A stretch of DNA of 64,000 nucleotides. It comes from Jonesiaceae bacterium BS-20 (GTDB lineage: Bacteria > Actinomycetota > Actinomycetes > Actinomycetales > Cellulomonadaceae). Under the pieces are notes generated by a model. The model was not told where the DNA came from. It saw only the letters and a list, made by a program, of their open reading frames with translations, and searched no databases. Location of the stretch: NCBI GenBank assembly GCA_039995105.1, contig CP146203.1, positions 2,914,001-2,978,000 of the forward strand. Reading direction: 5' to 3'. Of this stretch, positions 1-64,000 are shown one piece after another (positions within the stretch are counted from its first letter, which is position 1; each line of letters begins with the position of its first letter). The position numbers and the translations under genes were made by a program.

Positions 1-579
1 GGCAGCAATCGCACCGCGAGCCACAAAGTCAGCAATCGCTTCCATGCCCCCGTCCAGCTCAGGCGCAATCGTCACCATCTTGACCGTGCCGGGTGCGGCA
101 TCGAAAATCTGGGCAATATCCTCGGGCGTTGGCAGGGCTAATAACTGCGGATCATGCGCCCCCTTGTGGGCGTGCGATAGCCACGGTCCCTCGAGGTGCA
201 CGCCCGCAATCGTGCCGTCAGCAACGAGCGGACCCAGCGTTCGCACCGCATCCGCAAGTTGCCCAATCGGGTTAGTGACCAGGGAAGCGATCATGGTCGT
301 GGTGCCGGTGCGCAGGTGGGTAGCCAAAATAGTTGCGGCATCGATAAGCCCCTGCTCACCAACCGCACCGAATGAGACCCCGCCGCCACCGTGGCAGTGA
401 ATATCTACGTAGCCGGGGACCAAGATGGCATCGTCCAAATCAGTCACCGGTGCATCTTCATACTCGGCCGGGATGCGCCCGCTGCCAACGCCAGTGACGA
501 CCCCCTCGGATAGTGCCAGCCAGGCATCGGAAAGTTCGCGCTGCGAGGTAAAAAGCTTACTTGCCCGCAAAATTTGCAT
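1..579 (-). CDS. nagA: N-acetylhexosamine-6-phosphate deacetylase, 3' end outside window (NagA/AgaA)
   Basis: The first 193 codons are present and the C-terminal half lies beyond the left edge. The enzyme removes the acetyl group of GlcNAc-6-P (NagA) or GalNAc-6-P (AgaA) in the cytoplasm. The amidohydrolase metal motif is visible as VDIHCHGGGG near residues 60-68, and HLEGPWLSHAHKGAH near residues 123-137 carries the conserved Glu of the family. The start at 579 follows a GAAGGAAG ribosome binding site. It is the last gene of a ROK kinase-PfkB kinase-deacetylase operon, 73 bp behind the PfkB gene. Family assignment is firm. The choice between GlcNAc and GalNAc substrates is inferred: the tagatose-pathway genes at 55.5-60.5 kb favour GalNAc, but NagA is equally compatible with the sequence. 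Confidence 0.9.
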   Translation of the reverse strand, partial: MQILRASKLFTSQRELSDAWLALSEGVVTGVGSGRIPAEYEDAPVTDLDDAILVPGYVDIHCHGGGGVSFGAVGEQGLIDAATILATHLRTGTTTMIASLVTNPIGQLADAVRTLGPLVADGTIAGVHLEGPWLSHAHKGAHDPQLLALPTPEDIAQIFDAAPGTVKMVTIAPELDGGMEAIADFVARGAIAA

Positions 580-652
580 GAGTTTGTTGCTTCCTTCGAT
601 TCCAAGTGCGATGGTCCAAGCCTAACGCGGCCCCCAGAACTAACGGCCCCGT

Positions 653-1579
653 TTAGTTACCTGTCTCCAGGACGAGTTGGGCCAGTAGGCGCGAGTGGGA
701 GGGGTGCAGTTCCCCGGCCGTTGGCATAAGGACCGCGGACGCAGACCAGGCCGCGGCCCGGGGCAGAATCACCGAACTGTGCTCATCCCCGCTAAATAGT
801 CCGGCAGCAATTGCGGCAACGACCGAGTCGCCCGCCCCCGTTGGGTTACCAATAAGAGGTTGCGGCAACCTGGCGCTGTGCCAGGTGTTGCTCCCCGCGG
901 CAAAGTGGATGAGCCCATCTTCACCCGCGCTGGCATATACGTGTTTGGCACCCAATTCCAGCAGCTGGCGGGCTCCCGCGGGCAGTTCCGTTTGACCGGT
1001 TACGGCGGCTAGTTCGTGGTGGTTTGGCTTGAGCGCGGTCGCACCGGCGCGGGCCGCCGCAAGGAGCGCCGGACCGGAGGTGTCAATGATGCTGGGGATG
1101 CCGCGGGCGGCAGCCTGGCGCACGCACCACGGGTAGAAATCTTCATCAGCGCCTGTCGGCAGCGACCCCGACGCAACCAAAACCGTGACACCACTATCTA
1201 ACTGGTCAACGATCCGGTCACGGATCAGGTCCCATTCCGCCTCTGAAAGCGCTCCTCCGTGCTCATTAACCACGGTGGTGCGGCCGGTCTGCTGCTCAAC
1301 CAAAGCAAAACTGCGCCGCGTCTCGGGAGCCACGGTCACCAGCACCTGCGGAATCCCCGAGCCGTCGAGTTCCTTAGCAAATACCTGCCCGTTGGGGCCA
1401 CCAACCGGGGCCAACGCGGCCACCGGGAACCCCTGGGCATGCAGGACACGGGCAACGTTGAGCCCCTTGCCCCCGGCCCGGCGCACGGGTGGGTCAGCCC
1501 GGTTGGTTTCACCGACTTCAAGCTCGGTAAACGCGTAGGTCTCATCAACGGCAGGGTTTGGGGTAATAGTCAGGATCAT
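653..1579 (-). CDS. PfkB-family hexose-phosphate kinase (1-phosphofructokinase / tagatose-6-phosphate kinase type)
   Basis: A 308-residue ribokinase-family sugar kinase of the FruK/LacC branch, normal in length. The N-terminus MILTITPNPAVDETY is typical of 1-phosphofructokinase and tagatose-6-phosphate kinase. A glycine-rich RRAGGKGLNVARVL segment lies near residues 34-47, and the catalytic-base motif NPTGAGDSVVAAIAAG lies in the C-terminal third. Its start codon overlaps the stop of the ROK kinase by 4 nt (ATGA type), so the two are translationally coupled. It sits between an amino-sugar kinase and a deacetylase, and no fructose PTS gene is near. I therefore infer that it phosphorylates tagatose-6-phosphate for the class II aldolase at 55.5 kb. 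Fructose-1-phosphate remains possible. Confidence 0.88.
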   Translation of the reverse strand: MILTITPNPAVDETYAFTELEVGETNRADPPVRRAGGKGLNVARVLHAQGFPVAALAPVGGPNGQVFAKELDGSGIPQVLVTVAPETRRSFALVEQQTGRTTVVNEHGGALSEAEWDLIRDRIVDQLDSGVTVLVASGSLPTGADEDFYPWCVRQAAARGIPSIIDTSGPALLAAARAGATALKPNHHELAAVTGQTELPAGARQLLELGAKHVYASAGEDGLIHFAAGSNTWHSARLPQPLIGNPTGAGDSVVAAIAAGLFSGDEHSSVILPRAAAWSASAVLMPTAGELHPSHSRLLAQLVLETGN

Positions 1580-2508
1580 GAGTTGAATTTCCGTGTCTTA
1601 AAAGCTTTGAGGTAGGCACCGCGGAGGCCCGCGTTTTGCCCAAGTTGCGCCGCAACAATTTCTGGCACGCGCTGATAGGAAAGCTTGTTGCGAACCGCTT
1701 GGCGCAGTGGCACCAACAGGTTGTCACCGGCTTGGGAAAGCCCGCCGCCAATAATGATGACTTCCGGGGCAATAACCGCGCAGATCTGGGTAATGGAATA
1801 GGCCAATGCGTCTACCGCTTCGGTCCAAATTTTTGCGGCGAGCAGGTCGCCCTCATGCATAGCTGCAAGTACCTCACGTGCTCCGGGGGTTTCTTTTCCC
1901 GATGCCTGTGCGTAGCGGTTGGCGATGGCCGCGGCTGAGCCTACAGTTTCTAGGCAGCCGTGCAGGCCGCACGGGCAGTCAAGACCTCCGGGCACGGCCG
2001 CGTGCCCGAGTTCGCCCGCGTATCCGCCGGCTGTGATGGGCCGGCCGTCGGCAAACAATGCGGCCGCTATGCCCGTTCCGATGACCAGCATGGCGGAGTT
2101 CTTGATCTTGGTACCCAAGTCAACGCCCGCCCCAAAGTGCAGCTCGGCGGCTCCGGCGGTGCCAACGTCATGACCAAACCCAACGGGCAGGCCAAAGGCT
2201 TGGGAGGCTAGGTCTCGCAAGGGAGCATCACGCCACCCGAGGTTTGCAGAATAGACACCGTGGCCGGTTTCTTCATCAACTATTCCGCATACCAGCAGCC
2301 CTACGGCCTGCGGCTGGGTGGATTCTTCTCCCGCAGCCGCTAGCAGCTCATCACCGAGCGCGCGCAGTTGCTTAATTAGAGCGCCCGCCGGGTTTTGGGC
2401 GTCCCGCACGGTTGGCGCCCGGCGCACATCCAGAAGGTTGCCCGCGGCATCACTGCGCGCATACTTGATGTCGGTTCCGCCAACATCGAACAGCAAGTAG
2501 GAAGTCAT
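1576..2508 (-). CDS. ROK-family sugar kinase (glucokinase / N-acetylhexosamine kinase type)
   Basis: A 310-residue cytoplasmic ROK kinase. The phosphate-1 motif LLFDVGGTDIKYA is at residues 5-17. The ROK signature with its zinc site is GYAGELGHAAVPGG followed by the Cys cluster CPCGLHGCLE (CxCGxxGCxE). An adenosine-binding glycine stretch IIIGGGLSQAG comes later. All catalytic landmarks are intact. It is the first gene of the operon with the PfkB-type kinase and the deacetylase. ROK kinases accept glucose, mannose, GlcNAc or GalNAc. The neighbouring deacetylase makes an N-acetylhexosamine kinase role likely, possibly GalNAc (AgaK), but specificity cannot be read from the sequence. The 216-bp upstream region holds a motif shared with the deoR/agaR promoter region. 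Confidence 0.88.
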   Translation of the reverse strand: MTSYLLFDVGGTDIKYARSDAAGNLLDVRRAPTVRDAQNPAGALIKQLRALGDELLAAAGEESTQPQAVGLLVCGIVDEETGHGVYSANLGWRDAPLRDLASQAFGLPVGFGHDVGTAGAAELHFGAGVDLGTKIKNSAMLVIGTGIAAALFADGRPITAGGYAGELGHAAVPGGLDCPCGLHGCLETVGSAAAIANRYAQASGKETPGAREVLAAMHEGDLLAAKIWTEAVDALAYSITQICAVIAPEVIIIGGGLSQAGDNLLVPLRQAVRNKLSYQRVPEIVAAQLGQNAGLRGAYLKAFKTRKFNS

Positions 2509-2573
2509 TGCTTTGGTTTTCTCCAGCCGAATCTAGGGCAAAGCCATTGAGGGTCGCCCCCACCATGATCACC

Positions 2574-2584
2574 TATGATTGTTT
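2574..2584 (-). promoter_or_regulatory. Candidate DeoR/AgaR-type operator upstream of the ROK operon
   Basis: Read on the minus strand this is AAACAATCATA. The identical 11-mer occurs in the intergenic region between the agaS-type gene and the deoR-family gene (57346-57356). Both copies lie upstream of genes of one inferred GalNAc pathway. A second ATGATC element lies close to each copy. This is a shared-motif inference and no binding is shown. Confidence 0.45.
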
Positions 2585-2682
2585 GCCTTGTCCAGCGCTC
2601 AAAAGTAATCTCACATGCGTGTCTCGGACACCGGGCCGTGGGCTGCATGCAGATCCATGACGCAGCGAGTAGATTAATGAGT

Positions 2683-2695
2683 GCAAAGCGCTTGC
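2683..2695. promoter_or_regulatory. Palindrome with AAGCGCTT core between divergent genes
   Basis: GCAAAGCGCTTGC contains a perfect 8-bp palindrome AAGCGCTT at 2686-2693. It lies 30 bp before the phosphatase gene and 180 bp before the ROK gene. It resembles the central part of LacI/ROK-type operators. The symmetry does not extend beyond 8 bp, so this is a weak candidate. Confidence 0.25.
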
Positions 2696-2724
2696 CCAAT
2701 GCAGAAAGGGGTTGTCACTAACCC

Positions 2725-3378
2725 ATGCAGCAGACCCTGCACCTGATCCGTCACGGTGAGATTAACTCCAACATCACCGGTGCCCTTGATACGGCAACTC
2801 CCGGGCCTCCGTTGAACACCACCGGCCTTGATCAGGCCCAACGGCTAGTGAATACCTTTGCCAACGCATCCCTCGACACCATCTATGCATCGACCGCTAT
2901 CCGGGCCCAGATGACCGCGGAACCGCTTGCCCAAGCACGTGGCCTGGAGATCAACGTGCGTGACGGGCTCAAGGAGATTTCCGCCGGCTCCCTTGAGATG
3001 AGTGCCGACCGCGCCCACCAAAAGGAGTATCTGGGTGTAATAACTTCTTGGATGCTGGGTGAGCTGGACACCAAACTGGCCGGCGGCACGACCGGTCACG
3101 AGGTCCTCGACCGGTTTGATTCCGTAGTCACCGAGATCAAGGAATCCGGCGCCCAGCACACCGCGATTGTGGCTCACGGTGCGGTCATCGTATTTTGGTC
3201 AGCCATGCGCGCCCCCAACCTCACCGGGGACATTTTGCAGAACTATCCTCCCCTGAACACCGGGGTGGTCAGCCTGCGCCCCACCAGCCCAGACCGCCTC
3301 CTGACCGTGACGGGGCTGTCTGCAACCGGCGCGCGTCCGGACTGGATTGCAAAGTCTTGGATGGGAATTAGCCTCTAA
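2725..3378 (+). CDS. Histidine phosphatase family protein (phosphoglycerate mutase-like)
   Basis: A 217-residue member of the histidine phosphatase superfamily. The catalytic RHGE motif is in LHLIRHGEINSN (residues 5-16). A second conserved histidine is in IVAHGAVI near residue 153, and a conserved Arg follows IYASTAIRAQMTA. Such proteins dephosphorylate small phosphoesters, or transfer phosphate in the case of mutases; the substrate cannot be told. The sequence is complete and of usual length. It is transcribed divergently from the ROK operon and lies 74 bp before the FAD dehydrogenase gene. A weak AAAGGGG lies about 15 nt upstream of the start. Confidence 0.85.
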   Translation: MQQTLHLIRHGEINSNITGALDTATPGPPLNTTGLDQAQRLVNTFANASLDTIYASTAIRAQMTAEPLAQARGLEINVRDGLKEISAGSLEMSADRAHQKEYLGVITSWMLGELDTKLAGGTTGHEVLDRFDSVVTEIKESGAQHTAIVAHGAVIVFWSAMRAPNLTGDILQNYPPLNTGVVSLRPTSPDRLLTVTGLSATGARPDWIAKSWMGISL

Positions 3379-3452
3379 TCTCCGCTTTTGCACCCTCAGT
3401 GCGTACAGTAGTTGCAACCGTAGTTGTTACACACTTGTCATAGGAGCCAACT

Positions 3453-5108
3453 GTGAGCACGTCCCAAGCAGCCGCAATTGTCATTGGCGCCGGCCTATCC
3501 GGTCTGGTCGCCGCATGTGAACTCATTGATGCAGGTAAACGAGTCATCCTGGTGGATCAAGAATCTGAAGCCAACTTTGGCGCCCAGGCGTGGTGGTCCT
3601 TTGGCGGCATTTTCTTGGTTGACTCCCCCGAGCAACGCCGGTTAGGGGTCAAGGACTCGGTTGATTTGGCTCTTCAAGACTGGTTTGGCACGGCCGGTTT
3701 TGACCGCGAAGAGGACCACTGGCCCCGTCAGTGGGCGCGGGCATACGTGGAATGGGCCGCTGGCGAGAAGCGGCAGTGGCTCAGTGACCGCGGGGTGAAG
3801 TTCTTCCCCGTAGTGGGCTGGGCCGAGCGCGGCGGCTACGGCGCAATCGGGCACGGCAACTCCGTGCCCCGCTTCCACATCACCTGGGGCACCGGCCCGG
3901 GCATTGTCGAGCCGTTCGCTGAAAAGGTGCGCGAGGGCGTCAAGAACGGATTGGTCGAGCTGAAGTTTAGGCATCGGGTAGATCGTCTCATTACCGCAGA
4001 TGGTGCGGTCACCGGCGTGGCCGGGTCAGTCTTGATTCCCGATGCCGCACCGCGCGGCGTGGCAACCTCACGTGAGGTTGCGGGCGAGTTTGAACTACAC
4101 GCTGATTGCATCATTGTTGCCAGCGGTGGGATTGGCGGAAACCATGATTTGGTCCGGCAGAACTGGCCCGAGCGCATGCGGCCCGCCCCCAAGCGGATGC
4201 TCAGCGGTGTACCTGCCCACGTGGATGGGCGCATGCTGGCCATCACGCAGCAGGCCGGGGGCGCGTTGATCAATACCGATCGCATGTGGCACTACGTCGA
4301 GGGCATCAAAAACTTTGCGCCCGTGTGGGATAAGCACGCCATCCGAATCTTGCCGGGACCGAGCTCGCTTTGGTTTGACGCGACCGGTAAGCGGTTGCCC
4401 GGGCCGCTATGGCCGGGCTTTGACACCCTTGGCACCCTTGAACACATCATGGGCACCGGGCACGATCACTCTTGGTTTGTGCTCACGCAGAAAATCATTG
4501 AGAAGGAGTTTGCCCTGTCTGGATCGGAACAAAACCCAGACTTGACCAACAAGGACCTCAAACTCCTGGCCAAGCGCATTGGCAAGGGAGCCCCGGGACC
4601 GGTTGAGGCCTTCAAAGAACAAGGCGAAGACTTTATTGTTGGGGACACCCTTGATGAGGTCCTCAAGGAAATGGCGGCCCGGGCGGCCGCAGATGGTGTG
4701 GATCTTGATATTGCCAACATCAAGGCCGAGGTTCAGGCCCATGACCGCGAGATAGTCAACGAGTTCACCAAGGACTCCCAGATCAACGCGCTGCGGCAAG
4801 CCCGTAACTACAAGGGCGACAAGCTCATCAGGGTTGCCACACCGCACCAGTTCCAAGACCCATCAGCGGCCCCAATCATCGCGGTCAAGCTCAATATTTT
4901 GACCCGCAAGTCACTCGGCGGCATTCACACCAATCTGAATTCCCAGGTGCTTGATTCAGATGGTGCACCCATCCCCGGCCTGTATGCGGCCGGGGAAGCA
5001 GCCGGGTTTGGTGGCGGTGGTGTGCACGGGTACCGCGCCCTTGAAGGGACCTTCTTGGGTGGCTGCTTATTCAGTGGCCGTGCTGCCGGACGCGCCGCAG
5101 CTCAATAA
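3453..5108 (+). CDS. FAD-binding dehydrogenase (KstD / fumarate reductase flavoprotein-like)
   Basis: A 551-residue flavoprotein. The N-terminal dinucleotide-binding motif AAIVIGAGLSGLVAACEL is at residues 6-23, followed by an acidic VDQE. The internal GGIGGNHDLV and the C-terminal GLYAAGEAAGFGGGGVHG are the usual FAD-contact segments of the fumarate reductase / 3-ketosteroid dehydrogenase superfamily. Members oxidise or reduce carbon-carbon double bonds. This subgroup is widespread in actinomycetes and usually has no known substrate. The GTG start at 3453 has TAGGAG 8 nt upstream. The 3' end faces the MFS gene with 13 bp between the stops and no obvious terminator hairpin. No steroid-catabolism genes are adjacent, so a steroid role is not supported. 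Confidence 0.85.
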   Translation: MSTSQAAAIVIGAGLSGLVAACELIDAGKRVILVDQESEANFGAQAWWSFGGIFLVDSPEQRRLGVKDSVDLALQDWFGTAGFDREEDHWPRQWARAYVEWAAGEKRQWLSDRGVKFFPVVGWAERGGYGAIGHGNSVPRFHITWGTGPGIVEPFAEKVREGVKNGLVELKFRHRVDRLITADGAVTGVAGSVLIPDAAPRGVATSREVAGEFELHADCIIVASGGIGGNHDLVRQNWPERMRPAPKRMLSGVPAHVDGRMLAITQQAGGALINTDRMWHYVEGIKNFAPVWDKHAIRILPGPSSLWFDATGKRLPGPLWPGFDTLGTLEHIMGTGHDHSWFVLTQKIIEKEFALSGSEQNPDLTNKDLKLLAKRIGKGAPGPVEAFKEQGEDFIVGDTLDEVLKEMAARAAADGVDLDIANIKAEVQAHDREIVNEFTKDSQINALRQARNYKGDKLIRVATPHQFQDPSAAPIIAVKLNILTRKSLGGIHTNLNSQVLDSDGAPIPGLYAAGEAAGFGGGGVHGYRALEGTFLGGCLFSGRAAGRAAAQ

Positions 5109-5121
5109 CCTAGCCGGCTAC

Positions 5122-6600
5122 TTACAGCTTCTGGAGCTGGGTTTTGCGGTCGCGCAGCTCTAGCAGGGCAACAATCAAGGTAATCACAACGATCACGCTG
5201 ATGGCACCGAAGCCCACGGAGATTGCACCGGTCCAGTCGCTCTTGTCCAAAACGGAGAAGGCGATCCCGGTGATGATGGCCAGTCCCATGGCCGTTCCAA
5301 TGCGCTGACCGGTTTGCAGGATTCCGCCCGCACTTCCCGAGTATTCGAGGGGGACATCCGCCAAGGTTAGGGTCTGGTTTGGGGTAATTACCAGCCCTTG
5401 CGCCATACCAATAAATGACAGGGTCACGGCTAGCCACCAGTAGCTGAGGTCCGTTGCTGCGACCAGTTGGACAACCACAACGGAGGTCACTAGTCCAATC
5501 AGGGCGCTAATAATGCCCGCAATAATGATCTTGCGTCCCTTGACCATGACCCGGTTTCCGGCCCAGGCAGACGTAAACGCAGACATGATCGCTGCGGGCA
5601 GGCCAACAGTTCCTGCAATCAGGGCGCTATGCCCCAATCCATTTTGGATGTACATGGCAATGAGCACCCACACCCCGGTAATACCGAGGAAGTAGAGCCC
5701 CGCAATCAATGTTCCCACAGAAAAGCTGTTGGTCTTGAAGATAGCAATATCCACCATGGGACTACGCCCGCGTGTCTTGTAGCGCTGTTCCCACCACACC
5801 CAGGTAGCTAACAAGATTCCACCGAACGGCACCAGCCCCCAAATGAGACTTCCCGAGGTGCGCTCAACAAATGGGAATAGCAGCGCCAACACTGCCGCCC
5901 CGAGCAAGATGGTGCCCACGGGGTCGAGGTCACGGTCTGGTTTTGCGGCTCCCGGCGTTGCCTTGTTAAACAGCGGCCGCGGGAACCACATGAACGCTAA
6001 GAGGATGGCCAGGACACCAAATGGAATGTTCACCAGGAAGGTCCAGCGCCAACCATCGTTGACACCCACCAACTGAATGATGAAGCCACCGATCAGGGGG
6101 CCAATCGCAACCGAGACACCAACCACTGAGCCCAGCGCACCGTACGCACGGCCCCGTTCCTTGCCGCGGAAGTACTGCTGGATCATGCCAACACCTTGCG
6201 GGTTGAGCAGTCCCGAGCCAACACCTTGAATGAAGCGAGCAATGTTGAGGCTAAGCGGGTCAGGTGACAATCCCGCCGCAACCGAAGCCAACGTAAACAC
6301 CGCCACACCAATAATAAAGAGTGGTGCGCGGCCAAGGAGGTCGCCCGCGCGACCGGCCGCAACAAGAATGACACCAAAGGTCAGCGCATACCCGGAAAGC
6401 ACCCATTGCAGGTCAGACTCATTAGCATCTAGACCCACCTGAATGGAAGGCAGGACCACGTTCACAATGCTCACGGCTACTAGCGACATGAACATTGCTA
6501 CGAGAATCACGGATAAGATTCGCCAGCGCCGTGGATCAGGAACGTACTCTTCACCAACGGGTGATGAGGGGGATTGCGCGGGCGTCAAATTGTTATCCAA
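5122..6600 (-). CDS. MFS drug exporter, DHA2 (EmrB/QacA) family
   Basis: A 492-residue integral membrane protein with about 14 hydrophobic segments, as in the 14-TM DHA2 drug:proton antiporters. The cytoplasmic motif GRAGDLLGRAPLFIIG follows the second segment, and the antiporter-type motif GSGLLNPQGVGMI lies near TM5. Such proteins export hydrophobic or cationic compounds using the proton gradient. No TetR or MarR regulator gene is adjacent. The protein begins in a hydrophilic leader (MDNNLTPAQSPSS) before TM1. The substrate is unknown. Confidence 0.88.
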   Translation of the reverse strand: MDNNLTPAQSPSSPVGEEYVPDPRRWRILSVILVAMFMSLVAVSIVNVVLPSIQVGLDANESDLQWVLSGYALTFGVILVAAGRAGDLLGRAPLFIIGVAVFTLASVAAGLSPDPLSLNIARFIQGVGSGLLNPQGVGMIQQYFRGKERGRAYGALGSVVGVSVAIGPLIGGFIIQLVGVNDGWRWTFLVNIPFGVLAILLAFMWFPRPLFNKATPGAAKPDRDLDPVGTILLGAAVLALLFPFVERTSGSLIWGLVPFGGILLATWVWWEQRYKTRGRSPMVDIAIFKTNSFSVGTLIAGLYFLGITGVWVLIAMYIQNGLGHSALIAGTVGLPAAIMSAFTSAWAGNRVMVKGRKIIIAGIISALIGLVTSVVVVQLVAATDLSYWWLAVTLSFIGMAQGLVITPNQTLTLADVPLEYSGSAGGILQTGQRIGTAMGLAIITGIAFSVLDKSDWTGAISVGFGAISVIVVITLIVALLELRDRKTQLQKL

Positions 6601-6683
6601 GTCTTTGTTTCCAAGTCAGTTGCGGTTCTTACTCATTCGTACGCTCTTAAACTTGAGCCGTCAACCAACTTGGGGACTAACGC

Positions 6684-7645
6684 CTAGTCAGATGCGTCAC
6701 CCGGCGCAAATTCGCCCGACTCCTCAGCCTGCACAGCTTTTTCTTCAGCCACAGGAGCGGTCACGGACGGCCCCTTGACGCTAGCCACACTTGCGCAGAC
6801 CACGATCACCGCCGCCACGGCCTTCATCACGGTAATGCCCTGGGACAACACGAGGACACCAACCACCGTCGTGATGACCGGTTCTTGGCTCAGAAGAACC
6901 CCAAAGGTCGCGGGAGTGAGTCTGCACAGTGCAGCGGTTTTCAACGAGAGTGGGACCACGAGGCCATGAGCGCGGTGACCAGCGCGATGGGATCAATTTA
7001 GGATCCACCAATTGCGCTGCCCCGTTAATGCCGAAGGGCAAAATAATCATGGCACCGACCATAAAGGCCACGGTCAGCACCGCAAAGCCAGGCGCCACCT
7101 TGCCGGCCCTCGAGCTGACCAGAATATAGGCGGCCCAAATGCGGCAACAATAAGGGCATAAACCACACCCACCACGTCGATCCACTCGCTGGCCATGAAG
7201 CCTTCATCACTCAGGGCAACGACGCCTAGGAACGCTATCAGCGCCCAGATTTTCTCCCGGCCACGTTTGGACGGCACCGCGGCAAGGACCAGGGGCCTAA
7301 AAATTGGATGGTCACGGCCGCACCCAGGTCGATGCGTGCAATTGCCGAGTAAAACACGAGGTTCATACCACCCAGAACCGCACCAAACAGCGTCACCATG
7401 CGCCACTGCAGTCCGGTCCAGGCTAGTACTTTTGGCCGGACCAAGATACCCATGGTTACTGTGGCAATGAAGAGCCGCAAGATTGTCACTCCTGCAGCGC
7501 CCATGGTTGGAAAAAGTTTCATGGCAAAGGCCGCACCAATCTGGAGGCTAGTGCATGAACCCAGCACCATCGCTACCGCGACCGTAGAGTTTGACCGGAC
7601 AATCTTTTCGCTCACTGAGCCCCTTTCATTTGGCTCACCTACCAT
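6684..7645 (-). pseudogene. EamA/DMT (RhtA-like) exporter gene broken by four frameshifts
   Basis: Pieces of one EamA-family exporter read in successive frames across 962 bp: an N-terminal part from 7645 (VAMVLGSCTSLQIGAAFAMK, two TM helices), middle parts, and the C-terminal EamA repeat LLSQEPVITTVVGVLVLSQG ending at 6684. Restoring one base at each of four places gives a single product of about 320 residues, normal for RhtA-like threonine/homoserine exporters: a C near 7297, a T near 7139, a C near 6992 and a G near 6958. All four are single-base losses inside short homopolymer runs. This may be a decaying gene or a cluster of sequencing errors; other genes in the window are intact. Confidence 0.8.
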
Positions 7646-7727
7646 ACGGCCCCTACCCGGTGTTTACTAAAGTTCCTCCTGTTATCCCAACGCTAACGAG
7701 GGCAAAACTACAATGGCCAAATACAAA

Positions 7728-7764
7728 AGGTCTGGTCCACCAACACCGTTAGTGGACCAGACCT
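7728..7764 (-). terminator. Rho-independent terminator of the 1201-residue protein gene
   Basis: Arms AGGTCTGGTCCAC (7728-7740) and GTGGACCAGACCT (7752-7764) pair perfectly over 13 bp with an 11-nt loop. On the minus strand the stem is followed by TTTTGTATTTG. It lies about 50 bp beyond the stop of the large secreted protein gene. Confidence 0.85.
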
Positions 7765-7815
7765 GACACACAAACTACGACTCAGCGTTACCGTTGAGCC
7801 TTGAATTACTGGCTA

Positions 7816-10800
7816 TCAGCGCTGCGAGACTACGCGGCGACGAGCAACCATTGCGGCTCCTCCAAGAAGCAGCGCAAGCGCTGGCAGAACTAGGGCCAGT
7901 GAGGCCCCGGTCTTGGCAAGGTCGTCATCGGTGCCGGCAGGCTTCTTACCGTCGTCCTTCTTACCATCATCCTTGTTACCGTTGTCCGCTGGGTCCGTAG
8001 GATCAGTCGGGTCCGTAGGATCAGTCGGGTCCGTAGGATCAGTCGGGTCCGTAGGATCAGTCGGGTCCGTAGGATCAGTCGGGTCCGTAGGATCAGTCGG
8101 GTCCGTAGGATCAGTCGGGTCCGTAGGCTCACTCGCGTCGCTGAAGGTGTGGCTCCAGGTTGTGACTGCGTCCTGTGTGAACTCAAAGCCCTCACGAGCA
8201 ACGGCTTCAACGGTTACCGTACCTGCACCTGCGTGGCTTCCCGCAGCGATTACGTCACCGTCAACTAGGTAGTCAACACCTTCGGTCTCGGGAATCGTAA
8301 AGAGATCGTTTTCGGTACCATCCTCGTCAACAAACTGAACTGCTTTGGGAGTGACCTGGGTTGGTGCTGCTGGAGTCTCTAGGTCAGCCAAGCTGGCAAT
8401 TTGGATGTTGCGATAGTCAACAATCTCCCCGCCACCATGGTTCTGTACGCCAATGAAGCCCTCACGGAGATCCCGGTCCGGGTGCACACTGTCGAAGTCA
8501 TTAATCAGAGTTCCGTTCAAGAAGATCTTGATATTCTGCCCTTCGACCCTGATGTCATACGAGTTCCATGAGCCCACAGGGTTCAGTGCCTTTTCCCGGG
8601 CTTCAAGATCAGCACCCTGGAAGTCATAAATGGCTCCCGTGGTCTTGTCATCGGCATCACTTGCGTCGATTTGGAGTTCATAACCGCGGTTTACCGCAAC
8701 CCATGGGTCATCACCCGGGTCTGGGAATCCAATGAAGACACCACCGTTGTAGTCGCCATTCATGCGCCAGTCGAGCTTAAGGCTGTAGTCACCAAAGGCT
8801 TGGTCCTTGAACCACAGCAAGCCCATCCCACCGTGCGTGCGCAAGTTGCAGTGTTCGGTGCGAGCAAATGCTCCACCGCCGGCGTGCGCCCAGTTCTCAA
8901 AGCTGCCGATGGTTCCGTCAAATAGTGCCTGGTAGTGCTCATCGGGTGTAAACGGAGCACAATACTCAATGCTTTCACCGATGGTCAGGAGGTCAAAGTT
9001 AACGTGTCCCTCATCTTCGGTGTCAACACGCAGCGCAATGGTGTTTACACCTGCCTTAAGGTCCAAGTTCCTTGAGGAAACATCCCACTTCTTCCAGCTA
9101 TTGGTGCTTGGGAAGTTCCACACATCCAGCTTTTCACCGTTGACATAGAGGGACATATTCTTAGCACCCTCAAACGGGTTAGGTCCGTTAGCAAATCTGA
9201 TATTAACGGGGTAGGTTCCAACCTCTGGAACCTCGACAGCGAATCGCACTCCTGCGCCAACGCTGCCTACCTGTGCGGCAAAACCACTGCCCGAGAACCC
9301 GGTGTGTTCGGTTTCGACCTTTGCGCCACCCGTTAGGTCCGCATATTCGGCTTCATACATTCCGCGGCCTGTCAGCGGTTCAACGTCTGGAATGGCGTTG
9401 AGGGTGTACCAAGCTTCCGCATTCCACAGGCGGTCGCCCTCAGCGGATGAAAACGGTTGCGGAGAACGCAGGTGTACTACGTAGCCGGGTTGTAGTCCAT
9501 CAACTGCCAAGCTCACCGTCTTGCGGTCAGTTGACACCGTCGCTGAGGTGACCGGAACAATTTGCTCATCAACCTTGGGTCCACCGTATTGCGGAGATGG
9601 CACATAGTGCCACTGGCTCAGTTGGTAAGCGGAAGCAATTTTTTCTGCCGTCTCATCTGAAATAGGCTGGGTGTACTCAATGTCAAAACCCTGGGAAGTG
9701 GCACGCATTTCCTTCATGTCAAAGACATTTTCGCCAACAATCTCAAGTTTTTGCAGCCCAAAATTGAGTTTGTTATTCTCGCTCCAGTTGCCGGCTTCAC
9801 CAACGCCACCAATGTATAGCGCGTTGTCTGGGCCCTTAATAACGGTGTTCACACCCGCTTCAAAGCCAGCCGAGTGACGGAACACGGCACCTTGGTATTC
9901 GCCGTCAACTTCTTCAAGGAATGCTCGCTGCAGACCTCCGTAGGTCACGTCTCCAAACAGCATCTGATTGGCAAAAGCGCCTTCTTCAAGGAGCAATGGT
10001 GAGCTCGGCGAGTTTCCAATTTCATTCTGTGGAATCCATACCGCAGGCTTGGTGACCGGATTAGCATCAAACGGTCCAGCCGGCGTGGTGTAGTGGTTAA
10101 AGAACCGGTCCTGCTTGACGTGGACAATTTTGGATGACGGCAACCAGTCCCCCTGGTTGTCAACAATGAAGAGTTCTTGGTCGGTGCCCTTGCCAATTCC
10201 GTTAGGGGTGCGCAGGCCGCCTGCTACATCACTAACCTCGCCGGTGGTCCGGTCAATCTTGATCGCGGTTCCGCGGCCGGGCGCCGGTTGCGGGTTGGTG
10301 CTTGCACCACCGTTGTTAATAGCAACTGAGAGCGCTACATAAAAGTAGTCGTCATCGTATTCAAGACCAAAAGCAAACTCATGGAAGTTGTTCCCATAGG
10401 CCCACGTTGCAAACGTCTCATGGTTGTCATAGAAACCGTCCCCATCCGGGTCCGTTAGTTTGGTGAGTTTGTCACGCTCGGACACATAGATAGCGTCATC
10501 AATGATCGCGATTCCCATGGGATTCAGCAGGCCGGTGGCCACTTTTGTGCGGGTGACATCTTGCGGTCCCGTTGCACCAATTACGCCGTCCAAGAAGAAA
10601 ATTTCCCCCGGCTCAGCATTAGGTACCCAACCACTTGGACTCACTGATCCGGTAGTCATAACCGCTAGTTTTTCATCCGGAGTGAATGCCAATGCGGCCA
10701 CCATGGGCTCAAAATCTGCGGAACGCAGGTTTACCAGGTTGTAGTTAGGGTTCACTCCGTCAAGTTGTGAGCCATCACCGGGGCTGTCAAGGTCACCCTC

Positions 10801-11421
10801 ACAGAACTTATTTCCCGGTGCCGTTACCCGCACAATGGCTTCTTCAACACTCAACACACTCGACGGAACTACTTCAAAGTCGGTGGCCCCGGGTGTTTTC
10901 CAAGAAAACGTCAGCCGTTGACCATACCCGCCCTCAAAGTGTTCAATCTTGAGCTCGTGTGTGTCACCCGCATTTAGATTTACCGTGGCGTCTACCGAGG
11001 TTGAGTCTTGGGCGCCGTCGTTATTGATGAGTTCCACACCGTCTAGATAAACAATTGCGCCATCATCATTAGTTACCCGGAAGGTGTATTCTCCATCGGC
11101 TGGAACAGTCAACGTTGTTAGTGCATGGGTTATGAAATTGTCATTCAGTCCAAACTCACTTGTTTCGCTCCAGTCAATATTTGGCATGATCTTGTCAACG
11201 TTTGGCGTTGTGCCAGCACGCAGTTGACAAACCGCACCCGGATTCCCAGTGAGCTGGAAAGTCCGCAAAGTAACGCCCGGGGTGTGCCCCTCGGGCGCCG
11301 CCATTGCTGGCACCGCAAACGTTCCTAGGACCAAGGCGCCAAGGCCAAGGACCGCACTGCTCCTGCGCACACGCCGTTTTAGCGATTTATGCGTAGAAGA
11401 TTTGGTACCGCTTACAAGCAT
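7816..11421 (-). CDS. Secreted, sortase-anchored multidomain protein: PA14, beta-propeller, carbohydrate-binding and DUF1080 domains
   Basis: A 1201-residue surface protein. A twin-Arg-rich N-terminus and hydrophobic stretch (residues 22-42, ending VPAMA) form a signal peptide. Next come a PA14-like sandwich (about 50-195), a glucose/sorbosone dehydrogenase-type beta-propeller (about 225-570), a CBM6/35-like domain starting EAEYADLTGG (about 695-835), and a DUF1080 laminin-G-like domain with LFDGTIGSFENW (about 850-1035). A low-complexity TDP repeat (about 1115-1145) leads to the sorting signal LAKTG at 1168-1172, a hydrophobic helix and ARRR tail. DUF1080 proteins include 3-keto-glycoside hydrolases, so a role in outer-surface sugar chemistry is plausible but unproven. 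No sortase lies in the window. A 22-bp palindrome precedes the gene. Confidence 0.85.
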   Translation of the reverse strand: MLVSGTKSSTHKSLKRRVRRSSAVLGLGALVLGTFAVPAMAAPEGHTPGVTLRTFQLTGNPGAVCQLRAGTTPNVDKIMPNIDWSETSEFGLNDNFITHALTTLTVPADGEYTFRVTNDDGAIVYLDGVELINNDGAQDSTSVDATVNLNAGDTHELKIEHFEGGYGQRLTFSWKTPGATDFEVVPSSVLSVEEAIVRVTAPGNKFCEGDLDSPGDGSQLDGVNPNYNLVNLRSADFEPMVAALAFTPDEKLAVMTTGSVSPSGWVPNAEPGEIFFLDGVIGATGPQDVTRTKVATGLLNPMGIAIIDDAIYVSERDKLTKLTDPDGDGFYDNHETFATWAYGNNFHEFAFGLEYDDDYFYVALSVAINNGGASTNPQPAPGRGTAIKIDRTTGEVSDVAGGLRTPNGIGKGTDQELFIVDNQGDWLPSSKIVHVKQDRFFNHYTTPAGPFDANPVTKPAVWIPQNEIGNSPSSPLLLEEGAFANQMLFGDVTYGGLQRAFLEEVDGEYQGAVFRHSAGFEAGVNTVIKGPDNALYIGGVGEAGNWSENNKLNFGLQKLEIVGENVFDMKEMRATSQGFDIEYTQPISDETAEKIASAYQLSQWHYVPSPQYGGPKVDEQIVPVTSATVSTDRKTVSLAVDGLQPGYVVHLRSPQPFSSAEGDRLWNAEAWYTLNAIPDVEPLTGRGMYEAEYADLTGGAKVETEHTGFSGSGFAAQVGSVGAGVRFAVEVPEVGTYPVNIRFANGPNPFEGAKNMSLYVNGEKLDVWNFPSTNSWKKWDVSSRNLDLKAGVNTIALRVDTEDEGHVNFDLLTIGESIEYCAPFTPDEHYQALFDGTIGSFENWAHAGGGAFARTEHCNLRTHGGMGLLWFKDQAFGDYSLKLDWRMNGDYNGGVFIGFPDPGDDPWVAVNRGYELQIDASDADDKTTGAIYDFQGADLEAREKALNPVGSWNSYDIRVEGQNIKIFLNGTLINDFDSVHPDRDLREGFIGVQNHGGGEIVDYRNIQIASLADLETPAAPTQVTPKAVQFVDEDGTENDLFTIPETEGVDYLVDGDVIAAGSHAGAGTVTVEAVAREGFEFTQDAVTTWSHTFSDASEPTDPTDPTDPTDPTDPTDPTDPTDPTDPTDPTDPTDPTDPTDPTDPADNGNKDDGKKDDGKKPAGTDDDLAKTGASLALVLPALALLLGGAAMVARRRVVSQR
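7991..8134. repeat. 18-bp tandem repeat coding for a TDP stalk
   Basis: Seven identical 18-bp units (GGGTCCGTAGGATCAGTC on the plus strand) followed by one imperfect unit. On the minus strand each unit encodes two Thr-Asp-Pro triplets of the wall-spanning stalk. Identity at nucleotide level, including third positions, points to recent expansion by slippage or recombination. Confidence 0.95.
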
Positions 11422-11443
11422 CGTTGCTCCCGTTCGGTGATTC

Positions 11444-11482
11444 GTTATATTCCACCCGGTCGCGATACATCCATGTATCGCG
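11444..11482 (-). promoter_or_regulatory. Promoter with 22-bp palindromic operator before the large surface protein
   Basis: CGCGATACAT (11461-11470), CC, ATGTATCGCG (11473-11482) is a perfect palindrome with a 2-bp centre, 40 bp upstream of the start at 11421. On the minus strand a TATAAC -10 candidate sits at 11449-11444, so the palindrome covers the -35 zone, a repressor position. No regulator gene is adjacent. Confidence 0.55.
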
Positions 11483-11603
11483 CATTCCCTCTGGTCAAGG
11501 GCTTTTTAGGTGGACCGTGCGCCAGTATTCCACACTTTTGTTAATTTACGCCAGAAGTTGACCGCTAGATGAGCATTTCTGCATGATTGCCGACAAAAGC
11601 ATC

Positions 11604-12377
11604 TCATGCCAGTAGTCCAAATAGGTTTTGACTCAGCCACTGGCGCACTGCCGTGAATGTGAACCAGGCGGTCAGCAACGTAATCAACAACCACTCTCTG
11701 TTTGACCCAGTCTTGCCGAGGACGGGGAACGCAAGGTTGCCGTTGGCTTTCCATACCCAAGACAGGACCGGAATCTTGCGCCACCACTTTGGTGGCTTCA
11801 CTACAACGGGCCACAACACCGGAATACCACCGGTGGTAATGAAGTCACCAACCAGATGGGCGAGGTAGCCAATACCTACGGCAGCGGGGAACCATAGCCA
11901 GTTGTCCGCTCCGTACACCAAGACCGTGGCGGCCAGGGCGATACTGACCGCCCACGCCCCAAACCGCCCCTTGGTGAGCCGCAATGCGCGGAGCGCAAAC
12001 GCGGCTAAGAGGATGGCGCCAATGCTCGCCCCTACATGGATGACCCCGTAGCACCCTACCTCGCGCTGCAACGGTCCCACGGCAAATGCGCCGGCAAGCG
12101 CAACGCCTAAGCCCAAGATCGAGTGTGTACCTTGCCGGTGCCCTCCGGAGAGCTTTTCACTTATTTTGGCAATCCAGTTTGAAACCGGTGGTAGCGAGTG
12201 CGCGATGGTTCCGCTGTGATGATCAATGTCCGGCAACAATGCCGCACCGGCGGCCACGACGGTACCGACCGCAAGCGCCGGTCCGTCTACGTGATCGACC
12301 AAACCCAGTGTCCCCGGAACGGTCCCTGCAATTGCCAACCATGCTGCCGCACCGGTAGCCGCGTGCGCTGCGCCCAT
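11604..12377 (-). CDS. DUF457 / YdjM-like membrane-bound metal-dependent hydrolase
   Basis: About 257 residues from the ATG at 12377; an in-frame TTG lies 7 codons upstream. The family's polar motifs are visible: LLPDIDHHSGTIAHS near residues 48-62, HRQGTHSIL near 80-88 and YLAHLVGDFITTGGI near 172-186. The conserved His/Asp residues are likely metal ligands between 4-6 hydrophobic segments. YdjM/DUF457 proteins are inner-membrane proteins of uncertain role; E. coli YdjM is SOS-linked. It stands alone, transcribed away from nhaA. I see no LexA box in the 240-bp upstream region. Function is not assignable beyond the family. Confidence 0.8.
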   Translation of the reverse strand: MGAAHAATGAAAWLAIAGTVPGTLGLVDHVDGPALAVGTVVAAGAALLPDIDHHSGTIAHSLPPVSNWIAKISEKLSGGHRQGTHSILGLGVALAGAFAVGPLQREVGCYGVIHVGASIGAILLAAFALRALRLTKGRFGAWAVSIALAATVLVYGADNWLWFPAAVGIGYLAHLVGDFITTGGIPVLWPVVVKPPKWWRKIPVLSWVWKANGNLAFPVLGKTGSNREWLLITLLTAWFTFTAVRQWLSQNLFGLLA

Positions 12378-12637
12378 CACTTGAAAAACCAACCCCAAAA
12401 CTTTTTTTGGCCCCGCGTATCCCGCTGGGACCGCAGGTCAAAGTGTATGCGGGGGATCAGACATCGACAGATTTTGGCACGGCAACAGCGATCTTATGCG
12501 TCTCAGTTCACCCAAGGAGAGTGCAGCCCTTCCATAATGCGAGTATTGTTGCAGGCGGTGAGCCGGGAAGTCTGGTCGGCAGCGTTCTCGATGATGTGAG
12601 CGTTAAGTTTTTCCGCAACTCATTTTAAGGATGTATT

Positions 12638-13882
12638 TTGTCTTCACAGCCCGCATCTACACAGTCACGTCTGCGTAGCCTTCTTTCTCAGGACACTTTT
12701 TCTGGTGGCCTGCTCATCTTGGGTGCCGTTATTGCCCTCATCTGGGCCAACTCTCCTTGGCGCGAGGCCTACCATTCGTTTTCCGGGTTCACCATTGGTC
12801 CATCCGCACTGCACTTGGACCTGTCTCTGGGCACCTGGGCGGCCGATGGCCTGCTCGCAATCTTCTTCTTTGTTGTGGGCGTTGAGCTCAAACAAGAGAT
12901 TGTTTCCGGCGCGCTTTCCAAGCCCAAGGAAGCTGCCGTTCCGGTCCTCGCCGCGATTGGCGGCATGGCTCTTCCCGCGATCGTTTTCGCCGTACTCATT
13001 ACCGTTCAGGGCGACTCAGGCGCAATCCATGGCTGGGCCATACCAACCGCAACCGATATCGCATTTGCCTTGGCCATCCTTGGTCTATTTGGCAAAGGCC
13101 TGCCCAAGGCGCTGCGGATATTCCTGATGACGCTCGCGGTAGTGGATGACCTGTTGGCGATCATTATTATTGCAATTTTCTACACTTCAGGCCTGAACTT
13201 CCTGGCCCTTGGCGGAGCTCTCCTCGCGGTTGGGACATTCGCTATTTTGGTCCGCCTGCGCAACCCGCATTGGTGGCTCCTCATCCCGGTTGCCCTCGTG
13301 GCCTGGACCCTTATGCACACGAGTGGCGTTCACGCGACAATTGCAGGCGTCTTGATGGGCCTTTCGGTTCCAGCCAACCTTGTCCACGGTGAGCGTGCGC
13401 CGCGCACCGAACGCTACGAGCACGCGGTCTCGCCCATTTCCGCGGGCCTGGCCCTGCCAATTTTTGCTTTCTTTGCCGCGGGCGTGACCATCGTTGGGGA
13501 CACCAGCTTTGGCGAACTGACCGGCACGCCGGTCTTTATCTCCGTTGCGGTTGCCCTCATTGCGGGCAAGCTTCTGGGCGTCCTTGGCATGACCGCGCTC
13601 GTTGTGAAGACCACGCCGCTTCGGCTTCCCGATGCTATTGGTGTGCGCGACCTGCTACCGGTTGCGTTCTTGTGCGGCATTGGCTTTACGGTCTCGCTTC
13701 TGATCGCAGAATTGTCCTACACGGACATTGCCCACACCACCCCGGCCAAGGTCGCCATCTTGAGCGCCTCGGTTATCGCCGCAATCCTAGGCGCCATCAC
13801 CCTGCGCCTCGATGCTCGCAAGGCCCGTCACCACGACATGAATGAGGATGGCGTTCGAGACCGCAACATCGAGCTCATGTAG
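12638..13882 (+). CDS. nhaA: Na+/H+ antiporter NhaA
   Basis: A 414-residue NhaA homologue with about 12 hydrophobic segments. The ion-binding aspartate pair is AVVDDLLAI (Asp170-Asp171), and the TM4 unwound motif is PTATDIAFAL (Thr137-Asp140). It exchanges external protons for cytoplasmic Na+ or Li+ for pH and sodium homeostasis. The start is TTG at 12638, 7 nt after TAAGGA; the ATG at 12631 is in another frame. The C-terminal tail is hydrophilic (ARKARHHDMNEDG). It is a single-gene unit: the next gene has its own promoter, and a strong inverted repeat 45 bp after the stop may end the transcript. Confidence 0.95.
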   Translation: MSSQPASTQSRLRSLLSQDTFSGGLLILGAVIALIWANSPWREAYHSFSGFTIGPSALHLDLSLGTWAADGLLAIFFFVVGVELKQEIVSGALSKPKEAAVPVLAAIGGMALPAIVFAVLITVQGDSGAIHGWAIPTATDIAFALAILGLFGKGLPKALRIFLMTLAVVDDLLAIIIIAIFYTSGLNFLALGGALLAVGTFAILVRLRNPHWWLLIPVALVAWTLMHTSGVHATIAGVLMGLSVPANLVHGERAPRTERYEHAVSPISAGLALPIFAFFAAGVTIVGDTSFGELTGTPVFISVAVALIAGKLLGVLGMTALVVKTTPLRLPDAIGVRDLLPVAFLCGIGFTVSLLIAELSYTDIAHTTPAKVAILSASVIAAILGAITLRLDARKARHHDMNEDGVRDRNIELM

Positions 13883-13917
13883 TTACGGTTGACCCACTTG
13901 CGCCATGTATCAATTCA

Positions 13918-13970
13918 TTGACACACCAGACCCTCGCCTGTACCATTTAACTGGTACAGACGAGGGTCTG
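13918..13970 (+). promoter_or_regulatory. Promoter and GntR-type operator for the membrane protein-ytrA operon (also a possible nhaA terminator)
   Basis: A consensus TTGACA (13918-13923) and TACCAT (13941-13946) are separated by 17 bp. The -10 element lies inside the palindrome TGTACCA-TTTAAC-TGGTACA (13939-13958). Longer arms CAGACCCTCG (13927-13936) and CGAGGGTCTG (13961-13970) extend it to an almost perfect 44-bp inverted repeat. The inner repeat fits the long, A/T-centred operators of YtrA-subfamily regulators, which suggests autorepression. As RNA, the hairpin could also end nhaA transcripts, although no T-run follows. Confidence 0.65.
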
Positions 13971-13996
13971 TCTCTATTGAACTGAGGATTGCAACA

Positions 13997-14980
13997 ATGG
14001 TCAACATGCTGTTCCTTCTCTTTGTGCTTTTGGTGCTGGCGCTATCCGTAGTTTTGATAATCGCCATTACTACGGCACTGCGCCCGCGCACCGTTGCCTC
14101 AGTCCACACGAACACCGACCCCGAGGTCCTTGCCGTGTTGACCTCCGCCCAACGCAGAGCGTGGGGATCGATCGGCGCCGCGGTGGCGCTCTTGCTCATC
14201 ATGCTGGTGATAGGTAGCTCGCTACCAAGCACCTTGGGGCTGCCCCTCGCACTGGCCCCCATGATCGCGGCCACCGGTGCAATCCTCCTACAAACGATTC
14301 CGGGACAACGCTCCTTTCAGGCATCGAAAAGCACTGTCCGCAGTGCTTCGCTCGAGGCCCGCTCACCCTGGGCATATGTCTCCAAACCGGCCCTCTGGGC
14401 CCCAATCTTAGGCGCGACACCTCTCGCCGGATTCCTGATCTTCACCGGCCTCACGGCCAGCGCAGATGATTTTGGGCTCGCCCGCGCCCTTCACATCGAG
14501 ACCGAAAATATGGGAACCGGCGGAGGACCCTATCCCGGCTGGTACTACGGAATTCCTCTACTTGTTGCAGCTGCCGTACTGCTTGGCGCCACCCTGCTTG
14601 CGCACGTTCGTTTAAGCAAAATAGCCGCATTCCCACGTGCAGACCTCGGCGAAATTGATGCCACGTGGCGGCGCGGCTTGACCCGCATAGTTTCCGCAAT
14701 TTGTGTGACCGGACTACTTTTAACATTGGGCGGAGTGGCACTATTTGCCAGCAGAGTTATCTTGAGTATTCAAGGGAGCCTTCGTGGTCATGGGGAACCG
14801 GTCCCCGGTTGGCTTAGCTCCGGGCCGTTCATCACCACCGCCGGTGCCCTTTGCATCTTGGGGGGCGTGACCAGTATTTTCCTGGCAGCAAGATGGGCAG
14901 CGAACCTCAAACAGCAGGCACTTGCAATCACGCCGCTGCACCCTGCCCAGCAGCCGCCCATGACAAATCCGTACGTTTAA
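13997..14980 (+). CDS. Uncharacterised multi-pass membrane protein, paired with a GntR regulator
   Basis: 327 residues with about seven hydrophobic segments (near 2-26, 53-77, 82-100, 130-150, 185-205, 235-255 and 277-300) and a Pro-rich, cytoplasmic-looking C-terminus (HPAQQPPMTNPYV). I do not recognise a defined family; it resembles the DUF1648-type membrane proteins often linked to YtrA regulators. GAGG precedes the ATG by about 9 nt. The GntR gene follows after 9 bp, so the two form an operon from the promoter at 13918. By analogy with ytr-type operons the protein may act in envelope stress or antibiotic response, but nothing in the sequence proves this. No ABC ATPase is nearby. Confidence 0.75.
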   Translation: MVNMLFLLFVLLVLALSVVLIIAITTALRPRTVASVHTNTDPEVLAVLTSAQRRAWGSIGAAVALLLIMLVIGSSLPSTLGLPLALAPMIAATGAILLQTIPGQRSFQASKSTVRSASLEARSPWAYVSKPALWAPILGATPLAGFLIFTGLTASADDFGLARALHIETENMGTGGGPYPGWYYGIPLLVAAAVLLGATLLAHVRLSKIAAFPRADLGEIDATWRRGLTRIVSAICVTGLLLTLGGVALFASRVILSIQGSLRGHGEPVPGWLSSGPFITTAGALCILGGVTSIFLAARWAANLKQQALAITPLHPAQQPPMTNPYV

Positions 14981-14989
14981 GCGGCCACA

Positions 14990-15346
14990 ATGATTACTCT
15001 GAACCCCACCGACCCGGTCCCCGCATTCGAGCAGATCAAACTGCAAATAGAGGCGCTTATTCGCTCGGGCACCTTGATCGAGGGACACAAGCTCCCGTCT
15101 ATTCGACAGCTTGCCGCCGACCTACAAACCGCACCCGGAACCGTGGCTCGCGCGTACACGGAGCTTGAGACAACCGGCCTGATCGAGGCCAGCAAGGCCA
15201 AGGGCACCCGGGTGCGCGGCGATCAAATCCTGCCGGACACGGTCCAGCGTGCGGCGCAGACGTATCTTGATCAGGTTTCCCACCTGACCCTCGAGCAAGC
15301 TATCGGTGCGGTACGTGCGCAATGGAATGCCAAGCAAAAAGGCTAG
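14990..15346 (+). CDS. GntR-family transcriptional regulator, YtrA subfamily
   Basis: 118 residues, the short length typical of YtrA. The N-terminal winged helix-turn-helix spans about residues 8-75: PAFEQIKLQIEALIRSG, then GHKLPSIRQLAADLQTAPGT and VARAYTELETTGLI. Only a short helical dimerisation tail follows, without the large ligand-binding domain of FadR or HutC types. These repressors usually control their own operon with transporter or membrane protein partners. Gene order and the palindrome overlapping the -10 of the shared promoter fit autoregulation here. Confidence 0.9.
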   Translation: MITLNPTDPVPAFEQIKLQIEALIRSGTLIEGHKLPSIRQLAADLQTAPGTVARAYTELETTGLIEASKAKGTRVRGDQILPDTVQRAAQTYLDQVSHLTLEQAIGAVRAQWNAKQKG

Positions 15347-15430
15347 ATCCTTACCCGGCTATCGGCTTTCACAGCAAGCACCGTGACATTTCGGGTGGCG
15401 GGGTGGCGCAGAGTGCCGCAAACTGGCAGG

Positions 15431-17593
15431 ATGCATCCTACTTCTGGCAGGGCACCCCGCTGGCTCCGCATCCTCCTCCCAGCCGCTCTGATTATCGTCT
15501 GGTTAGCCGGGGCCGCAATAGGTGGCCCGTATTTTGGCAAGATCGATGAGGTCTCCTCGAACGATCAGACGAGTTACCTGCCAAACTCGGCTGACGCCAC
15601 GCAGGTGCAAAAAATGCTCGGGCAGTTTAGTGATACCAACGAGATTCCCGCCGTCATTGTGCTGGTGGGCGAGGAACCCCTGACCGAGGCGGAGCTAAGC
15701 ACCGTATCTGAAGCCATCAGCGCCGTGCCTGAGATTTCCGGCGTTGGCGCAGGGATTTCCCCTGCTATCCCCTCCAAGGACGGGAAGGCCGTTCAGGCGT
15801 TTGCCCCGATCAATGCGGATGCAGATCTGGGTTCCGTGGTGACGTCTATCCGCGATACCTTGCAAGCCTCCGTACCGGTAGATATTTCCGTTTATGTCAC
15901 CGGCCCGGCAGGGTTTGCGGCGGACTTGATCGATGGCTTCGCTGGGATTGATGGGATCCTCCTAGGCGTTGCGCTGTTGGCGGTCTTCCTCATCTTGATC
16001 CTTGTCTACCGTTCACTCCTACTGCCCGTCGCGGTACTGTCCACCTCTGTCTTTGCGTTAACGGTGGCGCTGCTGAGCGTGTGGTGGCTCGCCAAAGCCG
16101 GCGTCCTACTCTTGAGCGGACAGACGCAAGGCATCTTGTTTATCCTCGTCATTGGCGCGGCAACTGACTACTCACTGCTCTACGTCTCTCGGTACCGTGA
16201 AGAATTGCGGGTGACCAGGGATAAGTGGGTGGCAACAAGGCAGGCTATCCGCGGCTCAATTGAACCTATCGCGGCCTCCGGGAGCACCGTCATTGCGGGG
16301 CTGCTGTGCCTCCTGCTGAGCGATCTGAAATCGAACTCGACCCTGGGGCCAGTGGCTTCGATTGGCATCATTTTTGCCATGCTCGCGGCTCTCACCCTGC
16401 TACCCGCAATCTTGTTTGCGTTTGGCCGCACTGCATTTTGGCCACGTCGTCCTAAATTTGAACCGGAGGTTGTTGAGGCTGAACACGGCCTAAAGACCTC
16501 GGGTCTTTGGGGCAAACTTGCCGTACTCGTCAAGCGCCGACCCCGCCTCATCTGGGTGACCACGAGTTTGATCCTCCTAATCGGCACTCTTGGCATCACC
16601 CAGCTGAATGCCAGTGGAGTACCGCAGTCAGACCTGGTGCTCGGTTCCTCACAGGCTCGGGACGGCCAGGCTGCGCTTGGCGAGCACTTCCCCGGCGGGT
16701 CTGGCAGTCCCGTCCAGGTGATCACGCCCGAGTCTGCGTTGCAAGAGAGCGCCAATATTTTGCTCGGTAACGCCGGGGTGGACGCGGTTACGGTCGCCGC
16801 AGCAGACTCTCCGAGTGGATCTGCAACCGTTACAGCGGATGGAATTGTCGCGATTGGTCCTGAGGGCACCCCGGTTCCAGCACCGACCACGGTGAACGGA
16901 AACGTTCTACTGCAAGGCACGCTCAAAGATGCCGCCGATTCCGATGCCGCAGCTCAGACGGTCCGCGAGCTCCGCCTTGAGTTTGCCCAGGGTGCTTCTG
17001 GCGCCTTAGTTGGCGGTGTCACCGCCACGGCGATCGACATGAACGACGCTTCGATCCATGACCGCAACCTCATTATTCCGGTGGTTCTCGGGGTTATTTT
17101 GGTTATCTTGATGCTGCTTCTGCGCTCGGTTGTGGCTCCGGTTCTGCTGGTCTTGACCACGGTCATTTCCTTCGGAACCGCACTGGGAGTCTCCGCTTTA
17201 GTCTTCAATAACCTCTTCAAGTTCCCGGGGGCCGACCCAGCGGTTCCGCTGTTTGGTTTCATTTTCCTTGTGGCGCTTGGCATCGACTACAACATTTTCC
17301 TCATGACCAGGGTCCGTGAAGAGTCTCTTAAACACGGCACTCATGAGGGTGTCCTGCGTGGCCTAGCAATCACCGGTGGTGTCATCACCTCTGCGGGGTT
17401 GGTGCTAGCCGCCACATTTGCTGCTCTGGCAGTGATCCCCATCCTGTTCCTCGCTCAGATCGCCTTCATCGTTGCCTTCGGCGTCCTGCTTGACACCTTT
17501 ATAGTGCGTTCCCTGCTCGTCCCCGCGTTGGTTTACGACATTGGGAACCCGATCTGGTGGCCGTCGCGTCTATCAAGGAGTACCTCTACCTAA
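15431..17593 (+). CDS. MMPL/RND-family transporter
   Basis: About 720 residues from the ATG at 15431; in-frame GTG codons at 15383, 15395 and 15413 are alternatives because no start has an ideal ribosome binding site. It has the two-fold MmpL architecture: TM1, an extracytoplasmic domain, TM2-6 with GAATDYSLLYVSRYREEL, a second TM and extracytoplasmic domain, then TMs with ALGIDYNIFLMTRVREE. The paired Asp-Tyr motifs in TM4 and TM10 equivalents are the proton-relay residues of MmpL proteins. Such proteins export lipids or other hydrophobic compounds. The stop overlaps the end of the convergent photolyase gene by 8 bp. No lipid-synthesis genes are next to it. Confidence 0.88.
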   Translation: MHPTSGRAPRWLRILLPAALIIVWLAGAAIGGPYFGKIDEVSSNDQTSYLPNSADATQVQKMLGQFSDTNEIPAVIVLVGEEPLTEAELSTVSEAISAVPEISGVGAGISPAIPSKDGKAVQAFAPINADADLGSVVTSIRDTLQASVPVDISVYVTGPAGFAADLIDGFAGIDGILLGVALLAVFLILILVYRSLLLPVAVLSTSVFALTVALLSVWWLAKAGVLLLSGQTQGILFILVIGAATDYSLLYVSRYREELRVTRDKWVATRQAIRGSIEPIAASGSTVIAGLLCLLLSDLKSNSTLGPVASIGIIFAMLAALTLLPAILFAFGRTAFWPRRPKFEPEVVEAEHGLKTSGLWGKLAVLVKRRPRLIWVTTSLILLIGTLGITQLNASGVPQSDLVLGSSQARDGQAALGEHFPGGSGSPVQVITPESALQESANILLGNAGVDAVTVAAADSPSGSATVTADGIVAIGPEGTPVPAPTTVNGNVLLQGTLKDAADSDAAAQTVRELRLEFAQGASGALVGGVTATAIDMNDASIHDRNLIIPVVLGVILVILMLLLRSVVAPVLLVLTTVISFGTALGVSALVFNNLFKFPGADPAVPLFGFIFLVALGIDYNIFLMTRVREESLKHGTHEGVLRGLAITGGVITSAGLVLAATFAALAVIPILFLAQIAFIVAFGVLLDTFIVRSLLVPALVYDIGNPIWWPSRLSRSTST

Positions 17594-19013
17594 GGTCCTG
17601 CTCACTGCGGCGCTCCTTAAAATCTTGGTAGGCCGCGAGCGCACCCCTTCTCGAGTCTGCTAGATCGACGATCGGATCGGGATAGTCGGGAGTGCCCCAT
17701 TCTGGCAGGTGACGGCGAATGTAGGCGTTTTGAGGATCAAACTTCTTGGCCTGCAGCTCCGGATTAAACACCCGAAAATAAGGGGCCGCGTCAGCACCAG
17801 ATCCGGCCACCCACTGCCAATTAAACGGGTTGGCCGCGGGGTCGGCATCGACCAGCGTGTCCCAAAACCACCGCTCCCCCTCGCGCCAATCGATCAAGAG
17901 GTTCTTAGTCAGGAAGGAAGCCACCACCATCCGCACCCGGTTGTGCATGGTGCCGTGCTTCAAAAGCTCACGCATGCCAGCATCAACGAGTGGCACACCG
18001 GTTCTGCCACGGCACCACGCCGCCAGGGCGTCGCGGTCAAGTTCCGGCCACATAAAACTGTCAAAATCGCTGCGCCAATTGGTACTGGCAAGATTGGGCG
18101 AGTGAAACAGCACGTGCCAAGAGAACTCGCGCCACCCCAGTTCGGTCAAAAATTTGGTGGCCCCTTCTAAAGCCGCTGGAGATAGGTGCGGTCTTACTGC
18201 GCTTACCTCGTGCCAGATCTGGTGGGCACTGACCTCTCCCCAACGCAGGTGCGGCGAAAGCCTCGAGGTGACCTGCTCCCCCGGAAAGTCCCGGCCTGCG
18301 GCGTAGCCTGCAAGATCGTTGTGCAAGAAGTCCTGGAGCCGTTCCCACGCTCTTGCCTCACCCGGCGCCCAGGTGTCCCGCAACCCCTGCGCCCAGTTAG
18401 GCCGGCTCGGTTGTAAGTTCCACTGTTCGAGAGTGTCTGTTGCAAGTGTTGGTGTCTGTCCAGATACTGCCGGGCCCGGGGCTGGCAATGGCAGCCGTGG
18501 CTCGGCGCCGTTGCGGCAGGCTCGCCAAAATGGTGTGAACACCGAATATGGTTTGCCCGCCCCGGTCTGAACGGTCCAAGGCTCAAAGAGCACTGTGGCG
18601 TGGAAGCTCGTTACCGCAATGCCCTGGGCCCGCAGTTGATCTTTACAAAGGGAATCAACCGCCATTTCACCTGCGCCGTAACGCCGGTTCCAAAGCACTC
18701 TTGTAGCCCCCGACTCCGCGACTACCTCGGCAATGATCTGTTGGGCCGGACCAACGCGGAGAACCAACGGGATCCCAAGCTCCGTCAACGCGGATGCCAA
18801 TGCGGACAGGCTCTCGTGGAGCCACCACTTTGAGGCCCCGCCGAGTGGTCGAATCCCGGGAGATACTTCATCCAGGACATACAGGGCCACAACAGGCGCA
18901 CCATGTTCAACCGCCGCACTTAGCGCCGGGTTGTCGGCAACCCGCAGATCATCGCGAAACAACACCACCGTTAGCTCGGGCTGGTTACCGTGAAGCGTGT
19001 TCTGCGTACTCAT
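17586..19013 (-). CDS. phrB: Deoxyribodipyrimidine photo-lyase (cryptochrome/photolyase family)
   Basis: About 475 residues. The N-terminal alpha/beta domain begins ELTVVLFRDDLRVADNPAL. The C-terminal FAD-binding domain holds SRLSPHLRWGEVSAHQIWHE, FLTELGWREFSWHVLFHSP, GMRELLKHGTMHNRVRMVVASFLTKNL and DADPAANPFNWQWVAGSGADAAPYF. The last segments include the Trp and Asn positions typical of class I CPD photolyases. The enzyme repairs UV-induced pyrimidine dimers using blue light and FADH. I prefer the ATG at 19013, preceded by a G-rich stretch; an ATG 15 bp upstream at 19028 is also possible. The gene overlaps the convergent MMPL gene by 8 bp at its end. Confidence 0.94.
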   Translation of the reverse strand: MSTQNTLHGNQPELTVVLFRDDLRVADNPALSAAVEHGAPVVALYVLDEVSPGIRPLGGASKWWLHESLSALASALTELGIPLVLRVGPAQQIIAEVVAESGATRVLWNRRYGAGEMAVDSLCKDQLRAQGIAVTSFHATVLFEPWTVQTGAGKPYSVFTPFWRACRNGAEPRLPLPAPGPAVSGQTPTLATDTLEQWNLQPSRPNWAQGLRDTWAPGEARAWERLQDFLHNDLAGYAAGRDFPGEQVTSRLSPHLRWGEVSAHQIWHEVSAVRPHLSPAALEGATKFLTELGWREFSWHVLFHSPNLASTNWRSDFDSFMWPELDRDALAAWCRGRTGVPLVDAGMRELLKHGTMHNRVRMVVASFLTKNLLIDWREGERWFWDTLVDADPAANPFNWQWVAGSGADAAPYFRVFNPELQAKKFDPQNAYIRRHLPEWGTPDYPDPIVDLADSRRGALAAYQDFKERRSEQDLR

Positions 19014-19087
19014 ACCTACCCCCGTCATGGTTAACTACGCAATTAAACATAACGCGGGCGCCCGCCGCCGTCTCGGTGAGCGCAAAC

Positions 19088-20605
19088 TTAACGAGCAGAT
19101 ACCGCGGTAAAAGCCTGCTTTGGCACGAGGAGGAGGAGCACGGCGCAGCACGCCGCAGTTATTCCACACAATGCCCAGACGGTCAGATACCCGGATAGGG
19201 GCGCCGCAGTTTGTCCCGCCTCAACACCCACTTTGGTTACCCCCTGCAGCAGGGCCACCCCAAATACGGCCGAGGAAATCGCTCCACCGATAGTTTTGCT
19301 GGTGTTGATGAGCCCAGTGGCCATACCGGTGCGGCTCTGGGGAGCGGCAGCAGCCGCCGCCGCAGGTAGGGCAGCCACGAGCGCCCCTGACCCCAACCCA
19401 ATAATGACCATGTTCCCAACCAGTTGGATCAGGTTTTCATGGAACGGCAGGAACAGCAGGAATCCGATAGCTACCAACGCCGATGCCCCAATAAGCGCCA
19501 GCCTTGGCGTACGCCACCGGGCGACCGGCGCATACAACAGGGCCCCCACCAGCAGGGCAACCACATATATCCCGATTGCGTAGGAAACTTGGGCGGCGCT
19601 CAGCCCCACTCCGTACCCAACCGCCGCGGGGTCGGTGCGAGCAAAGGTTGACAGGGGAGCTTGGGCCCCCAAGATGGAGACCCCAAAAAGCCCGGCCACT
19701 AACTGGATGGGCCACATTGTCCGGTCCTTGAGCATGTCCACATCGATGATGGGCTCAGGGTGGCGGCGTTCATGACGGACAAACGGCACCGCGATCAGCA
19801 AGGCAACCGCCACCAGGCTCCACGGCCAGGGGTTGCTGAATCCTACGCTTCGCACAAGCACTAGGCCGGCCATGAACGTTCCCAGCGACAGGCTCAGGAG
19901 GACTACCCCGGTTACATCAATATTGGTTTTGGCTCGACCATGGGCTGGGTCCTTGGGCACCATGAGGAGCACCACAAAGAAGCAGGTGGCAACGGCAACC
20001 GCAGGAATCAGCAGAATGACCGAGAGGGAAAGCACTTCAGCAAGTGCGCCAGCGGTCAGGGCACCACCAATGACTCCCAGTTCCAAAGCGGCCACCAAAA
20101 ACCCGGTCGCGCGGCGAGTCAGTGCAGGAACCTCATGTGCGGCATCGGAAAGCTTGGCTGTTTCCCGGGCCGCAAGGTAAATCAAGGCCACCTCGAGCGG
20201 CAACCACACAACGTAGGCACCCTGCAGCGTCCAGCCAACCAAGAAGGTCAAGAAACCAGGCGCAAGTGCCATGGTGAAGGACGCTCCCGCGACCACCGCC
20301 GTGGTTACCAGCAACACCAAGCGGTGGCCGTACAGGTCACCCAACTTAGCCAAGATTGGAACCGCAAGCGCCGCAAACATGAATTGAGCGGCTTCAAGCC
20401 AGTTCACATCCGCGTCATGGACTTCAAAGCGCCGTGCAATATCCGTCAAAATGGGAGTGTAGAACCCCTGGATGATCCCGCTGGTGATTTCCACCAGAGC
20501 TAGCGCACCAACGACTGCGGCGAGCCCACCAAAAAACTTGCGTCCAGCGGCTGGTCCTTGAATTGAACCGCGCTGAATCTCATCCCGTCTCGATGAAGTG
20601 GCCAT
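19088..20605 (-). CDS. MFS transporter, 14-TM DHA2-like
   Basis: 505 residues with about 14 hydrophobic segments. A loop motif AKLGDLYGHRLVLLVTT follows TM2 (the usual G-x-x-x-D-x-x-G-x-R/K pattern). A hydrophilic insert around residues 150-170 (ARETAKLSDAAHEVPALTRR) is longer than in most drug exporters. The sequence is complete, and a CAT-encoded ATG at 20605 begins a polar leader. Probably a drug or metabolite exporter; the substrate is unknown. It is separated from photolyase by 74 bp and could share a transcript with it. Confidence 0.85.
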   Translation of the reverse strand: MATSSRRDEIQRGSIQGPAAGRKFFGGLAAVVGALALVEITSGIIQGFYTPILTDIARRFEVHDADVNWLEAAQFMFAALAVPILAKLGDLYGHRLVLLVTTAVVAGASFTMALAPGFLTFLVGWTLQGAYVVWLPLEVALIYLAARETAKLSDAAHEVPALTRRATGFLVAALELGVIGGALTAGALAEVLSLSVILLIPAVAVATCFFVVLLMVPKDPAHGRAKTNIDVTGVVLLSLSLGTFMAGLVLVRSVGFSNPWPWSLVAVALLIAVPFVRHERRHPEPIIDVDMLKDRTMWPIQLVAGLFGVSILGAQAPLSTFARTDPAAVGYGVGLSAAQVSYAIGIYVVALLVGALLYAPVARWRTPRLALIGASALVAIGFLLFLPFHENLIQLVGNMVIIGLGSGALVAALPAAAAAAAPQSRTGMATGLINTSKTIGGAISSAVFGVALLQGVTKVGVEAGQTAAPLSGYLTVWALCGITAACCAVLLLLVPKQAFTAVSAR

Positions 20606-20741
20606 GCCTTCGTACTCCCCCTAGTTTGGAAGACAACTGATAAGGAGCACGTCTTCGCCCAATAAGGCTACCCTGCCTCGTGCCTAACCGCCGTCGGGGG
20701 ATTCTGCGGGTCTGGTGAGGCCAACTGTTATTGTTTATCTC

Positions 20742-21044
20742 ATGAACTTTGCGAACGTTGGCACCATGGGCGTCCTACCCGGTAAGCGTGATGAAGTGAT
20801 CGCGATCTTGACCCGAGCGAACCCGGCTTTAGCCGAGATTGGCTGCCTGGTCTATGAAGTTGGCGGCCGCGACGATGATCCGGACACCGTGTATGTCACC
20901 GAGATTTGGGAGTCTGAGGAGGCCCACGGCAAGTCCCTTGACCTCGACACCGTTCAGGCGGCAATTGCGGAAACCATGCCGCTGTTGAGCGGCGACTTTG
21001 GTGGCTATGAGTTCACCGTGGCTGGCTCACCCATTCGCGACTGA
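20742..21044 (+). CDS. Antibiotic biosynthesis monooxygenase (ABM)-domain protein, putative quinol monooxygenase
   Basis: A 100-residue single ABM domain. The usual start of the family (NVGTMGVLPGKRDEVIAIL) begins five residues into the protein when translation starts at 20742, so I prefer this ATG to the in-frame GTG 27 bp upstream. The central YEVGGRDDDPDTVYVTEIWESEEAH segment is the beta-strand and catalytic-pocket region. The fold is a dimeric ferredoxin-like barrel, and members oxidise quinols or are of unknown role. No ribosome binding site lies close to the ATG, but TATTGT sits 7 nt upstream, so the mRNA may be leaderless. It stands alone between an exporter and an ATPase. Confidence 0.8.
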   Translation: MNFANVGTMGVLPGKRDEVIAILTRANPALAEIGCLVYEVGGRDDDPDTVYVTEIWESEEAHGKSLDLDTVQAAIAETMPLLSGDFGGYEFTVAGSPIRD

Positions 21045-21111
21045 GTCACCGCTGACCTGCTGTTTGGGCTGAAAAGATCTCCGTGTCGGGTGGTCCCAGT
21101 ACCGTAGAAAC

Positions 21112-22209
21112 ATGCTGAAGATCCTGGCAATTGAAAACTACCGGTCCCTCAAGGACATCACGGTTGAGCTTGGACAACTGACCGCGATCACGGGCCCCAA
21201 CGGCTCCGGAAAGTCCAATATGTATAGGGCGCTTGGGCTCATTGCAGACCTTGTACGCGAGGGAGCTCTGCATTCTCTCGCCGCCGAGGGTGGCTTGCAG
21301 AACGTCCTGTACGCCGGGCATAGGCCTCCCGGCCCGGTCGCCTTACGTCTCGGGATAGCGACGGATGACGTAAGGTACGCAATCGAGTTGGGGTTGCCCC
21401 AGCTGGGGCCATTTCGCTTGGACCCCGAGGTCAAGCGCGAAGTGGTGTGGTCCGGTGTAGCTCCACGCCCAGCCACCTTACTGGCGGACCGCAAGAATCA
21501 GCATATTCGCCTGCTTAATGATGCCGGCACCCTTGAATCCTCTACTTGGAAGCCCCGCTCCGAGGAGTCAATGTTGGCTACCTTGACGGATCCATCGTTG
21601 TCCCCCGAGTTGTACTTCCTGCGTGAGGCCGCCCGCTCGTGGCGCTTTTATGACAATCTCAGGGTGGACGCCCATGCTCCGGCGAGGCGCCCAACACCTG
21701 CAACATTTACTCCTTCGGTTGCCTTTGATGGCGGCAACTTTGCCGCAGCTTTGGCCACGGTCATTAGGGTGGGCAACAACGCGCTACTCCAGGCCACCGT
21801 TGGGCGGGCCTTCGATGGTGCGAGCGTTGACGTGACCGAAGATGACCGCGGTATTGCCCGGGTCGAGTTTCATTCGGGGCTGCGCCGGGGTCTCGATGCC
21901 TCAGAGCTTTCTGACGGCACCTTACGTTTCTTGATGCTTGCGTGTATTTTGCTGCCGCCACGTCCGCCGGGTTTGCTGGTTTTGAATGAGCCCGAAGCCA
22001 GCCTCCACCCGAGTTTGCTGCCGGAGCTGGGGAAACTCATTGCGCTTGCTTCCAAGAAATCTCAGGTTATTGTTGTCACGCACGCCCAAGAACTGGTTGC
22101 TGCGATGGGTCCGCAAGCGCACATCATCCAGTTACAGCGCGGCTCAGAAACCTCGGTCGCAAACCAACTTCGGTTTGAGGGTCCAGAATGGATTTGGCCT
22201 AAACGCTGA
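21112..22209 (+). CDS. AAA-family ATPase (COG4637-like, OLD/RecF-type P-loop)
   Basis: A 365-residue stand-alone ATPase. Walker A is GPNGSGKSN (residues 29-37) after the strand ENYRSLKDITVELGQLTAI. The ABC/SMC-like signature is ELSDGTLRFL. Walker B with D-loop is LLVLNEPEASLHP, where Asn replaces the usual first Asp, and the H-loop is VVTHAQELVAAM. There is no coiled coil or TOPRIM nuclease domain, unlike true OLD, SMC or RecF proteins. Related predicted ATPases are widespread and uncharacterised. No nuclease or other defence partner is adjacent, so I do not call this a defence system. The gene starts 67 bp after the ABM gene and may be co-transcribed with it. Confidence 0.85.
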   Translation: MLKILAIENYRSLKDITVELGQLTAITGPNGSGKSNMYRALGLIADLVREGALHSLAAEGGLQNVLYAGHRPPGPVALRLGIATDDVRYAIELGLPQLGPFRLDPEVKREVVWSGVAPRPATLLADRKNQHIRLLNDAGTLESSTWKPRSEESMLATLTDPSLSPELYFLREAARSWRFYDNLRVDAHAPARRPTPATFTPSVAFDGGNFAAALATVIRVGNNALLQATVGRAFDGASVDVTEDDRGIARVEFHSGLRRGLDASELSDGTLRFLMLACILLPPRPPGLLVLNEPEASLHPSLLPELGKLIALASKKSQVIVVTHAQELVAAMGPQAHIIQLQRGSETSVANQLRFEGPEWIWPKR

Positions 22210-22242
22210 CTTGCGGCGACCTCTCTTTCGCTAGGGCTTTAG

Positions 22243-23163
22243 CTAGCTGCGCCACAGCCCGTAAGTGTCCGCTAGATTGGCAACCTTTTGGGCGCGAGCC
22301 AGGCGCGGCAGGTAGGAGCCATCGATGATTTTGGCGCCCTTCTTTTTTGACAGCGATTTCTCATGGGCCGCGATCATTTCCTTGGCCCAGCGCAGTTCCT
22401 CTTCGCTTGGGGACAACCCCTTATTGACGTCATCAACCTGTTCAATGGTCAGGCACAGTTTCCCCGTCATACCCATGCGTTGTGTAATTTCGCACGCCGC
22501 ATAGACCTCCTCGGGGGAATCCGCCGCCCCCGGTGGGCCATCGATGGGACCCGGTAATTTGCCTACCCGCGACGCCACTACGAGCTTGCCGCGCGCGTAT
22601 GCCAAGGCCATGGGATCCTCGGTCACTCCGGTGTCCTTGCGGAAGTCATTGACCCCAAACGCAAGGCGGAAGGTACCCGGGGCGCTAGCAATTGCGGTCG
22701 CATTCTCAATTCCTAGGGCAGATTCAACAAGCGCAATGACCGGTGTCCCCGCCTGCAAGCGCATTGCCGTGAGCGTCACCTGCTCCGGCTTCTCGGTTTC
22801 TGCGAGCATGACTCCACGCAGTCCTTGCGCACCGACCAGTGCAGCAACGTCCTTTTCCCAGTGCTCGGTATCCATCTTGTTGATCCGTACCCACGCGGAC
22901 AAGCCGGAGTTCAAGGAATGCAGCACCTGATCCCTGGCTTGGTCTTTGTCTTGCTCCGCAACGGATGATTCAAGGTCCAAAATTACCGAATCTGCCTCGG
23001 ACATCAGGGCGGGCCGGAATAACTTGGGCCGAGAAGCATTGACTAGGAGCCAAGACCGCGACAAATTGGCTGGCAGTTTTGCGGCCCTCGCATTACGAAC
23101 GAGCTCGCGATTGTCCGGATCGTGGTGGTGAAGCTCTTGGCTCGCGGTCTGAGGCTGTTCCAT
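22243..23163 (-). CDS. HpcH/HpaI aldolase / citrate lyase beta-like (CitE-like) protein
   Basis: About 306 residues from the ATG at 23163, which has AAAGG 7 nt upstream; an ATG 5 codons earlier lacks one. The TIM-barrel CoA-ester lyase landmarks are present: SRSWLLVNASRPKLFRPAL, the metal-binding VILDLESSV, and IALVESALGIENA with its conserved Glu. CitE-like proteins cleave citryl-, malyl- or related CoA thioesters; lone copies are often (3S)-malyl-CoA thioesterases or of unknown role. No citD or citF genes accompany it, so classical citrate lyase is unlikely. It is transcribed divergently from the MetE-core gene. Confidence 0.85.
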   Translation of the reverse strand: MEQPQTASQELHHHDPDNRELVRNARAAKLPANLSRSWLLVNASRPKLFRPALMSEADSVILDLESSVAEQDKDQARDQVLHSLNSGLSAWVRINKMDTEHWEKDVAALVGAQGLRGVMLAETEKPEQVTLTAMRLQAGTPVIALVESALGIENATAIASAPGTFRLAFGVNDFRKDTGVTEDPMALAYARGKLVVASRVGKLPGPIDGPPGAADSPEEVYAACEITQRMGMTGKLCLTIEQVDDVNKGLSPSEEELRWAKEMIAAHEKSLSKKKGAKIIDGSYLPRLARAQKVANLADTYGLWRS

Positions 23164-23371
23164 GATGCACCTTTGCATTGTGAGAGGCTCTTTTTCCTAT
23201 CCTAGACAAATTTTAGGGGTGCGTCCCTGGGGCGGGCGGTGAGCAAGCAAACGAGACTCACTTGAGACCCTTTCGCCAAAAAATGCGGACAAGTCACCCA
23301 AAACACCCTCCCCATGATCGTTTTTGTCTCAACACTCAGACATGCAGTCCACGGTTTGGGATGGGCGATGC

Positions 23372-23514
23372 TAGATTGGTTCCAGCGCAGTGCAAGATGC
23401 GAAGCCTCGCGCCCTGTAAGAGGGCACTTCCTGCGATTCCATTATTGAATTTGGAATCGCCTTGGCATGCCTTCCAGTTGCCTCCAGCGATTCCCGTAAG
23501 TGTAAGGATTGCTG
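23372..23514 (+). promoter_or_regulatory. Promoter and structured 5' leader with alternative pairing before the MetE-core gene
   Basis: An extended -10 TGCTAGATT (TAGATT at 23372-23377) predicts a start near 23384 and a leader of about 130 nt. A small hairpin GCCCT-GTAAG-AGGGC spans 23411-23425. GCGATTCCA (23433-23441) pairs with TGGAATCGC (23452-23460), and an identical second GCGATTCC at 23487-23494 can pair with the same middle strand. The two helices exclude each other, and the second ends 9 nt before the AAGGA ribosome binding site (23504-23508). This is the layout of a regulatory RNA, although a DNA operator with three half-sites is the alternative. I do not recognise a known riboswitch class. 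The rest of 23164-23371 holds nothing I can identify. Confidence 0.5.
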
Positions 23515-24714
23515 ATGTCTTCCAACTTCATCCCGGTATCTCACGCCGGCAGTTTGCCACGTACCCCTGAACTAGCTGCGGCGAACAAGGCCGGCCGCGA
23601 GGGCGCTCCTGTTGAAAACTACAACGAGCTCCTGACCGACGCCGTTGTTGACCTGGTCAAGCGCCAGACCGACCTGGGCATTACCGTTCCGGGTGATGGT
23701 GAATTCGGCAAGGTCATGAGCGAAGCAATCGACTACGGGGCTTGGTGGAGCTACTCCTTTGGCCGCACCGATGGCCTGGCCATCGACCCGGACGTAAAGT
23801 GGCTGACCGAGCAGAACCTGTCCAGCCCGGGCAACGTAGTGCTAGATGGTTTTGGCTTCCGCCGCGACCGCGCACTATTCTCCGAGGCATACAACGACCC
23901 ATCGTCGGGGATCACCACCGGCTCACAGCCCGCGTTCCCCAAGGTTGTTGCCCCAATCTCCTACACCGGCCAGGAAGCCATCGCTTCAGACATCGCAAAC
24001 CTGAAGGCGGGCCTTGCAGCCTCGGGAGCCAAGGAAGGTTTCATCACCTCCCTATCCCCAGGCTCCGCTAGCCGCATTGGTAACGAGCACTACAAGAACG
24101 ATGAGGAACTCCTGTGGGCGTGGGCTGATGTCATGCGCGAGGAATACCTGCCCATCATCGAGGCCGGACTCATCCTGCAGATCGACGACCCTTCAATCGC
24201 GGAGAACTGGGACCAGATCAACCCGGAGCCAACGGTTGAGGACTACCTGAAGTTCACCGAGCTGCGCGTGGAGGCACTGAACTATGCTCTGCGTGGCCTG
24301 CCAGAAGAGCAGATCCGGTTCCACCTGTGCTGGGGATCCTGGCATGGCCCACACACCACTGACATTCCAATGAAGGACCTTGTGCACACCATGCTCAAGA
24401 TCAACGCCGGATCCTACTCATTCGAGGCCGGCAACGTCCGCCACGAGCACGAGTACCGCGTCTGGGACGACGTAAAGCTGGCCGACGGCAAGTTCTTGGT
24501 TCCAGGTGTTGTCTCCCACGCGACCAACGTTGTTGAGCACCCAGAGTTGGTAGCCGAGCGCATTGAGCGCTTCGCCACCCGTGTAGGCCGTGAGAACGTA
24601 GTGGCCGCAACCGACTGCGGCCTAGGCGGACGCATTCACCCACAGATCGCCTGGGCAAAGCTAGACACCCTGGCGCAGGGCGCGAAGATCGCTTCCGAGC
24701 GTCTCTGGAAGTAA
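23515..24714 (+). CDS. Cobalamin-independent methionine synthase (MetE C-terminal core) family protein
   Basis: A 399-residue single-barrel protein of the MetE core (UROD/MetE superfamily), half the size of true MetE. It starts SSNFIPVSHAGSLPRTPEL. The conserved DGEFGKV, the QIDDPSIAENWD acceptor/ligand segment, the zinc-ligand-like HLCWGSWHGPH, and ATDCGLGGRIHPQIAWAKL with its C-terminal Cys ligand are all present. Such enzymes move a methyl group from a folate or small donor to a thiol; the physiological substrate of this type is uncertain. A full-length metE exists at 44513, so this is not the only methionine synthase candidate. I chose the ATG at 23515, 6 nt after AAGGA, over a TTG two codons upstream. 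Confidence 0.88.
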   Translation: MSSNFIPVSHAGSLPRTPELAAANKAGREGAPVENYNELLTDAVVDLVKRQTDLGITVPGDGEFGKVMSEAIDYGAWWSYSFGRTDGLAIDPDVKWLTEQNLSSPGNVVLDGFGFRRDRALFSEAYNDPSSGITTGSQPAFPKVVAPISYTGQEAIASDIANLKAGLAASGAKEGFITSLSPGSASRIGNEHYKNDEELLWAWADVMREEYLPIIEAGLILQIDDPSIAENWDQINPEPTVEDYLKFTELRVEALNYALRGLPEEQIRFHLCWGSWHGPHTTDIPMKDLVHTMLKINAGSYSFEAGNVRHEHEYRVWDDVKLADGKFLVPGVVSHATNVVEHPELVAERIERFATRVGRENVVAATDCGLGGRIHPQIAWAKLDTLAQGAKIASERLWK

Positions 24715-24761
24715 CCACCCGTCCTACCGCCCCAAACGACAGTAGCTTACTTGATAATTTA

Positions 24762-24803
24762 GACTTGAGGGCGGCTCTCCATTGCGGAGGCCGCCCTTAA
24801 GTC
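24762..24803 (+). terminator. Terminator after the MetE-core gene
   Basis: GACTTGAGGGCGGC (24762-24775) pairs with GCCGCCCTTAAGTC (24790-24803) over 14 bp including one G-T pair, with a 14-nt loop, 48 bp after the stop. A short TTG-rich tail follows. Confidence 0.75.
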
Positions 24804-24833
24804 TTGAACCGCGACTGGTCTAGGCAGGTTACT

Positions 24834-25442
24834 TTGGAACGCGCACTGCTTCAGTGGGGCAGCATCCTTGCGGTACTGGCCATCTTCTTTGTGGTCAGCC
24901 GCTATGCCCGCAAGCGTCCTCATCGCTCAGGCAAGCACCCTAATAGGGTCCGCGCCCCGAAGATCACGGGATTTATTGGCTGGCTCGCTGTACTTGCGGG
25001 GCTTCTTTTTACTACCGTGTCCTTCACCGGCCCGGCCAGCGCGACAATGCCCCTGGGGGCCAAGATAACCGCCATCGGTTTGGTTGTGCTCGGGGTAGTT
25101 TTCTTGCAGGTCTACTTCCGGTGGTACCTCATTGTTGAGTACGACTTCATTGAGCGCCGCGGCATGATCTTGCCCCCACGGCGGATCAAGTATGCGGACA
25201 TTACTGGGCTCACCTTCGCCAGTGCTAACGGCATGCAGCACATGACCGTCACCGGCGCCAACGGCCAATCGCTGTCTTTGAATATCACCGTTTTCAAAGT
25301 GGATAAGTTACTGGCGTGGAATGACTTTTTCCGGCAGATGGGTCGCTCACCCTCACCCCAGGAGGTCCAGTTCCACCGGGATACCGGCCAGTGGCCCGGC
25401 CTTGCGCCCTACAGTCCGCAACACGGCTCTGGCCGTAAATAA
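24834..25442 (+). CDS. Small membrane protein with a cytoplasmic PH-like domain, function unknown
   Basis: About 202 residues from the TTG at 24834, which has GGCAGG 5 nt upstream; an earlier in-frame TTG at 24804 abuts the terminator hairpin and has no such site. There are three hydrophobic segments (roughly 4-22, 48-66 and 78-95), separated by basic loops (RYARKRPHRSGKHPNRVR). After the last helix comes a 90-residue soluble part with a beta-rich pattern (LIVEYDFIERRGMILPPRRIKYADITGL) like bacterial PH / YdbT-type domains. No catalytic residues are evident. It stands alone between the MetE-core and FBP-domain genes. I do not recognise a named family. Confidence 0.65.
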   Translation: MERALLQWGSILAVLAIFFVVSRYARKRPHRSGKHPNRVRAPKITGFIGWLAVLAGLLFTTVSFTGPASATMPLGAKITAIGLVVLGVVFLQVYFRWYLIVEYDFIERRGMILPPRRIKYADITGLTFASANGMQHMTVTGANGQSLSLNITVFKVDKLLAWNDFFRQMGRSPSPQEVQFHRDTGQWPGLAPYSPQHGSGRK

Positions 25443-25503
25443 TTAGATCCGCCGCCCTCTTGATGCTTAGATGGGAGCGATACAACCTTCTAAAGAGAGC
25501 ACC

Positions 25504-25998
25504 ATGCACGCACTGAGCACAGCCGAAATTCAGAAGTCTTTTGTGAACGCCAGCCGTTCCGAGGCAGCCAGGATCAACCTGCCTAAAGACTTGGACACGG
25601 TGAACTGGGACCGGTTGGATTACCTTGGCTGGCGTGATCCCAAGTTTCCGTTGCGGGGCTACCTCGTTGCGATCATCGACGATCAGCCGGTTGGGCTCGT
25701 GTTGCGAGCTCCCGATGCCGCGAGCCGGCGGTCCAAGATCCTGTGCGAGCTGTGCCGCGATGTGTTCTCCGAGTTGGATGTGTTGATGTGGGTGGCCAAG
25801 AAATCTGGCTCCGCCGGCAAGCGCGGGGACACCATGGGCACGCTGATCTGCGCCAACTTTGAATGCTCAGCAAACGTGCGTGTGCTGCCAAAACCGACGG
25901 CGATGTATCCGGATCCGCAGGTAATTGTTGACCGGCAGATCGAGGGCCTGCGGGAACGCACCCAGACATTTGTTGCCCGGGTGCGGGCCACAAGCTAA
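25504..25998 (+). CDS. FBP-domain protein (EF-G-binding-like, C-terminal treble-clef zinc finger)
   Basis: 164 residues from the ATG at 25504, preceded by AAGAGAGC. The N-terminal helical part (STAEIQKSFVNASRSEAARI) is followed by the family core LPKDLDTVNWDRLDYLGWRDPKFPLRGYLV. A four-cysteine zinc site is CELC near 79-82 and CANFEC near 115-120. The family carries the FBP / EF-G-binding name because of similarity to FusB-type proteins, which bind elongation factor G and affect fusidic acid sensitivity; in actinomycetes its role is not established. The gene overlaps the end of the convergent methyltransferase gene by 4 bp. Confidence 0.8.
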   Translation: MHALSTAEIQKSFVNASRSEAARINLPKDLDTVNWDRLDYLGWRDPKFPLRGYLVAIIDDQPVGLVLRAPDAASRRSKILCELCRDVFSELDVLMWVAKKSGSAGKRGDTMGTLICANFECSANVRVLPKPTAMYPDPQVIVDRQIEGLRERTQTFVARVRATS

Positions 25999-26909
25999 AT
26001 TTTGCGCGCCGCCCAGGCCACGCGGGTGGCAGAAACCGTCAGGTCCGAACGGTTACCTAGGAAGTTTGAGCTATTTGGATCAAGCAACTGGTCCAACGCT
26101 TCGAGGTCTGGGCCGCTCAGATTCTCGGCATGGCTCGTGCGCACTTTGGTCAAGAAGATCTGCGCTGCTCGGGCGATGAGTTTGCTGTCCTGCGAGGCGC
26201 TTGGGTCACCGGCACTCTGCGAGGAGTAGCTAAAAGTGCGCTGTTCAATCATGGTCAGACCGGCTGCCTCAATTGCGATAGCCCAGTCTGGGTAGGTATT
26301 CCACCCGGCACTGCCCACCGCGTCGTGGCACCGCTGTTCCAGCCCCGGCACACCAAAACCTAGGTCGTGAGGTAGGTACCGCGGCCATCCGTCCATCTCT
26401 ACAACCACCAGCAACCCTTGTGAAGACAGGGTGCGGGCAATGTTGCCAAATACTGCGTCCGGATCGTTCAGGTGGTGCATGGATAAGGCCGCCCAAACGA
26501 GATCCACCCCGGCCGCGTCAGCGCTTTCCAGTTCCGGCCAAGCAGTATCTAGGTCTACCTGTGCTGTGGTCACCCGGTCGCTCAAGTTGTGGCCCGCCAT
26601 GTTCGCGGCCAGCCGCTCGAGCATGAACTCGGAATAGTCCACGGCAAGAAGCTTTGCTGCCGGAAACGCTTTTGCCAGCCCCAGGGTTCCGGTGCCTGTG
26701 CCCGCACCCAAGTCCATAATCATGGTGGGAGCCTGCTGATAGGTTGCCGTCCACGCAATAATTTCGCTCAGGTGCTCATGCAGAAGCTGCGCATCTAGGT
26801 CGAGGTTCTCGGCCATATCGGCCTCAGCAAAACTTTGCTGATGACCATGTTGGTGCCCGTCAATGCGCTCGTGGCCGTGCTGGTGTTCGTGAGTGTGCTG
26901 GGTTTCCAT
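25995..26909 (-). CDS. Class I SAM-dependent methyltransferase with a histidine-rich N-terminus
   Basis: 304 residues. The first 23 residues contain eight histidines in a His-x-His pattern, followed by a class I methyltransferase fold. The SAM motif MIMDLGAGTGTGTLGLAKAFP (motif I) is near 64-84. The acidic end of strand 2 is LLAVDYSEFMLERL, and motif IV is VDLVWAALSMHHL, like UbiE-type small-molecule or lipid methyltransferases. The His-rich tail could bind Ni, Zn or Cu; it is an extension rather than part of the fold. The substrate is unknown. The stop overlaps the convergent FBP gene by 4 bp. Confidence 0.85.
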   Translation of the reverse strand: METQHTHEHQHGHERIDGHQHGHQQSFAEADMAENLDLDAQLLHEHLSEIIAWTATYQQAPTMIMDLGAGTGTGTLGLAKAFPAAKLLAVDYSEFMLERLAANMAGHNLSDRVTTAQVDLDTAWPELESADAAGVDLVWAALSMHHLNDPDAVFGNIARTLSSQGLLVVVEMDGWPRYLPHDLGFGVPGLEQRCHDAVGSAGWNTYPDWAIAIEAAGLTMIEQRTFSYSSQSAGDPSASQDSKLIARAAQIFLTKVRTSHAENLSGPDLEALDQLLDPNSSNFLGNRSDLTVSATRVAWAARKI

Positions 26910-26956
26910 GATCTAAGCCTAGGCTCTGTGCCTCCATAGATGCCGCTTCATAAGCA

Positions 26957-27595
26957 TCAGGAAGCTTTTGCCCACTTTGCTGTAGGCGCCTGCCAACGCC
27001 CAAGTTTGTCTAATAGCTCGTCTGCATTGTCCGCGACAATGAGCGTCTCTCGGTACTCGGGGCGCAAGAATCCGGCCACAATCATTTGATCAATGGCTTT
27101 CAGTAGACCGTCCCAGAATCCGTTGACGTTCAACAGTGCTACCGGTTTAGCGTGGATGCCTAATTGCTGCCATGTCCACACCTCAAAGAACTCCTCAAGC
27201 GTGCCGGCACCTCCCGGGAAAGCCACAAAGGCGTCACCCAAGTTCGCCATCCGCACCTTACGGGCGTGCATGTCCGGTGCCACCTCTAGTGTTGACAGCC
27301 CCTCATGCGCCACTTCGGTGTCTTTCAACCCCACCGTGGTGACACCGTGAACCTGTCCACCCACCGCAAGTGCGGCATCGGCAACCGCACCCATGAGCCC
27401 GGTATTACCGCCGCCGTAAACGATCTTGATCCCGGCCTGAGCAAGGATTGTTGCGGCCCGTTTAGCCGCTGCCATGAAGCCGGGCACGTTGCCACTGGCT
27501 GAGCCGGTAAATACCGTTACGGCTCCAACGAAGCCAGGAAGTACAGCTGTCACTTTGGGGCGAATAGATGCGGAGGAAGTAGCAGAATCAGTCAC
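26957..27595 (-). CDS. LOG-family protein (TIGR00730-type Rossmann fold)
   Basis: 212 residues. The LOG signature PGGAGTLEEFFEVWTWQQLG lies near 124-143 and the nucleotide-binding GGGNTGLMGAVADAAL near 61-76. LOG proteins release cytokinin bases from riboside monophosphates in plants and some actinomycetes, and act more generally as nucleoside-5'-monophosphate phosphoribohydrolases. The start is GTG at 27595. No cytokinin synthesis gene is adjacent. The length and active-site Arg/Glu residues look intact. Confidence 0.9.
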   Translation of the reverse strand: MTDSATSSASIRPKVTAVLPGFVGAVTVFTGSASGNVPGFMAAAKRAATILAQAGIKIVYGGGNTGLMGAVADAALAVGGQVHGVTTVGLKDTEVAHEGLSTLEVAPDMHARKVRMANLGDAFVAFPGGAGTLEEFFEVWTWQQLGIHAKPVALLNVNGFWDGLLKAIDQMIVAGFLRPEYRETLIVADNADELLDKLGRWQAPTAKWAKAS

Positions 27596-27973
27596 TCCAT
27601 ATGTTTATCACCGGGGTCTGACACACGCCAGCGCGCACGCCGTAAATCACTAAATGTTCCGTACTCCTTGCGATTTAGTACCACATATAGTGGTTACCGG
27701 ATCCTCGTGCCGCTATTTCAACACCGCCGCAAAGGCCTCACCAGAACCTAGTGCCACCTTAGAAACGGCCCCATCGCCACGCGCTGTCACCGGCAGTTCC
27801 TGGGATCTGCAGCATTCCCGGGCAGGGTGAACAATTCAGGGTTTGAGATCTTGTGTCCCACAATCGAGTTACTCTGTATCCTAATGAGTGGATTTGTTCG
27901 TCTATTGGGAACGCAAGGTTGCGGCCCCGCGGCCCCGGTCGCGCACATTGACGCACCAGAAGGAGACATGAGC
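27596..27973. other. 378-bp intergenic region between LOG gene and the TrpX-like gene
   Basis: It holds the divergent promoters. Visible elements are ACTAAAT (27649-27655) with ATTTAGT (27673-27679), and ACCAC-ATATA-GTGGT (27680-27694) closer to the LOG gene; both could be operators. I looked for a T-box or tryptophan-sensing leader before the importer and found none. No coding potential is apparent. Confidence 0.4.
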
Positions 27974-29026
27974 ATGCGCAAGAAATCAGTACACATCTGG
28001 GGCGGCCTGCTAGTTGCCGCTAGCTTGGTTCTCACCGGCTGCGGTTCCAGCAAGACCCCTGAAGTGGACCCTACTAGCTCTGAGAAACCGGCAGAGAAGC
28101 CTGCCGAGGGCGACAACAACGTGGGAGAGCTTGAAGCGGTCACCATTGGTGTTAACCAGTTGCTGACTCACCCATCACTCGACGCGACGTTCGAGGGCTT
28201 CAAAAAAGCATTTGCCGATGCCGGCTACGTTGAGGGTGAAACGGTCAACTACAATGCACAAAACGCTCAGGGCGACCAGGCAACCGCAACTACAATCGCA
28301 TCCAAGTTCAAGTCAGACGGCGTTGACCTCGTGCTCGCAATCGCTACCCCAAGCGCGCAGGCAAGTGCTCAGGCAATCACTGACATTCCAATCCTGTTCA
28401 CGGCCGTAACCGAGCCAGCAGAGGCCGGACTTGTTGACACGTGGGAGGCTCCGGGAGCAAACGTAACCGGAACCAGCGACCTAAACCCCGTTGCAGAGCA
28501 GATTGCACTGGCCAAGGAAATTGTCCCCGATGCAAAGACCGTGGGTGTCATTTACTCCTCCGGTGAGGTCAACTCCGAAGTTCAGGTAGACCTAGCTAAG
28601 GAAGCTGCCGGAGAGCTCGGCCTTGAGATCAAGGAAATCACGGTTTCTAACTCCTCAGAGGTCACCCAGGCCATTGAAACTCTGGGCGATGCTGACATTA
28701 TTTACGTTCCTACGGACAACACCGTAGTTGAGGGCCTTGAGGCCGTCATTCAGTTTGCCGAGTCCAAGCAGATTCCACTCATCGTTGGTGAGGGTGACAG
28801 CGTTGAACGCGGCGGTCTAGCCACCTACGGCATTGACTACTTCGACCTTGGTTACCAGACGGGCGAAATGGCCATTCGCGTCCTTAAGGATGGCGAAGAC
28901 ACCGCATCCATGGGCGTCGAGACCCTAGATAAGATCGGGCTGATCCTGAACACAGGCGCGGCTGAGCGTATGGGCGTTACCTTCAGCGATGAGCTGGTTG
29001 CAAAAGCTGACAAGGTAATTGAGTAA
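27974..29026 (+). CDS. trpX: ABC transporter substrate-binding lipoprotein, TrpX/YtlA-like
   Basis: About 350 residues. A lipoprotein signal peptide ends in the lipobox LTGC (Cys near residue 22), followed by a Glu/Lys-rich linker. The mature part is an ABC_sub_bind periplasmic-binding fold: TIGVNQLLTHPSLDATFEGFK, AIATPSAQASAQAITDIPILFTAV, IYVPTDNTVVEGLEAV and a ribose-binding-protein-like GIDYFDLGYQTGEMA. The ATG at 27974 has AGGAG 8 nt upstream; the ATG at 27968 is too close to it. It forms an operon with the permease and ATPase. Relatives import tryptophan or other aromatic compounds; specificity here is by homology and the symbol is tentative. Confidence 0.85.
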   Translation: MRKKSVHIWGGLLVAASLVLTGCGSSKTPEVDPTSSEKPAEKPAEGDNNVGELEAVTIGVNQLLTHPSLDATFEGFKKAFADAGYVEGETVNYNAQNAQGDQATATTIASKFKSDGVDLVLAIATPSAQASAQAITDIPILFTAVTEPAEAGLVDTWEAPGANVTGTSDLNPVAEQIALAKEIVPDAKTVGVIYSSGEVNSEVQVDLAKEAAGELGLEIKEITVSNSSEVTQAIETLGDADIIYVPTDNTVVEGLEAVIQFAESKQIPLIVGEGDSVERGGLATYGIDYFDLGYQTGEMAIRVLKDGEDTASMGVETLDKIGLILNTGAAERMGVTFSDELVAKADKVIE

Positions 29027-29089
29027 CACGTTTTGTAAGTAACAAACCTTGCTGGCGAGGTTTGGGGATCAAAGAGAAATTGGTGAGTT

Positions 29090-30028
29090 GTGACTACGGC
29101 ACTTGAGCAAGGGCTGATATACGCGATAGTTGCCTTAGGTGTTTATCTCACCTTTCGCATTCTGGATTTCCCAGACCTTACCGTCGATGGAAGTTTCACA
29201 CTGGGGGCCGCCGTCACGGCCAAAATGATCATTGACGGCGGTTCCCCACTCCTAGCTACCGCAGCCGGGTTTGGGGCGGGAATGATTGCCGGTATTGTCA
29301 CCGGCCTGCTGCACACAAAGGGTAAGATCAACGGCCTACTGGCCGGTATTTTAACCATGATTGCCCTGTACTCGGTCAACCTTAGAGTCATGGGGAAGTC
29401 CAACCTTTCCCTGCTACGGGAGGAGACCCTGATCTCCCCGCTGAAGGACAACGGGCTGCTGGGAACCGCCACTTCGATCATGATCTTTGCCGCCATCGCG
29501 CTGCTCATTAAGTTCATCATCGACTGGTTCTTACACACCGATCTGGGCCTTGCCGTTCAGGCTACCGGTGACAACGAGGACATGATTCGCAGTTTCGGCG
29601 TTAACACCGACAACTCCAAGATCTTGACACTGGCGCTGTCAAACGGTCTGGTAGCGCTCAGTGGCGGCCTCGTTGCCCAGTACCAGGGATACGCAGACTC
29701 CGGCATGGGAATCGGTTTGATCCTAGTTGGGCTGGCCTCGGTTATTTTGGGTCAGGCAATCTTTGGGTCCCGGCACATCTTTGTCTCCACTCTCGCCGTC
29801 ATTCTCGGTTCCGTGCTGTACCGCTTGGTCATCTACTTCGCCCTGGACATTGGTTTCAACCCGAACGACATGAAACTGATTACGGCGGTAATCGTAGTGA
29901 TTGCTCTGCTCTTACCCCAGTGGCGCCCGGTCAAAAACCGCAAACCGCAACGACCCGGTGATTCCATCTCCGGGGTCAGCATTGGTTCTGCCCCTACCCA
30001 CTACACCGCTGGACAGGAGGCCCGCTGA
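29090..30028 (+). CDS. trpY: ABC transporter permease, TrpY-like
   Basis: A 312-residue permease of the branched-chain/ribose (BPD_transp_2) type with 8-9 hydrophobic segments. The beginning LIYAIVALGVYLTFRILDFPDLTVDGSF and the later LSNGLVALSGGLVAQYQGYADSGMGIG are the characteristic substrate-pore and EAA-like loops of this subfamily. It starts with GTG at 29090, 63 bp after the binding-protein stop, and its last base is the first base of the ATPase start codon (TGATG overlap). One permease gene suggests a homodimeric channel. Confidence 0.88.
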   Translation: MTTALEQGLIYAIVALGVYLTFRILDFPDLTVDGSFTLGAAVTAKMIIDGGSPLLATAAGFGAGMIAGIVTGLLHTKGKINGLLAGILTMIALYSVNLRVMGKSNLSLLREETLISPLKDNGLLGTATSIMIFAAIALLIKFIIDWFLHTDLGLAVQATGDNEDMIRSFGVNTDNSKILTLALSNGLVALSGGLVAQYQGYADSGMGIGLILVGLASVILGQAIFGSRHIFVSTLAVILGSVLYRLVIYFALDIGFNPNDMKLITAVIVVIALLLPQWRPVKNRKPQRPGDSISGVSIGSAPTHYTAGQEAR

Positions 30029-30819
30029 TGTTGCGTATTACCGGAGTTAGAAAGACGTTCTTCCCCGGCACGGTTAATGAGCGAGTCGCACTCGACCACA
30101 TTAATCTGCAGCTCTCCCCCGGCGACTTTGTCACCGTCATCGGTTCGAACGGTGCGGGCAAATCCACCCTCCTGAACGTTATCTCCGGCAAGATGCCCGC
30201 CGACTTTGGCACCATCGAAATTGCCGGCAAGAGGGTAAACCGGCTCAATGATTTCCGTCGCGCAGGTTCCATTGGCCGGGTCTTCCAGGACCCGATGGCC
30301 GGAACCGCACCAAACCTGACTATTGAACAGAACTTGGCTATTGCGTATCACCGCGGTAAGCCGCGGGGTCTCGCGTTCGGTGTCACCAACCGCAAGCGTG
30401 AGATGTTCAAGGAAGAGTTGGCTTCCCTTGAACTCGGCCTAGAAAACCGCCTCAAGGCCAAGGTGGGACTCCTCTCTGGCGGACAACGCCAAGCGTTGTC
30501 CCTGCTCATGGCCACGTTCACCCAACCGCGCATCCTGCTCCTCGACGAGCACACCGCGGCTCTTGACCCGCAGCGTGCCGAGTTAGTCACCCAGCTGACC
30601 AAGAACATTGTGGCTCAGCACCAGCTGACCACCCTCATGGTCACGCACAACATGGAACAGGCGCTGCGTCTAGGTAACCGCCTCATCATGATGCACGAGG
30701 GCCACATCATCTTGGATGTCAACGCCGCCCGCAAACCCACTATGAAGGTCAGCGACCTATTGGCCGAGTTTGCCAAGGTCAAGGGTGCAAGCCTGGACGA
30801 CCGGACGCTCCTGCAATAG
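30028..30819 (+). CDS. trpZ: ABC transporter ATP-binding protein, TrpZ-like
   Basis: A 263-residue ABC ATPase. Walker A is GSNGAGKST (residues 39-47), the signature is LLSGGQRQALSL, Walker B is RILLLDEHTAALDP, and the H-loop is LMVTHNMEQA. His replaces the common Pro after the catalytic Glu (DEHTAALDP), as in several TrpZ/LivF-like proteins. It is translationally coupled to the permease by a 1-nt overlap and closes the three-gene importer operon, which ends at the hairpin at 30848. Confidence 0.92.
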   Translation: MLRITGVRKTFFPGTVNERVALDHINLQLSPGDFVTVIGSNGAGKSTLLNVISGKMPADFGTIEIAGKRVNRLNDFRRAGSIGRVFQDPMAGTAPNLTIEQNLAIAYHRGKPRGLAFGVTNRKREMFKEELASLELGLENRLKAKVGLLSGGQRQALSLLMATFTQPRILLLDEHTAALDPQRAELVTQLTKNIVAQHQLTTLMVTHNMEQALRLGNRLIMMHEGHIILDVNAARKPTMKVSDLLAEFAKVKGASLDDRTLLQ

Positions 30820-30847
30820 ATCACGATTTCCGCAGTTGGAACAATTG

Positions 30848-30894
30848 AAAAAGCCTGAGGTGCTCTCTGATTTAAGGAAGCACCTCAGGCTTTT
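30848..30894. terminator. Bidirectional terminator between trpZ-like and GH43 genes
   Basis: AAAAGCCTGAGGTGCT and AGCACCTCAGGCTTTT pair perfectly over 16 bp with a 14-nt loop. A-run and T-run flank the stem, so it can act on both strands, between the stops of two convergent genes. Confidence 0.92.
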
Positions 30895-30917
30895 GTTATT
30901 GGGGTAAAAAGTCAACG

Positions 30918-33080
30918 CTAGTCGGCCTTTGCCAAAAGCGCCCTACGCAACAGGAGTACAGCCCCCGCACCTACCAGTAGTACAAGGCTCGCAACTGCGG
31001 TCGGGGATGAGGTGAAGCCGGTCTTGGCTAGGTCACCACTCGGCTGGCCGCCACCCTCAGCTTTGGGTTGGGGAGTCTTCGTTGGGGATGGCGCACTTCC
31101 CTCAGAACCACCTGGTGTTACAGAGTCACCCGGATCTTCTGTTGGCTCTGGGCTGGGTTCCAATGTCGGTTCATCAGTTGGATCCGGGTTTGGATCCGGG
31201 TTTGGATTCGTGGAACTCTCTACCAGCGGCCTAACTGTAACGCTATCGAAGGTAGCTTCAAAGCCATCTCCACCCATAGAAACCAAACCAATTCGCAGTT
31301 GGGTATCTAGTTCCATCGTCCAAGTACCGGCTTCTTCCCATATCTCACCGTCTAGGCTACTGAATCCGGTCAGAAGAGTTTCAGTTTCTGAAGTTGTTCG
31401 GATAATCCGCAGGTGGGTCTTCTCCCCAACCGGGCCACCTACTCCGTTTCCGTAGGCCGGGTAGTTACTAGGGAAGTGGCTACTGCGCTTGGCAAACTCT
31501 ACTTGCCTGGTCTCCCAAATTGACGCAGTAACAAGTTTGATGAAGTTTGCCTCATCCTGCGCCAGGATCAGACCCGCTTGACGGTAGTTATAGCAGCAGC
31601 CCTCGGGGGGCAAGTTCATGCTCACCACGACATCAACCGCAAAGTCGCCCTCGGGGGTTTCTTCAAACAGCACGGACGTTGGGTCATCCGGATTTCCATT
31701 GAGATCGCTTGCCTGGGTGTCCCAACTCAAACTTCCATCTTGGAGACGTACGGTTCCTTCAGCGGGTGACTTGTTCCATTGCCACTGTGGGGCCAAGGCT
31801 TCCTGGTCAAAAGTATCGGAGAGTTCTGTAATCACAGGTCCCAATTCCACTTTCTGCGGAGTCTGCATGACGTAACCGGTCTTTTGCCCGGGTTGGGCCG
31901 CGGGACCGGGAATTGGTGAGTTCGACGGGCCAAATCCGCCGCGCACCACGGGCCAACCATCGACCCAGTCAAGCGGGTCCATCAATACCGGCCTGCGAGT
32001 ATAAGTTCCGGTTTCCTGCATGTACGGCTGTGTTCGATCCACTGCGTGGTACACAATCCACTGCTGACCTGCAAAGTCAGTAACAACCGTGTGATGACCG
32101 GTGCCAACCCATTGGTTACCGTTTTGGTGCAGAACGGGGGTTCCACCTACCCGCCCTGCAGTTAGAGGCACACCTGCCTTGTCTACAAAGGGCCCCATTG
32201 GGCTTTTAGAGCGGCCCGCAAAGACTCCGTAACCTGTTACCGGTCCAGCGCAGCAGTTCGTTGCCGAAGCCAGCAAATAAAACCAGCCGTCACGCTCAAT
32301 GACATGTGTTCCTTCATAGCGATTGCTGATAGCAATCTCAACCTGCGATTCAGGGTCTGAGGTCAGCCCGTCGGCACTCAAAGTGCGTACTGAAACTCCA
32401 CCGAAGTAGCTACCAAAGTAAATGTAGTTGGTGCCGCCGACGCTGAGGACCTCTGGGTCATAAACCCAACGTTTGTCAGCGTCGCCCCCGCCGACTGGCT
32501 TCATAGGCTCAACCACAGGCCCACCGGAGTCAATCCAGGGACCTAGCGGACTGTCACTGACAGCTACCCCAATCGCAGAGCCACCGGGAGTTACCGTATT
32601 GGTAGCAGTGTAATACAACAAGTATTTACCATCGATGTAGGTAATATCGGGTGCCCACATGTCTCCGTCACCGATCCACGCAGGCCGCGTAGTCAGAGAT
32701 TCCCCAACGAAGTCCCAGCTCACTAGATCAGTAGACCGGTAAGTCGGGATATTGAAAAACCTTAGCGCCCCATCCTGCTCGGTCAGGTCCGGGTGTAAGG
32801 CATCTCGGGTACAGAACAAATACCAGTGTGGATCTGTCGGTTCCTGGGACCTGATTATGTCCGGGTCCGCACACTGCTGGGCCTGTTTGCCGTCCGTCAG
32901 GTTCAGGGTCAAAGGGTTTGTGAACTCTGGCGCTACAGAATCATCAGCGGTGCTGGCTGCTACTTGCATGCTGATGTTACTCGCCAAATTCAGAGCACCG
33001 TCCGGGGTCACCCCACTTTGCACAAACGGGCCAATCGCAAGTGCCCCCGCTGTGATTGCAGCAAAAATTTGCTTATACAA
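30918..33080 (-). CDS. Secreted, sortase-anchored glycoside hydrolase family 43 protein
   Basis: 720 residues. A signal-like N-terminus (KQIFAAITAGALAIG) precedes a five-bladed GH43 propeller (about 55-400). The expected acidic residues sit in CADPDIIRSQ (base), WVYDPEVL (pKa modulator) and RYEGTHVIER (acid). A C-terminal sandwich (about 415-640, with FDQEALAPQWQWNKSPAEG) resembles the beta-xylosidase C-terminal/DUF1349 fold. A Pro-rich PDPNPDPTDEP linker leads to LAKTG at 684-688, a hydrophobic helix and a basic tail. Family members cut arabinan, arabinoxylan or related side chains. The start is TTG at 33080 with GGAGG 6 nt upstream. It is separated from the upstream ABC operon by a hairpin. 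Confidence 0.88.
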   Translation of the reverse strand: MYKQIFAAITAGALAIGPFVQSGVTPDGALNLASNISMQVAASTADDSVAPEFTNPLTLNLTDGKQAQQCADPDIIRSQEPTDPHWYLFCTRDALHPDLTEQDGALRFFNIPTYRSTDLVSWDFVGESLTTRPAWIGDGDMWAPDITYIDGKYLLYYTATNTVTPGGSAIGVAVSDSPLGPWIDSGGPVVEPMKPVGGGDADKRWVYDPEVLSVGGTNYIYFGSYFGGVSVRTLSADGLTSDPESQVEIAISNRYEGTHVIERDGWFYLLASATNCCAGPVTGYGVFAGRSKSPMGPFVDKAGVPLTAGRVGGTPVLHQNGNQWVGTGHHTVVTDFAGQQWIVYHAVDRTQPYMQETGTYTRRPVLMDPLDWVDGWPVVRGGFGPSNSPIPGPAAQPGQKTGYVMQTPQKVELGPVITELSDTFDQEALAPQWQWNKSPAEGTVRLQDGSLSWDTQASDLNGNPDDPTSVLFEETPEGDFAVDVVVSMNLPPEGCCYNYRQAGLILAQDEANFIKLVTASIWETRQVEFAKRSSHFPSNYPAYGNGVGGPVGEKTHLRIIRTTSETETLLTGFSSLDGEIWEEAGTWTMELDTQLRIGLVSMGGDGFEATFDSVTVRPLVESSTNPNPDPNPDPTDEPTLEPSPEPTEDPGDSVTPGGSEGSAPSPTKTPQPKAEGGGQPSGDLAKTGFTSSPTAVASLVLLVGAGAVLLLRRALLAKAD

Positions 33081-33128
33081 CTAGTCCTCCACGTTGAGCT
33101 GTTGAATTGTTTTGATTGGCAAAGCACA

Positions 33129-33158
33129 GGGTTGGCGCCTCAATAGAGGCGCCAACCC
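33129..33158 (-). terminator. Hairpin terminator of the ABC-GH43 operon
   Basis: GGGTTGGCGCCTC (33129-33141), AATA, GAGGCGCCAACCC (33146-33158): a 13-bp GC-rich stem with a 4-nt loop, 98 bp after the GH43 lipoprotein stop. No T-run follows, which is common in high-GC actinomycetes. Confidence 0.7.
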
Positions 33159-33255
33159 CCGCTTGTCATGCTTTGAAATATGAGCCGATGCCTGCGCAGT
33201 TTCCAGCAGTACGCTGACTACACTGACTACACTGGCTTTTTCTTGGGGCTAGTAA

Positions 33256-34305
33256 TTACGGTTTGAGCTCTCCCGACGGCAATTTCAGTGTTATATCCGG
33301 GCCTACCGGTTCACCAAAGACCGGCTTGGTCCCTTCCCACTCAAATGGCTGCATTCGGAGCACTCGGTCCCATCCGGAACCAGGCGCCCTCGACGCGTGG
33401 TAGATCATCCAGTCTTCGGTGCCGTCTGGGGACACCACGAACGATCCATGGCCAACCCCAGTGACTTTGTCTGTTTTCCCAAACAACGCGTGCGGTGTCT
33501 TGACCCAGTTAAGCGGGTCGAGGACATCGCCGCCTTGGAAGGTGAGAGCACCGTAGGCATAATCGTCAGTCCAACTGCCCGAGGCAGAATAGATAACGTG
33601 CGTTGTGTCTTCCTTGACTAGGACCTGCGGGCCTTCCTGGATTGGCATGGCCATCTTCTCCCAAGTCTCGGTTGGCTCCGAAAGCTTTACTCGCTCTGCT
33701 GCCAACGTTGTTGGCGAGTCCATAGGTGCGATGTAGAGGTTTTGTTGTCCATCTTCCTCCGCCTCCCACCCAGACCACAAGAAGTAACGCTGGCCTTCTA
33801 GGTCTACGACCGTGCCATCAATCGCCCAGAAGTCCTCCCGCATTGCTACCGGCCCCAGATCCGTGTAACTACCCAAGGGATCCATGGAGTCAGACTTCAG
33901 CACAAACATGCGGTGGTTTGCGTTATCGCCATCACAAGTTGTGGCCGCGTAATAGACGTACCATGCGTCGTCAAGGAGGTGCAGTTCGGGTGCCCATACA
34001 TCTTTGCAGTTAGCACCGGCGGTTGGAGTGTCCCAGATCTTCTCAGTGACACTAGATTTGAAAATTCCTGTAAGGTTGCCTGGTTCTGATTGGGTAACCC
34101 AAAGTCCACCATTTTTAGATTCAACCGCAAGATACCCGTCACCATGGTTAATGACGTAAGGATCATTTCCAATCGTCGAAACAGGATTGGTAAAACTGTC
34201 CTCAGGACTACTGGCGACCAATTCACTTTCCTTCGAGGTTGAGCAAGCACTGAGCAGTAGCCCTAATGACAAGACTGAAACGGCTGCTAACACCTTGGTC
34301 AACAA
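33256..34305 (-). CDS. GH43-family lipoprotein glycosidase (arabinofuranosidase-like)
   Basis: 349 residues. A lipoprotein signal peptide (LAAVSVLSLGLLLSAC, Cys near residue 21) anchors the enzyme at the outer membrane face. The single GH43 propeller shows VSTIGNDPYVINHGDGY (base Asp), EDFWAIDGTVVDLEG (pKa modulator) and PIQEGPQVLVKED (acid Glu), plus the late VGHGSFVVSPDGTEDWMIYH. The start is TTG, 6 nt after an AAGGGG that spans the permease stop, so translation is coupled to the ABC permeases. Expression with the importer suggests that it trims oligosaccharides at the cell surface for uptake. The exact linkage is not readable. Confidence 0.88.
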   Translation of the reverse strand: MLTKVLAAVSVLSLGLLLSACSTSKESELVASSPEDSFTNPVSTIGNDPYVINHGDGYLAVESKNGGLWVTQSEPGNLTGIFKSSVTEKIWDTPTAGANCKDVWAPELHLLDDAWYVYYAATTCDGDNANHRMFVLKSDSMDPLGSYTDLGPVAMREDFWAIDGTVVDLEGQRYFLWSGWEAEEDGQQNLYIAPMDSPTTLAAERVKLSEPTETWEKMAMPIQEGPQVLVKEDTTHVIYSASGSWTDDYAYGALTFQGGDVLDPLNWVKTPHALFGKTDKVTGVGHGSFVVSPDGTEDWMIYHASRAPGSGWDRVLRMQPFEWEGTKPVFGEPVGPDITLKLPSGELKP

Positions 34306-34308
34306 CGA

Positions 34309-35181
34309 TTACCCCTTAATTCCACTCGCGGCCACGGACTCAATGATCTTGCGCTGCACCAAAATAAATACAATCAGCGCCGGAACACTAGCCAGCACTG
34401 CCCCTGCCATGATCAGCGGTTGGTTAGCAATGTAGGTGCTTTGCAGCAGCGGCAAACCAGCCGGGAGCGTGAGTTTCGAATTTGTGTACAAGACATAGAC
34501 CGGCCATAAGAAGTCATTCCAACTTGCCAAGAAGGTCAAGACTGCAAGCGTGGACAGGCCAGCTTGGGCTAGCGGCAGCATGATTGACGCAAAGATACGG
34601 AAGTCTCCAGCACCATCAAGTTTGGCTGCCTCATCAAGTTCTCTGGGGAGCCCACTGAAGAACTGGCGCATGAAGAACACCCCAAATGCGCCACCAACAC
34701 TAGGCAAAATAAGTGCCAGTAGTGAGTCCAGCAGACCTAACTCATTGATGATGAGGTAGTTGGGCACAAGAAAGATGAACCCGGGCAAGAATAGGGTGCC
34801 GATTACCAAAGAAAATACTAGGGACCGGCCCCGGAACGTAAACCAGGCCAAGGCATAGCCCGCCAATGCAGCTGTAATTACGACCAAAACAGTGGTTAAG
34901 GATGACGTCAGAACACTGTTAAAAAACCAGCGCAGAACAGGCGCCTTTCCTTCCCATTGCAACAGCGGAGCGTAGTTTTCAAAGGTTAACGAGTCCGGAA
35001 TCAAACTCGTACTGGTGACCGCCTCATTTTGAGTTTTGAATGACGTAGAAATCATCCACACCAGTGGGGCCACGAACATCAGTCCCACCGCGGAGAGCAC
35101 CATGTAAAACACGGATTTACGGGCCCGTTTGGCAACCACCGCAACGTTATCTTTTGGCGGGGCGTCAAGTTGGTTACTCAT
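34309..35181 (-). CDS. Carbohydrate ABC transporter permease, MalG type
   Basis: A 290-residue permease with six hydrophobic segments. The EAA loop for contacting the ATPase is visible as ELDEAAKLDGAGDFRIFASIMLPL (about 185-208). A polar N-terminus is followed by TM1 (VFYMVLSAVGLMFVAPLVW). It is encoded after and overlaps by 4 nt the MalF-type gene, and is followed after 3 nt by the GH43 lipoprotein gene. As in many actinomycete sugar importers no ATPase is encoded here; a shared MsiK-type ATPase elsewhere is expected. Confidence 0.93.
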   Translation of the reverse strand: MSNQLDAPPKDNVAVVAKRARKSVFYMVLSAVGLMFVAPLVWMISTSFKTQNEAVTSTSLIPDSLTFENYAPLLQWEGKAPVLRWFFNSVLTSSLTTVLVVITAALAGYALAWFTFRGRSLVFSLVIGTLFLPGFIFLVPNYLIINELGLLDSLLALILPSVGGAFGVFFMRQFFSGLPRELDEAAKLDGAGDFRIFASIMLPLAQAGLSTLAVLTFLASWNDFLWPVYVLYTNSKLTLPAGLPLLQSTYIANQPLIMAGAVLASVPALIVFILVQRKIIESVAASGIKG

Positions 35182-36137
35182 TGCTCACCACCTTTGGCGA
35201 TCAGTTTGAAGTTGATGATACTCACCAGCATGAGCGCAAGCGCCAAGATGTAACTCATAGCTGATGCGGCTCCCATACGGAATTGACGCAGCCCGGTCTC
35301 GGACATGTACATGATCGCTGTCCGGGTGGTTCCATTGGGGTCACCCGCAGTCATCACATATGGCTGCCCAAATACGTTCGCAGAGGCGAGGATCGTAATA
35401 ATGACTACAAATATCAGGACCGGTCGGATTCCAGGAATAGTTACATACCGAAACCTCGACCAGGCGCCAGCACCGTCAAGTGATGCGGCCTCATAGAGTT
35501 CTGCTGAAATATTTTGCAACCCTGCTAGGTAAATAATGGCGTTGAAGCCAAGCGTCCACCACAGAGTCACCAAAACCAGTGATACCCAAACCCAAGGCAC
35601 CTGCTGTAACCAGGGGATGGCATCGGAAATATTCAGGGCCTGCAAGAGCTTGTTCACAATGCCGTGCTGGGTATCCAACATGAATTTCCACAGCACACCA
35701 ACAACCGCAACCCCCAGAACATACGGCGCAAAGTACAACGCCCGAAAGAATGTGCGTCCTTTAAACTTCTTGTTCAGCAGGAGAGCTACACCAAGTGGTA
35801 TTGAGACAAGAAGCGGGACACTGAGAACCACAAACAGGCCAGTAGCTCCCATAGCTCTCCAGAAGTCCGCATAGTCACGGGTCCCCGGAGTGAAGAGGTT
35901 GATGTAGTTCTTGAGTCCCACAAATGGCTTGTTTGGCAGCGTGAAATGCCAGTCAAACATACTTACGTAGAGACCAAAAATTGCTGGTGCAAGCACAAAA
36001 CCAACAAAGAAGACCAAGAACGGGGCAAGGAACACCCACGGTAGCCATGGTTTGCTCGGCACCCTGCCCGCTTGGTTTGCAGCCGCGCCGGACCGCCGTT
36101 TAGCGGCGGTCCGGCGTGAAACTTTTGCAACCGACAT
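35178..36137 (-). CDS. Carbohydrate ABC transporter permease, MalF type
   Basis: About 319 residues if started at the ATG at 36137, 7 nt after the binding-protein stop. Longer in-frame starts at 36173 and 36230 would overlap the upstream gene and have no better ribosome binding site. Six hydrophobic segments begin with PWLPWVFLAPFLVFFVGFVLAPAIFG. The EAA loop is ELYEAASLDGAGAWSRFRYVTIPGI. It pairs with the MalG-type permease to form the import channel of the LacI-regulated operon. Confidence 0.9.
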   Translation of the reverse strand: MSVAKVSRRTAAKRRSGAAANQAGRVPSKPWLPWVFLAPFLVFFVGFVLAPAIFGLYVSMFDWHFTLPNKPFVGLKNYINLFTPGTRDYADFWRAMGATGLFVVLSVPLLVSIPLGVALLLNKKFKGRTFFRALYFAPYVLGVAVVGVLWKFMLDTQHGIVNKLLQALNISDAIPWLQQVPWVWVSLVLVTLWWTLGFNAIIYLAGLQNISAELYEAASLDGAGAWSRFRYVTIPGIRPVLIFVVIITILASANVFGQPYVMTAGDPNGTTRTAIMYMSETGLRQFRMGAASAMSYILALALMLVSIINFKLIAKGGEQ

Positions 36138-36144
36138 ATTGGAG

Positions 36145-37452
36145 TTAGTATCCGTACTTAGCTCTGTTGTCATCGACGATGAGCTGGCCTGCCTCTGCAG
36201 ACTTGTCGAGTGCCTCTTGTGGCGTTGCATTTCCTAGGAGAACCGCGTTAATTGCTTCTTCAAGGGCTCCAAAGGAATCTGCGAGCCCTGGGAAGGTTTG
36301 CGGCAAGGAGGTTTGGGCTACCGTACCGGCAAACATTTCCATGTGTGGGATCGCTAGGAACTCTTCGCTCTCCTGCACGCTAAGGCGGGCTGGGACTTGG
36401 TTCGCCTTGGCCCACTTGATCGAGTCCTTACTCAACTCGTTTACAAAGTAAGCTGCCGCCGCGAGTTTGTCTTCATCCTTTTCCACCTGCGTGGTCATAA
36501 CAAATTGGTGCGAGCTACCCCAGGTGGCCGCCTGGTCGCCGATCACTGGAAGAGGAGCGACTCCCCATTCGATGTCTTCGAAAGTCGGGTTGCCCAATTC
36601 CCAAATACCACCGATTACGTAAGCGTTCTCGTTGGTTGCGAATGCCTTCCAGTAGCCATCCTGGCCCACGTTGGCTGGGCTGTAACCGTTATTGATCAGG
36701 TCAGCCATCCACGTCATAGCCTTCACTCCGGCTTCGGAGTTCCACGTGACTTTGGTGCCATCCTCAGAGAAGAGCTCGCCGCCATTTTGTGCAAGAAGTG
36801 CCGTAAACCAAGTCCGCATCCAGCCGGATGAGTCAATCCACATTCCCTGGACGCCCTTAGACTTGAGTACATCCAGGTTGGCAATCAGTTCGTCACCAGT
36901 TGTCGGTGGCTTTTCTGGGTCTAGACCCGCAGCCTCGAGTACACCCTTGTTGTAGTAGAGCGCGTGCATGTGAATGTCTAGTGGAATGGAGTACCGAGCG
37001 TCTTGGTACATGCCGCCATCCCAAACAACTTGAGCAAAGTCGGCTTCCGTGAGGTTCAGGCTCTCTGCTACGCCATCGAGGGGTGTGAGAGCTCCCTGGG
37101 CGGCCTGGTTAGCCACCTGGTCAAGGTGCACAACCGCTACGTCAGGGCCGCTGTTTGATTGCACCGCGATTGGCAACTTGGGGTATAAGTCTCCCCACTC
37201 CATCGTGGTCGAGGTTACCTTGATGTTTGGATTTGCCGTGTTGAATTCCTCAACCATTTCATCAAAGTAGGCGCCATCGGCGCCCGTGAAGCCGTTCCAG
37301 AAGTCGAGTTCTACGGCTGGGCCGTCATACCCTTCCCCTTTTACCTCGGAGTTATCCTTTGGGGCAGCATCACCCCCACCACAGGCCGCAAGTGTCATGA
37401 GTGATACTGCTACAGCACCTGCAAGCACACTGCGAGAAATAGTCTTTCGCAT
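36145..37452 (-). CDS. Extracellular sugar-binding lipoprotein of an ABC importer
   Basis: A 435-residue family 1 solute-binding protein. The lipobox LAAC ends the signal peptide (Cys near residue 24). The mature N-terminus VELDFWNGFTGADGAYFDEMVEEFNTANPNI is the classic sugar-binding protein opening. Later segments include YNKGVLEAAGLDPEKPPTTGDEL and AYVIGGIWELGNP. It is the first gene of the binding protein-MalF-MalG-GH43 operon. The start has GGGAG upstream. An 18-bp perfect palindrome lies 36 bp upstream, so the operon is probably under the divergent LacI-family repressor. Confidence 0.93.
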   Translation of the reverse strand: MRKTISRSVLAGAVAVSLMTLAACGGGDAAPKDNSEVKGEGYDGPAVELDFWNGFTGADGAYFDEMVEEFNTANPNIKVTSTTMEWGDLYPKLPIAVQSNSGPDVAVVHLDQVANQAAQGALTPLDGVAESLNLTEADFAQVVWDGGMYQDARYSIPLDIHMHALYYNKGVLEAAGLDPEKPPTTGDELIANLDVLKSKGVQGMWIDSSGWMRTWFTALLAQNGGELFSEDGTKVTWNSEAGVKAMTWMADLINNGYSPANVGQDGYWKAFATNENAYVIGGIWELGNPTFEDIEWGVAPLPVIGDQAATWGSSHQFVMTTQVEKDEDKLAAAAYFVNELSKDSIKWAKANQVPARLSVQESEEFLAIPHMEMFAGTVAQTSLPQTFPGLADSFGALEEAINAVLLGNATPQEALDKSAEAGQLIVDDNRAKYGY

Positions 37453-37487
37453 TCTTACTCTCCCTTGAGTTCAATTCGTAAGTGCGA

Positions 37488-37505
37488 CTTTACAGCGCTG
37501 TAAAG
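37488..37505. promoter_or_regulatory. LacI-type operator 1, before the sugar ABC operon
   Basis: CTTTACAGCGCTGTAAAG is a perfect 18-bp palindrome with the central CG typical of LacI-family operators. The same 16-bp core TTTACAGCGCTGTAAA precedes the GH2 gene (38654). It lies in the divergent region between the binding-protein gene and the lacI-family gene. Confidence 0.85.
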
Positions 37506-37597
37506 CATCGCGCAACCCCTCCACACAAATAGCCGCAGGTGGCGTAGATTATGAGGACTAGAACTTTAAGTCGCTCGTTTTGGATCAAAGGGACCAT

Positions 37598-38608
37598 ATG
37601 ACTCGTGTACGACTCAAGGACGTTGCCGAGCACGCAGGCGTGTCACTTAAGACAGTTTCCAACGTGGTTAACAGCCACCCGCACGTCAAACCGGAGATGC
37701 GACAAAAGGTTCTTACATCGATCGACCTCCTAGGATACCGACCAAACATTACAGCGAGGCGCTTAGCCACCGGACGCACCAAAACACTCGCCCTTGCGGT
37801 ATCCGGGATCTCAATTCCCTACTTTGCTGAGCTTTCCGAGCGCATCTACAAGCAGGCTGCCGCCCGTGGCTATAACGTTTTGCTTGCACAAACTGGAGAC
37901 ACTCTCGAAGGCGAACTTGCCGTTCTGAATAACCAGGAAACCGGTCTCTACGATGGACTGATCTTCCATCCGGGCCAAGTTACGGCTGATGAAATTGAGA
38001 AAAGGGCCTCAGTCTTCCCCTGCGTGATTATCGGTGAATCCAATGCTCCGCCTACCGTCGACCACGTTTTCATTGATAATTACCAGGCCGCAAAGGATGT
38101 CACCGAGCATTTATTGGCTCAAGGGCGCAAGAATCTCTTGTTCGTGGGTTACGAATCGCAGCACATCACCATGACCTCGATGCAACGGCTGATGGGGTTT
38201 CGGCAGGCATTCTTAGACCGCGGGCTGACTTCTGACCCCAACCGAGAGATTGCAATTGCCCATTCTCGTCCGGATTCTGCTTTTGAAGCGCTGCTTGCCA
38301 CCCTAGAGACCGGGATTCCAGTTGATGGAATCATTTGCCGTGACGATCTACCGGCAATGGGTGTGCTGCGCGCGCTGGCATCGAAGGGACTGAGGGTCCC
38401 CCAAGACGTAGCTGTGACGGGCTGGGACAACCTTTCAACTTCCGCATTTTTAGTCCCGTCGCTGACTTCTGTCGACCCAAATTCCGATGAAATTGCAGCT
38501 CAGGCAGTGGATCAACTCATCGCCCGAATCGAGGGAGACCAATCACCAGGTCGCCCAATCGTAATTCCCCACAAGATCATTAACCGCGAGTCAAGCGCAG
38601 GTGAGTAG
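37598..38608 (+). CDS. LacI-family transcriptional regulator of the glycan locus
   Basis: About 336 residues from the ATG at 37598, 4 nt after AAGGGA; a TTG 18 bp upstream is less likely. The N-terminal DNA-binding domain is VRLKDVAEHAGVSLKTVSNVVNSHPHVKPEMRQKV with hinge GYRPNITARRLATGRT. The periplasmic-binding-like effector domain follows (LALAVSGISIPYFAELSERI ... DGIICRDDLPAMGVLRALASKGLRVPQDVAVTGWDN). It is divergent from the ABC operon and upstream of the GH2 gene, and both carry the same palindrome. It should repress both until an oligosaccharide or monosaccharide inducer binds. Confidence 0.93.
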   Translation: MTRVRLKDVAEHAGVSLKTVSNVVNSHPHVKPEMRQKVLTSIDLLGYRPNITARRLATGRTKTLALAVSGISIPYFAELSERIYKQAAARGYNVLLAQTGDTLEGELAVLNNQETGLYDGLIFHPGQVTADEIEKRASVFPCVIIGESNAPPTVDHVFIDNYQAAKDVTEHLLAQGRKNLLFVGYESQHITMTSMQRLMGFRQAFLDRGLTSDPNREIAIAHSRPDSAFEALLATLETGIPVDGIICRDDLPAMGVLRALASKGLRVPQDVAVTGWDNLSTSAFLVPSLTSVDPNSDEIAAQAVDQLIARIEGDQSPGRPIVIPHKIINRESSAGE

Positions 38609-38653
38609 AGTTCCCTTAATCGAGAGCCCAAAGAAACACATTCACTTCCACTC

Positions 38654-38682
38654 TTTACAGCGCTGTAAATCTTGTCCATACT
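38654..38682 (+). promoter_or_regulatory. GH2 gene promoter with LacI-type operator 2; leaderless mRNA likely
   Basis: The perfect 16-bp palindrome TTTACAGCGCTGTAAA (38654-38669) also supplies a -35 TTTACA (38654-38659). A CATACT -10 follows at 38677-38682 after exactly 17 bp. The ATG at 38689 is 6 nt beyond the -10, so transcription should begin at the start codon. Repressor bound here would block the -35. Confidence 0.75.
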
Positions 38683-38688
38683 GGTGCA

Positions 38689-40494
38689 ATGACAGAATCA
38701 CCGACGACGTTGAATCCTAAAACCTTCGATCCGCACTACCCGCGGCCCCAATTACGCCGTAGTCATTGGCTATCTTTAGACGGCAACTGGCAATTCCGGC
38801 AGGATCCACAGGATCTTGGCCTTACGGAGCGCTGGTTTGATGAGCTCTCGAACACCCAGTCAATTACCGTGCCATTCCCTCCCGAGTCCACCGCATCGGG
38901 GATAGCCGATCCTTCTTTTGATAACCAAATCATTTGGTACCAAAAGACCCTTTCAATGGCGGACCTTCGCGCTCTAAAAGATAACCCAAATGACAGAATT
39001 TTGATGCACTTTGGGGCCATCGACTATGAGTCTCAGGTTTGGGTGAACGGCCAGTCTGCGCATAAACATGAGGGGGGAAACACTCCATTTTCCGTAGATA
39101 TTAGCCGGTTTCTCGGCGACGGGGAGTCTGTTTCCATTACCGTGCGTGCACAGGATGATCCACTCGATGTTGAGAAATCACGCGGGAAGCAAGATTGGTT
39201 GCCACAGCCACACGTTATTTGGTATGAGCGCACGAGTGGGATCTGGCAATCCGTTTGGTGCGAGGCAGTTCCCAATACCTTCGTAGTAAACCTGCACTCA
39301 GTAACAAACGTTCCTGCGGCCACTGTGGAACTCGAGTTCCTCCTCAACCATCGCGTTTCTGACCCCACCGCGTTTAACGCCACCATCTCCTACGGCGAGG
39401 AACTGCTTGCCCAGGGTTGCGTACTTGTTCAGGGAGACCGCGGCAAGCTCACCTTGGAGATTGACCGGCAACGCAACGGGCAACATTACGAGCACCTTTT
39501 ATGGTCCCCCGAGCATCCTCGTCTGCTAACTATCTCAGTTGAGTTTGGTGCGGACCAGATCACTTCATATACCGGCCTCCGCAGTGTGGACTACGCCGAC
39601 GGTAAGTTCCTCTTGAATGACCGCCCGTATTACATGCGATCGGTGCTCAACCAGGGGTACCGGACGGAGTCTCACTTGGCTCACCTCAATGTGGACCGTA
39701 TGCGAGAAGAAATCCAGCTCATCAAGGACTTAGGCTTTAACTCCGCTCGCCTGCATCAAAAGGTGGAGGACCCCCGGTTAGCCTTCTTTGCAGACACGAT
39801 GGGGCTCATGCTTTGGGTGGAGGCACCGAGCGCCTACACCACGAGCACCCGGGCAATAACCCGGATGCTGGCCGAGTGGCCCAAGGTAGTCGACAGGTTC
39901 AAGTCGCACCCGAGCGTCGCAGTTTGGGTGCCAATCAATGAGAGCTGGGGAGTCCAGCACATCGCACACGACTCAAAGGCGCGGCACTACTGTGAAGCGT
40001 TATGGCACCTCACCAAATCCCTCGATAGCACTCGCCTAGTAGTCTCCAACGATGGCTGGGAACTGACCAACACAGATATCTGGTCAATTCATGATTACGA
40101 AGGAAACCCCGAGGTGCTCGCTGCGCGTTACGCAACCGCTGAAAAGGTTGAAGAACTCCTCAGTGGGGTGGGCCCAGCTGGGCGCCGCATGCGACTGTCG
40201 GGCGTATCAAGTGGACCTCAGCCAGCAATGCTGACTGAGTTTGGCGGCATTACCTACGCCCCAAGTTCTTCCCACGACACTTGGGGCTACTCCACGGCAA
40301 GTTCGCCTCAAGAGTACGAGGCCCACCTGCGTTCGGTGGTCTCCGCTGTCACCGCCGGCAAATTAGCAGGCTTCTGCTACACCCAATTGCGTGACACTCT
40401 GCAAGAGGCAAATGGTCTAGTAGACGAAGCCGGCGTGCCAAAACTTCCGCTTGAGACGTTCCGTGAGATATTCGGTGGCGCAGTTTCACGCTAA
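38689..40494 (+). CDS. Glycoside hydrolase family 2 enzyme (beta-galactosidase / beta-glucuronidase-like)
   Basis: A 601-residue intracellular GH2 protein without signal peptide. It has an N-terminal jelly roll (about 20-195, with SLDGNWQFRQDP and VWVNGQSAHKHEGG), an Ig-like domain (about 200-300), and a TIM barrel starting GKFLLNDRPYYMRSVLNQGY. The acid/base Glu is E418 in WVPINESWG and the nucleophile is E517 in MLTEFGG. It lacks the extra C-terminal domains of LacZ and is close in size to GH2 beta-glucuronidases and compact beta-galactosidases or arabinosidases. It probably cleaves the oligosaccharide imported by the adjacent ABC system. The gene has its own LacI-controlled promoter and apparently no 5' leader. 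Confidence 0.9.
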   Translation: MTESPTTLNPKTFDPHYPRPQLRRSHWLSLDGNWQFRQDPQDLGLTERWFDELSNTQSITVPFPPESTASGIADPSFDNQIIWYQKTLSMADLRALKDNPNDRILMHFGAIDYESQVWVNGQSAHKHEGGNTPFSVDISRFLGDGESVSITVRAQDDPLDVEKSRGKQDWLPQPHVIWYERTSGIWQSVWCEAVPNTFVVNLHSVTNVPAATVELEFLLNHRVSDPTAFNATISYGEELLAQGCVLVQGDRGKLTLEIDRQRNGQHYEHLLWSPEHPRLLTISVEFGADQITSYTGLRSVDYADGKFLLNDRPYYMRSVLNQGYRTESHLAHLNVDRMREEIQLIKDLGFNSARLHQKVEDPRLAFFADTMGLMLWVEAPSAYTTSTRAITRMLAEWPKVVDRFKSHPSVAVWVPINESWGVQHIAHDSKARHYCEALWHLTKSLDSTRLVVSNDGWELTNTDIWSIHDYEGNPEVLAARYATAEKVEELLSGVGPAGRRMRLSGVSSGPQPAMLTEFGGITYAPSSSHDTWGYSTASSPQEYEAHLRSVVSAVTAGKLAGFCYTQLRDTLQEANGLVDEAGVPKLPLETFREIFGGAVSR

Positions 40495-40517
40495 TTCAAA
40501 TTCGAGCTTGCACTTGA

Positions 40518-40555
40518 CTGTGGGGCCCTAGCGCACTTGCGCTAGGGCCCCACAG
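40518..40555. terminator. Long hairpin between the convergent GH2 and csbD genes
   Basis: A 17-bp perfect stem (arms beginning CTGTGGGGCCCTAGCGC) with an ACTT loop, 23 bp after the GH2 stop and 35 bp beyond the csbD stop on the other strand. There is no T-run on either side; it probably acts as a GC-rich bidirectional terminator. Confidence 0.75.
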
Positions 40556-40589
40556 CTCCCTGGTGAAAAACGACCTTGGTGGCCGCCTA

Positions 40590-40772
40590 CTACTTATCAT
40601 CACCAGTGAAAACGTCTTTAACTTTCTCGCCGGCTTGCTTCAGGTTTGCTTTGGCTTGATCAAACATGCCCTCGGCCTGCATCTTGTCGTTATCGGTCGC
40701 ATCACCGACAGATTCCTTGGCCTTGCCCTTGAGTTCTTCTGCCTTGTTACTGATCTTGTCGCCCAGTCCCAT
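40590..40772 (-). CDS. CsbD-family stress-associated small protein
   Basis: 60 residues, highly charged and helical: MGLGDKISNKAEELKGKAKE then a SVGDATDNDKMQAEGMFDQAK core and a KQAGEKVKDVFTGDDK tail, the standard CsbD pattern. In Bacillus csbD is part of the SigB general stress regulon; the molecular role is unknown. It is a single-gene unit with TAAGGAGTAA just before the ATG, giving a strong ribosome binding site. Confidence 0.92.
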   Translation of the reverse strand: MGLGDKISNKAEELKGKAKESVGDATDNDKMQAEGMFDQAKANLKQAGEKVKDVFTGDDK

Positions 40773-40861
40773 GGTTACTCCTTAGCTAATTCCTGCGGTG
40801 GAAGGTTTCCACGCTTTCCATCGTTGCGCAGATCTTGCGGGTACGCATGTTGAAATGAAAC

Positions 40862-40969
40862 TTATTTTTTGATCAAACACACCCACGGTGCAGAACACGA
40901 GTAACCACTTTTGAAGCAGACGGTGTTGTCAACCTCAGCCCACTCGTTAGAGCAACTTTGGGAAGTCAT
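40862..40969 (-). CDS. Possible small Cys-rich peptide gene behind the HNH gene
   Basis: A 35-codon reading frame starts with ATG 13 nt after the stop of the DUF222/HNH gene, with AAGGA (overlapping that stop codon) about 10 nt upstream. The product has four cysteines (positions 6, 18, 25 and 31), two Trp and a basic LIKK end; there is no signal peptide and no CxxC pair. I do not recognise it. The ribosome binding site and operon-like position support expression, but 35 codons can be open by chance. Confidence is therefore low. Confidence 0.35.
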   Translation of the reverse strand: MTSQSCSNEWAEVDNTVCFKSGYSCSAPWVCLIKK

Positions 40970-40982
40970 GTTGGACGCGTCC

Positions 40983-42857
40983 TTAACTTGCCCGCTGCTC
41001 AGATGAGCTCGAAGGCACCACCTTGATTTCAGACGAGCCTCCAACGAGTTGATTGAGTTTAGCTAGAAGTCGTTGTCCCAATTCTTCCAAGCCTATTAAA
41101 CCCGTTGGTGGCGGCATCGTTGGTGGACGAACACGATGCCATTTTTGGCGGGGATCAGCCCAGAGAGGAGCCTGCACATGCGGAAGATTATCAATCATCT
41201 TGATATGCCAACCATTAGTGTCGATAGTTCGGTGATGGTACCAACACAGGCTTACGCCGTTTTTGATTGTTGTGGGTCCGCCCTTTGACCACTCAACAAC
41301 ATGGTGGATCTCGCACCATGTTGGCGGAACGTCGCACAGTGGAATAGCGCAGCCGCCATCACGCATGGCAATTGCCCTGCGTTGGTGCCCATTGAAGATT
41401 CGACTTGGCGAGGACACATGGTTAACGCTGCCATTTTCTGCCAAAACTACTCTCTGCAAGGAGCCTGAGCAGCCGGCTTGTCTAATGAATGGCATCGACG
41501 TGGGTGTTGCAAGTCCATTATAGTCAAAGAGGAACCCGCTGATTCCTCCCATCGGGTTCGTTGGTTTTTCTTTTGCCTGCGCCGCGGCACTGTTCATTTC
41601 CTGGGCAGCAATACCGGCTCGGTCACCACCAACATCAACAACAAAGGCATCTTTTTCTCCAACAGCATTGCCTTCACCTACCAGCCCACCGCCAGTGCCC
41701 TGCTCACCGCCAGTTGCGTGACCACCGCCAGTTGTCAGCCCACCGCCAGCACCCTGCCCACCGCCGGTTGTCAGCCCACCGCGTTCTACTGATCCGGCAC
41801 CTTGCGGTGTCTGTTCCAGATGCTCCCGCAGTGTCTGCTCTGTAGTTTGCACGAGCACCGTTACCGGTGACCCGCCCTGCAAAGGGGTGTCCGGGTGACG
41901 GGCCAGCACTCCTAAAAGGCTCATGAAAGCATCATGGCGTTTGGTTGCTGGAGATCGATCATCAATAGCCGCTGCAATGCGGCCAAACTCTTGCTGAGAT
42001 TCCGTGTCCTTGGACGCCTCTACATTTCCCTCAGGATCTTCTACTTTGTTCAGGTCTACCCGTGGGTTGTTCACAGCCTCAAGTAACTGGCTCAGCAAAG
42101 ATGCGGCCTCAGGCACAAGCATGCCCCTGATTGGCACTACCCCTCTGAACTTCTTTCCAAAACTCAGTTCTCTCAGTGGCGGTAGATCACTATCCTTGGG
42201 CTCAGGTCCATCTTGATCCAGAAATTGAGCGATGGTCGTACAGGAGGCTTGCAAAAGGTCACAATTCTGCGGGAAGTCACCCTCTTGTGCGGTTCCGGTC
42301 GCCAGAGCCACTAGAGTTACTTCAGCCCACTCCAAATTCTCTTTAGAAGCAACCGCTTTCAGGGTCCGTTGGTCAAGGGTTTTGGTAATCAGTTGTGCTG
42401 CTTCCACCCCAAGGTGACCGGCTTCTAGTCCCGCTCCAACAGCTGGATACCGGGCAGGAATAACGGCACCGGTAAGTGAGATATCAGGTTCAGTTGTTCG
42501 GCCTAGTAAAATTCGCTTACGCGCAGTAGCCGCAGATGAACCCGTCAGAAATTGCAACGCGTTGACTGCATTACGCATTCCTAGCTGCCGTAGGATCGAC
42601 TGCTCACCTGGGACGTTACGAGACGCGCGGTCCACTTGAGCCGCAAGACGTGCACGCAGTACATCAACTCGCTGCCCAATACTCTCGGCAATAGAGACAG
42701 CTTTTATGAGTTCTAATCCCTCCAAAAGGTGCAGTGATTCCGAACCCCACTCACCTTCATCAAGCAGCTCTAGGATGCTTGCCAAGTCCCCCACAACCGC
42801 ATTCAACCCAGCTTCATTGCTGGGAGGCGCATTGTCTATAGCTAGGTTTCTTTCCAT
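40983..42857 (-). CDS. DUF222 / 13E12-repeat protein with C-terminal HNH endonuclease domain
   Basis: 624 residues. The N-terminal DUF222 helical region (about 20-330) includes LARQLGMRNAVNAL-like segments. A low-complexity Gly/Thr stretch (about 355-400, repeated GGGLTTGGG) follows. The C-terminal HNH nuclease is GCAIPLCDVPPTWCEIHHVVEWSKGGPT then NGVSLCWYHHRTI (about 505-550), with Cys pairs for zinc and the catalytic His. This family is abundant and often multicopy in actinomycetes (REP13E12-like in mycobacteria), with no settled function; a mobile origin is possible. I see no flanking inverted repeats or target duplication here. Confidence 0.88.
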   Translation of the reverse strand: MERNLAIDNAPPSNEAGLNAVVGDLASILELLDEGEWGSESLHLLEGLELIKAVSIAESIGQRVDVLRARLAAQVDRASRNVPGEQSILRQLGMRNAVNALQFLTGSSAATARKRILLGRTTEPDISLTGAVIPARYPAVGAGLEAGHLGVEAAQLITKTLDQRTLKAVASKENLEWAEVTLVALATGTAQEGDFPQNCDLLQASCTTIAQFLDQDGPEPKDSDLPPLRELSFGKKFRGVVPIRGMLVPEAASLLSQLLEAVNNPRVDLNKVEDPEGNVEASKDTESQQEFGRIAAAIDDRSPATKRHDAFMSLLGVLARHPDTPLQGGSPVTVLVQTTEQTLREHLEQTPQGAGSVERGGLTTGGGQGAGGGLTTGGGHATGGEQGTGGGLVGEGNAVGEKDAFVVDVGGDRAGIAAQEMNSAAAQAKEKPTNPMGGISGFLFDYNGLATPTSMPFIRQAGCSGSLQRVVLAENGSVNHVSSPSRIFNGHQRRAIAMRDGGCAIPLCDVPPTWCEIHHVVEWSKGGPTTIKNGVSLCWYHHRTIDTNGWHIKMIDNLPHVQAPLWADPRQKWHRVRPPTMPPPTGLIGLEELGQRLLAKLNQLVGGSSEIKVVPSSSSEQRAS

Positions 42858-43284
42858 ACCTCATCATATCTCAATTAGAACTCTTGTTCTAGTCTTTTGG
42901 GATATTTCCGGTTTATGCACAGGACCGGACTACCCATACTTTTTCCACAACAGGAGAAACGACCGACGCTCCGGCAGCCGCCGCCCGGCACACACTCGCA
43001 CACCAACGCCCCAACGCCCCAACACCCCAACACCCCAACACCCCAACACCAATTATCTCAACCCGCAAGACTGTCACGGGCAAGACATAGCAGAAAATAT
43101 GGGCCCGTTCCCCAGCCCCCAAGCAGCCGGTACTCGGAGCCGCCCGCCCAAAATCGTTGGAATTTCAACAAACATCCAAAGGCGACCCCAGCATCTACGT
43201 CTCAGTGGTCGACCGGCAGGGCGTCCGCAGATTGAGACAGTCATTGTCTCTTCTGTGCTTGCCATGCAGACTGATGCCTGTACG
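42858..43284. other. Long non-coding stretch upstream of the metF riboswitch
   Basis: No convincing gene is present; an open frame across 42706-43578 overlaps two real genes and the riboswitch and has no homology I can see. The stretch contains an 8-bp tandem repeat (43005-43050) and an inverted repeat GAGACA-GTCAT-TGTCTC (43234-43250), which may be an operator near the metF promoter. I cannot place a convincing -35/-10 pair. Confidence 0.5.
43005..43050. repeat. 8-bp tandem repeat AACRCCCC, 5.75 copies
   Basis: Two AACGCCCC units are followed by three AACACCCC units and a partial AACACC. One strand is almost pure C and A, so slippage or unusual structure is likely. It lies in the non-coding stretch before metF. 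Confidence 0.95.
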
Positions 43285-43386
43285 TCCATCCAGAGCGGTC
43301 GAGAGTCCTGGCTCATTGACACCGCAGCAACCCAATTCCGTGGCAGCCACCATGGGGGACAGGGTGCTAACGCCAGATCCGATGGA
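43285..43386 (+). promoter_or_regulatory. SAM riboswitch (SAM-I/SAM-IV clan) controlling metF
   Basis: P1 is TCCATC (43285-43290) with GATGGA (43381-43386). CAGAG and the P2 strands GCGGT/ACCGC follow, with a kink-turn-like CGAGAG...ATTGAC around GAG/CTC. The conserved GCAACCC, a P3 hairpin GTGGCAGCCAC, and GGGTGCTAACGCCAG, the counterpart of the SAM-I GGTGCCAATTCC segment, complete the core. CCTGG in the P2 loop can pair with CCAG for the pseudoknot. No SAM-I-type P4 helix is visible. The 3' strand of P1 contains the GGAG ribosome binding site (43384-43387) 9 nt before the metF ATG, so SAM binding should block translation. Confidence 0.8.
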
Positions 43387-43396
43387 GATTTAAACA

Positions 43397-44407
43397 ATGG
43401 CCTCTATAGAAGCCCCAACTTTAGTGAACGCACACTCTCGACCGACCATCTCGTTCGAGATTATGCCCCCACGCAACCCAGAGATCGCACCCAAGTTTTG
43501 GGCCACTGCGCGCCGTCTAGCGGCCGCACAACCCGACTTTATTTCCGTGACCTACGGCGCCGCCGGCACCGACCGTGACACCTCACAAGCCGTAGTCAAG
43601 CGGATCACCGAGCAAACCAGCATCCTGCCCATTGCTCACCTGACCTGCGTAGGGACCTCGCGGAGCAACGTAGCAGACACCATTGCGGAATTCCTGAGCG
43701 CCGGTGCCCGTACGTTCCTTGCACTGCGCGGCGACCCACCCAAGGACCAGCCGGATTGGCAACCGCCAGCAGACGGTGTGCACTCGTCCAAGGAACTCAT
43801 TGGATTAGTCCGCGAGGTCGAGTCCAAGCGGTGCCGGGCCAATGCGGCATCGGCATTGCGCAGCGCAGCCAAGCCACTGACCATTGCGGTTGCCACGTTC
43901 CTCGATGGAAATAGCGCCTCCGGAACCACCCGGGAACAAGAAATTGAACACCTCTACGAAAAGCAGGTGGCCGGCGCAAACTTTGCAATCACCCAGCTCT
44001 TCTTTAACGCCTCAAGTTACGTCGAATTTGTGTCAGCGGCTCGGGCCGCCGGGGTGACCATCCCAATCTTGGCGGGCATTTTGCCCACCACGGACCCAGC
44101 ACGCCTGCGCAGGGTTGCGGAGCTTACCGGGGTGGCTGCCCCGCAAGAGTTATTGGATCAGCTGGACGCAATTACTGACCCCGCTGAGCGTTACCGGACC
44201 GGACTGCAGTTTGCCATCAACCTGTCCCAAGAGGTGCTCCGGCTAGGTGCGCCGGGGTTACACATCTACACCTTTAACCAATCTGACGCAGCCATTGATC
44301 TACTCGAGGCACTCAACCTTGGACCCCAAACTACGCCGTTTGAGGAAGCATTCCCGTCCGAGTTCACCGCCCTGGAAGATCAGAGCGCACTCGCTACAAC
44401 ACGCTAG
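43397..44407 (+). CDS. metF: Methylenetetrahydrofolate reductase
   Basis: A 336-residue TIM-barrel flavoprotein that reduces 5,10-methylene-THF to 5-methyl-THF, the methyl donor for MetE. Landmarks are PTISFEIMPPRNPEIAPKFWATA (the catalytic Glu region), PDFISVTYGAAGTDRDTSQ, LTCVGTSRSNVADTIAEFLSAGARTFLALRGDPP and the late GLHIYTFNQSDA. The usual YPEGHP motif is replaced by ATFLDGNSASGTTREQE, which is a notable divergence. The gene follows the SAM riboswitch and precedes metE by 105 bp, although metE has its own promoter. Confidence 0.93.
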   Translation: MASIEAPTLVNAHSRPTISFEIMPPRNPEIAPKFWATARRLAAAQPDFISVTYGAAGTDRDTSQAVVKRITEQTSILPIAHLTCVGTSRSNVADTIAEFLSAGARTFLALRGDPPKDQPDWQPPADGVHSSKELIGLVREVESKRCRANAASALRSAAKPLTIAVATFLDGNSASGTTREQEIEHLYEKQVAGANFAITQLFFNASSYVEFVSAARAAGVTIPILAGILPTTDPARLRRVAELTGVAAPQELLDQLDAITDPAERYRTGLQFAINLSQEVLRLGAPGLHIYTFNQSDAAIDLLEALNLGPQTTPFEEAFPSEFTALEDQSALATTR

Positions 44408-44448
44408 TTCCCTTGCTTCATGCTCGCTTGCTCCAGCTTTGCGACATC

Positions 44449-44478
44449 TTGACATTGTGGCACCACAGTCTTTATAAA
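44449..44478 (+). promoter_or_regulatory. metE promoter with palindrome in the spacer
   Basis: TTGACA (44449-44454) and TATAAA (44473-44478) are separated by 18 bp, a near-consensus promoter 34 bp before the metE start. The spacer holds the palindrome TGTGG-CA-CCACA (44456-44467), a likely operator. No riboswitch is visible in this 105-bp gap. Confidence 0.8.
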
Positions 44479-44512
44479 AACCCATCTTTGCTATATCTAT
44501 TTAAGGAAAATC

Positions 44513-46873
44513 ATGTCCCTCACCTCCACCCCGTCTGCCCAAAATCAGGGCTCTGCCTTCCCAACCGCTTCGGTTCTGGGATACCCCCGCATTGGCCCAA
44601 ACCGCGAGTTGAAGCGCGCGGTTGAGGCTTTCTGGGCCGGCAAGACCGACGTAGACGCCCTTGAGGAGACCGCACGCGGCCTGCGTTCGCAGACCCGAGC
44701 CCGCCTTGCTGAGCTGGGCTTGGGCAAGCAGGACGCTTCCATTCCAGAGACGTTTAGCTTCTACGACCAGGTTCTCGATGCCTCGGTTGCGTTTGGTGTT
44801 CTGCCCACGCGCTTTGAGCGGTTGCGTGGCGAGGACGGGTCGATTGACCTGGCCGGTTACTTCACCGTTGCTCGCGGCCAGGGCGATGACCTGCCGCTTG
44901 AGATGACCAAGTGGTTTGACACCAACTACCACTACCTCGTTCCTGAGTTGGGCCCGGACACCGAGTTCTCCTTGGCCGGCAACCGCTACGTGGAGCAGTT
45001 CCTTGAGGCTAAGGAAGAGGGCTTTGTAACCCGCCCGGTTCTGCTTGGCCCGGTAACGTACTTGGCGCTGTCCAAGCCTGCAGTTGGAGTCGCCGCTGAT
45101 TTCAACCCACTTGACCTTCTGCCTAAGCTGTTGCCGGTCTACGCAGAACTTCTTGACCGTCTTGCTGCGGCCGGTGCCCCATGGGTGCAGATTGATGAGC
45201 CTGCGGTTGTTTCCGACAACCTTGGACTGTCTTCCGAGCAGATTAGTGCCGCAATCACTGCGGCCTACGGCGTGCTCACCACCGAGGGCGCAAACCGCCC
45301 ACAGATCCTGATCACCACTCCATACGGTGACGTAGGAACACTGCTGCCAACCCTTGCGGCCCTTGAGGTTGAAGCGCTAGCCCTAGACCTGGTGCTGGGA
45401 ACCGTAACCGAGTTCGACGCAGCGACCAAGGCAAATCTTGCGGACAAGACGCTGGTTGCCGGTCTCGTTGATGGCCACAACATCTGGCGCACCGACCTGG
45501 GCGCCCAGCTCGAGATTCTCGAGTCACTCGAGTTCTCCGGTGTTGGCTCGGTTGCCGTAACCACCTCAACATCGCTTCAGCACATTCCATACACCCTTGC
45601 CGGCGAGGAGCACCTGGGTGAGGAACTCATCAGCTGGTTGGCATTTGCCGAGGAGAAGACGCAGGAAGTCGTCACCCTAGCGACCGGGATCGCTGATGGC
45701 CGCGAGGCCATTCACACCGAGCTGTTGGAGTCAGCCGATTCCATTGCGAGCCGCACCAACGCGGCCGGCGTGAACATCAAGGAAATCCGCGAGCGCACCG
45801 CAGCGTTGCAGCCCTCAGACTTTGACCGTGTTGACGCGCAGATCCGCAAGGAAGCTCAGGCCGCCCGCCTGAACCTGCCGGACCTGCCAACCACGACAAT
45901 CGGTTCCTTCCCACAAACCCTTGAGATCCGCAAGGCTCGCGCCGCCCACGCTCGCGGCGAGCTCAGCTTGGCCGACTACGAAGAAGCCATGAAGGCGGAG
46001 ATTGCCCAGGCCATCAAGCTGCAAGAAGAGATTGGTCTGGACGTTCTGGTGCACGGTGAGGCCGAGCGCAACGACATGGTCCAGTACTTCGCTGAGCTTC
46101 TTGACGGGTTCTCAGTCACCAAGAACGGTTGGGTTCAGTCCTACGGTTCACGTTGCACCCGCCCCTCAATCCTGTGGGGTGACGTCTCCCGTCCAGCCCC
46201 AATGACCGTGCGTTGGACCCAGTACGCCCAGTCGCTGTCTGACCTGCCGGTCAAGGGCATGCTGACCGGTCCGGTCACCATCATGGCCTGGTCGTTTGTG
46301 CGTGATGACATTTCCCTGCGCGAGACCGCTAACCAGATCGGTTTGGCTCTGCGCGACGAGGTCACTGACCTTGAGGCCGCCGGGATCGCAGCCATTCAGG
46401 TTGATGAGCCAGCACTGCGCGAGCTGTTGCCGCTGCGCAAGGTGGACCACGCCGACTACCTGGACTGGTCGGTGAACTCCTTCCGTTTGTCCACGGCTGG
46501 GGTTCGTCCGGACACCCAGATCCACACACACCTGTGCTACTCCGAGTTCGGTGACGTCATTGGCGCTATCGACGGCCTGAACGCCGACGTTACATCCATT
46601 GAGGCTGCCCGGTCCCGCATGGAGGTTCTGCCAGAGCTTGCCGATGCCGGCTTTGCTCGCGGTGTTGGCCCCGGCGTGTATGACATTCACTCCCCACGGG
46701 TTCCGTCCCAGGAAGAGATCACGGAACTTCTTGAACTTGCAGTGAAGTCAGTTGACCCGGACCTGCTGTGGGTTAACCCGGACTGCGGCTTGAAGACCCG
46801 CGGTTATGCGGAGACCACCGCTTCCCTGAAGAACCTAGTTGGTGCAGCACTTGCAGTGCGCGCTCAGGTCTGA
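44513..46873 (+). CDS. metE: Cobalamin-independent methionine synthase
   Basis: A full-length 786-residue MetE. The N-terminal barrel starts [24 protein letters not shown]. The C-terminal catalytic barrel includes [55 protein letters not shown], and the zinc ligands in [12 protein letters not shown] and [12 protein letters not shown]. It transfers the methyl group of 5-methyl-THF (polyglutamate) to homocysteine. AAGGA lies 6 nt before the ATG. It is partnered with metF upstream and ends at a strong terminator. Confidence 0.97.
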
Positions 46874-46895
46874 CGCCAACTAGGGCCTGTATAGC

Positions 46896-46936
46896 AATGC
46901 GGTTGTCCGGATCTCCTGGGTCCGGACAACCGCATT
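46896..46936 (+). terminator. metE terminator
   Basis: AATGCGGTTGTCCGGA (46896-46911) and TCCGGACAACCGCATT (46921-46936) form a perfect 16-bp stem with a 9-nt loop, 22 bp after the metE stop, followed by GTTCGTCT. Confidence 0.88.
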
Positions 46937-46993
46937 GTTCGTCTCTGTATTACGTAGATTCCGGCCAGTTGAATAGCGTGGCACCGGGGCTTG

Positions 46994-48214
46994 TCAGCCA
47001 CCAAACTCTTCCCTGCGGATGCTGAGTTCGCGCTGCGTTCCACGCAGCGGCGATCCACGGAAGGGCAGCTTCTCTAGCTCTACCCTGGCTGCGGCCCTCA
47101 GAGCTATCTGGTTGACCGCAGCTGCTGCACGTTGGGGTATGCCTAAAGAGTCCGCAAATTCTGCCCAGTGCCGCGCCCTGATCCTGCGTACTTTGCCAGC
47201 AATGCTCAGTGCCATGGTTTCATCGCCATAAAGTACCGTGCACGGCACGTCATACACGGGCGCTACCGAAAACTCTGAGCGCTGATTTCCCAGAATCGAG
47301 AGGTTCTTGGCGTGTAGGTCTCCGTTGCCGGTCAACCAGGCATAGACAAACTGCAGGTACAAGTTACGTAACGCCACCTTTGGTGCCACGCAATGCCCAG
47401 CAAGCGCAAGCGCTACCGCCTCAGACTCAACCGCATATTTGGCCGCCGGGGGCAGTCCCAAGACCTGGGTGCCATCTTCAAGCGGTAGCCGCAGTTGAGA
47501 ACCGTGCACCTGACCAGAACTGACATTATCGGTGTTGGTTACCCGATCAAAGCGGGTAACCAGTAAGCCGTTACGCCCCACCCGGTCAACAACGACCTGG
47601 GCTTGGGCTACGGGGATGCGCAGGCCCCTTGCTCCGACAAGATGGGCAGCCTCGTTCACCACAAGGTGCGGGTTGGTAGCCGGATCTAGCTTGAGCAGGT
47701 AAGACCTGCCTGAGATAGCCACCGGGGTAGTGAGCATTGTTGCGCTCACTTTGCTCTGCACCCCCGGTACACCCTGCAAATCAAGCGTGTGTGCCAGAGC
47801 TTCGAAGTCGAGTTCTTGAGGCACACTTACTTCCGCAAGGGCGCGAGGGGGAACGAGGGATGCTCCCTCGGGGATGATTTGCACATCGCCGGGAACATCC
47901 GCACCTACGGCCATGAGGAGCGTCAGCTCATCGTCCAGGCTGGTCTTGGTGGCGTCCCGCAGCATGGTGAGCCTATGCCCCTCCGGGAGCAAGCCAGCAA
48001 AGAACGGGGGCACGGCCCCATTGCTAGCGCTAACTTCCGCGTCAGATAGTGGAAGCGAGAACGCTACGGGCGGTTTGCCCGCTTCCACATATGCAGCGTC
48101 ATACACAAATATGGTGCCACCCTGCTCGGTGCGCACCAGGTGCCCGGCAAGGTGTCCAGACTTATATACCTCTGCTCGCTGGTCCAACTTGAGCCTTTGA
48201 AGGTCCCCCGTCAC
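46994..48214 (-). CDS. hipA: HipA-type toxin Ser/Thr kinase
   Basis: 406 residues. The N-terminal HipA_N-like barrel (about 10-110) is followed by the kinase domain. The catalytic loop is LTGNGDLHAKNLSIL (Asp299, Asn304) and the metal-binding Asp is in APVYDVPCT (about 322), replacing a classical DFG. A Gly-containing GVQSKVSA loop at 151-158 resembles the phosphate-binding segment of HipA. E. coli HipA phosphorylates glutamyl-tRNA synthetase and causes dormancy; this length and motif set fit that class. It follows hipB with a 4-bp overlap, the standard antitoxin-first order. Confidence 0.9.
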   Translation of the reverse strand: MTGDLQRLKLDQRAEVYKSGHLAGHLVRTEQGGTIFVYDAAYVEAGKPPVAFSLPLSDAEVSASNGAVPPFFAGLLPEGHRLTMLRDATKTSLDDELTLLMAVGADVPGDVQIIPEGASLVPPRALAEVSVPQELDFEALAHTLDLQGVPGVQSKVSATMLTTPVAISGRSYLLKLDPATNPHLVVNEAAHLVGARGLRIPVAQAQVVVDRVGRNGLLVTRFDRVTNTDNVSSGQVHGSQLRLPLEDGTQVLGLPPAAKYAVESEAVALALAGHCVAPKVALRNLYLQFVYAWLTGNGDLHAKNLSILGNQRSEFSVAPVYDVPCTVLYGDETMALSIAGKVRRIRARHWAEFADSLGIPQRAAAAVNQIALRAAARVELEKLPFRGSPLRGTQRELSIRREEFGG

Positions 48215-48426
48215 CGGACTACCTCAAGCCGCAAACCAAGAACATTAGCCGCTGCCATCACAGCCTTCAGTGAGGGATTCCCGGTTCCGGTTTCAAGGGC
48301 ACGGATTGTTCGCTCGGACACCTCTGCCAGCAGCGCAAGATCCTCTTGGGTGAGCCCCGCATCCTTGCGTGCCTTGCGTATCCCAGCCGCGATACCACTC
48401 GCCTTGAGTTCGGTCACTTCATCCAC
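48211..48426 (-). CDS. hipB: HipB-type antitoxin, XRE-family HTH regulator
   Basis: 71 residues, a single Cro/C1-type helix-turn-helix: GIAAGIRKARKDAGLTQEDLALLAEVSERTIRALETGTGNPSLKAVMAAANVLGL, with a short C-terminal strand (RLEVVR). It should bind HipA and repress the operon. The overlap with hipA gives coupled translation. Two near-identical GGCAA-N4-TTGCC palindromes lie 125 and 195 bp upstream. Confidence 0.9.
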   Translation of the reverse strand: MDEVTELKASGIAAGIRKARKDAGLTQEDLALLAEVSERTIRALETGTGNPSLKAVMAAANVLGLRLEVVR

Positions 48427-48550
48427 CTCATCCCGCGCTCTGTGTTCCGTGCTCTGTGTCTTAGGTTCTGTGTTCTGCGTTCAAGATTCCGGCAAAATCA
48501 TGCCGTTTTTGAATCCTGTCACCTCAATCATGCCCCAGAACAGCGGCTTC

Positions 48551-48564
48551 GGCAATAAGTTGCC
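48551..48564. promoter_or_regulatory. Candidate HipB operator 1
   Basis: GGCAA-TAAG-TTGCC, a 5-bp inverted repeat with a 4-bp spacer, between hipB and the downstream end of the methyltransferase gene. In inverted orientation it matches the second site over 17 bp with one mismatch. Confidence 0.5.
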
Positions 48565-48620
48565 GGTCACGGCTTCTGTGAGCACCAGGGGCGCCGCCGC
48601 GCACTCGAAACCAAAGAACC

Positions 48621-48634
48621 GGCAAGTTATTGCC
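48621..48634. promoter_or_regulatory. Candidate HipB operator 2
   Basis: GGCAA-GTTA-TTGCC, centre to centre 70 bp from site 1. It overlaps the last codons of the methyltransferase gene. Paired palindromes of this kind are usual in hipBA control regions, where bound dimers bend or loop the DNA. Confidence 0.5.
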
Positions 48635-49382
48635 GCCGTGCTTCAATCAGGTGCCGCGTTGAGTGCGCAACGAACACCCCATCGCTTTGGATTTGCTTAT
48701 GCAGGTCCCACAGCCGGTCCCGGTACTTCTCAACCGTGAACCCGGGCACCCACCAGATCACTTTGCGCAGCAGATAAATCGCGGCAGCGGCATCGTAAAG
48801 CTCAATTCTTAGACGTGCGGTCTGCAGGTCCACAATCTCAAGCCCAGCTTCTTTGGCCTGGGCTATCTCCACCTCCGGGTCCCGCGCCTTACGCGCCTGA
48901 AGCTGCGGCCCCAGGAAGAACTCGATCAGCTCAAACGCACTGGTCGGCCCCACGTGCTGGGCTAGGTAGGTGCCGCCCGGCGCAAGGACCCGCGCAATCT
49001 CCGCCCACCAAATGGTGGCCGGGTGCCGGCTGGTGACCAGGTCAAACGTGGCATCCGCAAACGGCAGGGGCGGCTCGTCCTGGTCCGCCACCACCAGGAT
49101 CCCCTTGGGCAGTAAGTTTTCCGATGCCTTAACCAGATTGGGCGGGTAGGACTCGGTCGCAGCGGCAACCGGCGGCACGGCCGGGACCCCGGCCAAGATT
49201 TCTCCCCCACCCGTCTGGATGTCAAGGCTCGCCTGGGTCGCGGCCATGCGCTCGCCCAACAGGTTGGCGTAGCCCCAGGGCGGGCGCTCCTCCGTGGCAT
49301 GACCGTCAAGCCAGGCAAAGTCCCACCCGGTGATGTCCGCGCTCAAGCCCAGTTCAATTTGGTCATAGAAGGATTGATCCAT
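48627..49382 (-). CDS. Class I SAM-dependent methyltransferase
   Basis: 251 residues. It has a divergent SAM-binding loop (IQTGGGEILAGVP in place of the usual GxGxG), then ILVVADQDEPPLPFADATFDLVTSRHPATIWWAEIARVLAPGGTYLAQH, which holds motifs post I to III of UbiE/Methyltransf_11 proteins. The C-terminal part (VIWWVPGFTVEKYRDRLWDLHKQIQSDGVFVAHSTRHLIEAR) is conserved in a group of uncharacterised actinobacterial and firmicute proteins. The substrate is unknown. It lies upstream of hipBA on the same strand, 200 bp away. Confidence 0.85.
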   Translation of the reverse strand: MDQSFYDQIELGLSADITGWDFAWLDGHATEERPPWGYANLLGERMAATQASLDIQTGGGEILAGVPAVPPVAAATESYPPNLVKASENLLPKGILVVADQDEPPLPFADATFDLVTSRHPATIWWAEIARVLAPGGTYLAQHVGPTSAFELIEFFLGPQLQARKARDPEVEIAQAKEAGLEIVDLQTARLRIELYDAAAAIYLLRKVIWWVPGFTVEKYRDRLWDLHKQIQSDGVFVAHSTRHLIEARRQ

Positions 49383-49453
49383 AGCCTTATTGTCAGGGCC
49401 AGCCTCCTCCCCTGCAAACCTATTGTTTGCTTTCCCCTACGTTGAAGGTCAAC

Positions 49454-49954
49454 ATGTCGCCCCAGCAACCAGCCCGAGCGGTTCAACCTCTTGTGGAGCA
49501 GCCTCTTGTGGCGCGAGCTATGGCGGATCGCTCGATCGAGGTGCTCTCCGTTTCTCCTGAACCTGACAATGCCTCCTACGGCGCTCAGATTTTGGAGACA
49601 TCTTCGGGCACCATCCGGGTCCGTGAAGGCAATGTGACTCCAACCAAACCGGGAGTTTTCATTGCCGTATGGCGGAGGCTGGAATCCGGGAAAACCGGGC
49701 CGTTTACTCACAGTGACGGCGTGGATTTCCTCTTAGTCACCGCTCAGGAAAACGAGCAGGCCGGCAGCTTCCTCATCCCCACCGCCACGTTGGCAACGCG
49801 CTCGATCGTCAGCGTCGCAGGCAAGGGTGGCAAGCGCGGATTCCGGCTCTATCCCCCGTGGCTTACGGAACTCAACCCCCAGGCCACCCGTAGCCAGCGC
49901 TGGCAAGCCGAGTTCTTCCAATCTATTGCTGCCCTGCCGCACCTACCTTGCTAA
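49454..49954 (+). CDS. MepB-family protein
   Basis: About 166 residues from the ATG at 49454, 5 nt after GAAGG; an upstream in-frame start at 49427 is less likely. The family core is VREGNVTPTKPGVFIAVWRR followed by GPFTHSDGVDFLLVTAQEN and FLIPTATLATRSIVS. MepB is named after a gene next to mepA in Staphylococcus aureus; its function is unknown, and the fold is probably beta-rich and DNA/RNA-binding-like. Here there is no mepRA partner. The stop overlaps the convergent P-loop gene by 4 bp. Confidence 0.85.
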   Translation: MSPQQPARAVQPLVEQPLVARAMADRSIEVLSVSPEPDNASYGAQILETSSGTIRVREGNVTPTKPGVFIAVWRRLESGKTGPFTHSDGVDFLLVTAQENEQAGSFLIPTATLATRSIVSVAGKGGKRGFRLYPPWLTELNPQATRSQRWQAEFFQSIAALPHLPC

Positions 49955-50559
49955 GCCGAGTGAGGCATCGGCAAGTCTTGTAGCCGTAACCAGTCATGGA
50001 CCTGCTTGTTGGTCCGCAGGTGGACGATAACCAGACCGTCCAAATGCGACTGCGGAATCCCGGCGCCGCGCGCCATCTCTTGGACTACCAGCGGGAGACC
50101 ACGGAGTGCGTTTCTGTGTTTCCATCCCCACCACAGAATCGAATTATCGCTGCGGCTCAAGAGCACCCGTAAGCCCGGCTCGCGGTTCCCATGCCATAAC
50201 TCCTCATGGGTAGCCCAGCGCCTGAACGTCCGGCGCCAAAGTTGAGTTTGAACCCGCCCGGTGGGCAGGTCCAACCAAACCAGGGTGGTCGCTCGCGCTA
50301 ACAGGAGCGGGCGGGCAACTTTGTACTGCCACTCGGTGACCCACTGTTCCTTGGCAATAAAGTCCGTTACCTCTTGTAAAAATGTTTCACGTGGAACCCA
50401 GTTGGGACCGTGAAAAAGGGAATCGAGTTCAACGCAAGGCAACGCAAAAGAAGTAGCTAGGCTCCTGGCAAGTGTGGTCTTGCCACTTCCCGTTGGACCC
50501 ACCACGGCGATCCGCTGCACCTGCTGCGGTAGACGGGACCCGGGGCCAACAATTTTCAT
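49951..50559 (-). CDS. Small P-loop NTPase/kinase (adenylate kinase-like, topology-modulation protein type)
   Basis: 202 residues. Walker A is VVGPTGSGKTTLAR (about 19-32), followed by the nucleoside-kinase pattern CVELDSLFHGPNWVP. A LVWLDLP motif is near 113-119. Basic RRTFRRW and a long helical C-terminus resemble the FlaR / topology-modulation-protein group. These proteins are predicted to phosphorylate nucleosides or other small molecules, but none of this type has a firm substrate. It is a single gene divergent from the ThiD-like gene. Confidence 0.8.
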   Translation of the reverse strand: MKIVGPGSRLPQQVQRIAVVGPTGSGKTTLARSLATSFALPCVELDSLFHGPNWVPRETFLQEVTDFIAKEQWVTEWQYKVARPLLLARATTLVWLDLPTGRVQTQLWRRTFRRWATHEELWHGNREPGLRVLLSRSDNSILWWGWKHRNALRGLPLVVQEMARGAGIPQSHLDGLVIVHLRTNKQVHDWLRLQDLPMPHSA

Positions 50560-50695
50560 GCGGTTAGTTTACGCCCGACAAGCCCTAACCTATCCAAATA
50601 CCAACACCGTGAGGTTGCCGCATTGCTTTGGGCGTACGATTCTTACAGGTTCACTATCATCGCTGAATTGCTCGTCTGTATCGAAGGACATAATC

Positions 50696-51511
50696 ATGGT
50701 TAACACCGCTTTTGTAATCGCCGGATCCGAGGCCACCGGTGGCGCCGGAATCCAGGTAGATCTGAAGACCTTTCAGCAACTCGGGGTCTACGGTATGGGC
50801 GCTCTGACCTGCATTGTTTCCTTTGATCCCAAGAACGACTGGGCGCACCGCTTTGTGCCGGTTGACCCTCAGGTGATTCAAGACCAGATCGAGGCGGCCA
50901 CCTCTTGCCACGACGTAGACACGGTCAAAATTGGCATGCTGGGCACACCTCAGACTATCGATGCCGTGGCACAGTCCCTCGGGCAGCAGCAGTGGAAGAA
51001 CGTGGTGCTAGACCCGGTATTGATCTGCAAGGGCCAGGAGCCTGGCGCTGCTCTGGATACGGACACCGCGCTGCGTGCCCAAATCCTGCCACTGGCTACC
51101 GTCGCCACACCCAACCATTTTGAGGCCCTGACGCTGTCTGGCATGGACAAGATTGAGACAGTTGATAACCTGATCGAGGCCGCCAAACTCATTCAGCCCC
51201 AACTCAACCAGGCTAACGGCCCTGCAGCTGTGATCGTCAAGGGCGGCGTCTCCATCGCCGGCCCAGACGCGGTGGACGTGCTCTTCGATGGCACCGAGGT
51301 CACCATCTTGTCTGCACCAAAGGTTGGCGAACTACGCGTTTCCGGAGCAGGCTGCACCTTTGCCGCTGCGGTCACCGCAGAGCTAGCCAAGGGTGCGTCC
51401 ATCAAGGATGCTGCCCGCACGGCGAAGAACCTAGTCACGGCGGGAATTGCCGAGCGCATGGAATCAAACGCACCGTTCACCAGCGTGTGGCAAGGCGCCA
51501 CGGTCGGTTAG
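50696..51511 (+). CDS. ThiD/PdxY-type hydroxymethylpyrimidine or pyridoxal kinase
   Basis: 271 residues from the ATG at 50696, with GAAGGA about 8 nt upstream. It is a ribokinase-fold pyrimidine kinase: AFVIAGSEATGGAGIQVDLKTFQQLGVYG, VKIGMLGT, VVLDPVLICKGQ, TPNHFEALTLSG, VIVKGG and the anion hole RVSGAGCTFAAAVTAELAKG. The catalytic Cys (GAGCT) is present, as in the ThiD / dual PdxK group of Gram-positive bacteria. It could phosphorylate HMP(-P) in thiamine synthesis or pyridoxal in salvage. It stands alone without other thi genes, which slightly favours vitamin B6 salvage. Confidence 0.88.
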   Translation: MVNTAFVIAGSEATGGAGIQVDLKTFQQLGVYGMGALTCIVSFDPKNDWAHRFVPVDPQVIQDQIEAATSCHDVDTVKIGMLGTPQTIDAVAQSLGQQQWKNVVLDPVLICKGQEPGAALDTDTALRAQILPLATVATPNHFEALTLSGMDKIETVDNLIEAAKLIQPQLNQANGPAAVIVKGGVSIAGPDAVDVLFDGTEVTILSAPKVGELRVSGAGCTFAAAVTAELAKGASIKDAARTAKNLVTAGIAERMESNAPFTSVWQGATVG

Positions 51512-51538
51512 GCATCGGGCACAAACAGACGCAAGAAC

Positions 51539-51574
51539 CCTAACGGGCTGGATCACTAGAACCGGTCCGTTAGG
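51539..51574. terminator. Hairpin between convergent kinase and fic genes
   Basis: CCTAACGG (51539-51546) and CCGTTAGG (51567-51574) pair over 8 bp around a 20-nt loop that can fold further. It lies 27 bp after the kinase stop and 20 bp from the fic stop. Confidence 0.5.
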
Positions 51575-51594
51575 AATTCTCACAATGTTCAACC

Positions 51595-53382
51595 TCAGAG
51601 CCGAGTGTCCGGTTCATTGGAACCATCTACTTCTTTGGAGTCTTCCGTCTCTTCCAAACCAGTAACATTGTCCGATTCACTCGGCAGAGTTTCTCTCGAC
51701 TGTGAGACTCCATCTCGAAGTGACTGTGCCACAGATTCTGGGAGCCGAACTGACCTCGCCAACTTCTCACTAAGTTCAGCCCACTGCCCCAGCCCTTCCC
51801 GTATTGTTTCAGTTACCTTTAAGGTCTGCCCAGTCAGGATCACGGACGAACTCTTGCCAACTATTTCAAATGCTTCACGTAGATCACTAGACATAATGAG
51901 ATTGGCATAGTGGGCCCGTATAGAATCTGAAATACGGAGAGATTCTGCTAGTTGGATTCGCACAGCTTCAGATGCCATGGCTGCTGAGACTGATAGACGC
52001 ATTGCCCCGGTCAGATTGGCATGTGAAATTGCCTTCTGCACGCTAGCCAAACTGGCGCTTAACTGCCGCAAGTGACTGCTGGTAACTTGAAGTTGGATTT
52101 CTCTCCACGTGGGATCAGAAACCGTTTGGTAGGCGATTCGCTGACCCAAGTCTTCAAGTTCATCAATGAGTAATCCTGCACACCACACCTGACGTCTCTT
52201 ACGGTTTGTGAGCGGGCGAAGCACTCCCGCCTGGGCAAGCTTTTCAATTCCCGAGTAAATAGCTGATTCTGAACCACCAATGGAGTCCTCGATTTCCTCG
52301 GACGTAAAGAAGGGCACTGCGAGTAGTTGGCCAAGGATCTTGCTAGCTGCACTTCCGACTCTGGGTGCCCTACCCATTTCTTCGCGATACATTGCTTCCC
52401 ACTGCGCAGGCATTTCAGCAAGCCTTGTTGCCGTTAGTACGGACTCGCGCGCCGATGTCTGCGATGCGTGAGCAAATGCTCGAACGATAGGCCCAGCGTC
52501 ACCTTCTCTGTATGCGGACAAGACTTCGAAGTACGCCTCTCGCTTCGCCACTAGGGCAGACGCCAAAGGGACAACCACCTGCTCAGTCACCCCACGTCGC
52601 CTCAGAATCGCATTAATGAGTGCTCGCCCAATGCGCCCATTTCCATCGGTGAATGGGTGAATCGACTCAAATTGCGCGTGAGCAACTGCGGCCTGAACCA
52701 GTACCGGTACATCATCTCTGTTGACGAAGATCAACAGATCTTCCAAGTACCCTTGGACCGTATCTGCGGGTGGTGGCACATACAGAGCATTTCTTGGAGC
52801 AAAATCTGATCCGCCAATCCAGTTCTGCATATCCCGCAGACGGCCAGCGTATCGACTCTCATGCGGATCATCAGCCATCAGAATCCGGTGCGCGGCTAAG
52901 ACGTTTTCCAACAAGACATCCCCGTGGTCATTAACTGACAAAATCAGCGAATCAAGGGCATTTGCTGAAGCAACCATTGAAGTAGCCGATGAGTTGGCTT
53001 TGACGCCATGAGTCGCCTTAGCAAAGTCTTCCATGGTGGCCTCGACGTTCTCAATCTTCGACGATGCCACTGATTCTGCCCGGAGCAATAGGACCGACAG
53101 CACCCCCAAGGTTTGTCCATGCCCAGAATCCAGCCGCACAATCGAGGCAATTGCCCTGTCTGCTTGAGCACCAATCTCCGGCGGGAGGACCGGTTCAAAA
53201 TCACTAATTTTCGGTGGAAGACTAACCGTAACCTGGCGCATCATTCGATCATCGCGGTTGCCCCCTTTGCCCGTCTTCCGCCAGTCGACGACCTTTTCAC
53301 CATGCGCCTGGATGGCAACACGAAAACGATCATCAACAACTTCTGGGCCTGACTGCGACTCGTCCATCTTCAATCCATTCAT
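51595..53382 (-). CDS. Large class II Fic AMP-transferase with winged-helix and C-terminal extension
   Basis: 595 residues. The active-site motif is HPFTDGNGRIGR (242-253). The inhibitory helix motif SSKIEN (107-112, S/T-x-x-x-E-N) lies before the Fic core, which makes this a self-inhibited class II Fic. A winged-helix segment (about 345-405, FFTSEEIEDSIGGSESAIYSGIEKLAQAG) follows, as in DNA-binding Fic proteins. The last 185 residues are an extra helical, Ser/Ala-rich extension ending in an acidic tail; ordinary Fic proteins of this type end near 370-400. Fic enzymes transfer AMP from ATP to protein Ser/Thr/Tyr. The ATG at 53382 sits 3 nt from an inverted-repeat array, suggesting that the protein controls its own gene. 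MDESQSG at 53367 is an alternative start. Confidence 0.9.
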   Translation of the reverse strand: MNGLKMDESQSGPEVVDDRFRVAIQAHGEKVVDWRKTGKGGNRDDRMMRQVTVSLPPKISDFEPVLPPEIGAQADRAIASIVRLDSGHGQTLGVLSVLLLRAESVASSKIENVEATMEDFAKATHGVKANSSATSMVASANALDSLILSVNDHGDVLLENVLAAHRILMADDPHESRYAGRLRDMQNWIGGSDFAPRNALYVPPPADTVQGYLEDLLIFVNRDDVPVLVQAAVAHAQFESIHPFTDGNGRIGRALINAILRRRGVTEQVVVPLASALVAKREAYFEVLSAYREGDAGPIVRAFAHASQTSARESVLTATRLAEMPAQWEAMYREEMGRAPRVGSAASKILGQLLAVPFFTSEEIEDSIGGSESAIYSGIEKLAQAGVLRPLTNRKRRQVWCAGLLIDELEDLGQRIAYQTVSDPTWREIQLQVTSSHLRQLSASLASVQKAISHANLTGAMRLSVSAAMASEAVRIQLAESLRISDSIRAHYANLIMSSDLREAFEIVGKSSSVILTGQTLKVTETIREGLGQWAELSEKLARSVRLPESVAQSLRDGVSQSRETLPSESDNVTGLEETEDSKEVDGSNEPDTRL

Positions 53383-53385
53383 CTC

Positions 53386-53460
53386 TAACCCGGAATAACG
53401 ACTCCGTTATTCCGGGTTAATATTGTTAACCCGGAATAAAGTCTACCTAATTCCGAGTTA
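53386..53460 (-). promoter_or_regulatory. Inverted-repeat operator array in the fic promoter
   Basis: TAACCCGGAATAACG (53386-53400) faces CGTTATTCCGGGTTA (53405-53419), a perfect 15-bp inverted repeat. The latter also faces TTAACCCGGAATAA (53426-53439) across a 5-bp A/T spacer, and a degenerate fourth half-site AATTCCGAGTTA lies at 53449-53460. The first repeat ends 3 nt before the fic ATG, so it could act as DNA operator and as an RNA hairpin covering the ribosome binding site. A TATTAA -10 candidate lies between the middle half-sites. Confidence 0.7.
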
Positions 53461-53532
53461 CTTACGGGCTCCAGGACGGCAGGCATTAGACCAAAGTGCT
53501 GTGGCATCGAGAATCTGAAACCATCTGTAGAC

Positions 53533-53562
53533 TTTCCTCCGAGGAAAGCTGCTATTTCCTCC
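53533..53562 (+). promoter_or_regulatory. Palindromic operator TTTCCTC-C-GAGGAAA before the remnant gene
   Basis: TTTCCTC (53533-53539), C, GAGGAAA (53541-53547) is a perfect palindrome, and a third TTTCCTC follows at 53555-53561 immediately before an ATG. TAGACT at 53528-53533 is a -10 candidate. It looks like the control region of a gene that has since decayed. Confidence 0.5.
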
Positions 53563-53879
53563 ATGAAAAACGTACAAGGCCTTTCCTCTACGACAGAGGC
53601 ACGGAACGCCCTGTCCTCCATCGAAGAATCCAAAGCTCGCTTGGCTGACTTTACGAAGACCCTCTGGCGGCTATAGCCCGTTCAGAAAATCACCGCAGCG
53701 GGCCTAGTATTGGTGGCGATCCTGGGCACAGGCAAAAGTCGACTTGAGTTGGGCATGACTTACGAAATTAAGTTGCGTCCTGCTGTCGTTCCCACGTTAA
53801 ACATATTGCTCGTAAGGATCGCGACCACATTCGTGGGGCGATTGCAATTCTCGATGAGGGACTTATCACCGCCCACTGA
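53563..53879 (+). pseudogene. Decayed remnant of a small membrane protein gene
   Basis: The frame from ATG 53563 reads 37 residues with a protein-like pattern (LSSIEESKARLADFTKTLWRL), then TAG at 53674, then continues in the same frame into a hydrophobic stretch (VQKITAAGLVLVAILGTG). This resembles small actinobacterial membrane proteins with an acidic/basic helix, a TPWWxYP-like turn and a TM helix; TAG would then be a mutated Tyr codon. A second coding-like piece in another frame (ARKDRDHIRGAIAILDEG) ends at 53879. I infer point mutation plus deletion. Whether the 37-residue ORF is still expressed is unknown. Confidence 0.4.
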
Positions 53880-53905
53880 GTGGCAAACAGATCTAAGGTA
53901 GAAGC

Positions 53906-54763
53906 ATGCATGATCAGTTCATCAACGTGACATTGTCAACGGCGTCCGTATTTCCACGGCGTTGTTCCTACGCGTTCGAGCTGGCTTCCCGCCTTGGCTA
54001 CGACGGCATGGAAGTGATGGTCTGGTCTGACGGCGTCACCCAGGATGCAACTCGACTTATTGAACTATCTGATAAGTACGAAATACCTATCACCTCAATT
54101 CACTCGCCCTCGCTCGTGGTCAGCCAAAACGTGTGGGGAGTGCGGCCCGCAACCAAACTGGAGCGGTCTGTTGAATTGGCCGAGCAAGTGGGAGCCAGCA
54201 CGGTTGTGGTCCACCCACCGTTTACCTGGCAACCTAGGTACGCGGCGCGGTTTGCGGAGCACGTGCGAATCCTCAGCAGGGCCACAGGAATAACCATTGC
54301 CGTGGAAAATATGTACCCGTGGCGCCGCAAGAAGCGGGATTACCTCGCCTACCTCCCCCACTGGGACCCCACGGATCAGGACTATGATGCGCTGACCTTG
54401 GATCTATCCCATGCGTCAACCTCCTGCCAGGATTCCCTCGAGCTCACCAAAAAGTTTGGTAACCGGCTGCGCCATATCCACTTGGCCGACGGCACCGGCT
54501 CCACCAAGGATGAGCACCTGGTGCCCGGGGTGGGTAATCAGCCGGCCCGCGAGGTCATCGAGTACCTGTACTCTTCCGGGTGGAGTGGTGACCTAGCAAT
54601 TGAGATTGGCACCCGCAAGGTTGACAGCGCCGCCCACCGGGAAGAGATGGTTAAGGAGTCGCTCGACTTTGCACGGGCTGCCCTTGCGGGTACCCCAACC
54701 CCTCGGATGGAAACCGCGCATGCTCAGATGCAACACCACCGTCCCACCGATGCTTGGGAATAA
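53906..54763 (+). CDS. Sugar phosphate isomerase/epimerase-like TIM barrel (AP_endonuc_2 family)
   Basis: 285 residues of the xylose isomerase-like barrel: ASRLGYDGMEVMVWSDGVTQ, ITSIHSPSL, VVVHPPFTWQ, IAVENMYPW (metal-binding Glu), LTLDLSHASTS, LRHIHLADG and a late LAIEIGTR (Glu). The metal-ligand Glu, Asp, His and Glu positions are present. Such proteins include sugar epimerases, endonuclease IV and inositol-catabolic enzymes; homologues in actinomycetes are mostly of unknown substrate. AAGG precedes the ATG. The C-terminus (QMQHHRPTDAWE) is unusually polar. It is an isolated gene. Confidence 0.82.
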   Translation: MHDQFINVTLSTASVFPRRCSYAFELASRLGYDGMEVMVWSDGVTQDATRLIELSDKYEIPITSIHSPSLVVSQNVWGVRPATKLERSVELAEQVGASTVVVHPPFTWQPRYAARFAEHVRILSRATGITIAVENMYPWRRKKRDYLAYLPHWDPTDQDYDALTLDLSHASTSCQDSLELTKKFGNRLRHIHLADGTGSTKDEHLVPGVGNQPAREVIEYLYSSGWSGDLAIEIGTRKVDSAAHREEMVKESLDFARAALAGTPTPRMETAHAQMQHHRPTDAWE

Positions 54764-54865
54764 CATGGCGACTTGAGCCTGCATCCTCCTCGCTGGTGTG
54801 AGGAAGCACACGGCACCCATCCTCGCCCCGAGGAATATCCCGCAGAACTTGATGGTTCAACTAAT

Positions 54866-54885
54866 GGTGGACACGTTAGTCCACC
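54866..54885 (+). promoter_or_regulatory. Inverted repeat upstream of the FMN reductase gene
   Basis: GGTGGAC-ACGTTA-GTCCACC: perfect 7-bp arms with a 6-bp spacer, 26 bp before the start codon. Size and symmetry suit a regulator such as MarR or HxlR type; none is encoded next to it. Confidence 0.4.
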
Positions 54886-54911
54886 GTGAAGGTAATACAT
54901 CAAGGAATGGT

Positions 54912-55448
54912 ATGTCAGTAAAAATCGGTTACATCGTAGGGTCCATCTCTAGCTCATCAATCAACCGCCAGGTCTTTGAGGCAACAAAGCAGCTGGTGCC
55001 AGCGGGCGCTGAGCTCATTGAGATTCCTATTGCTGACCTGCCAATGTACTCCCCGGACTGGGACGCAAACTACCCGGACTCCGCCCGCGAATACAAGGCC
55101 GCCATTTCCAACGTAGATACCGTTATTGTGGCTACACCGCAGTACAACGATTCCCTGTCCGGCGTGCTCAAGAACGCCCTAGACTGGGCTTCTCGCCCAT
55201 GGGGTCAGCACTCCTTTGCTAACAAGCCGGTCGCTGTTGCCTCAGCTTCGATCGCATCCCACGGCGGCGCCAAGGCCGGTGGATTTGTTGCTGACATTCT
55301 TGCATTTGGTCAGGCAAAGGTACTTGAGACCCAGATCAACGTCTTTGTTAATGAAGAAACGTTCGATGCCTCAGGCGCTTTTGCACAGCTGGCTCTTGTT
55401 TCCGAGACCACAGAGTTCCTCAACACGGTTGTTGCCAACGCTAAGTAA
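54912..55448 (+). CDS. NADPH-dependent FMN reductase-family flavoprotein
   Basis: 178 residues of the flavodoxin-like FMN_red fold: KIGYIVGSISSSSINRQVFEA (FMN phosphate loop), LPMYSPDWDANYPDSAREYKAAI, VIVATPQYNDSLSGVLKNALDWASRP (isoalloxazine loop) and ASASIASHGGAKAGG. Members reduce FMN, quinones, azo dyes or chromate with NAD(P)H. The ATG at 54912 is preceded by AAGGA at 5 nt. An inverted repeat upstream suggests its own regulation. The gene ends 46 bp before a shared terminator with the convergent aldolase gene. Confidence 0.9.
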   Translation: MSVKIGYIVGSISSSSINRQVFEATKQLVPAGAELIEIPIADLPMYSPDWDANYPDSAREYKAAISNVDTVIVATPQYNDSLSGVLKNALDWASRPWGQHSFANKPVAVASASIASHGGAKAGGFVADILAFGQAKVLETQINVFVNEETFDASGAFAQLALVSETTEFLNTVVANAK

Positions 55449-55493
55449 ACGCCAAGATATAGCTCAAGCAAACACTCTGCTTAAGTAAATACT

Positions 55494-55535
55494 CAGGGCG
55501 CTGCCTCAACCGGATCACGGTGAGGCAGCGCCCTG
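55494..55535. terminator. Bidirectional terminator between FMN reductase and aldolase genes
   Basis: CAGGGCGCTGCCTCA (55494-55508) and TGAGGCAGCGCCCTG (55521-55535) form a perfect 15-bp stem with a 12-nt loop; ATGTTTTAC follows on the plus strand. Confidence 0.85.
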
Positions 55536-55550
55536 CATGTTTTACACTCG

Positions 55551-56381
55551 CTACGCGTAGTGCCGGAGCAACCGAGTCACTTCTTGGGTGACCGCTCGCA
55601 TACCCTGAGCAACGTACTTGCGAGAATCAACCACATCAGGATTCTCGGCCAAGAAGGCACGAACCTGTGCGGTGAACAACTTGTTCAGGTGGGTAGAGAC
55701 GTTAATCTTGGTCATGCCAGCTTTGATAGCGGCCGCCATACCCTCGTCGGAAACACCGGACGAGCCGTGCAATACCAACGGCACATCAAGAGCAGACTGC
55801 AACGCGGAAATGAGTTCCAGGTCCAAAGCTGCGTCCCTCGTGGTCATCGCGTGAGAAGAGCCCACGGCAACGGCCAAGAGGTCCACGCCTGTGGCGGCCA
55901 CAAATGCTTTGGCTTCTTCCGGATCGGTGCGCACGCCGGGAGCATGCACCCCGTCCTTACCACCGACCTCGCCGAGTTCCGCCTCCACGCTGACCGACTT
56001 GGCGTGAGCGCGCGCAACGACTTCCTTCGTTGCCGCCACGTTGGCCTCATAGTCCAGGGTGGAACCATCAAACATCACCGAGCTGAATCCAAGGTCAATC
56101 GCCTCGAACACTAGGTCTAGATCTTCCGCGTGATCCAGGTGGACCACCACCGGCACGGTCGCCGCACGAGCCGCCGCGAGGGTCCCCAACGCAATAGGGG
56201 CTAGCGCGCCGTGGTACTTCACCGCGTTTTGGCTGATCTGCAGGACTACCGGTTCCTCGGCAGCTTCGGCAGCGGCAACAAAACTCTGTGCGTGCTCCAG
56301 ATGGATGACGTTGAAGGCCCCTAGGCCTTGGCCGGTGCTCGCCCGGTCACGGGCCAGCGGAGCTAGTTCTACAAGCGGCAT
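55551..56381 (-). CDS. Class II ketose-1,6-bisphosphate aldolase (tagatose- or fructose-bisphosphate)
   Basis: A 276-residue class II aldolase of the GatY/KbaY/FbaA group. The zinc ligands and catalytic Asp are in VVVHLDHAEDLDL, the Glu in VEAELGEVGG, later His in GSSHAMTT and LHGSSGV, and phosphate binding in KINVSTHLNK. It cleaves a ketose bisphosphate to DHAP and glyceraldehyde-3-phosphate. Being 7 nt behind the agaS-type gene and next to a DeoR regulator and GH112, I infer tagatose-1,6-bisphosphate as substrate. The sequence alone does not separate it from a fructose-bisphosphate aldolase. Confidence 0.9.
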   Translation of the reverse strand: MPLVELAPLARDRASTGQGLGAFNVIHLEHAQSFVAAAEAAEEPVVLQISQNAVKYHGALAPIALGTLAAARAATVPVVVHLDHAEDLDLVFEAIDLGFSSVMFDGSTLDYEANVAATKEVVARAHAKSVSVEAELGEVGGKDGVHAPGVRTDPEEAKAFVAATGVDLLAVAVGSSHAMTTRDAALDLELISALQSALDVPLVLHGSSGVSDEGMAAAIKAGMTKINVSTHLNKLFTAQVRAFLAENPDVVDSRKYVAQGMRAVTQEVTRLLRHYA

Positions 56382-56388
56382 CTACTGA

Positions 56389-57273
56389 TCACTTCTCGTC
56401 ATCAAGAATTACAGCACGCGACAGTGAGCGCGGAGTGTCTGCATCGAGGCCACGTGCGGAGGTGCGCGCAATCGCCAAACGGTGCAAGAGTACTAGGTGG
56501 GCCATTGAGTCAAGCTCAGAGGTCACCATTTCGGCACCCGTAGCTGCGATCTGCTCGGCCATTCCTTCTGGGGCCTGACCAAATACCCAAACCACACGGT
56601 TTGGCTGCGCAATCGCGATCGGTCCGTGACGGTACTCCATTGCTGGGTAGGATTCGGTCCAGCTCTGTGAGGACTCGCGGAGTTTCAAGGCGGCCTCGTG
56701 TGCCAGGCCCACGGTGAAGCCGGTGCCTAGGAATGTGATTTGGTCGGCGTCAATCCAGGACTGTGGAATCTCTGCCTCAAGCGCGGTGCGTGCACCGGAG
56801 ATGGCAGCCTCGGCGTCTACGCCAAGCGACGTACGCAGGACCAACAGGACGGTTGACGCAAAGCGGGTCTGCACAACGGAAGTCTCGTCTGCAAAGTCGA
56901 GCACAATTTCGTTGTCAGCGTGCTGCGCAGCAGGACCCCCACCGACTGCGGTGAGCAGGGTGGATGGGGTATCCGTCTGGGACAACAGGTCAACGATCTC
57001 GGTTGTGGTTCCGGACCGTGAAATGGTCACAATACGGTCGTACTTACGGCTGGCACGGAACTCGGTTGCGGTGAACGCATCGGTTTCACCCAAGCCCAGC
57101 TCTTCACGCAGGTATGCGTATGCCTGAGCCATGAACCATGAGGTGCCACAGCCAACAACGGCCACGCGCTCACCGGCGGCTGGGAATCCTACAAACGTGT
57201 CCAGCTTGTCAATGGCCTCACGCCATACCTCAGGCTGCGACTGGACTTCTGCAATCGTATTCTTGCTTGCCAC
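56389..57273 (-). CDS. agaS: SIS-domain sugar isomerase/deaminase, AgaS type
   Basis: 294 residues with two SIS domains. The first has VAVVGCGTSWFMAQAYAYLREE and VTISRSGTTTEIVDLL. The second has FLGTGFTVGLAHEAALKLRESSQSWTESYPAMEYRHGPIAIA, the GlmS/AgaS catalytic Glu-His segment. There is no glutamine amidotransferase domain, so it is a deaminase/isomerase rather than GlmS. AgaS converts galactosamine-6-phosphate to tagatose-6-phosphate and ammonia. The start is GTG, 6 nt after AAAGGAG. It is co-transcribed with the aldolase and divergent from the deoR-family gene. Glucosamine-6-phosphate remains an alternative substrate. Confidence 0.82.
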   Translation of the reverse strand: MASKNTIAEVQSQPEVWREAIDKLDTFVGFPAAGERVAVVGCGTSWFMAQAYAYLREELGLGETDAFTATEFRASRKYDRIVTISRSGTTTEIVDLLSQTDTPSTLLTAVGGGPAAQHADNEIVLDFADETSVVQTRFASTVLLVLRTSLGVDAEAAISGARTALEAEIPQSWIDADQITFLGTGFTVGLAHEAALKLRESSQSWTESYPAMEYRHGPIAIAQPNRVVWVFGQAPEGMAEQIAATGAEMVTSELDSMAHLVLLHRLAIARTSARGLDADTPRSLSRAVILDDEK

Positions 57274-57345
57274 ATCTACTCCTTTACTGAGCAGCTTTGC
57301 TCACTCAGCGATTGATTAAGATCGATTCACACTCATTCTAGCCAT

Positions 57346-57356
57346 AAACAATCATA
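57346..57356. promoter_or_regulatory. Candidate DeoR/AgaR operator in the agaS-deoR divergent region
   Basis: AAACAATCATA, identical to the minus-strand motif at 2574-2584 before the ROK operon. Nearby are TATGAT (57371-57376, a good -10 for the deoR gene) and the palindrome TTGATCAA (57382-57389), which may be a second operator element. Confidence 0.45.
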
Positions 57357-57407
57357 AAATGCCATACTGCTATGATCTAGGTTGATCAATTTGAACTGGA
57401 GAACTGC

Positions 57408-58193
57408 ATGAATCGGCATACACGGCTGACCGCTTTGCTAGATCTCGTCCTCGAGCGCGAAGAGGTAAGAGTCGAGGAAATCGTTGAAACACTTGGGGTT
57501 TCACCGGCTACCGTCCGCCGGGACCTGGATAATCTGGCCCAACAACAACTGATCACTCGCACGCACGGCGGTGCACGGTTGCACCCGAGCTCCTCTGATC
57601 TCCCGTTGCGGTATAAGTCCGGTCGCAACGCAGATGAGAAGTCACGCATTGCCAAAGCAGCGATCAAGCTCATCCGCCCGGGTGAGGTTATTGGCCTCAA
57701 TGGCGGGACCACAACCACCGAGGTAGGCCGGGAGATAGCTCTCGCCCCTGAGTCGGACGGTGTGGTTGGCGACCAACGGTTCATTGTGGTCACCAATGCG
57801 GTCAACATCGCCAATGAACTAACCGTGCGCCCCCGCGTCAAGGTGGTTGTCACGGGTGGTGTGGCCCGTCCCCACAGCTACGAGTTGACCGGCCCACTAT
57901 CAACTCTCATCCTCAATGAGATCTCCATTGACACCCTTTTCTTAGGGGTCAACGCTATTAGCGCTGATCTCGGCGCAGCGGCCCACAATGAGGGCGAGGC
58001 TTCCATTAACGCCGCCTTTGTTAAGGTTGCCAAGAAGGTTGTTGTTGTGGCTGACTCAAGCAAAGTTGGCCAGACTGCCTTTGCTCGAATTTGCGATGTC
58101 TCCGAAGTCCACACGCTCATTACCGACAGTAATATCGACCCCACCGAGGTAGCTAAGTTTGAAGCAGCTGGCATCAAGGTGATTGTGGCGTAG
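57408..58193 (+). CDS. DeoR-family transcriptional regulator (AgaR-like)
   Basis: 261 residues. The N-terminal winged helix is RLTALLDLVLEREEVRVEEIVETLGVSPATVRRDLDNLAQQQLITRTHGGARL (about 5-58), the classic DeoR/GlpR domain. The effector domain of the ISOCOT fold has RIAKAAIKLIRPGEVIGLNGGTTTTEVGREI, VVTNAVNIANEL, LFLGVNAISADLGAAAHNEGEASIN and VVVADSSKVGQ. Such regulators sense phosphorylated sugars. The divergent agaS-aldolase operon and nearby GH112 suggest that it senses an amino-sugar or tagatose phosphate. GGAG lies about 8 nt before the ATG. Confidence 0.93.
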   Translation: MNRHTRLTALLDLVLEREEVRVEEIVETLGVSPATVRRDLDNLAQQQLITRTHGGARLHPSSSDLPLRYKSGRNADEKSRIAKAAIKLIRPGEVIGLNGGTTTTEVGREIALAPESDGVVGDQRFIVVTNAVNIANELTVRPRVKVVVTGGVARPHSYELTGPLSTLILNEISIDTLFLGVNAISADLGAAAHNEGEASINAAFVKVAKKVVVVADSSKVGQTAFARICDVSEVHTLITDSNIDPTEVAKFEAAGIKVIVA

Positions 58194-58239
58194 GCAGTCT
58201 GTGTACCAAATATGCGGCAACACCGTAATTTGAACATGC

Positions 58240-58279
58240 TAGAGCGCCGTCAGTCTTCATTCGAAGACTAACGGCGCTC
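58240..58279. terminator. Terminator between deoR-family and GH112 genes
   Basis: AGAGCGCCGT-C-AGTCTTC (58240-58257) pairs with GAAGACT-A-ACGGCGCTCT (58262-58279) over 17 bp with one mismatch and an ATTC loop, followed by TATTTTGG on the plus strand. Confidence 0.85.
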
Positions 58280-58322
58280 TTATTTTGGTCGCCGCGGGCT
58301 ATACGTTTTCTATACGGCGGTT

Positions 58323-58355
58323 ATGCGCTGGCGATGCGCTGGCGATGCGCTAGTT
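58323..58355. repeat. 11-bp tandem repeat at the end of the GH112 gene
   Basis: Two ATGCGCTGGCG units and a third diverged ATGCGCTAGTT unit, running up to the stop codon of the GH112 gene. Confidence 0.85.
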
Positions 58356-60513
58356 ATGCAAACCACTTAGACTCGGCCGGTCCCAAGCTCACAGTTTCGC
58401 TAATTCCCCCGGGTCCGGTGACCGTGGTGGTGACGGTTTCCAAGGTGGAGTTCACCACCACGAACGTGTCATCCCAAGCCGCAACGTCCGTGCGTGGATC
58501 ACTCGTCCACCACTGAGCTGGCGCAGTTACATCTTGATCCTTACGTGCCGCCCACAGGATTGCCCGGTAGAGCAGGCGTGCATTCTGACTGGAGTGTGGC
58601 AACCCAGCCAAATACACCGAACGGCCCTGACCATACTCGTTCGTAGCAATGTGCGTCTCCGCCTGGTAAGCCAACACTTGAGCAGTGTCCGTAACCGGGT
58701 AGACATCCCGTGCCCCCTCGCCCGGGTTAAACGGTTCGGTGAGGTCGTGGGTGATGAAGTGCTCGGTTACCGGGGTAACGTACTTGTCTGTGGATAGCGA
58801 GAAGCCCAGCTCCTTGTCCACACCAAATACGTCAGAGAGTTGGTAGAACCGGCCCTCGTGAAGGTGGGCGCTCGGGTCACCAACACCAATCAGGGCACCT
58901 CCGGCGTCCACCCACTGGCGCAACTTCGTGGTCAAATTCGGATCCTGCCACACATCGCCACCGGAGAATGAGGTAGCCGCCTGGCCCGCATTGATAATGA
59001 CGTCAATATCGGAGTCAATGCCGTTCGCCAGGACATCATCGAACGCAATGAACTCAACTTCAACGGGCATTCCCGCGAGGGCCTCGATCACGCCCAGGTA
59101 GGTAACAATCTGCTTGTAGGGCAGCGCGTGCGCAACCATGTGGGTCTGCCAGGTACGCAGCGCTCCCCAGTGGTTCAACACGGCAACCTTGAGCCCCGTG
59201 CCCCAAGCTGTGCGTTCCTTGGCCGTGTCATGGATGGTGCGAAATTCGTTGACAACCTGTTCGGTGAAGTCAATAAATTCCGGGAACTGAATGGCCAGCG
59301 AGATATATCCGCCGTAGCCAATGCGATCCAGAGGGTTGCGCAAGATCGCCCTGCGAGCGTCAACCCAGCACTGCTGGGCCTCTGCCACCGGGTCGCCGTC
59401 CGGGTTGAAAACATCGGGGAAGAAGTACGGCAGCATGCGCCCTTCGGTGTACTTAACCGATGGAATATCTGCAATCATGCGGGTCGTTGCTGCCGAGCCA
59501 ACCGAACCAACCACCGCGTCAAGACCAACCGCAGCAAATTCTGGGCCGTATGGCTCAATGCCAATCCAGTTGTCACCAAGGAACATGATCGCTTCTTTGC
59601 CTGCCTCATGCACTGCGGCAACTAATTCCTTGGCGCGGGACGTGACAAAGCGGTGTTGGAAGCCCAACCAGTCACGGAACTGCTTGGATGGTACCCGGAA
59701 CGGCGAGTTGTAGAAGCCACCATCAACAAAGTCCTCGGGGCTCAACCGGTAACCGTGCTCCTGAGCAAAAGCCTCGAGCGCAACCGCAGAAACCGAGGCA
59801 GAATAGCCAAACCAGTCCACAAACTTCTCTTTGGCCTGGTCATTAAACACGAGCGTGAAGTGGTAGAAGAACGTGGTAAATCGCACCACATCAACCTCAG
59901 GGTGCTCGCCGAGCCAAGTGTCTAGGCTGTCCTTCATGAACTGCCAGGTGGCCTCATGGCGAGCGTCGTATGGCATTTCCTTGACGCGGTCCGTGTTCTG
60001 CCAGCCGTTGGTGATGTAGTTGTACATCTGAGTTGGGTCCCACACCTTCCAAGCCAAGAAGGCAACGGTGTACTCGTGAAACGGCACGGTTCCGGTAATG
60101 GTCACCACTCCGGCAGAGTCAATGGACCAGTCTGCGGTAGCTAGGACCTGCCCGGTAGTGCGGTTGCGGACTTCCCAATAGATTTTTGGATCGTGGTCAA
60201 GGTCTGGTTTCACCTGATCGGCAAAGTACCCCACCATCGGATCGATCACGAGCGTGCTGGTCCGCGCGGTGTGCCGGTTAGAAAGCAAGTACAACTGCTG
60301 AAGTTCATCGGTGTGGGACTCGGCCCATTCCTGGTCTCCACGCGCCACAAAGTAGGTGGCATAAACCTTATCCACCATGCTGGCGGCATCGGCTGGCAAC
60401 TCCGTGCCATCGCTATTGCGAATAGCATCTGCGCCAAGGCGCGCAATCAGTTCAATTGATTCACGTTCTGCCCCAACTTCGGTTGGCAGGGTTAGGCGTC
60501 CGTGTGAGCTCAT
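58354..60513 (-). CDS. lnpA: 1,3-beta-galactosyl-N-acetylhexosamine phosphorylase (GH112)
   Basis: 719 residues from the ATG at 60513, 7 nt after GAGGAG; upstream in-frame codons lack such a site. The length and sequence follow bifidobacterial galacto-N-biose/lacto-N-biose phosphorylase: RLTLPTEVGAE at the start, FFYHFTLVFNDQAKEKFVDWFGY, DFVDGGFYNSPFRVPSKQFRDW, and the general acid in IMFLGDNWIGIEPYG (Asp314, next to the Asp313 known in the bifidobacterial enzyme). It splits Gal-beta-1,3-GalNAc or GlcNAc with phosphate into galactose-1-phosphate and the free N-acetylhexosamine in the cytoplasm. Substrate import genes are not adjacent. It faces the DeoR-family gene and ends next to its terminator. 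Confidence 0.93.
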   Translation of the reverse strand: MSSHGRLTLPTEVGAERESIELIARLGADAIRNSDGTELPADAASMVDKVYATYFVARGDQEWAESHTDELQQLYLLSNRHTARTSTLVIDPMVGYFADQVKPDLDHDPKIYWEVRNRTTGQVLATADWSIDSAGVVTITGTVPFHEYTVAFLAWKVWDPTQMYNYITNGWQNTDRVKEMPYDARHEATWQFMKDSLDTWLGEHPEVDVVRFTTFFYHFTLVFNDQAKEKFVDWFGYSASVSAVALEAFAQEHGYRLSPEDFVDGGFYNSPFRVPSKQFRDWLGFQHRFVTSRAKELVAAVHEAGKEAIMFLGDNWIGIEPYGPEFAAVGLDAVVGSVGSAATTRMIADIPSVKYTEGRMLPYFFPDVFNPDGDPVAEAQQCWVDARRAILRNPLDRIGYGGYISLAIQFPEFIDFTEQVVNEFRTIHDTAKERTAWGTGLKVAVLNHWGALRTWQTHMVAHALPYKQIVTYLGVIEALAGMPVEVEFIAFDDVLANGIDSDIDVIINAGQAATSFSGGDVWQDPNLTTKLRQWVDAGGALIGVGDPSAHLHEGRFYQLSDVFGVDKELGFSLSTDKYVTPVTEHFITHDLTEPFNPGEGARDVYPVTDTAQVLAYQAETHIATNEYGQGRSVYLAGLPHSSQNARLLYRAILWAARKDQDVTAPAQWWTSDPRTDVAAWDDTFVVVNSTLETVTTTVTGPGGISETVSLGPAESKWFA

Positions 60514-60736
60514 TAGTGTCTCCTCGTTGAGCAACGATGGCAATATCGTTAAAAGAATGTTGGTACACGCAAGGCGCATGCTCGTTCATGATCGAAGACC
60601 GACAGGCTTGAGCGCATGCAATCAGTGGCAATGTTAGCACCGATTTCGGCCCATGTGGTCGCGCGCACACCCCATCGTATAAGAACTCGTTTTTGGCAGT
60701 TCTCCGGGCCCACTCAATGCCTGACATAATGGGCCG

Positions 60737-62224
60737 GTGTCCACTGAATTTGAACCACGCATTCCAGCAACTGACTTGGCTCAGGCCCTTGAGGTCTTGG
60801 CTCACGCTAATGACCTCGCCGAGGAGCACCCAGACCGGGTTACCCTCATGCACGCCACCGCCAAACTTTACAAGACGGTTAAGAAGAACCGCCGCCTTGA
60901 GGCCAAGCGCAAAGTGCAGCAACACGACACCGCGATCGTTCATGCAACCGCGACCGGCGCCCCCACTCGGATCGATGATGAGACGGAAGGATTGGACCTC
61001 ACCTCACCAACCGAGGGCAAGTTTGCCGGCACACTCCTAAACTCTCAGGCCTGTTACATTTGCAAAGAACACTACGTCGATGTGGACTACTTCTACCACC
61101 AACTGTGTCCCACTTGTGCGGCGTTTAACCACGCCCGCCGTGAGGCCACAACCGACCTTCATGGCAAGACCGCACTGTTGACCGGTGGGCGGGCAAAAAT
61201 TGGAATGCACATAGCCCTGCGGCTACTGCGAGCCGGCGCACACACGACCATCACCACCCGGTTCCCCAATGACGCCATCCGCAGGTTCAAGGCTCTCGAT
61301 GACAGTTCAACTTGGATTCACAATCTCAAGATTGTGGGCATTGACCTGCGTGATCCCGGGCAGGTTGTCGCCCTCGCTGATGAGGTCAGCGCAGCAGGGC
61401 CCCTCGACATCTTGATCAATAATGCCGCCCAAACAGTGCGCCGTTCTCCCGGTGCCTACGCCCCGTTGGCTGCAGCTGAGGATTCACCATTACCGCAGGG
61501 AATCCTACCCGCGTTGGTTACCTTGGGCCGCACCTATGACCCACACCCGGCAACGCTGGAGGGACAGATCCAAGGTGGTGCCGCGCTTACCCACCCTTCC
61601 GTCACAACCCCGGCATTCCTGACCAGCTTGGCGATGACCGCTGGCTCAGCTTCGCTTGAGCGCATTGCCGCGGGCACGGCTATCGATGCCGCAGGCCTGC
61701 TGCCAGATTTAGTTGACAGTAATTCCTGGGTCCAGGGGGTTGAAGACGTCGATCCGCTTGAACTGCTTGAGGTTCAGCTGTGCAACAGCACGGCCCCGTT
61801 TATTTTGATCAGCCGCCTCCGAGCTTCGCTGCGGGAGGCTGCCGCTCGGTCAGCGGCTGCCAGCGGGCGCGGCCGGTCATACGTGGTTAACGTTTCCGCT
61901 ATGGAAGGCGTGTTTAACCGCGGGTATAAGGGCGCTGGCCACCCACATACCAACATGGCCAAGGCCGCGCTGAATATGTTGACCCGCACGAGTGCCGGGG
62001 AAATGTTTGAGGCCGATCAAATCTTGATGACCAGCGTTGACACCGGTTGGATAACGGATGAACGCCCGCACGTTACCAAGGTTCGGCTAGCCGAGGAGGG
62101 CTTCCATGCACCCCTCGACCTAGTCGACGGCGCGGCCCGCGTATATGACCCAATTGTGCGCGGCGAGGCCGGCGAGGATCTCTATGGCTGCTTCCTCAAG
62201 GACTACGCTCCGGGCAAATGGTAA
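60737..62224 (+). CDS. Divergent SDR-family oxidoreductase with an N-terminal four-Cys site
   Basis: 495 residues. An N-terminal helical region (1-100) precedes a CYIC...CPTC metal site (Cys106, 109, 124, 127), then a short-chain dehydrogenase domain. The nucleotide loop is TGGRAKIG (149-156), with Lys154 where most SDRs have Gly. Strand motif NNAAQT follows, then NVSAMEGVF with the catalytic Ser. The normal YxxxK is TNMAK, so the catalytic Tyr is replaced by Thr. Large inserts lie between these motifs. The family may be a non-classical reductase or a pseudo-enzyme; substrate unknown. It starts with GTG at 60737, 6 nt after an extended -10 (TGACATAAT), so the mRNA is probably leaderless. Confidence 0.82.
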   Translation: MSTEFEPRIPATDLAQALEVLAHANDLAEEHPDRVTLMHATAKLYKTVKKNRRLEAKRKVQQHDTAIVHATATGAPTRIDDETEGLDLTSPTEGKFAGTLLNSQACYICKEHYVDVDYFYHQLCPTCAAFNHARREATTDLHGKTALLTGGRAKIGMHIALRLLRAGAHTTITTRFPNDAIRRFKALDDSSTWIHNLKIVGIDLRDPGQVVALADEVSAAGPLDILINNAAQTVRRSPGAYAPLAAAEDSPLPQGILPALVTLGRTYDPHPATLEGQIQGGAALTHPSVTTPAFLTSLAMTAGSASLERIAAGTAIDAAGLLPDLVDSNSWVQGVEDVDPLELLEVQLCNSTAPFILISRLRASLREAAARSAAASGRGRSYVVNVSAMEGVFNRGYKGAGHPHTNMAKAALNMLTRTSAGEMFEADQILMTSVDTGWITDERPHVTKVRLAEEGFHAPLDLVDGAARVYDPIVRGEAGEDLYGCFLKDYAPGKW

Positions 62225-62228
62225 TCGC

Positions 62229-62642
62229 TTAGAAGTAGCTGCGCAGGTGCTCGACTATCGCCACGTCACCATCTAACCAATCGAGGCTGGAAAATTCTGA
62301 CGGACTAATCCATTGCAGTGCGTCATGTTCGATGAGGGGCTGCGGATCACCGCTGGTAATTTGGGCGAACCAAAGGCGCATGATGTGCCGCTCAGTAATG
62401 GGCCAATCCGTGTACTGCGCACTGACCACTTGGGCACCAAGATCCGCTTGGACTCCAAGTTCCTCTCGCAGTTCGCGGTGCAGAGCTTCTTGGTCGCTCT
62501 CCCCTAACTCAGCCTTACCACCGGGAAATTCCCAGCGCCCGGCAATGGCCGCGGGCTGTTTGCGCCGGGCCGCCAGCATCTTTGTGGGGTTCTCTAAGTC
62601 ATCTACGATTACGGCCGCAACAACCAGAATTTTCTCAGACAT
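62229..62642 (-). CDS. NUDIX hydrolase (MutT / CTP pyrophosphohydrolase-like)
   Basis: About 137 residues from the ATG at 62642; a longer in-frame start exists 57 bp upstream. The NUDIX box GGKAELGESDQEALHRELREELGV is complete (about 43-66). It follows VVAAVIVDDLENPTKMLAARRKQPAAIAGRWEFP, typical of MutT-type 8-oxo-dGTP or CTP diphosphatases. It ends 4 bp from the convergent SDR stop. The role is probably removal of damaged or excess nucleotides. Confidence 0.9.
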   Translation of the reverse strand: MSEKILVVAAVIVDDLENPTKMLAARRKQPAAIAGRWEFPGGKAELGESDQEALHRELREELGVQADLGAQVVSAQYTDWPITERHIMRLWFAQITSGDPQPLIEHDALQWISPSEFSSLDWLDGDVAIVEHLRSYF

Positions 62643-62669
62643 GACCCGCAACCTTCCGCCCAAACAAGA

Positions 62670-62699
62670 ATGAGTAAGGCCCTGTGGGGCCCCACTCAT
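62670..62699. terminator. Possible hairpin between NUDIX and luxR-type genes
   Basis: ATGAGT (62670-62675) and ACTCAT (62694-62699) enclose an inner GGCCC/GGGCC pairing. It lies 95 bp downstream of the LuxR-type gene on the minus strand. No T-run follows, so confidence is low. Confidence 0.35.
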
Positions 62700-62794
62700 C
62701 TTATTCCTTACACCGCGTTAGATTCGGGAGTGTCCAACACACAATGTGAGGTCGTCTATCTCTAGGCTGGTAGTTTTGGCAGCCGTAAGGTTTA

Positions 62795-63031
62795 TTACTG
62801 TTTGTGAATACCCACCGTGCGAGCCCACTGAACAGCATCAGCGCGCGTGGAGACTCCAAGTTTGCGGTACACACTACGCACCTGTGATTTCACGGTGTTG
62901 CGGGTGACAAAGAGTCTTGACGCAACCTCTTCCAGGGTGATTTCCTCTGAGAGGTTGGCCAGCACCACACGCTCGCGCTGGGTCAAAAAACCTGTGGCTT
63001 CATTGCCTTGAATGCGGTCCATAACGGTCAT
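62795..63031 (-). CDS. Small stand-alone LuxR-type HTH regulator
   Basis: About 78 residues from an ATG at 63031, 5 nt after GGAGG; ATG at 63043 and a TTG at 63166 are longer in-frame options. It is almost entirely a LuxR HTH: LTQRERVVLANLSEEITLEEVASRLFVTRNTVKSQVRSVYRKLGVSTRADAV. There is no receiver, PAS or ATPase domain. The sequence resembles the C-terminal end of large LuxR (MalT-like) regulators, so it may be a trimmed relic or a GerE-like small regulator. It lies just behind the aminotransferase gene on the same strand. Confidence 0.8.
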   Translation of the reverse strand: MTVMDRIQGNEATGFLTQRERVVLANLSEEITLEEVASRLFVTRNTVKSQVRSVYRKLGVSTRADAVQWARTVGIHKQ

Positions 63032-63166
63032 TACTTCCTCCATCAATCCTGCGCCACCGGTAGGCGGCTTAACCTTCTGCTTGCTAAGAGAAGGGAAAGC
63101 CGCTGCTATTACGCAGAAATGAAAGAAGTTTTGTAGATCACAAAATTTATTGCGATTTATCCGCAA

Positions 63167-64000
63167 TTAGAGGGCATTTTGCCACCGTACAATTCGGTCA
63201 ATCGCCTGGGCCACTGCCTCCGCAGATGACGCAAAGCTCAGCCGGACCCACTCGCTTCCGTTCACAGAGTCAAAGTCAGTTCCAGGAGTCACCGCCACAC
63301 CTGCCTCATCCAGTAGGCGAGCACACCACGTCACAGAGTCCAAGCCACTCGCCGCAATATTGGCGTAAATGTAGAACGCACCATCGGCCGGCGCAACCTT
63401 GTCCCACCCCAAATCCTCGAGGCGGTCCAAGATGATCTGCCGCGATTCTTGGTACTTGACCACGCTTTGCTGTGAGGACGCGTAACCCTCCGGGCTAAAC
63501 GCCGCGATTGCAGCATGCTGCGAGAGCGCAGGTGGGCACAGAGCCACATTTCCGGCTAGGGCACCGGCCGGTCCGATCAGGTCTTTGGGCAACAACAACC
63601 AACCCAAACGCCAGCCGGTCATGGCCCAGTACTTAGAAAAAGAGTTGACCACAACTACGCCATCGTCCAAGTATTTGGCAGCGGTCGCGGTGACTACCTC
63701 ATCGGTATAGGTAATACCGTGGTAGATCTCATCGCTAATGAGCCGCACGTCAAAGTCCGTGCACCAACGAGCCAGGTTCTCCAACTCAGACGGGGTCAGC
63801 ATGGTTCCCGTGGGGTTGGCGGGGCTTGCCACAATCACGCCGTCAAGCCCACCCTCGTAATACACCTGCCGTAGTTGGGAGACGGTGGGTTGGTAACGGC
63901 TCTGCGGTCCGCAGTCGAGTTCAACGACCTCGATTCCCAGCGAAGTCAAGATGTTCTTATATGCAGGGTATCCGGGGCGCGCCAAGGCAACGCGGTCGCC
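63167..64000 (-). CDS. PLP-dependent class I/II aminotransferase, 5' end outside window
   Basis: The C-terminal 277 residues of a fold-type I aminotransferase; the start lies beyond the right edge (the frame is open to base 64000). The PLP pocket is visible as ASPANPTGTMLTPSEL, VRLISDEIYHGITY (Asp and Tyr contacts), and the Schiff-base Lys in VVVNSFSKYWAMTGWRLGWL. The C-terminal WVRLSFASS contains the substrate-carboxylate Arg. It resembles aspartate/aromatic aminotransferase-like proteins of the AspC/DapC/PatA type. The amino donor and pathway are not readable from this part. Confidence 0.92.
   Translation of the reverse strand, partial: GDRVALARPGYPAYKNILTSLGIEVVELDCGPQSRYQPTVSQLRQVYYEGGLDGVIVASPANPTGTMLTPSELENLARWCTDFDVRLISDEIYHGITYTDEVVTATAAKYLDDGVVVVNSFSKYWAMTGWRLGWLLLPKDLIGPAGALAGNVALCPPALSQHAAIAAFSPEGYASSQQSVVKYQESRQIILDRLEDLGWDKVAPADGAFYIYANIAASGLDSVTWCARLLDEAGVAVTPGTDFDSVNGSEWVRLSFASSAEAVAQAIDRIVRWQNAL

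Follow-up and report, generated by a model that had tools for sequence, protein, structure and literature searches.

A candidate RNA switch, predicted to form a three-way junction, upstream of actinobacterial core methionine synthase genes

Several riboswitch classes are known to serve the methionine cycle. The SAM-I (RF00162) and SAM-IV (RF00634) riboswitches are leader RNAs of 108-116 model positions in which a closing helix feeds an expression platform, and the SAH riboswitch (Wang et al. 2008, cited in PMC9971707) appears to be an aptamer that activates recycling genes. Among the enzymes of the cycle, MesX-MesD is a folate-independent methionine synthase in which MesD needs MesX and oxygen, but not methyl-folate or cobalamin (PMC7857596); the main text of that paper does not contain the word riboswitch, and the methyl donor was not identified in the parts of it that we consulted. 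Here we describe a leader RNA that stands before MetE-core genes, a distant MetE-like paralog or mesX-mesD and that matches no Rfam family. The leader lies in a 64,000-nucleotide stretch of DNA from Jonesiaceae bacterium BS-20 (contig CP146203.1), referred to below as the window, and precedes a 399-codon MetE-core gene. It shares its intergenic region with a divergent HpcH/HpaI aldolase/CitE-like gene (22243-23178, minus strand). The same window contains a SAM-I riboswitch (43283-43388, 50.9 bits) which precedes a methylenetetrahydrofolate reductase (238.9 bits to TIGR00676, below its cut-off of 293.7) and a full-length MetE (1043 bits to PRK05222; both genes within 43397-46873). This genome thus has an ordinary folate-dependent methionine synthase besides the MetE-core gene.

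The original prediction for this leader was that a middle strand can pair with either of two identical flanking strands, that a separate small hairpin precedes them, and that the whole is a candidate new cis-regulatory RNA. The repeats are exact: arms 23433-23441/23452-23460 (9 nt) and 23453-23460/23487-23494 (8 nt) are each 100% complementary. An 8-mer present twice with its reverse complement between the copies arises in only 1 of 20,000 dinucleotide shuffles of the 131-nt leader. When the window was scanned in 131-nt stretches (step 10), 24 of 6,387 stretches held such a triple, at two places (23371-23431 and 53311-53531), the second of which contains dense inverted repeats around TATTCCGGGTTAA/TTAACCCGGAATA (53391-53460) that are possibly an operator. 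The leader with its first codons (23384-23530) folds with z = -2.34, with 7 of 200 shuffles folding as well. However, the repeats are only the switching half of the leader. The conserved, presumably sensing, part is upstream of and overlaps strand 1, it includes the small hairpin (P3 below), and the element is a family rather than a one-off. It had also not been noted that strand 3 pairs with the ribosome-binding site (CAGCGATTC, 23485-23493, with GGATTGCTG, 23506-23514). The features of the locus are as follows.

23372..23377 (+), TAGATT, putative -10 hexamer, which would place the transcript start near 23384, just before P1
23385..23436 (+), candidate aptamer, a three-way junction of ~52 nt
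23386..23390 (+), P1 5' strand CGCAG, pairing with 23431-23435
23399..23410 (+), P2 hairpin GCGA-AGCC-UCGC, the most conserved block
23411..23425 (+), P3 hairpin GCCCU-GUAAG-AGGGC
23431..23435 (+), P1 3' strand CUGCG, overlapping strand 1
23433..23441 (+), strand 1, GCGAUUCCA, pairing with the P1 5' strand (first 3 nt) or with strand 2
23452..23460 (+), strand 2, UGGAAUCGC, pairing with strand 1 or strand 3
23485..23494 (+), strand 3, CAGCGAUUCC, pairing with strand 2 or with the ribosome-binding site
23504..23508 (+), Shine-Dalgarno AAGGA; strand 4, GGAUUGCUG, is 23506-23514
23515..24714 (+), MetE-core gene (399 codons, likely start ATG 23515), the presumed controlled gene

The product of the MetE-core gene matches Pfam Meth_synt_2 (34.3 bits against a cut-off of 21) and has the PDB relative 3rpd_A, 'Methionine synthase (B12-independent)' (E 1.3e-9). 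An HxC and C pattern, probably that of the zinc ligands, was seen by eye.

We read up to 170 nt upstream of 90 loci, comprising the window's own, 9 from a first search and the best 80 of 379 relatives from a second. A subset of these shares a block with the window that begins before the predicted switching helices: CGCAG ... GCGA(A/G)GCCUCGC ... hairpin ... CUGCG. From 13 sequences, the window's included, we built a covariance model, R1, which found 17 distinct leaders at E <= 0.1 when 90 of 100 sources were searched (18 rows, the window being counted twice as locus L001; L-numbers denote individual loci and their leaders). The sources left out were L011-L019 and L095, the last being a record labelled Vibrio cholerae strain 35D which carries an actinobacterial-type MetE-core gene with a leader that looks like SAM-I, and is probably contamination or a wrong label. 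The match of the window leader to R1 (59.1 bits), and to the later model R2 (58.1 bits), is by construction since it is a training row. R1 also found the element in 15 of 249 genomes in the family of a Clavibacter genome and in 2 of 297 in an order-wide draw, and detected a second copy (L112) in a Naasia genome. The search that gave this second copy listed 24 places at E <= 1, of which 17 at E <= 0.0012 lie before target genes, L116 (E 0.35) is the leader of L098, and the other 6 have E 0.077-0.65, one of them (L118) holding the P2 block. L098 (27 bits) was dropped from one of the alignments (A4).

Model R2, built from 24 sequences, found the element in 42 of 398 genomes of the Clavibacter family (43 places, E <= 0.01), in 4 of 199 and 5 of 221 genomes in two overlapping draws from the window's own family, and in 1 of 150 in the order of a Nakamurella genome, that genome itself. 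In a phylum-wide draw of 396 it found only the window and one match (E 0.0042) inside a coding frame that reads like proA, taken as false. A pattern scan of IMG/VR had no match. The window's genome is grouped in one family with Sanguibacter, as a genome in that family has the same contig coordinates as the genome holding the Sanguibacter suarezii locus L020. The element therefore looks patchy and restricted to some actinobacterial families, although only 13-36 candidates per genome were scored in the large runs and the frequencies are thus lower bounds.

All 43 places in the Clavibacter family, 25 of them outside the training set of R2, lie directly upstream, on the same strand, of one of three kinds of gene. 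Over 52 loci, which may contain the same species twice under two collections, the tally is 37 MetE-core, 9 mesX and 6 of a MetE-like paralog of 351-363 aa, one of these (L126) with a broken frame, with the element 24-176 nt from the start codon. These assignments were made by short peptide patterns and reading of the translations, with a few confirmed by profile HMMs: the window and L157 (Meth_synt_2), and L163, where mesX (PF08908, 496.6 bits) is followed by an adjacent mesD (PRK09121 'methionine synthase', 664.5 bits). In four mesX leaders (L150, L155, L160 and L161) a short upstream frame starting MVTI and ending CR-stop, read by eye, overlaps the mesX start (CGATGACG), suggesting translational coupling. 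The paralog has no Pfam or NCBIfam match, but carries HLC and ECG motifs that resemble the likely zinc ligands of MetE, and has a weak profile similarity to the MetE-core alignment (hhalign probability 37%, E 3.5e-4). The targets therefore are, or distantly resemble, core methionine synthases, or the partner that MesD needs. For the MetE-core protein of the window and the paralog we found no assigned reaction in the libraries searched.

The predicted fold is a compact three-way junction comprising P1, with a one-nucleotide bulge and further inner pairs, P2, and P3 of variable length. The minimum free energy fold of the window's segment alone gives all three helices, and individual folding of the aptamers, without any alignment, gives a three-way junction in 31 of 33 leaders as read from the dot-brackets (mean z -1.79, 27 of 33 below -1). 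L132 and L157 show P3 in another register, L134 folds otherwise, and L149 lacks P3. P2 reads GCGA(A/G)GCCUCGC in most of 47 rows, with ACGA.. in 4 and ..CCUUGC in 4, but this block was also the search string that first gathered the seed set, and its conservation in the seed rows is partly by selection. On the model-fitted alignment of 47 of the 52 leaders (L074, L090, L125, L139 and L142 were not included) 91.5% of cells pair and 7 of 15 pairs change on both sides (37 cells), including all 4 basal P3 pairs. None of 500 shuffles reaches this, and sliding the partners lowers pairing to 23-50%. Because such alignments lean towards the model, we tested P3 without alignment by comparing the bases after the P2 block with those before P1, using own or permuted partners. 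The mean helix was 5.15 against 3.66, with 0 of 20,000 permutations over 33 leaders reaching the observed value. The 33 leaders used in this test and in the individual folding are 22 dereplicated ones plus 11 related ones, the two sets differing by one leader, and neither the shuffles nor the permutations correct for relatedness. By contrast, RNAalifold on a sequence-only MAFFT alignment recovers only P2, with no covariation; that alignment shifts P1 in some rows (L151, L156, L163).

The P1 3' strand is the 5' part of strand 1, with P1 and helix 1:2 sharing 23433-23435. A downstream strand complementary to strand 1 is longer than in shuffles for the 22 dereplicated leaders as a group (Fisher p = 5.6e-5), but individually in only 7 of 22, and in 8 of 11 further, not independent, leaders. 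The 15 leaders in which the helix is not significant include L004, L032, L132, L148 and L162, which share a short P3. Strand 2 is often GGAGUCGC, pairing with GCGAUUCC through a U-G pair. In L112 and L145 all four strands recur with changed letters (strand 3 GCCGACUCC, strand 4 GGAGUCGA), whilst in L131, L143, L144 and L149 strand 1 can pair with the ribosome-binding site itself (GGAGUCGC before AUG).

These features suggest a two-state arrangement. In one state P1 forms, strand 2 pairs with strand 3, and strand 4 is released from strand 3; in the other P1 opens, strand 1 pairs with strand 2, strand 3 pairs with strand 4, and the ribosome-binding site is closed. For a window transcript from 23384 to the AUG, P1 with 2:3 is -43.3, P1 with 3:4 -40.5, and 1:2 with 3:4 -44.8 kcal/mol. 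With 10 more upstream bases the values are -43.6, -42.6 and -47.3, so that P1 with 2:3 lies 3.7 rather than 1.5 kcal/mol above 1:2 with 3:4. Up to 23500, before the ribosome site has been made, P1 with 2:3 is the optimum (-39.2 against -37.9). A ligand that stabilizes the junction would favor the first state and so switch the gene ON. However, this direction is inferred from topology only. In the best P1+2:3 fold of the window AAGGA is not open, as all five bases pair with bases in 23438-23443, although freeing it costs 3.5 kcal/mol there against 5.2 from 1:2+3:4. Ensemble calculations of ribosome-site accessibility give no common direction. A first measure over the 22 dereplicated leaders has mean +0.012 against +0.010 in shuffles (7 up and 6 down) and goes the other way in the window (-0.14), and a second gives 0.000 against +0.019 (5 up and 2 down), and +0.066 against +0.055 in 11 further leaders.

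A transcript beginning at P1 would fit the positions of putative promoter elements. A (C/T)ANNNT hexamer lies 6-18 nt before the aptamer in 11 of the 22 leaders, against 1 and 2 of 22 in two control stretches further upstream, although an E. coli-type promoter scan did not report the window's hexamer and the start site itself is inference. No transcription terminator was found at 23200-23560.

Taken together, these data support the original prediction of a new cis-regulatory RNA of methyl-transfer metabolism. We consider it more likely than not that the leader 23384-23514 belongs to an apparently undescribed riboswitch family that acts on translation in response to a methionine-cycle metabolite. 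That a small molecule is bound, and which one, is inferred: SAH or homocysteine would fit ON logic, SAM or methionine OFF logic. No description of the motif was found in full-text literature searches, which did not cover subscription journals or preprints, or in the parts consulted of PMC7857596, PMC9971707, PMC11109978, PMC8632094 and PMC2864571.

ALTERNATIVES. The alternative that survives best, though we think it unlikely, is that the RNA structure is real but is bound by a protein, or acts as a temperature- or ribosome-sensing leader. Much of the conservation sits in the one short hairpin P2, the element is small, and some leaders have very short linkers to the start codon (24-27 nt in L134, L152 and L157) with a 1:2 helix of no more than 0-4 nt. 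Against this, a three-way junction with conserved loop bases, at a position that SAM-I and SAM-IV riboswitches occupy in relatives, would be typical of aptamers. It is improbable that the element is a far-diverged member of a known SAM or SAH class, despite its sharing position and target with SAM-I and SAM-IV in some relatives. There is no Rfam match at the gathering score in the window leader or at the motif in 12 motif loci, whereas SAM-I and SAM-IV are found in other loci in the same kind of search. Even a search of 23178-23600 at E <= 5 against the Rfam 15 families, among them SAH, SAM-II, SAM-III, SAM-VI, SAM/SAH, cobalamin, THF and T-box, gave only HTH-XRE on the minus strand (19.9 bits against a cut-off of 49.8), and at E <= 1 in 8 motif loci the only match was a miRNA model away from the leader. 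A protein-bound DNA operator (palindrome 23433-23460 plus a third half-site) is similarly doubtful. The arms are perfect over 9 nt with 10 nt between them, like a two-turn operator, but the U-G pair between GGAGUCGC and GCGAUUCC in several relatives is good in RNA and breaks the DNA palindrome, P1 and P3 covary, the repeats lie downstream of the putative -10 hexamers, and the corresponding helix is only 0-4 nt in L134, L152 and L157. Least likely is ribosome-mediated attenuation through a leader peptide, because although the four-strand layout may resemble amino-acid attenuators, the window has candidate starts (GTG 23390, a 9-codon frame; ATG 23397) and 23 of 34 start codons counted in 31 leaders share one frame relative to P2, 21 of 52 leaders have no ATG/GTG/TTG between 3 nt before the aptamer and P2, and the distances P1 to P2 (30, 7 and 15 loci with remainder 0, 1 and 2 modulo 3) and P2 to aptamer end (13, 24 and 15) keep no frame.

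The element ties together three enzyme groups, MetE-core, the MetE-like paralog and MesX-MesD, the last being an enzyme pair that is one of its target units. A speculative and rather unlikely possibility is that it represents the first riboswitch class for homocysteine, or for the still unknown methyl donor of core (folate-independent) methionine synthases, turning these enzymes on when their substrate accumulates. Of the described RNAs, SAM-VI, apparently a compact actinobacterial junction located before metK, and SAM-III, which seems to control translation through the ribosome-binding site, show no match at the motif at E <= 1 in 8 motif loci. The SAH riboswitch likewise gives no match in the window leader or these loci, and the targets found here are core methionine synthases and their partner, but the favored ON logic is alike. 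SAM-I and SAM-IV have other conserved cores, yet in 12 of 40 homologous loci scanned a SAM-I (7) or SAM-IV (5) riboswitch occupies the same position before the same MetE-core gene, and a different 12 of the 40 carry the new element, with none having both at Rfam's gathering cut-off. Half of these loci were picked partly because they looked SAM-like, so that these numbers are not frequencies, and in L028 (3827-3939), L049 (2042-2170) and L059 (2006-2131) SAM-IV riboswitches lie beside, not before, the MetE-core gene, presumably serving neighboring genes. The new element thus stands where some relatives have SAM riboswitches and, if it is an ON switch, SAH or homocysteine fits better than SAM.
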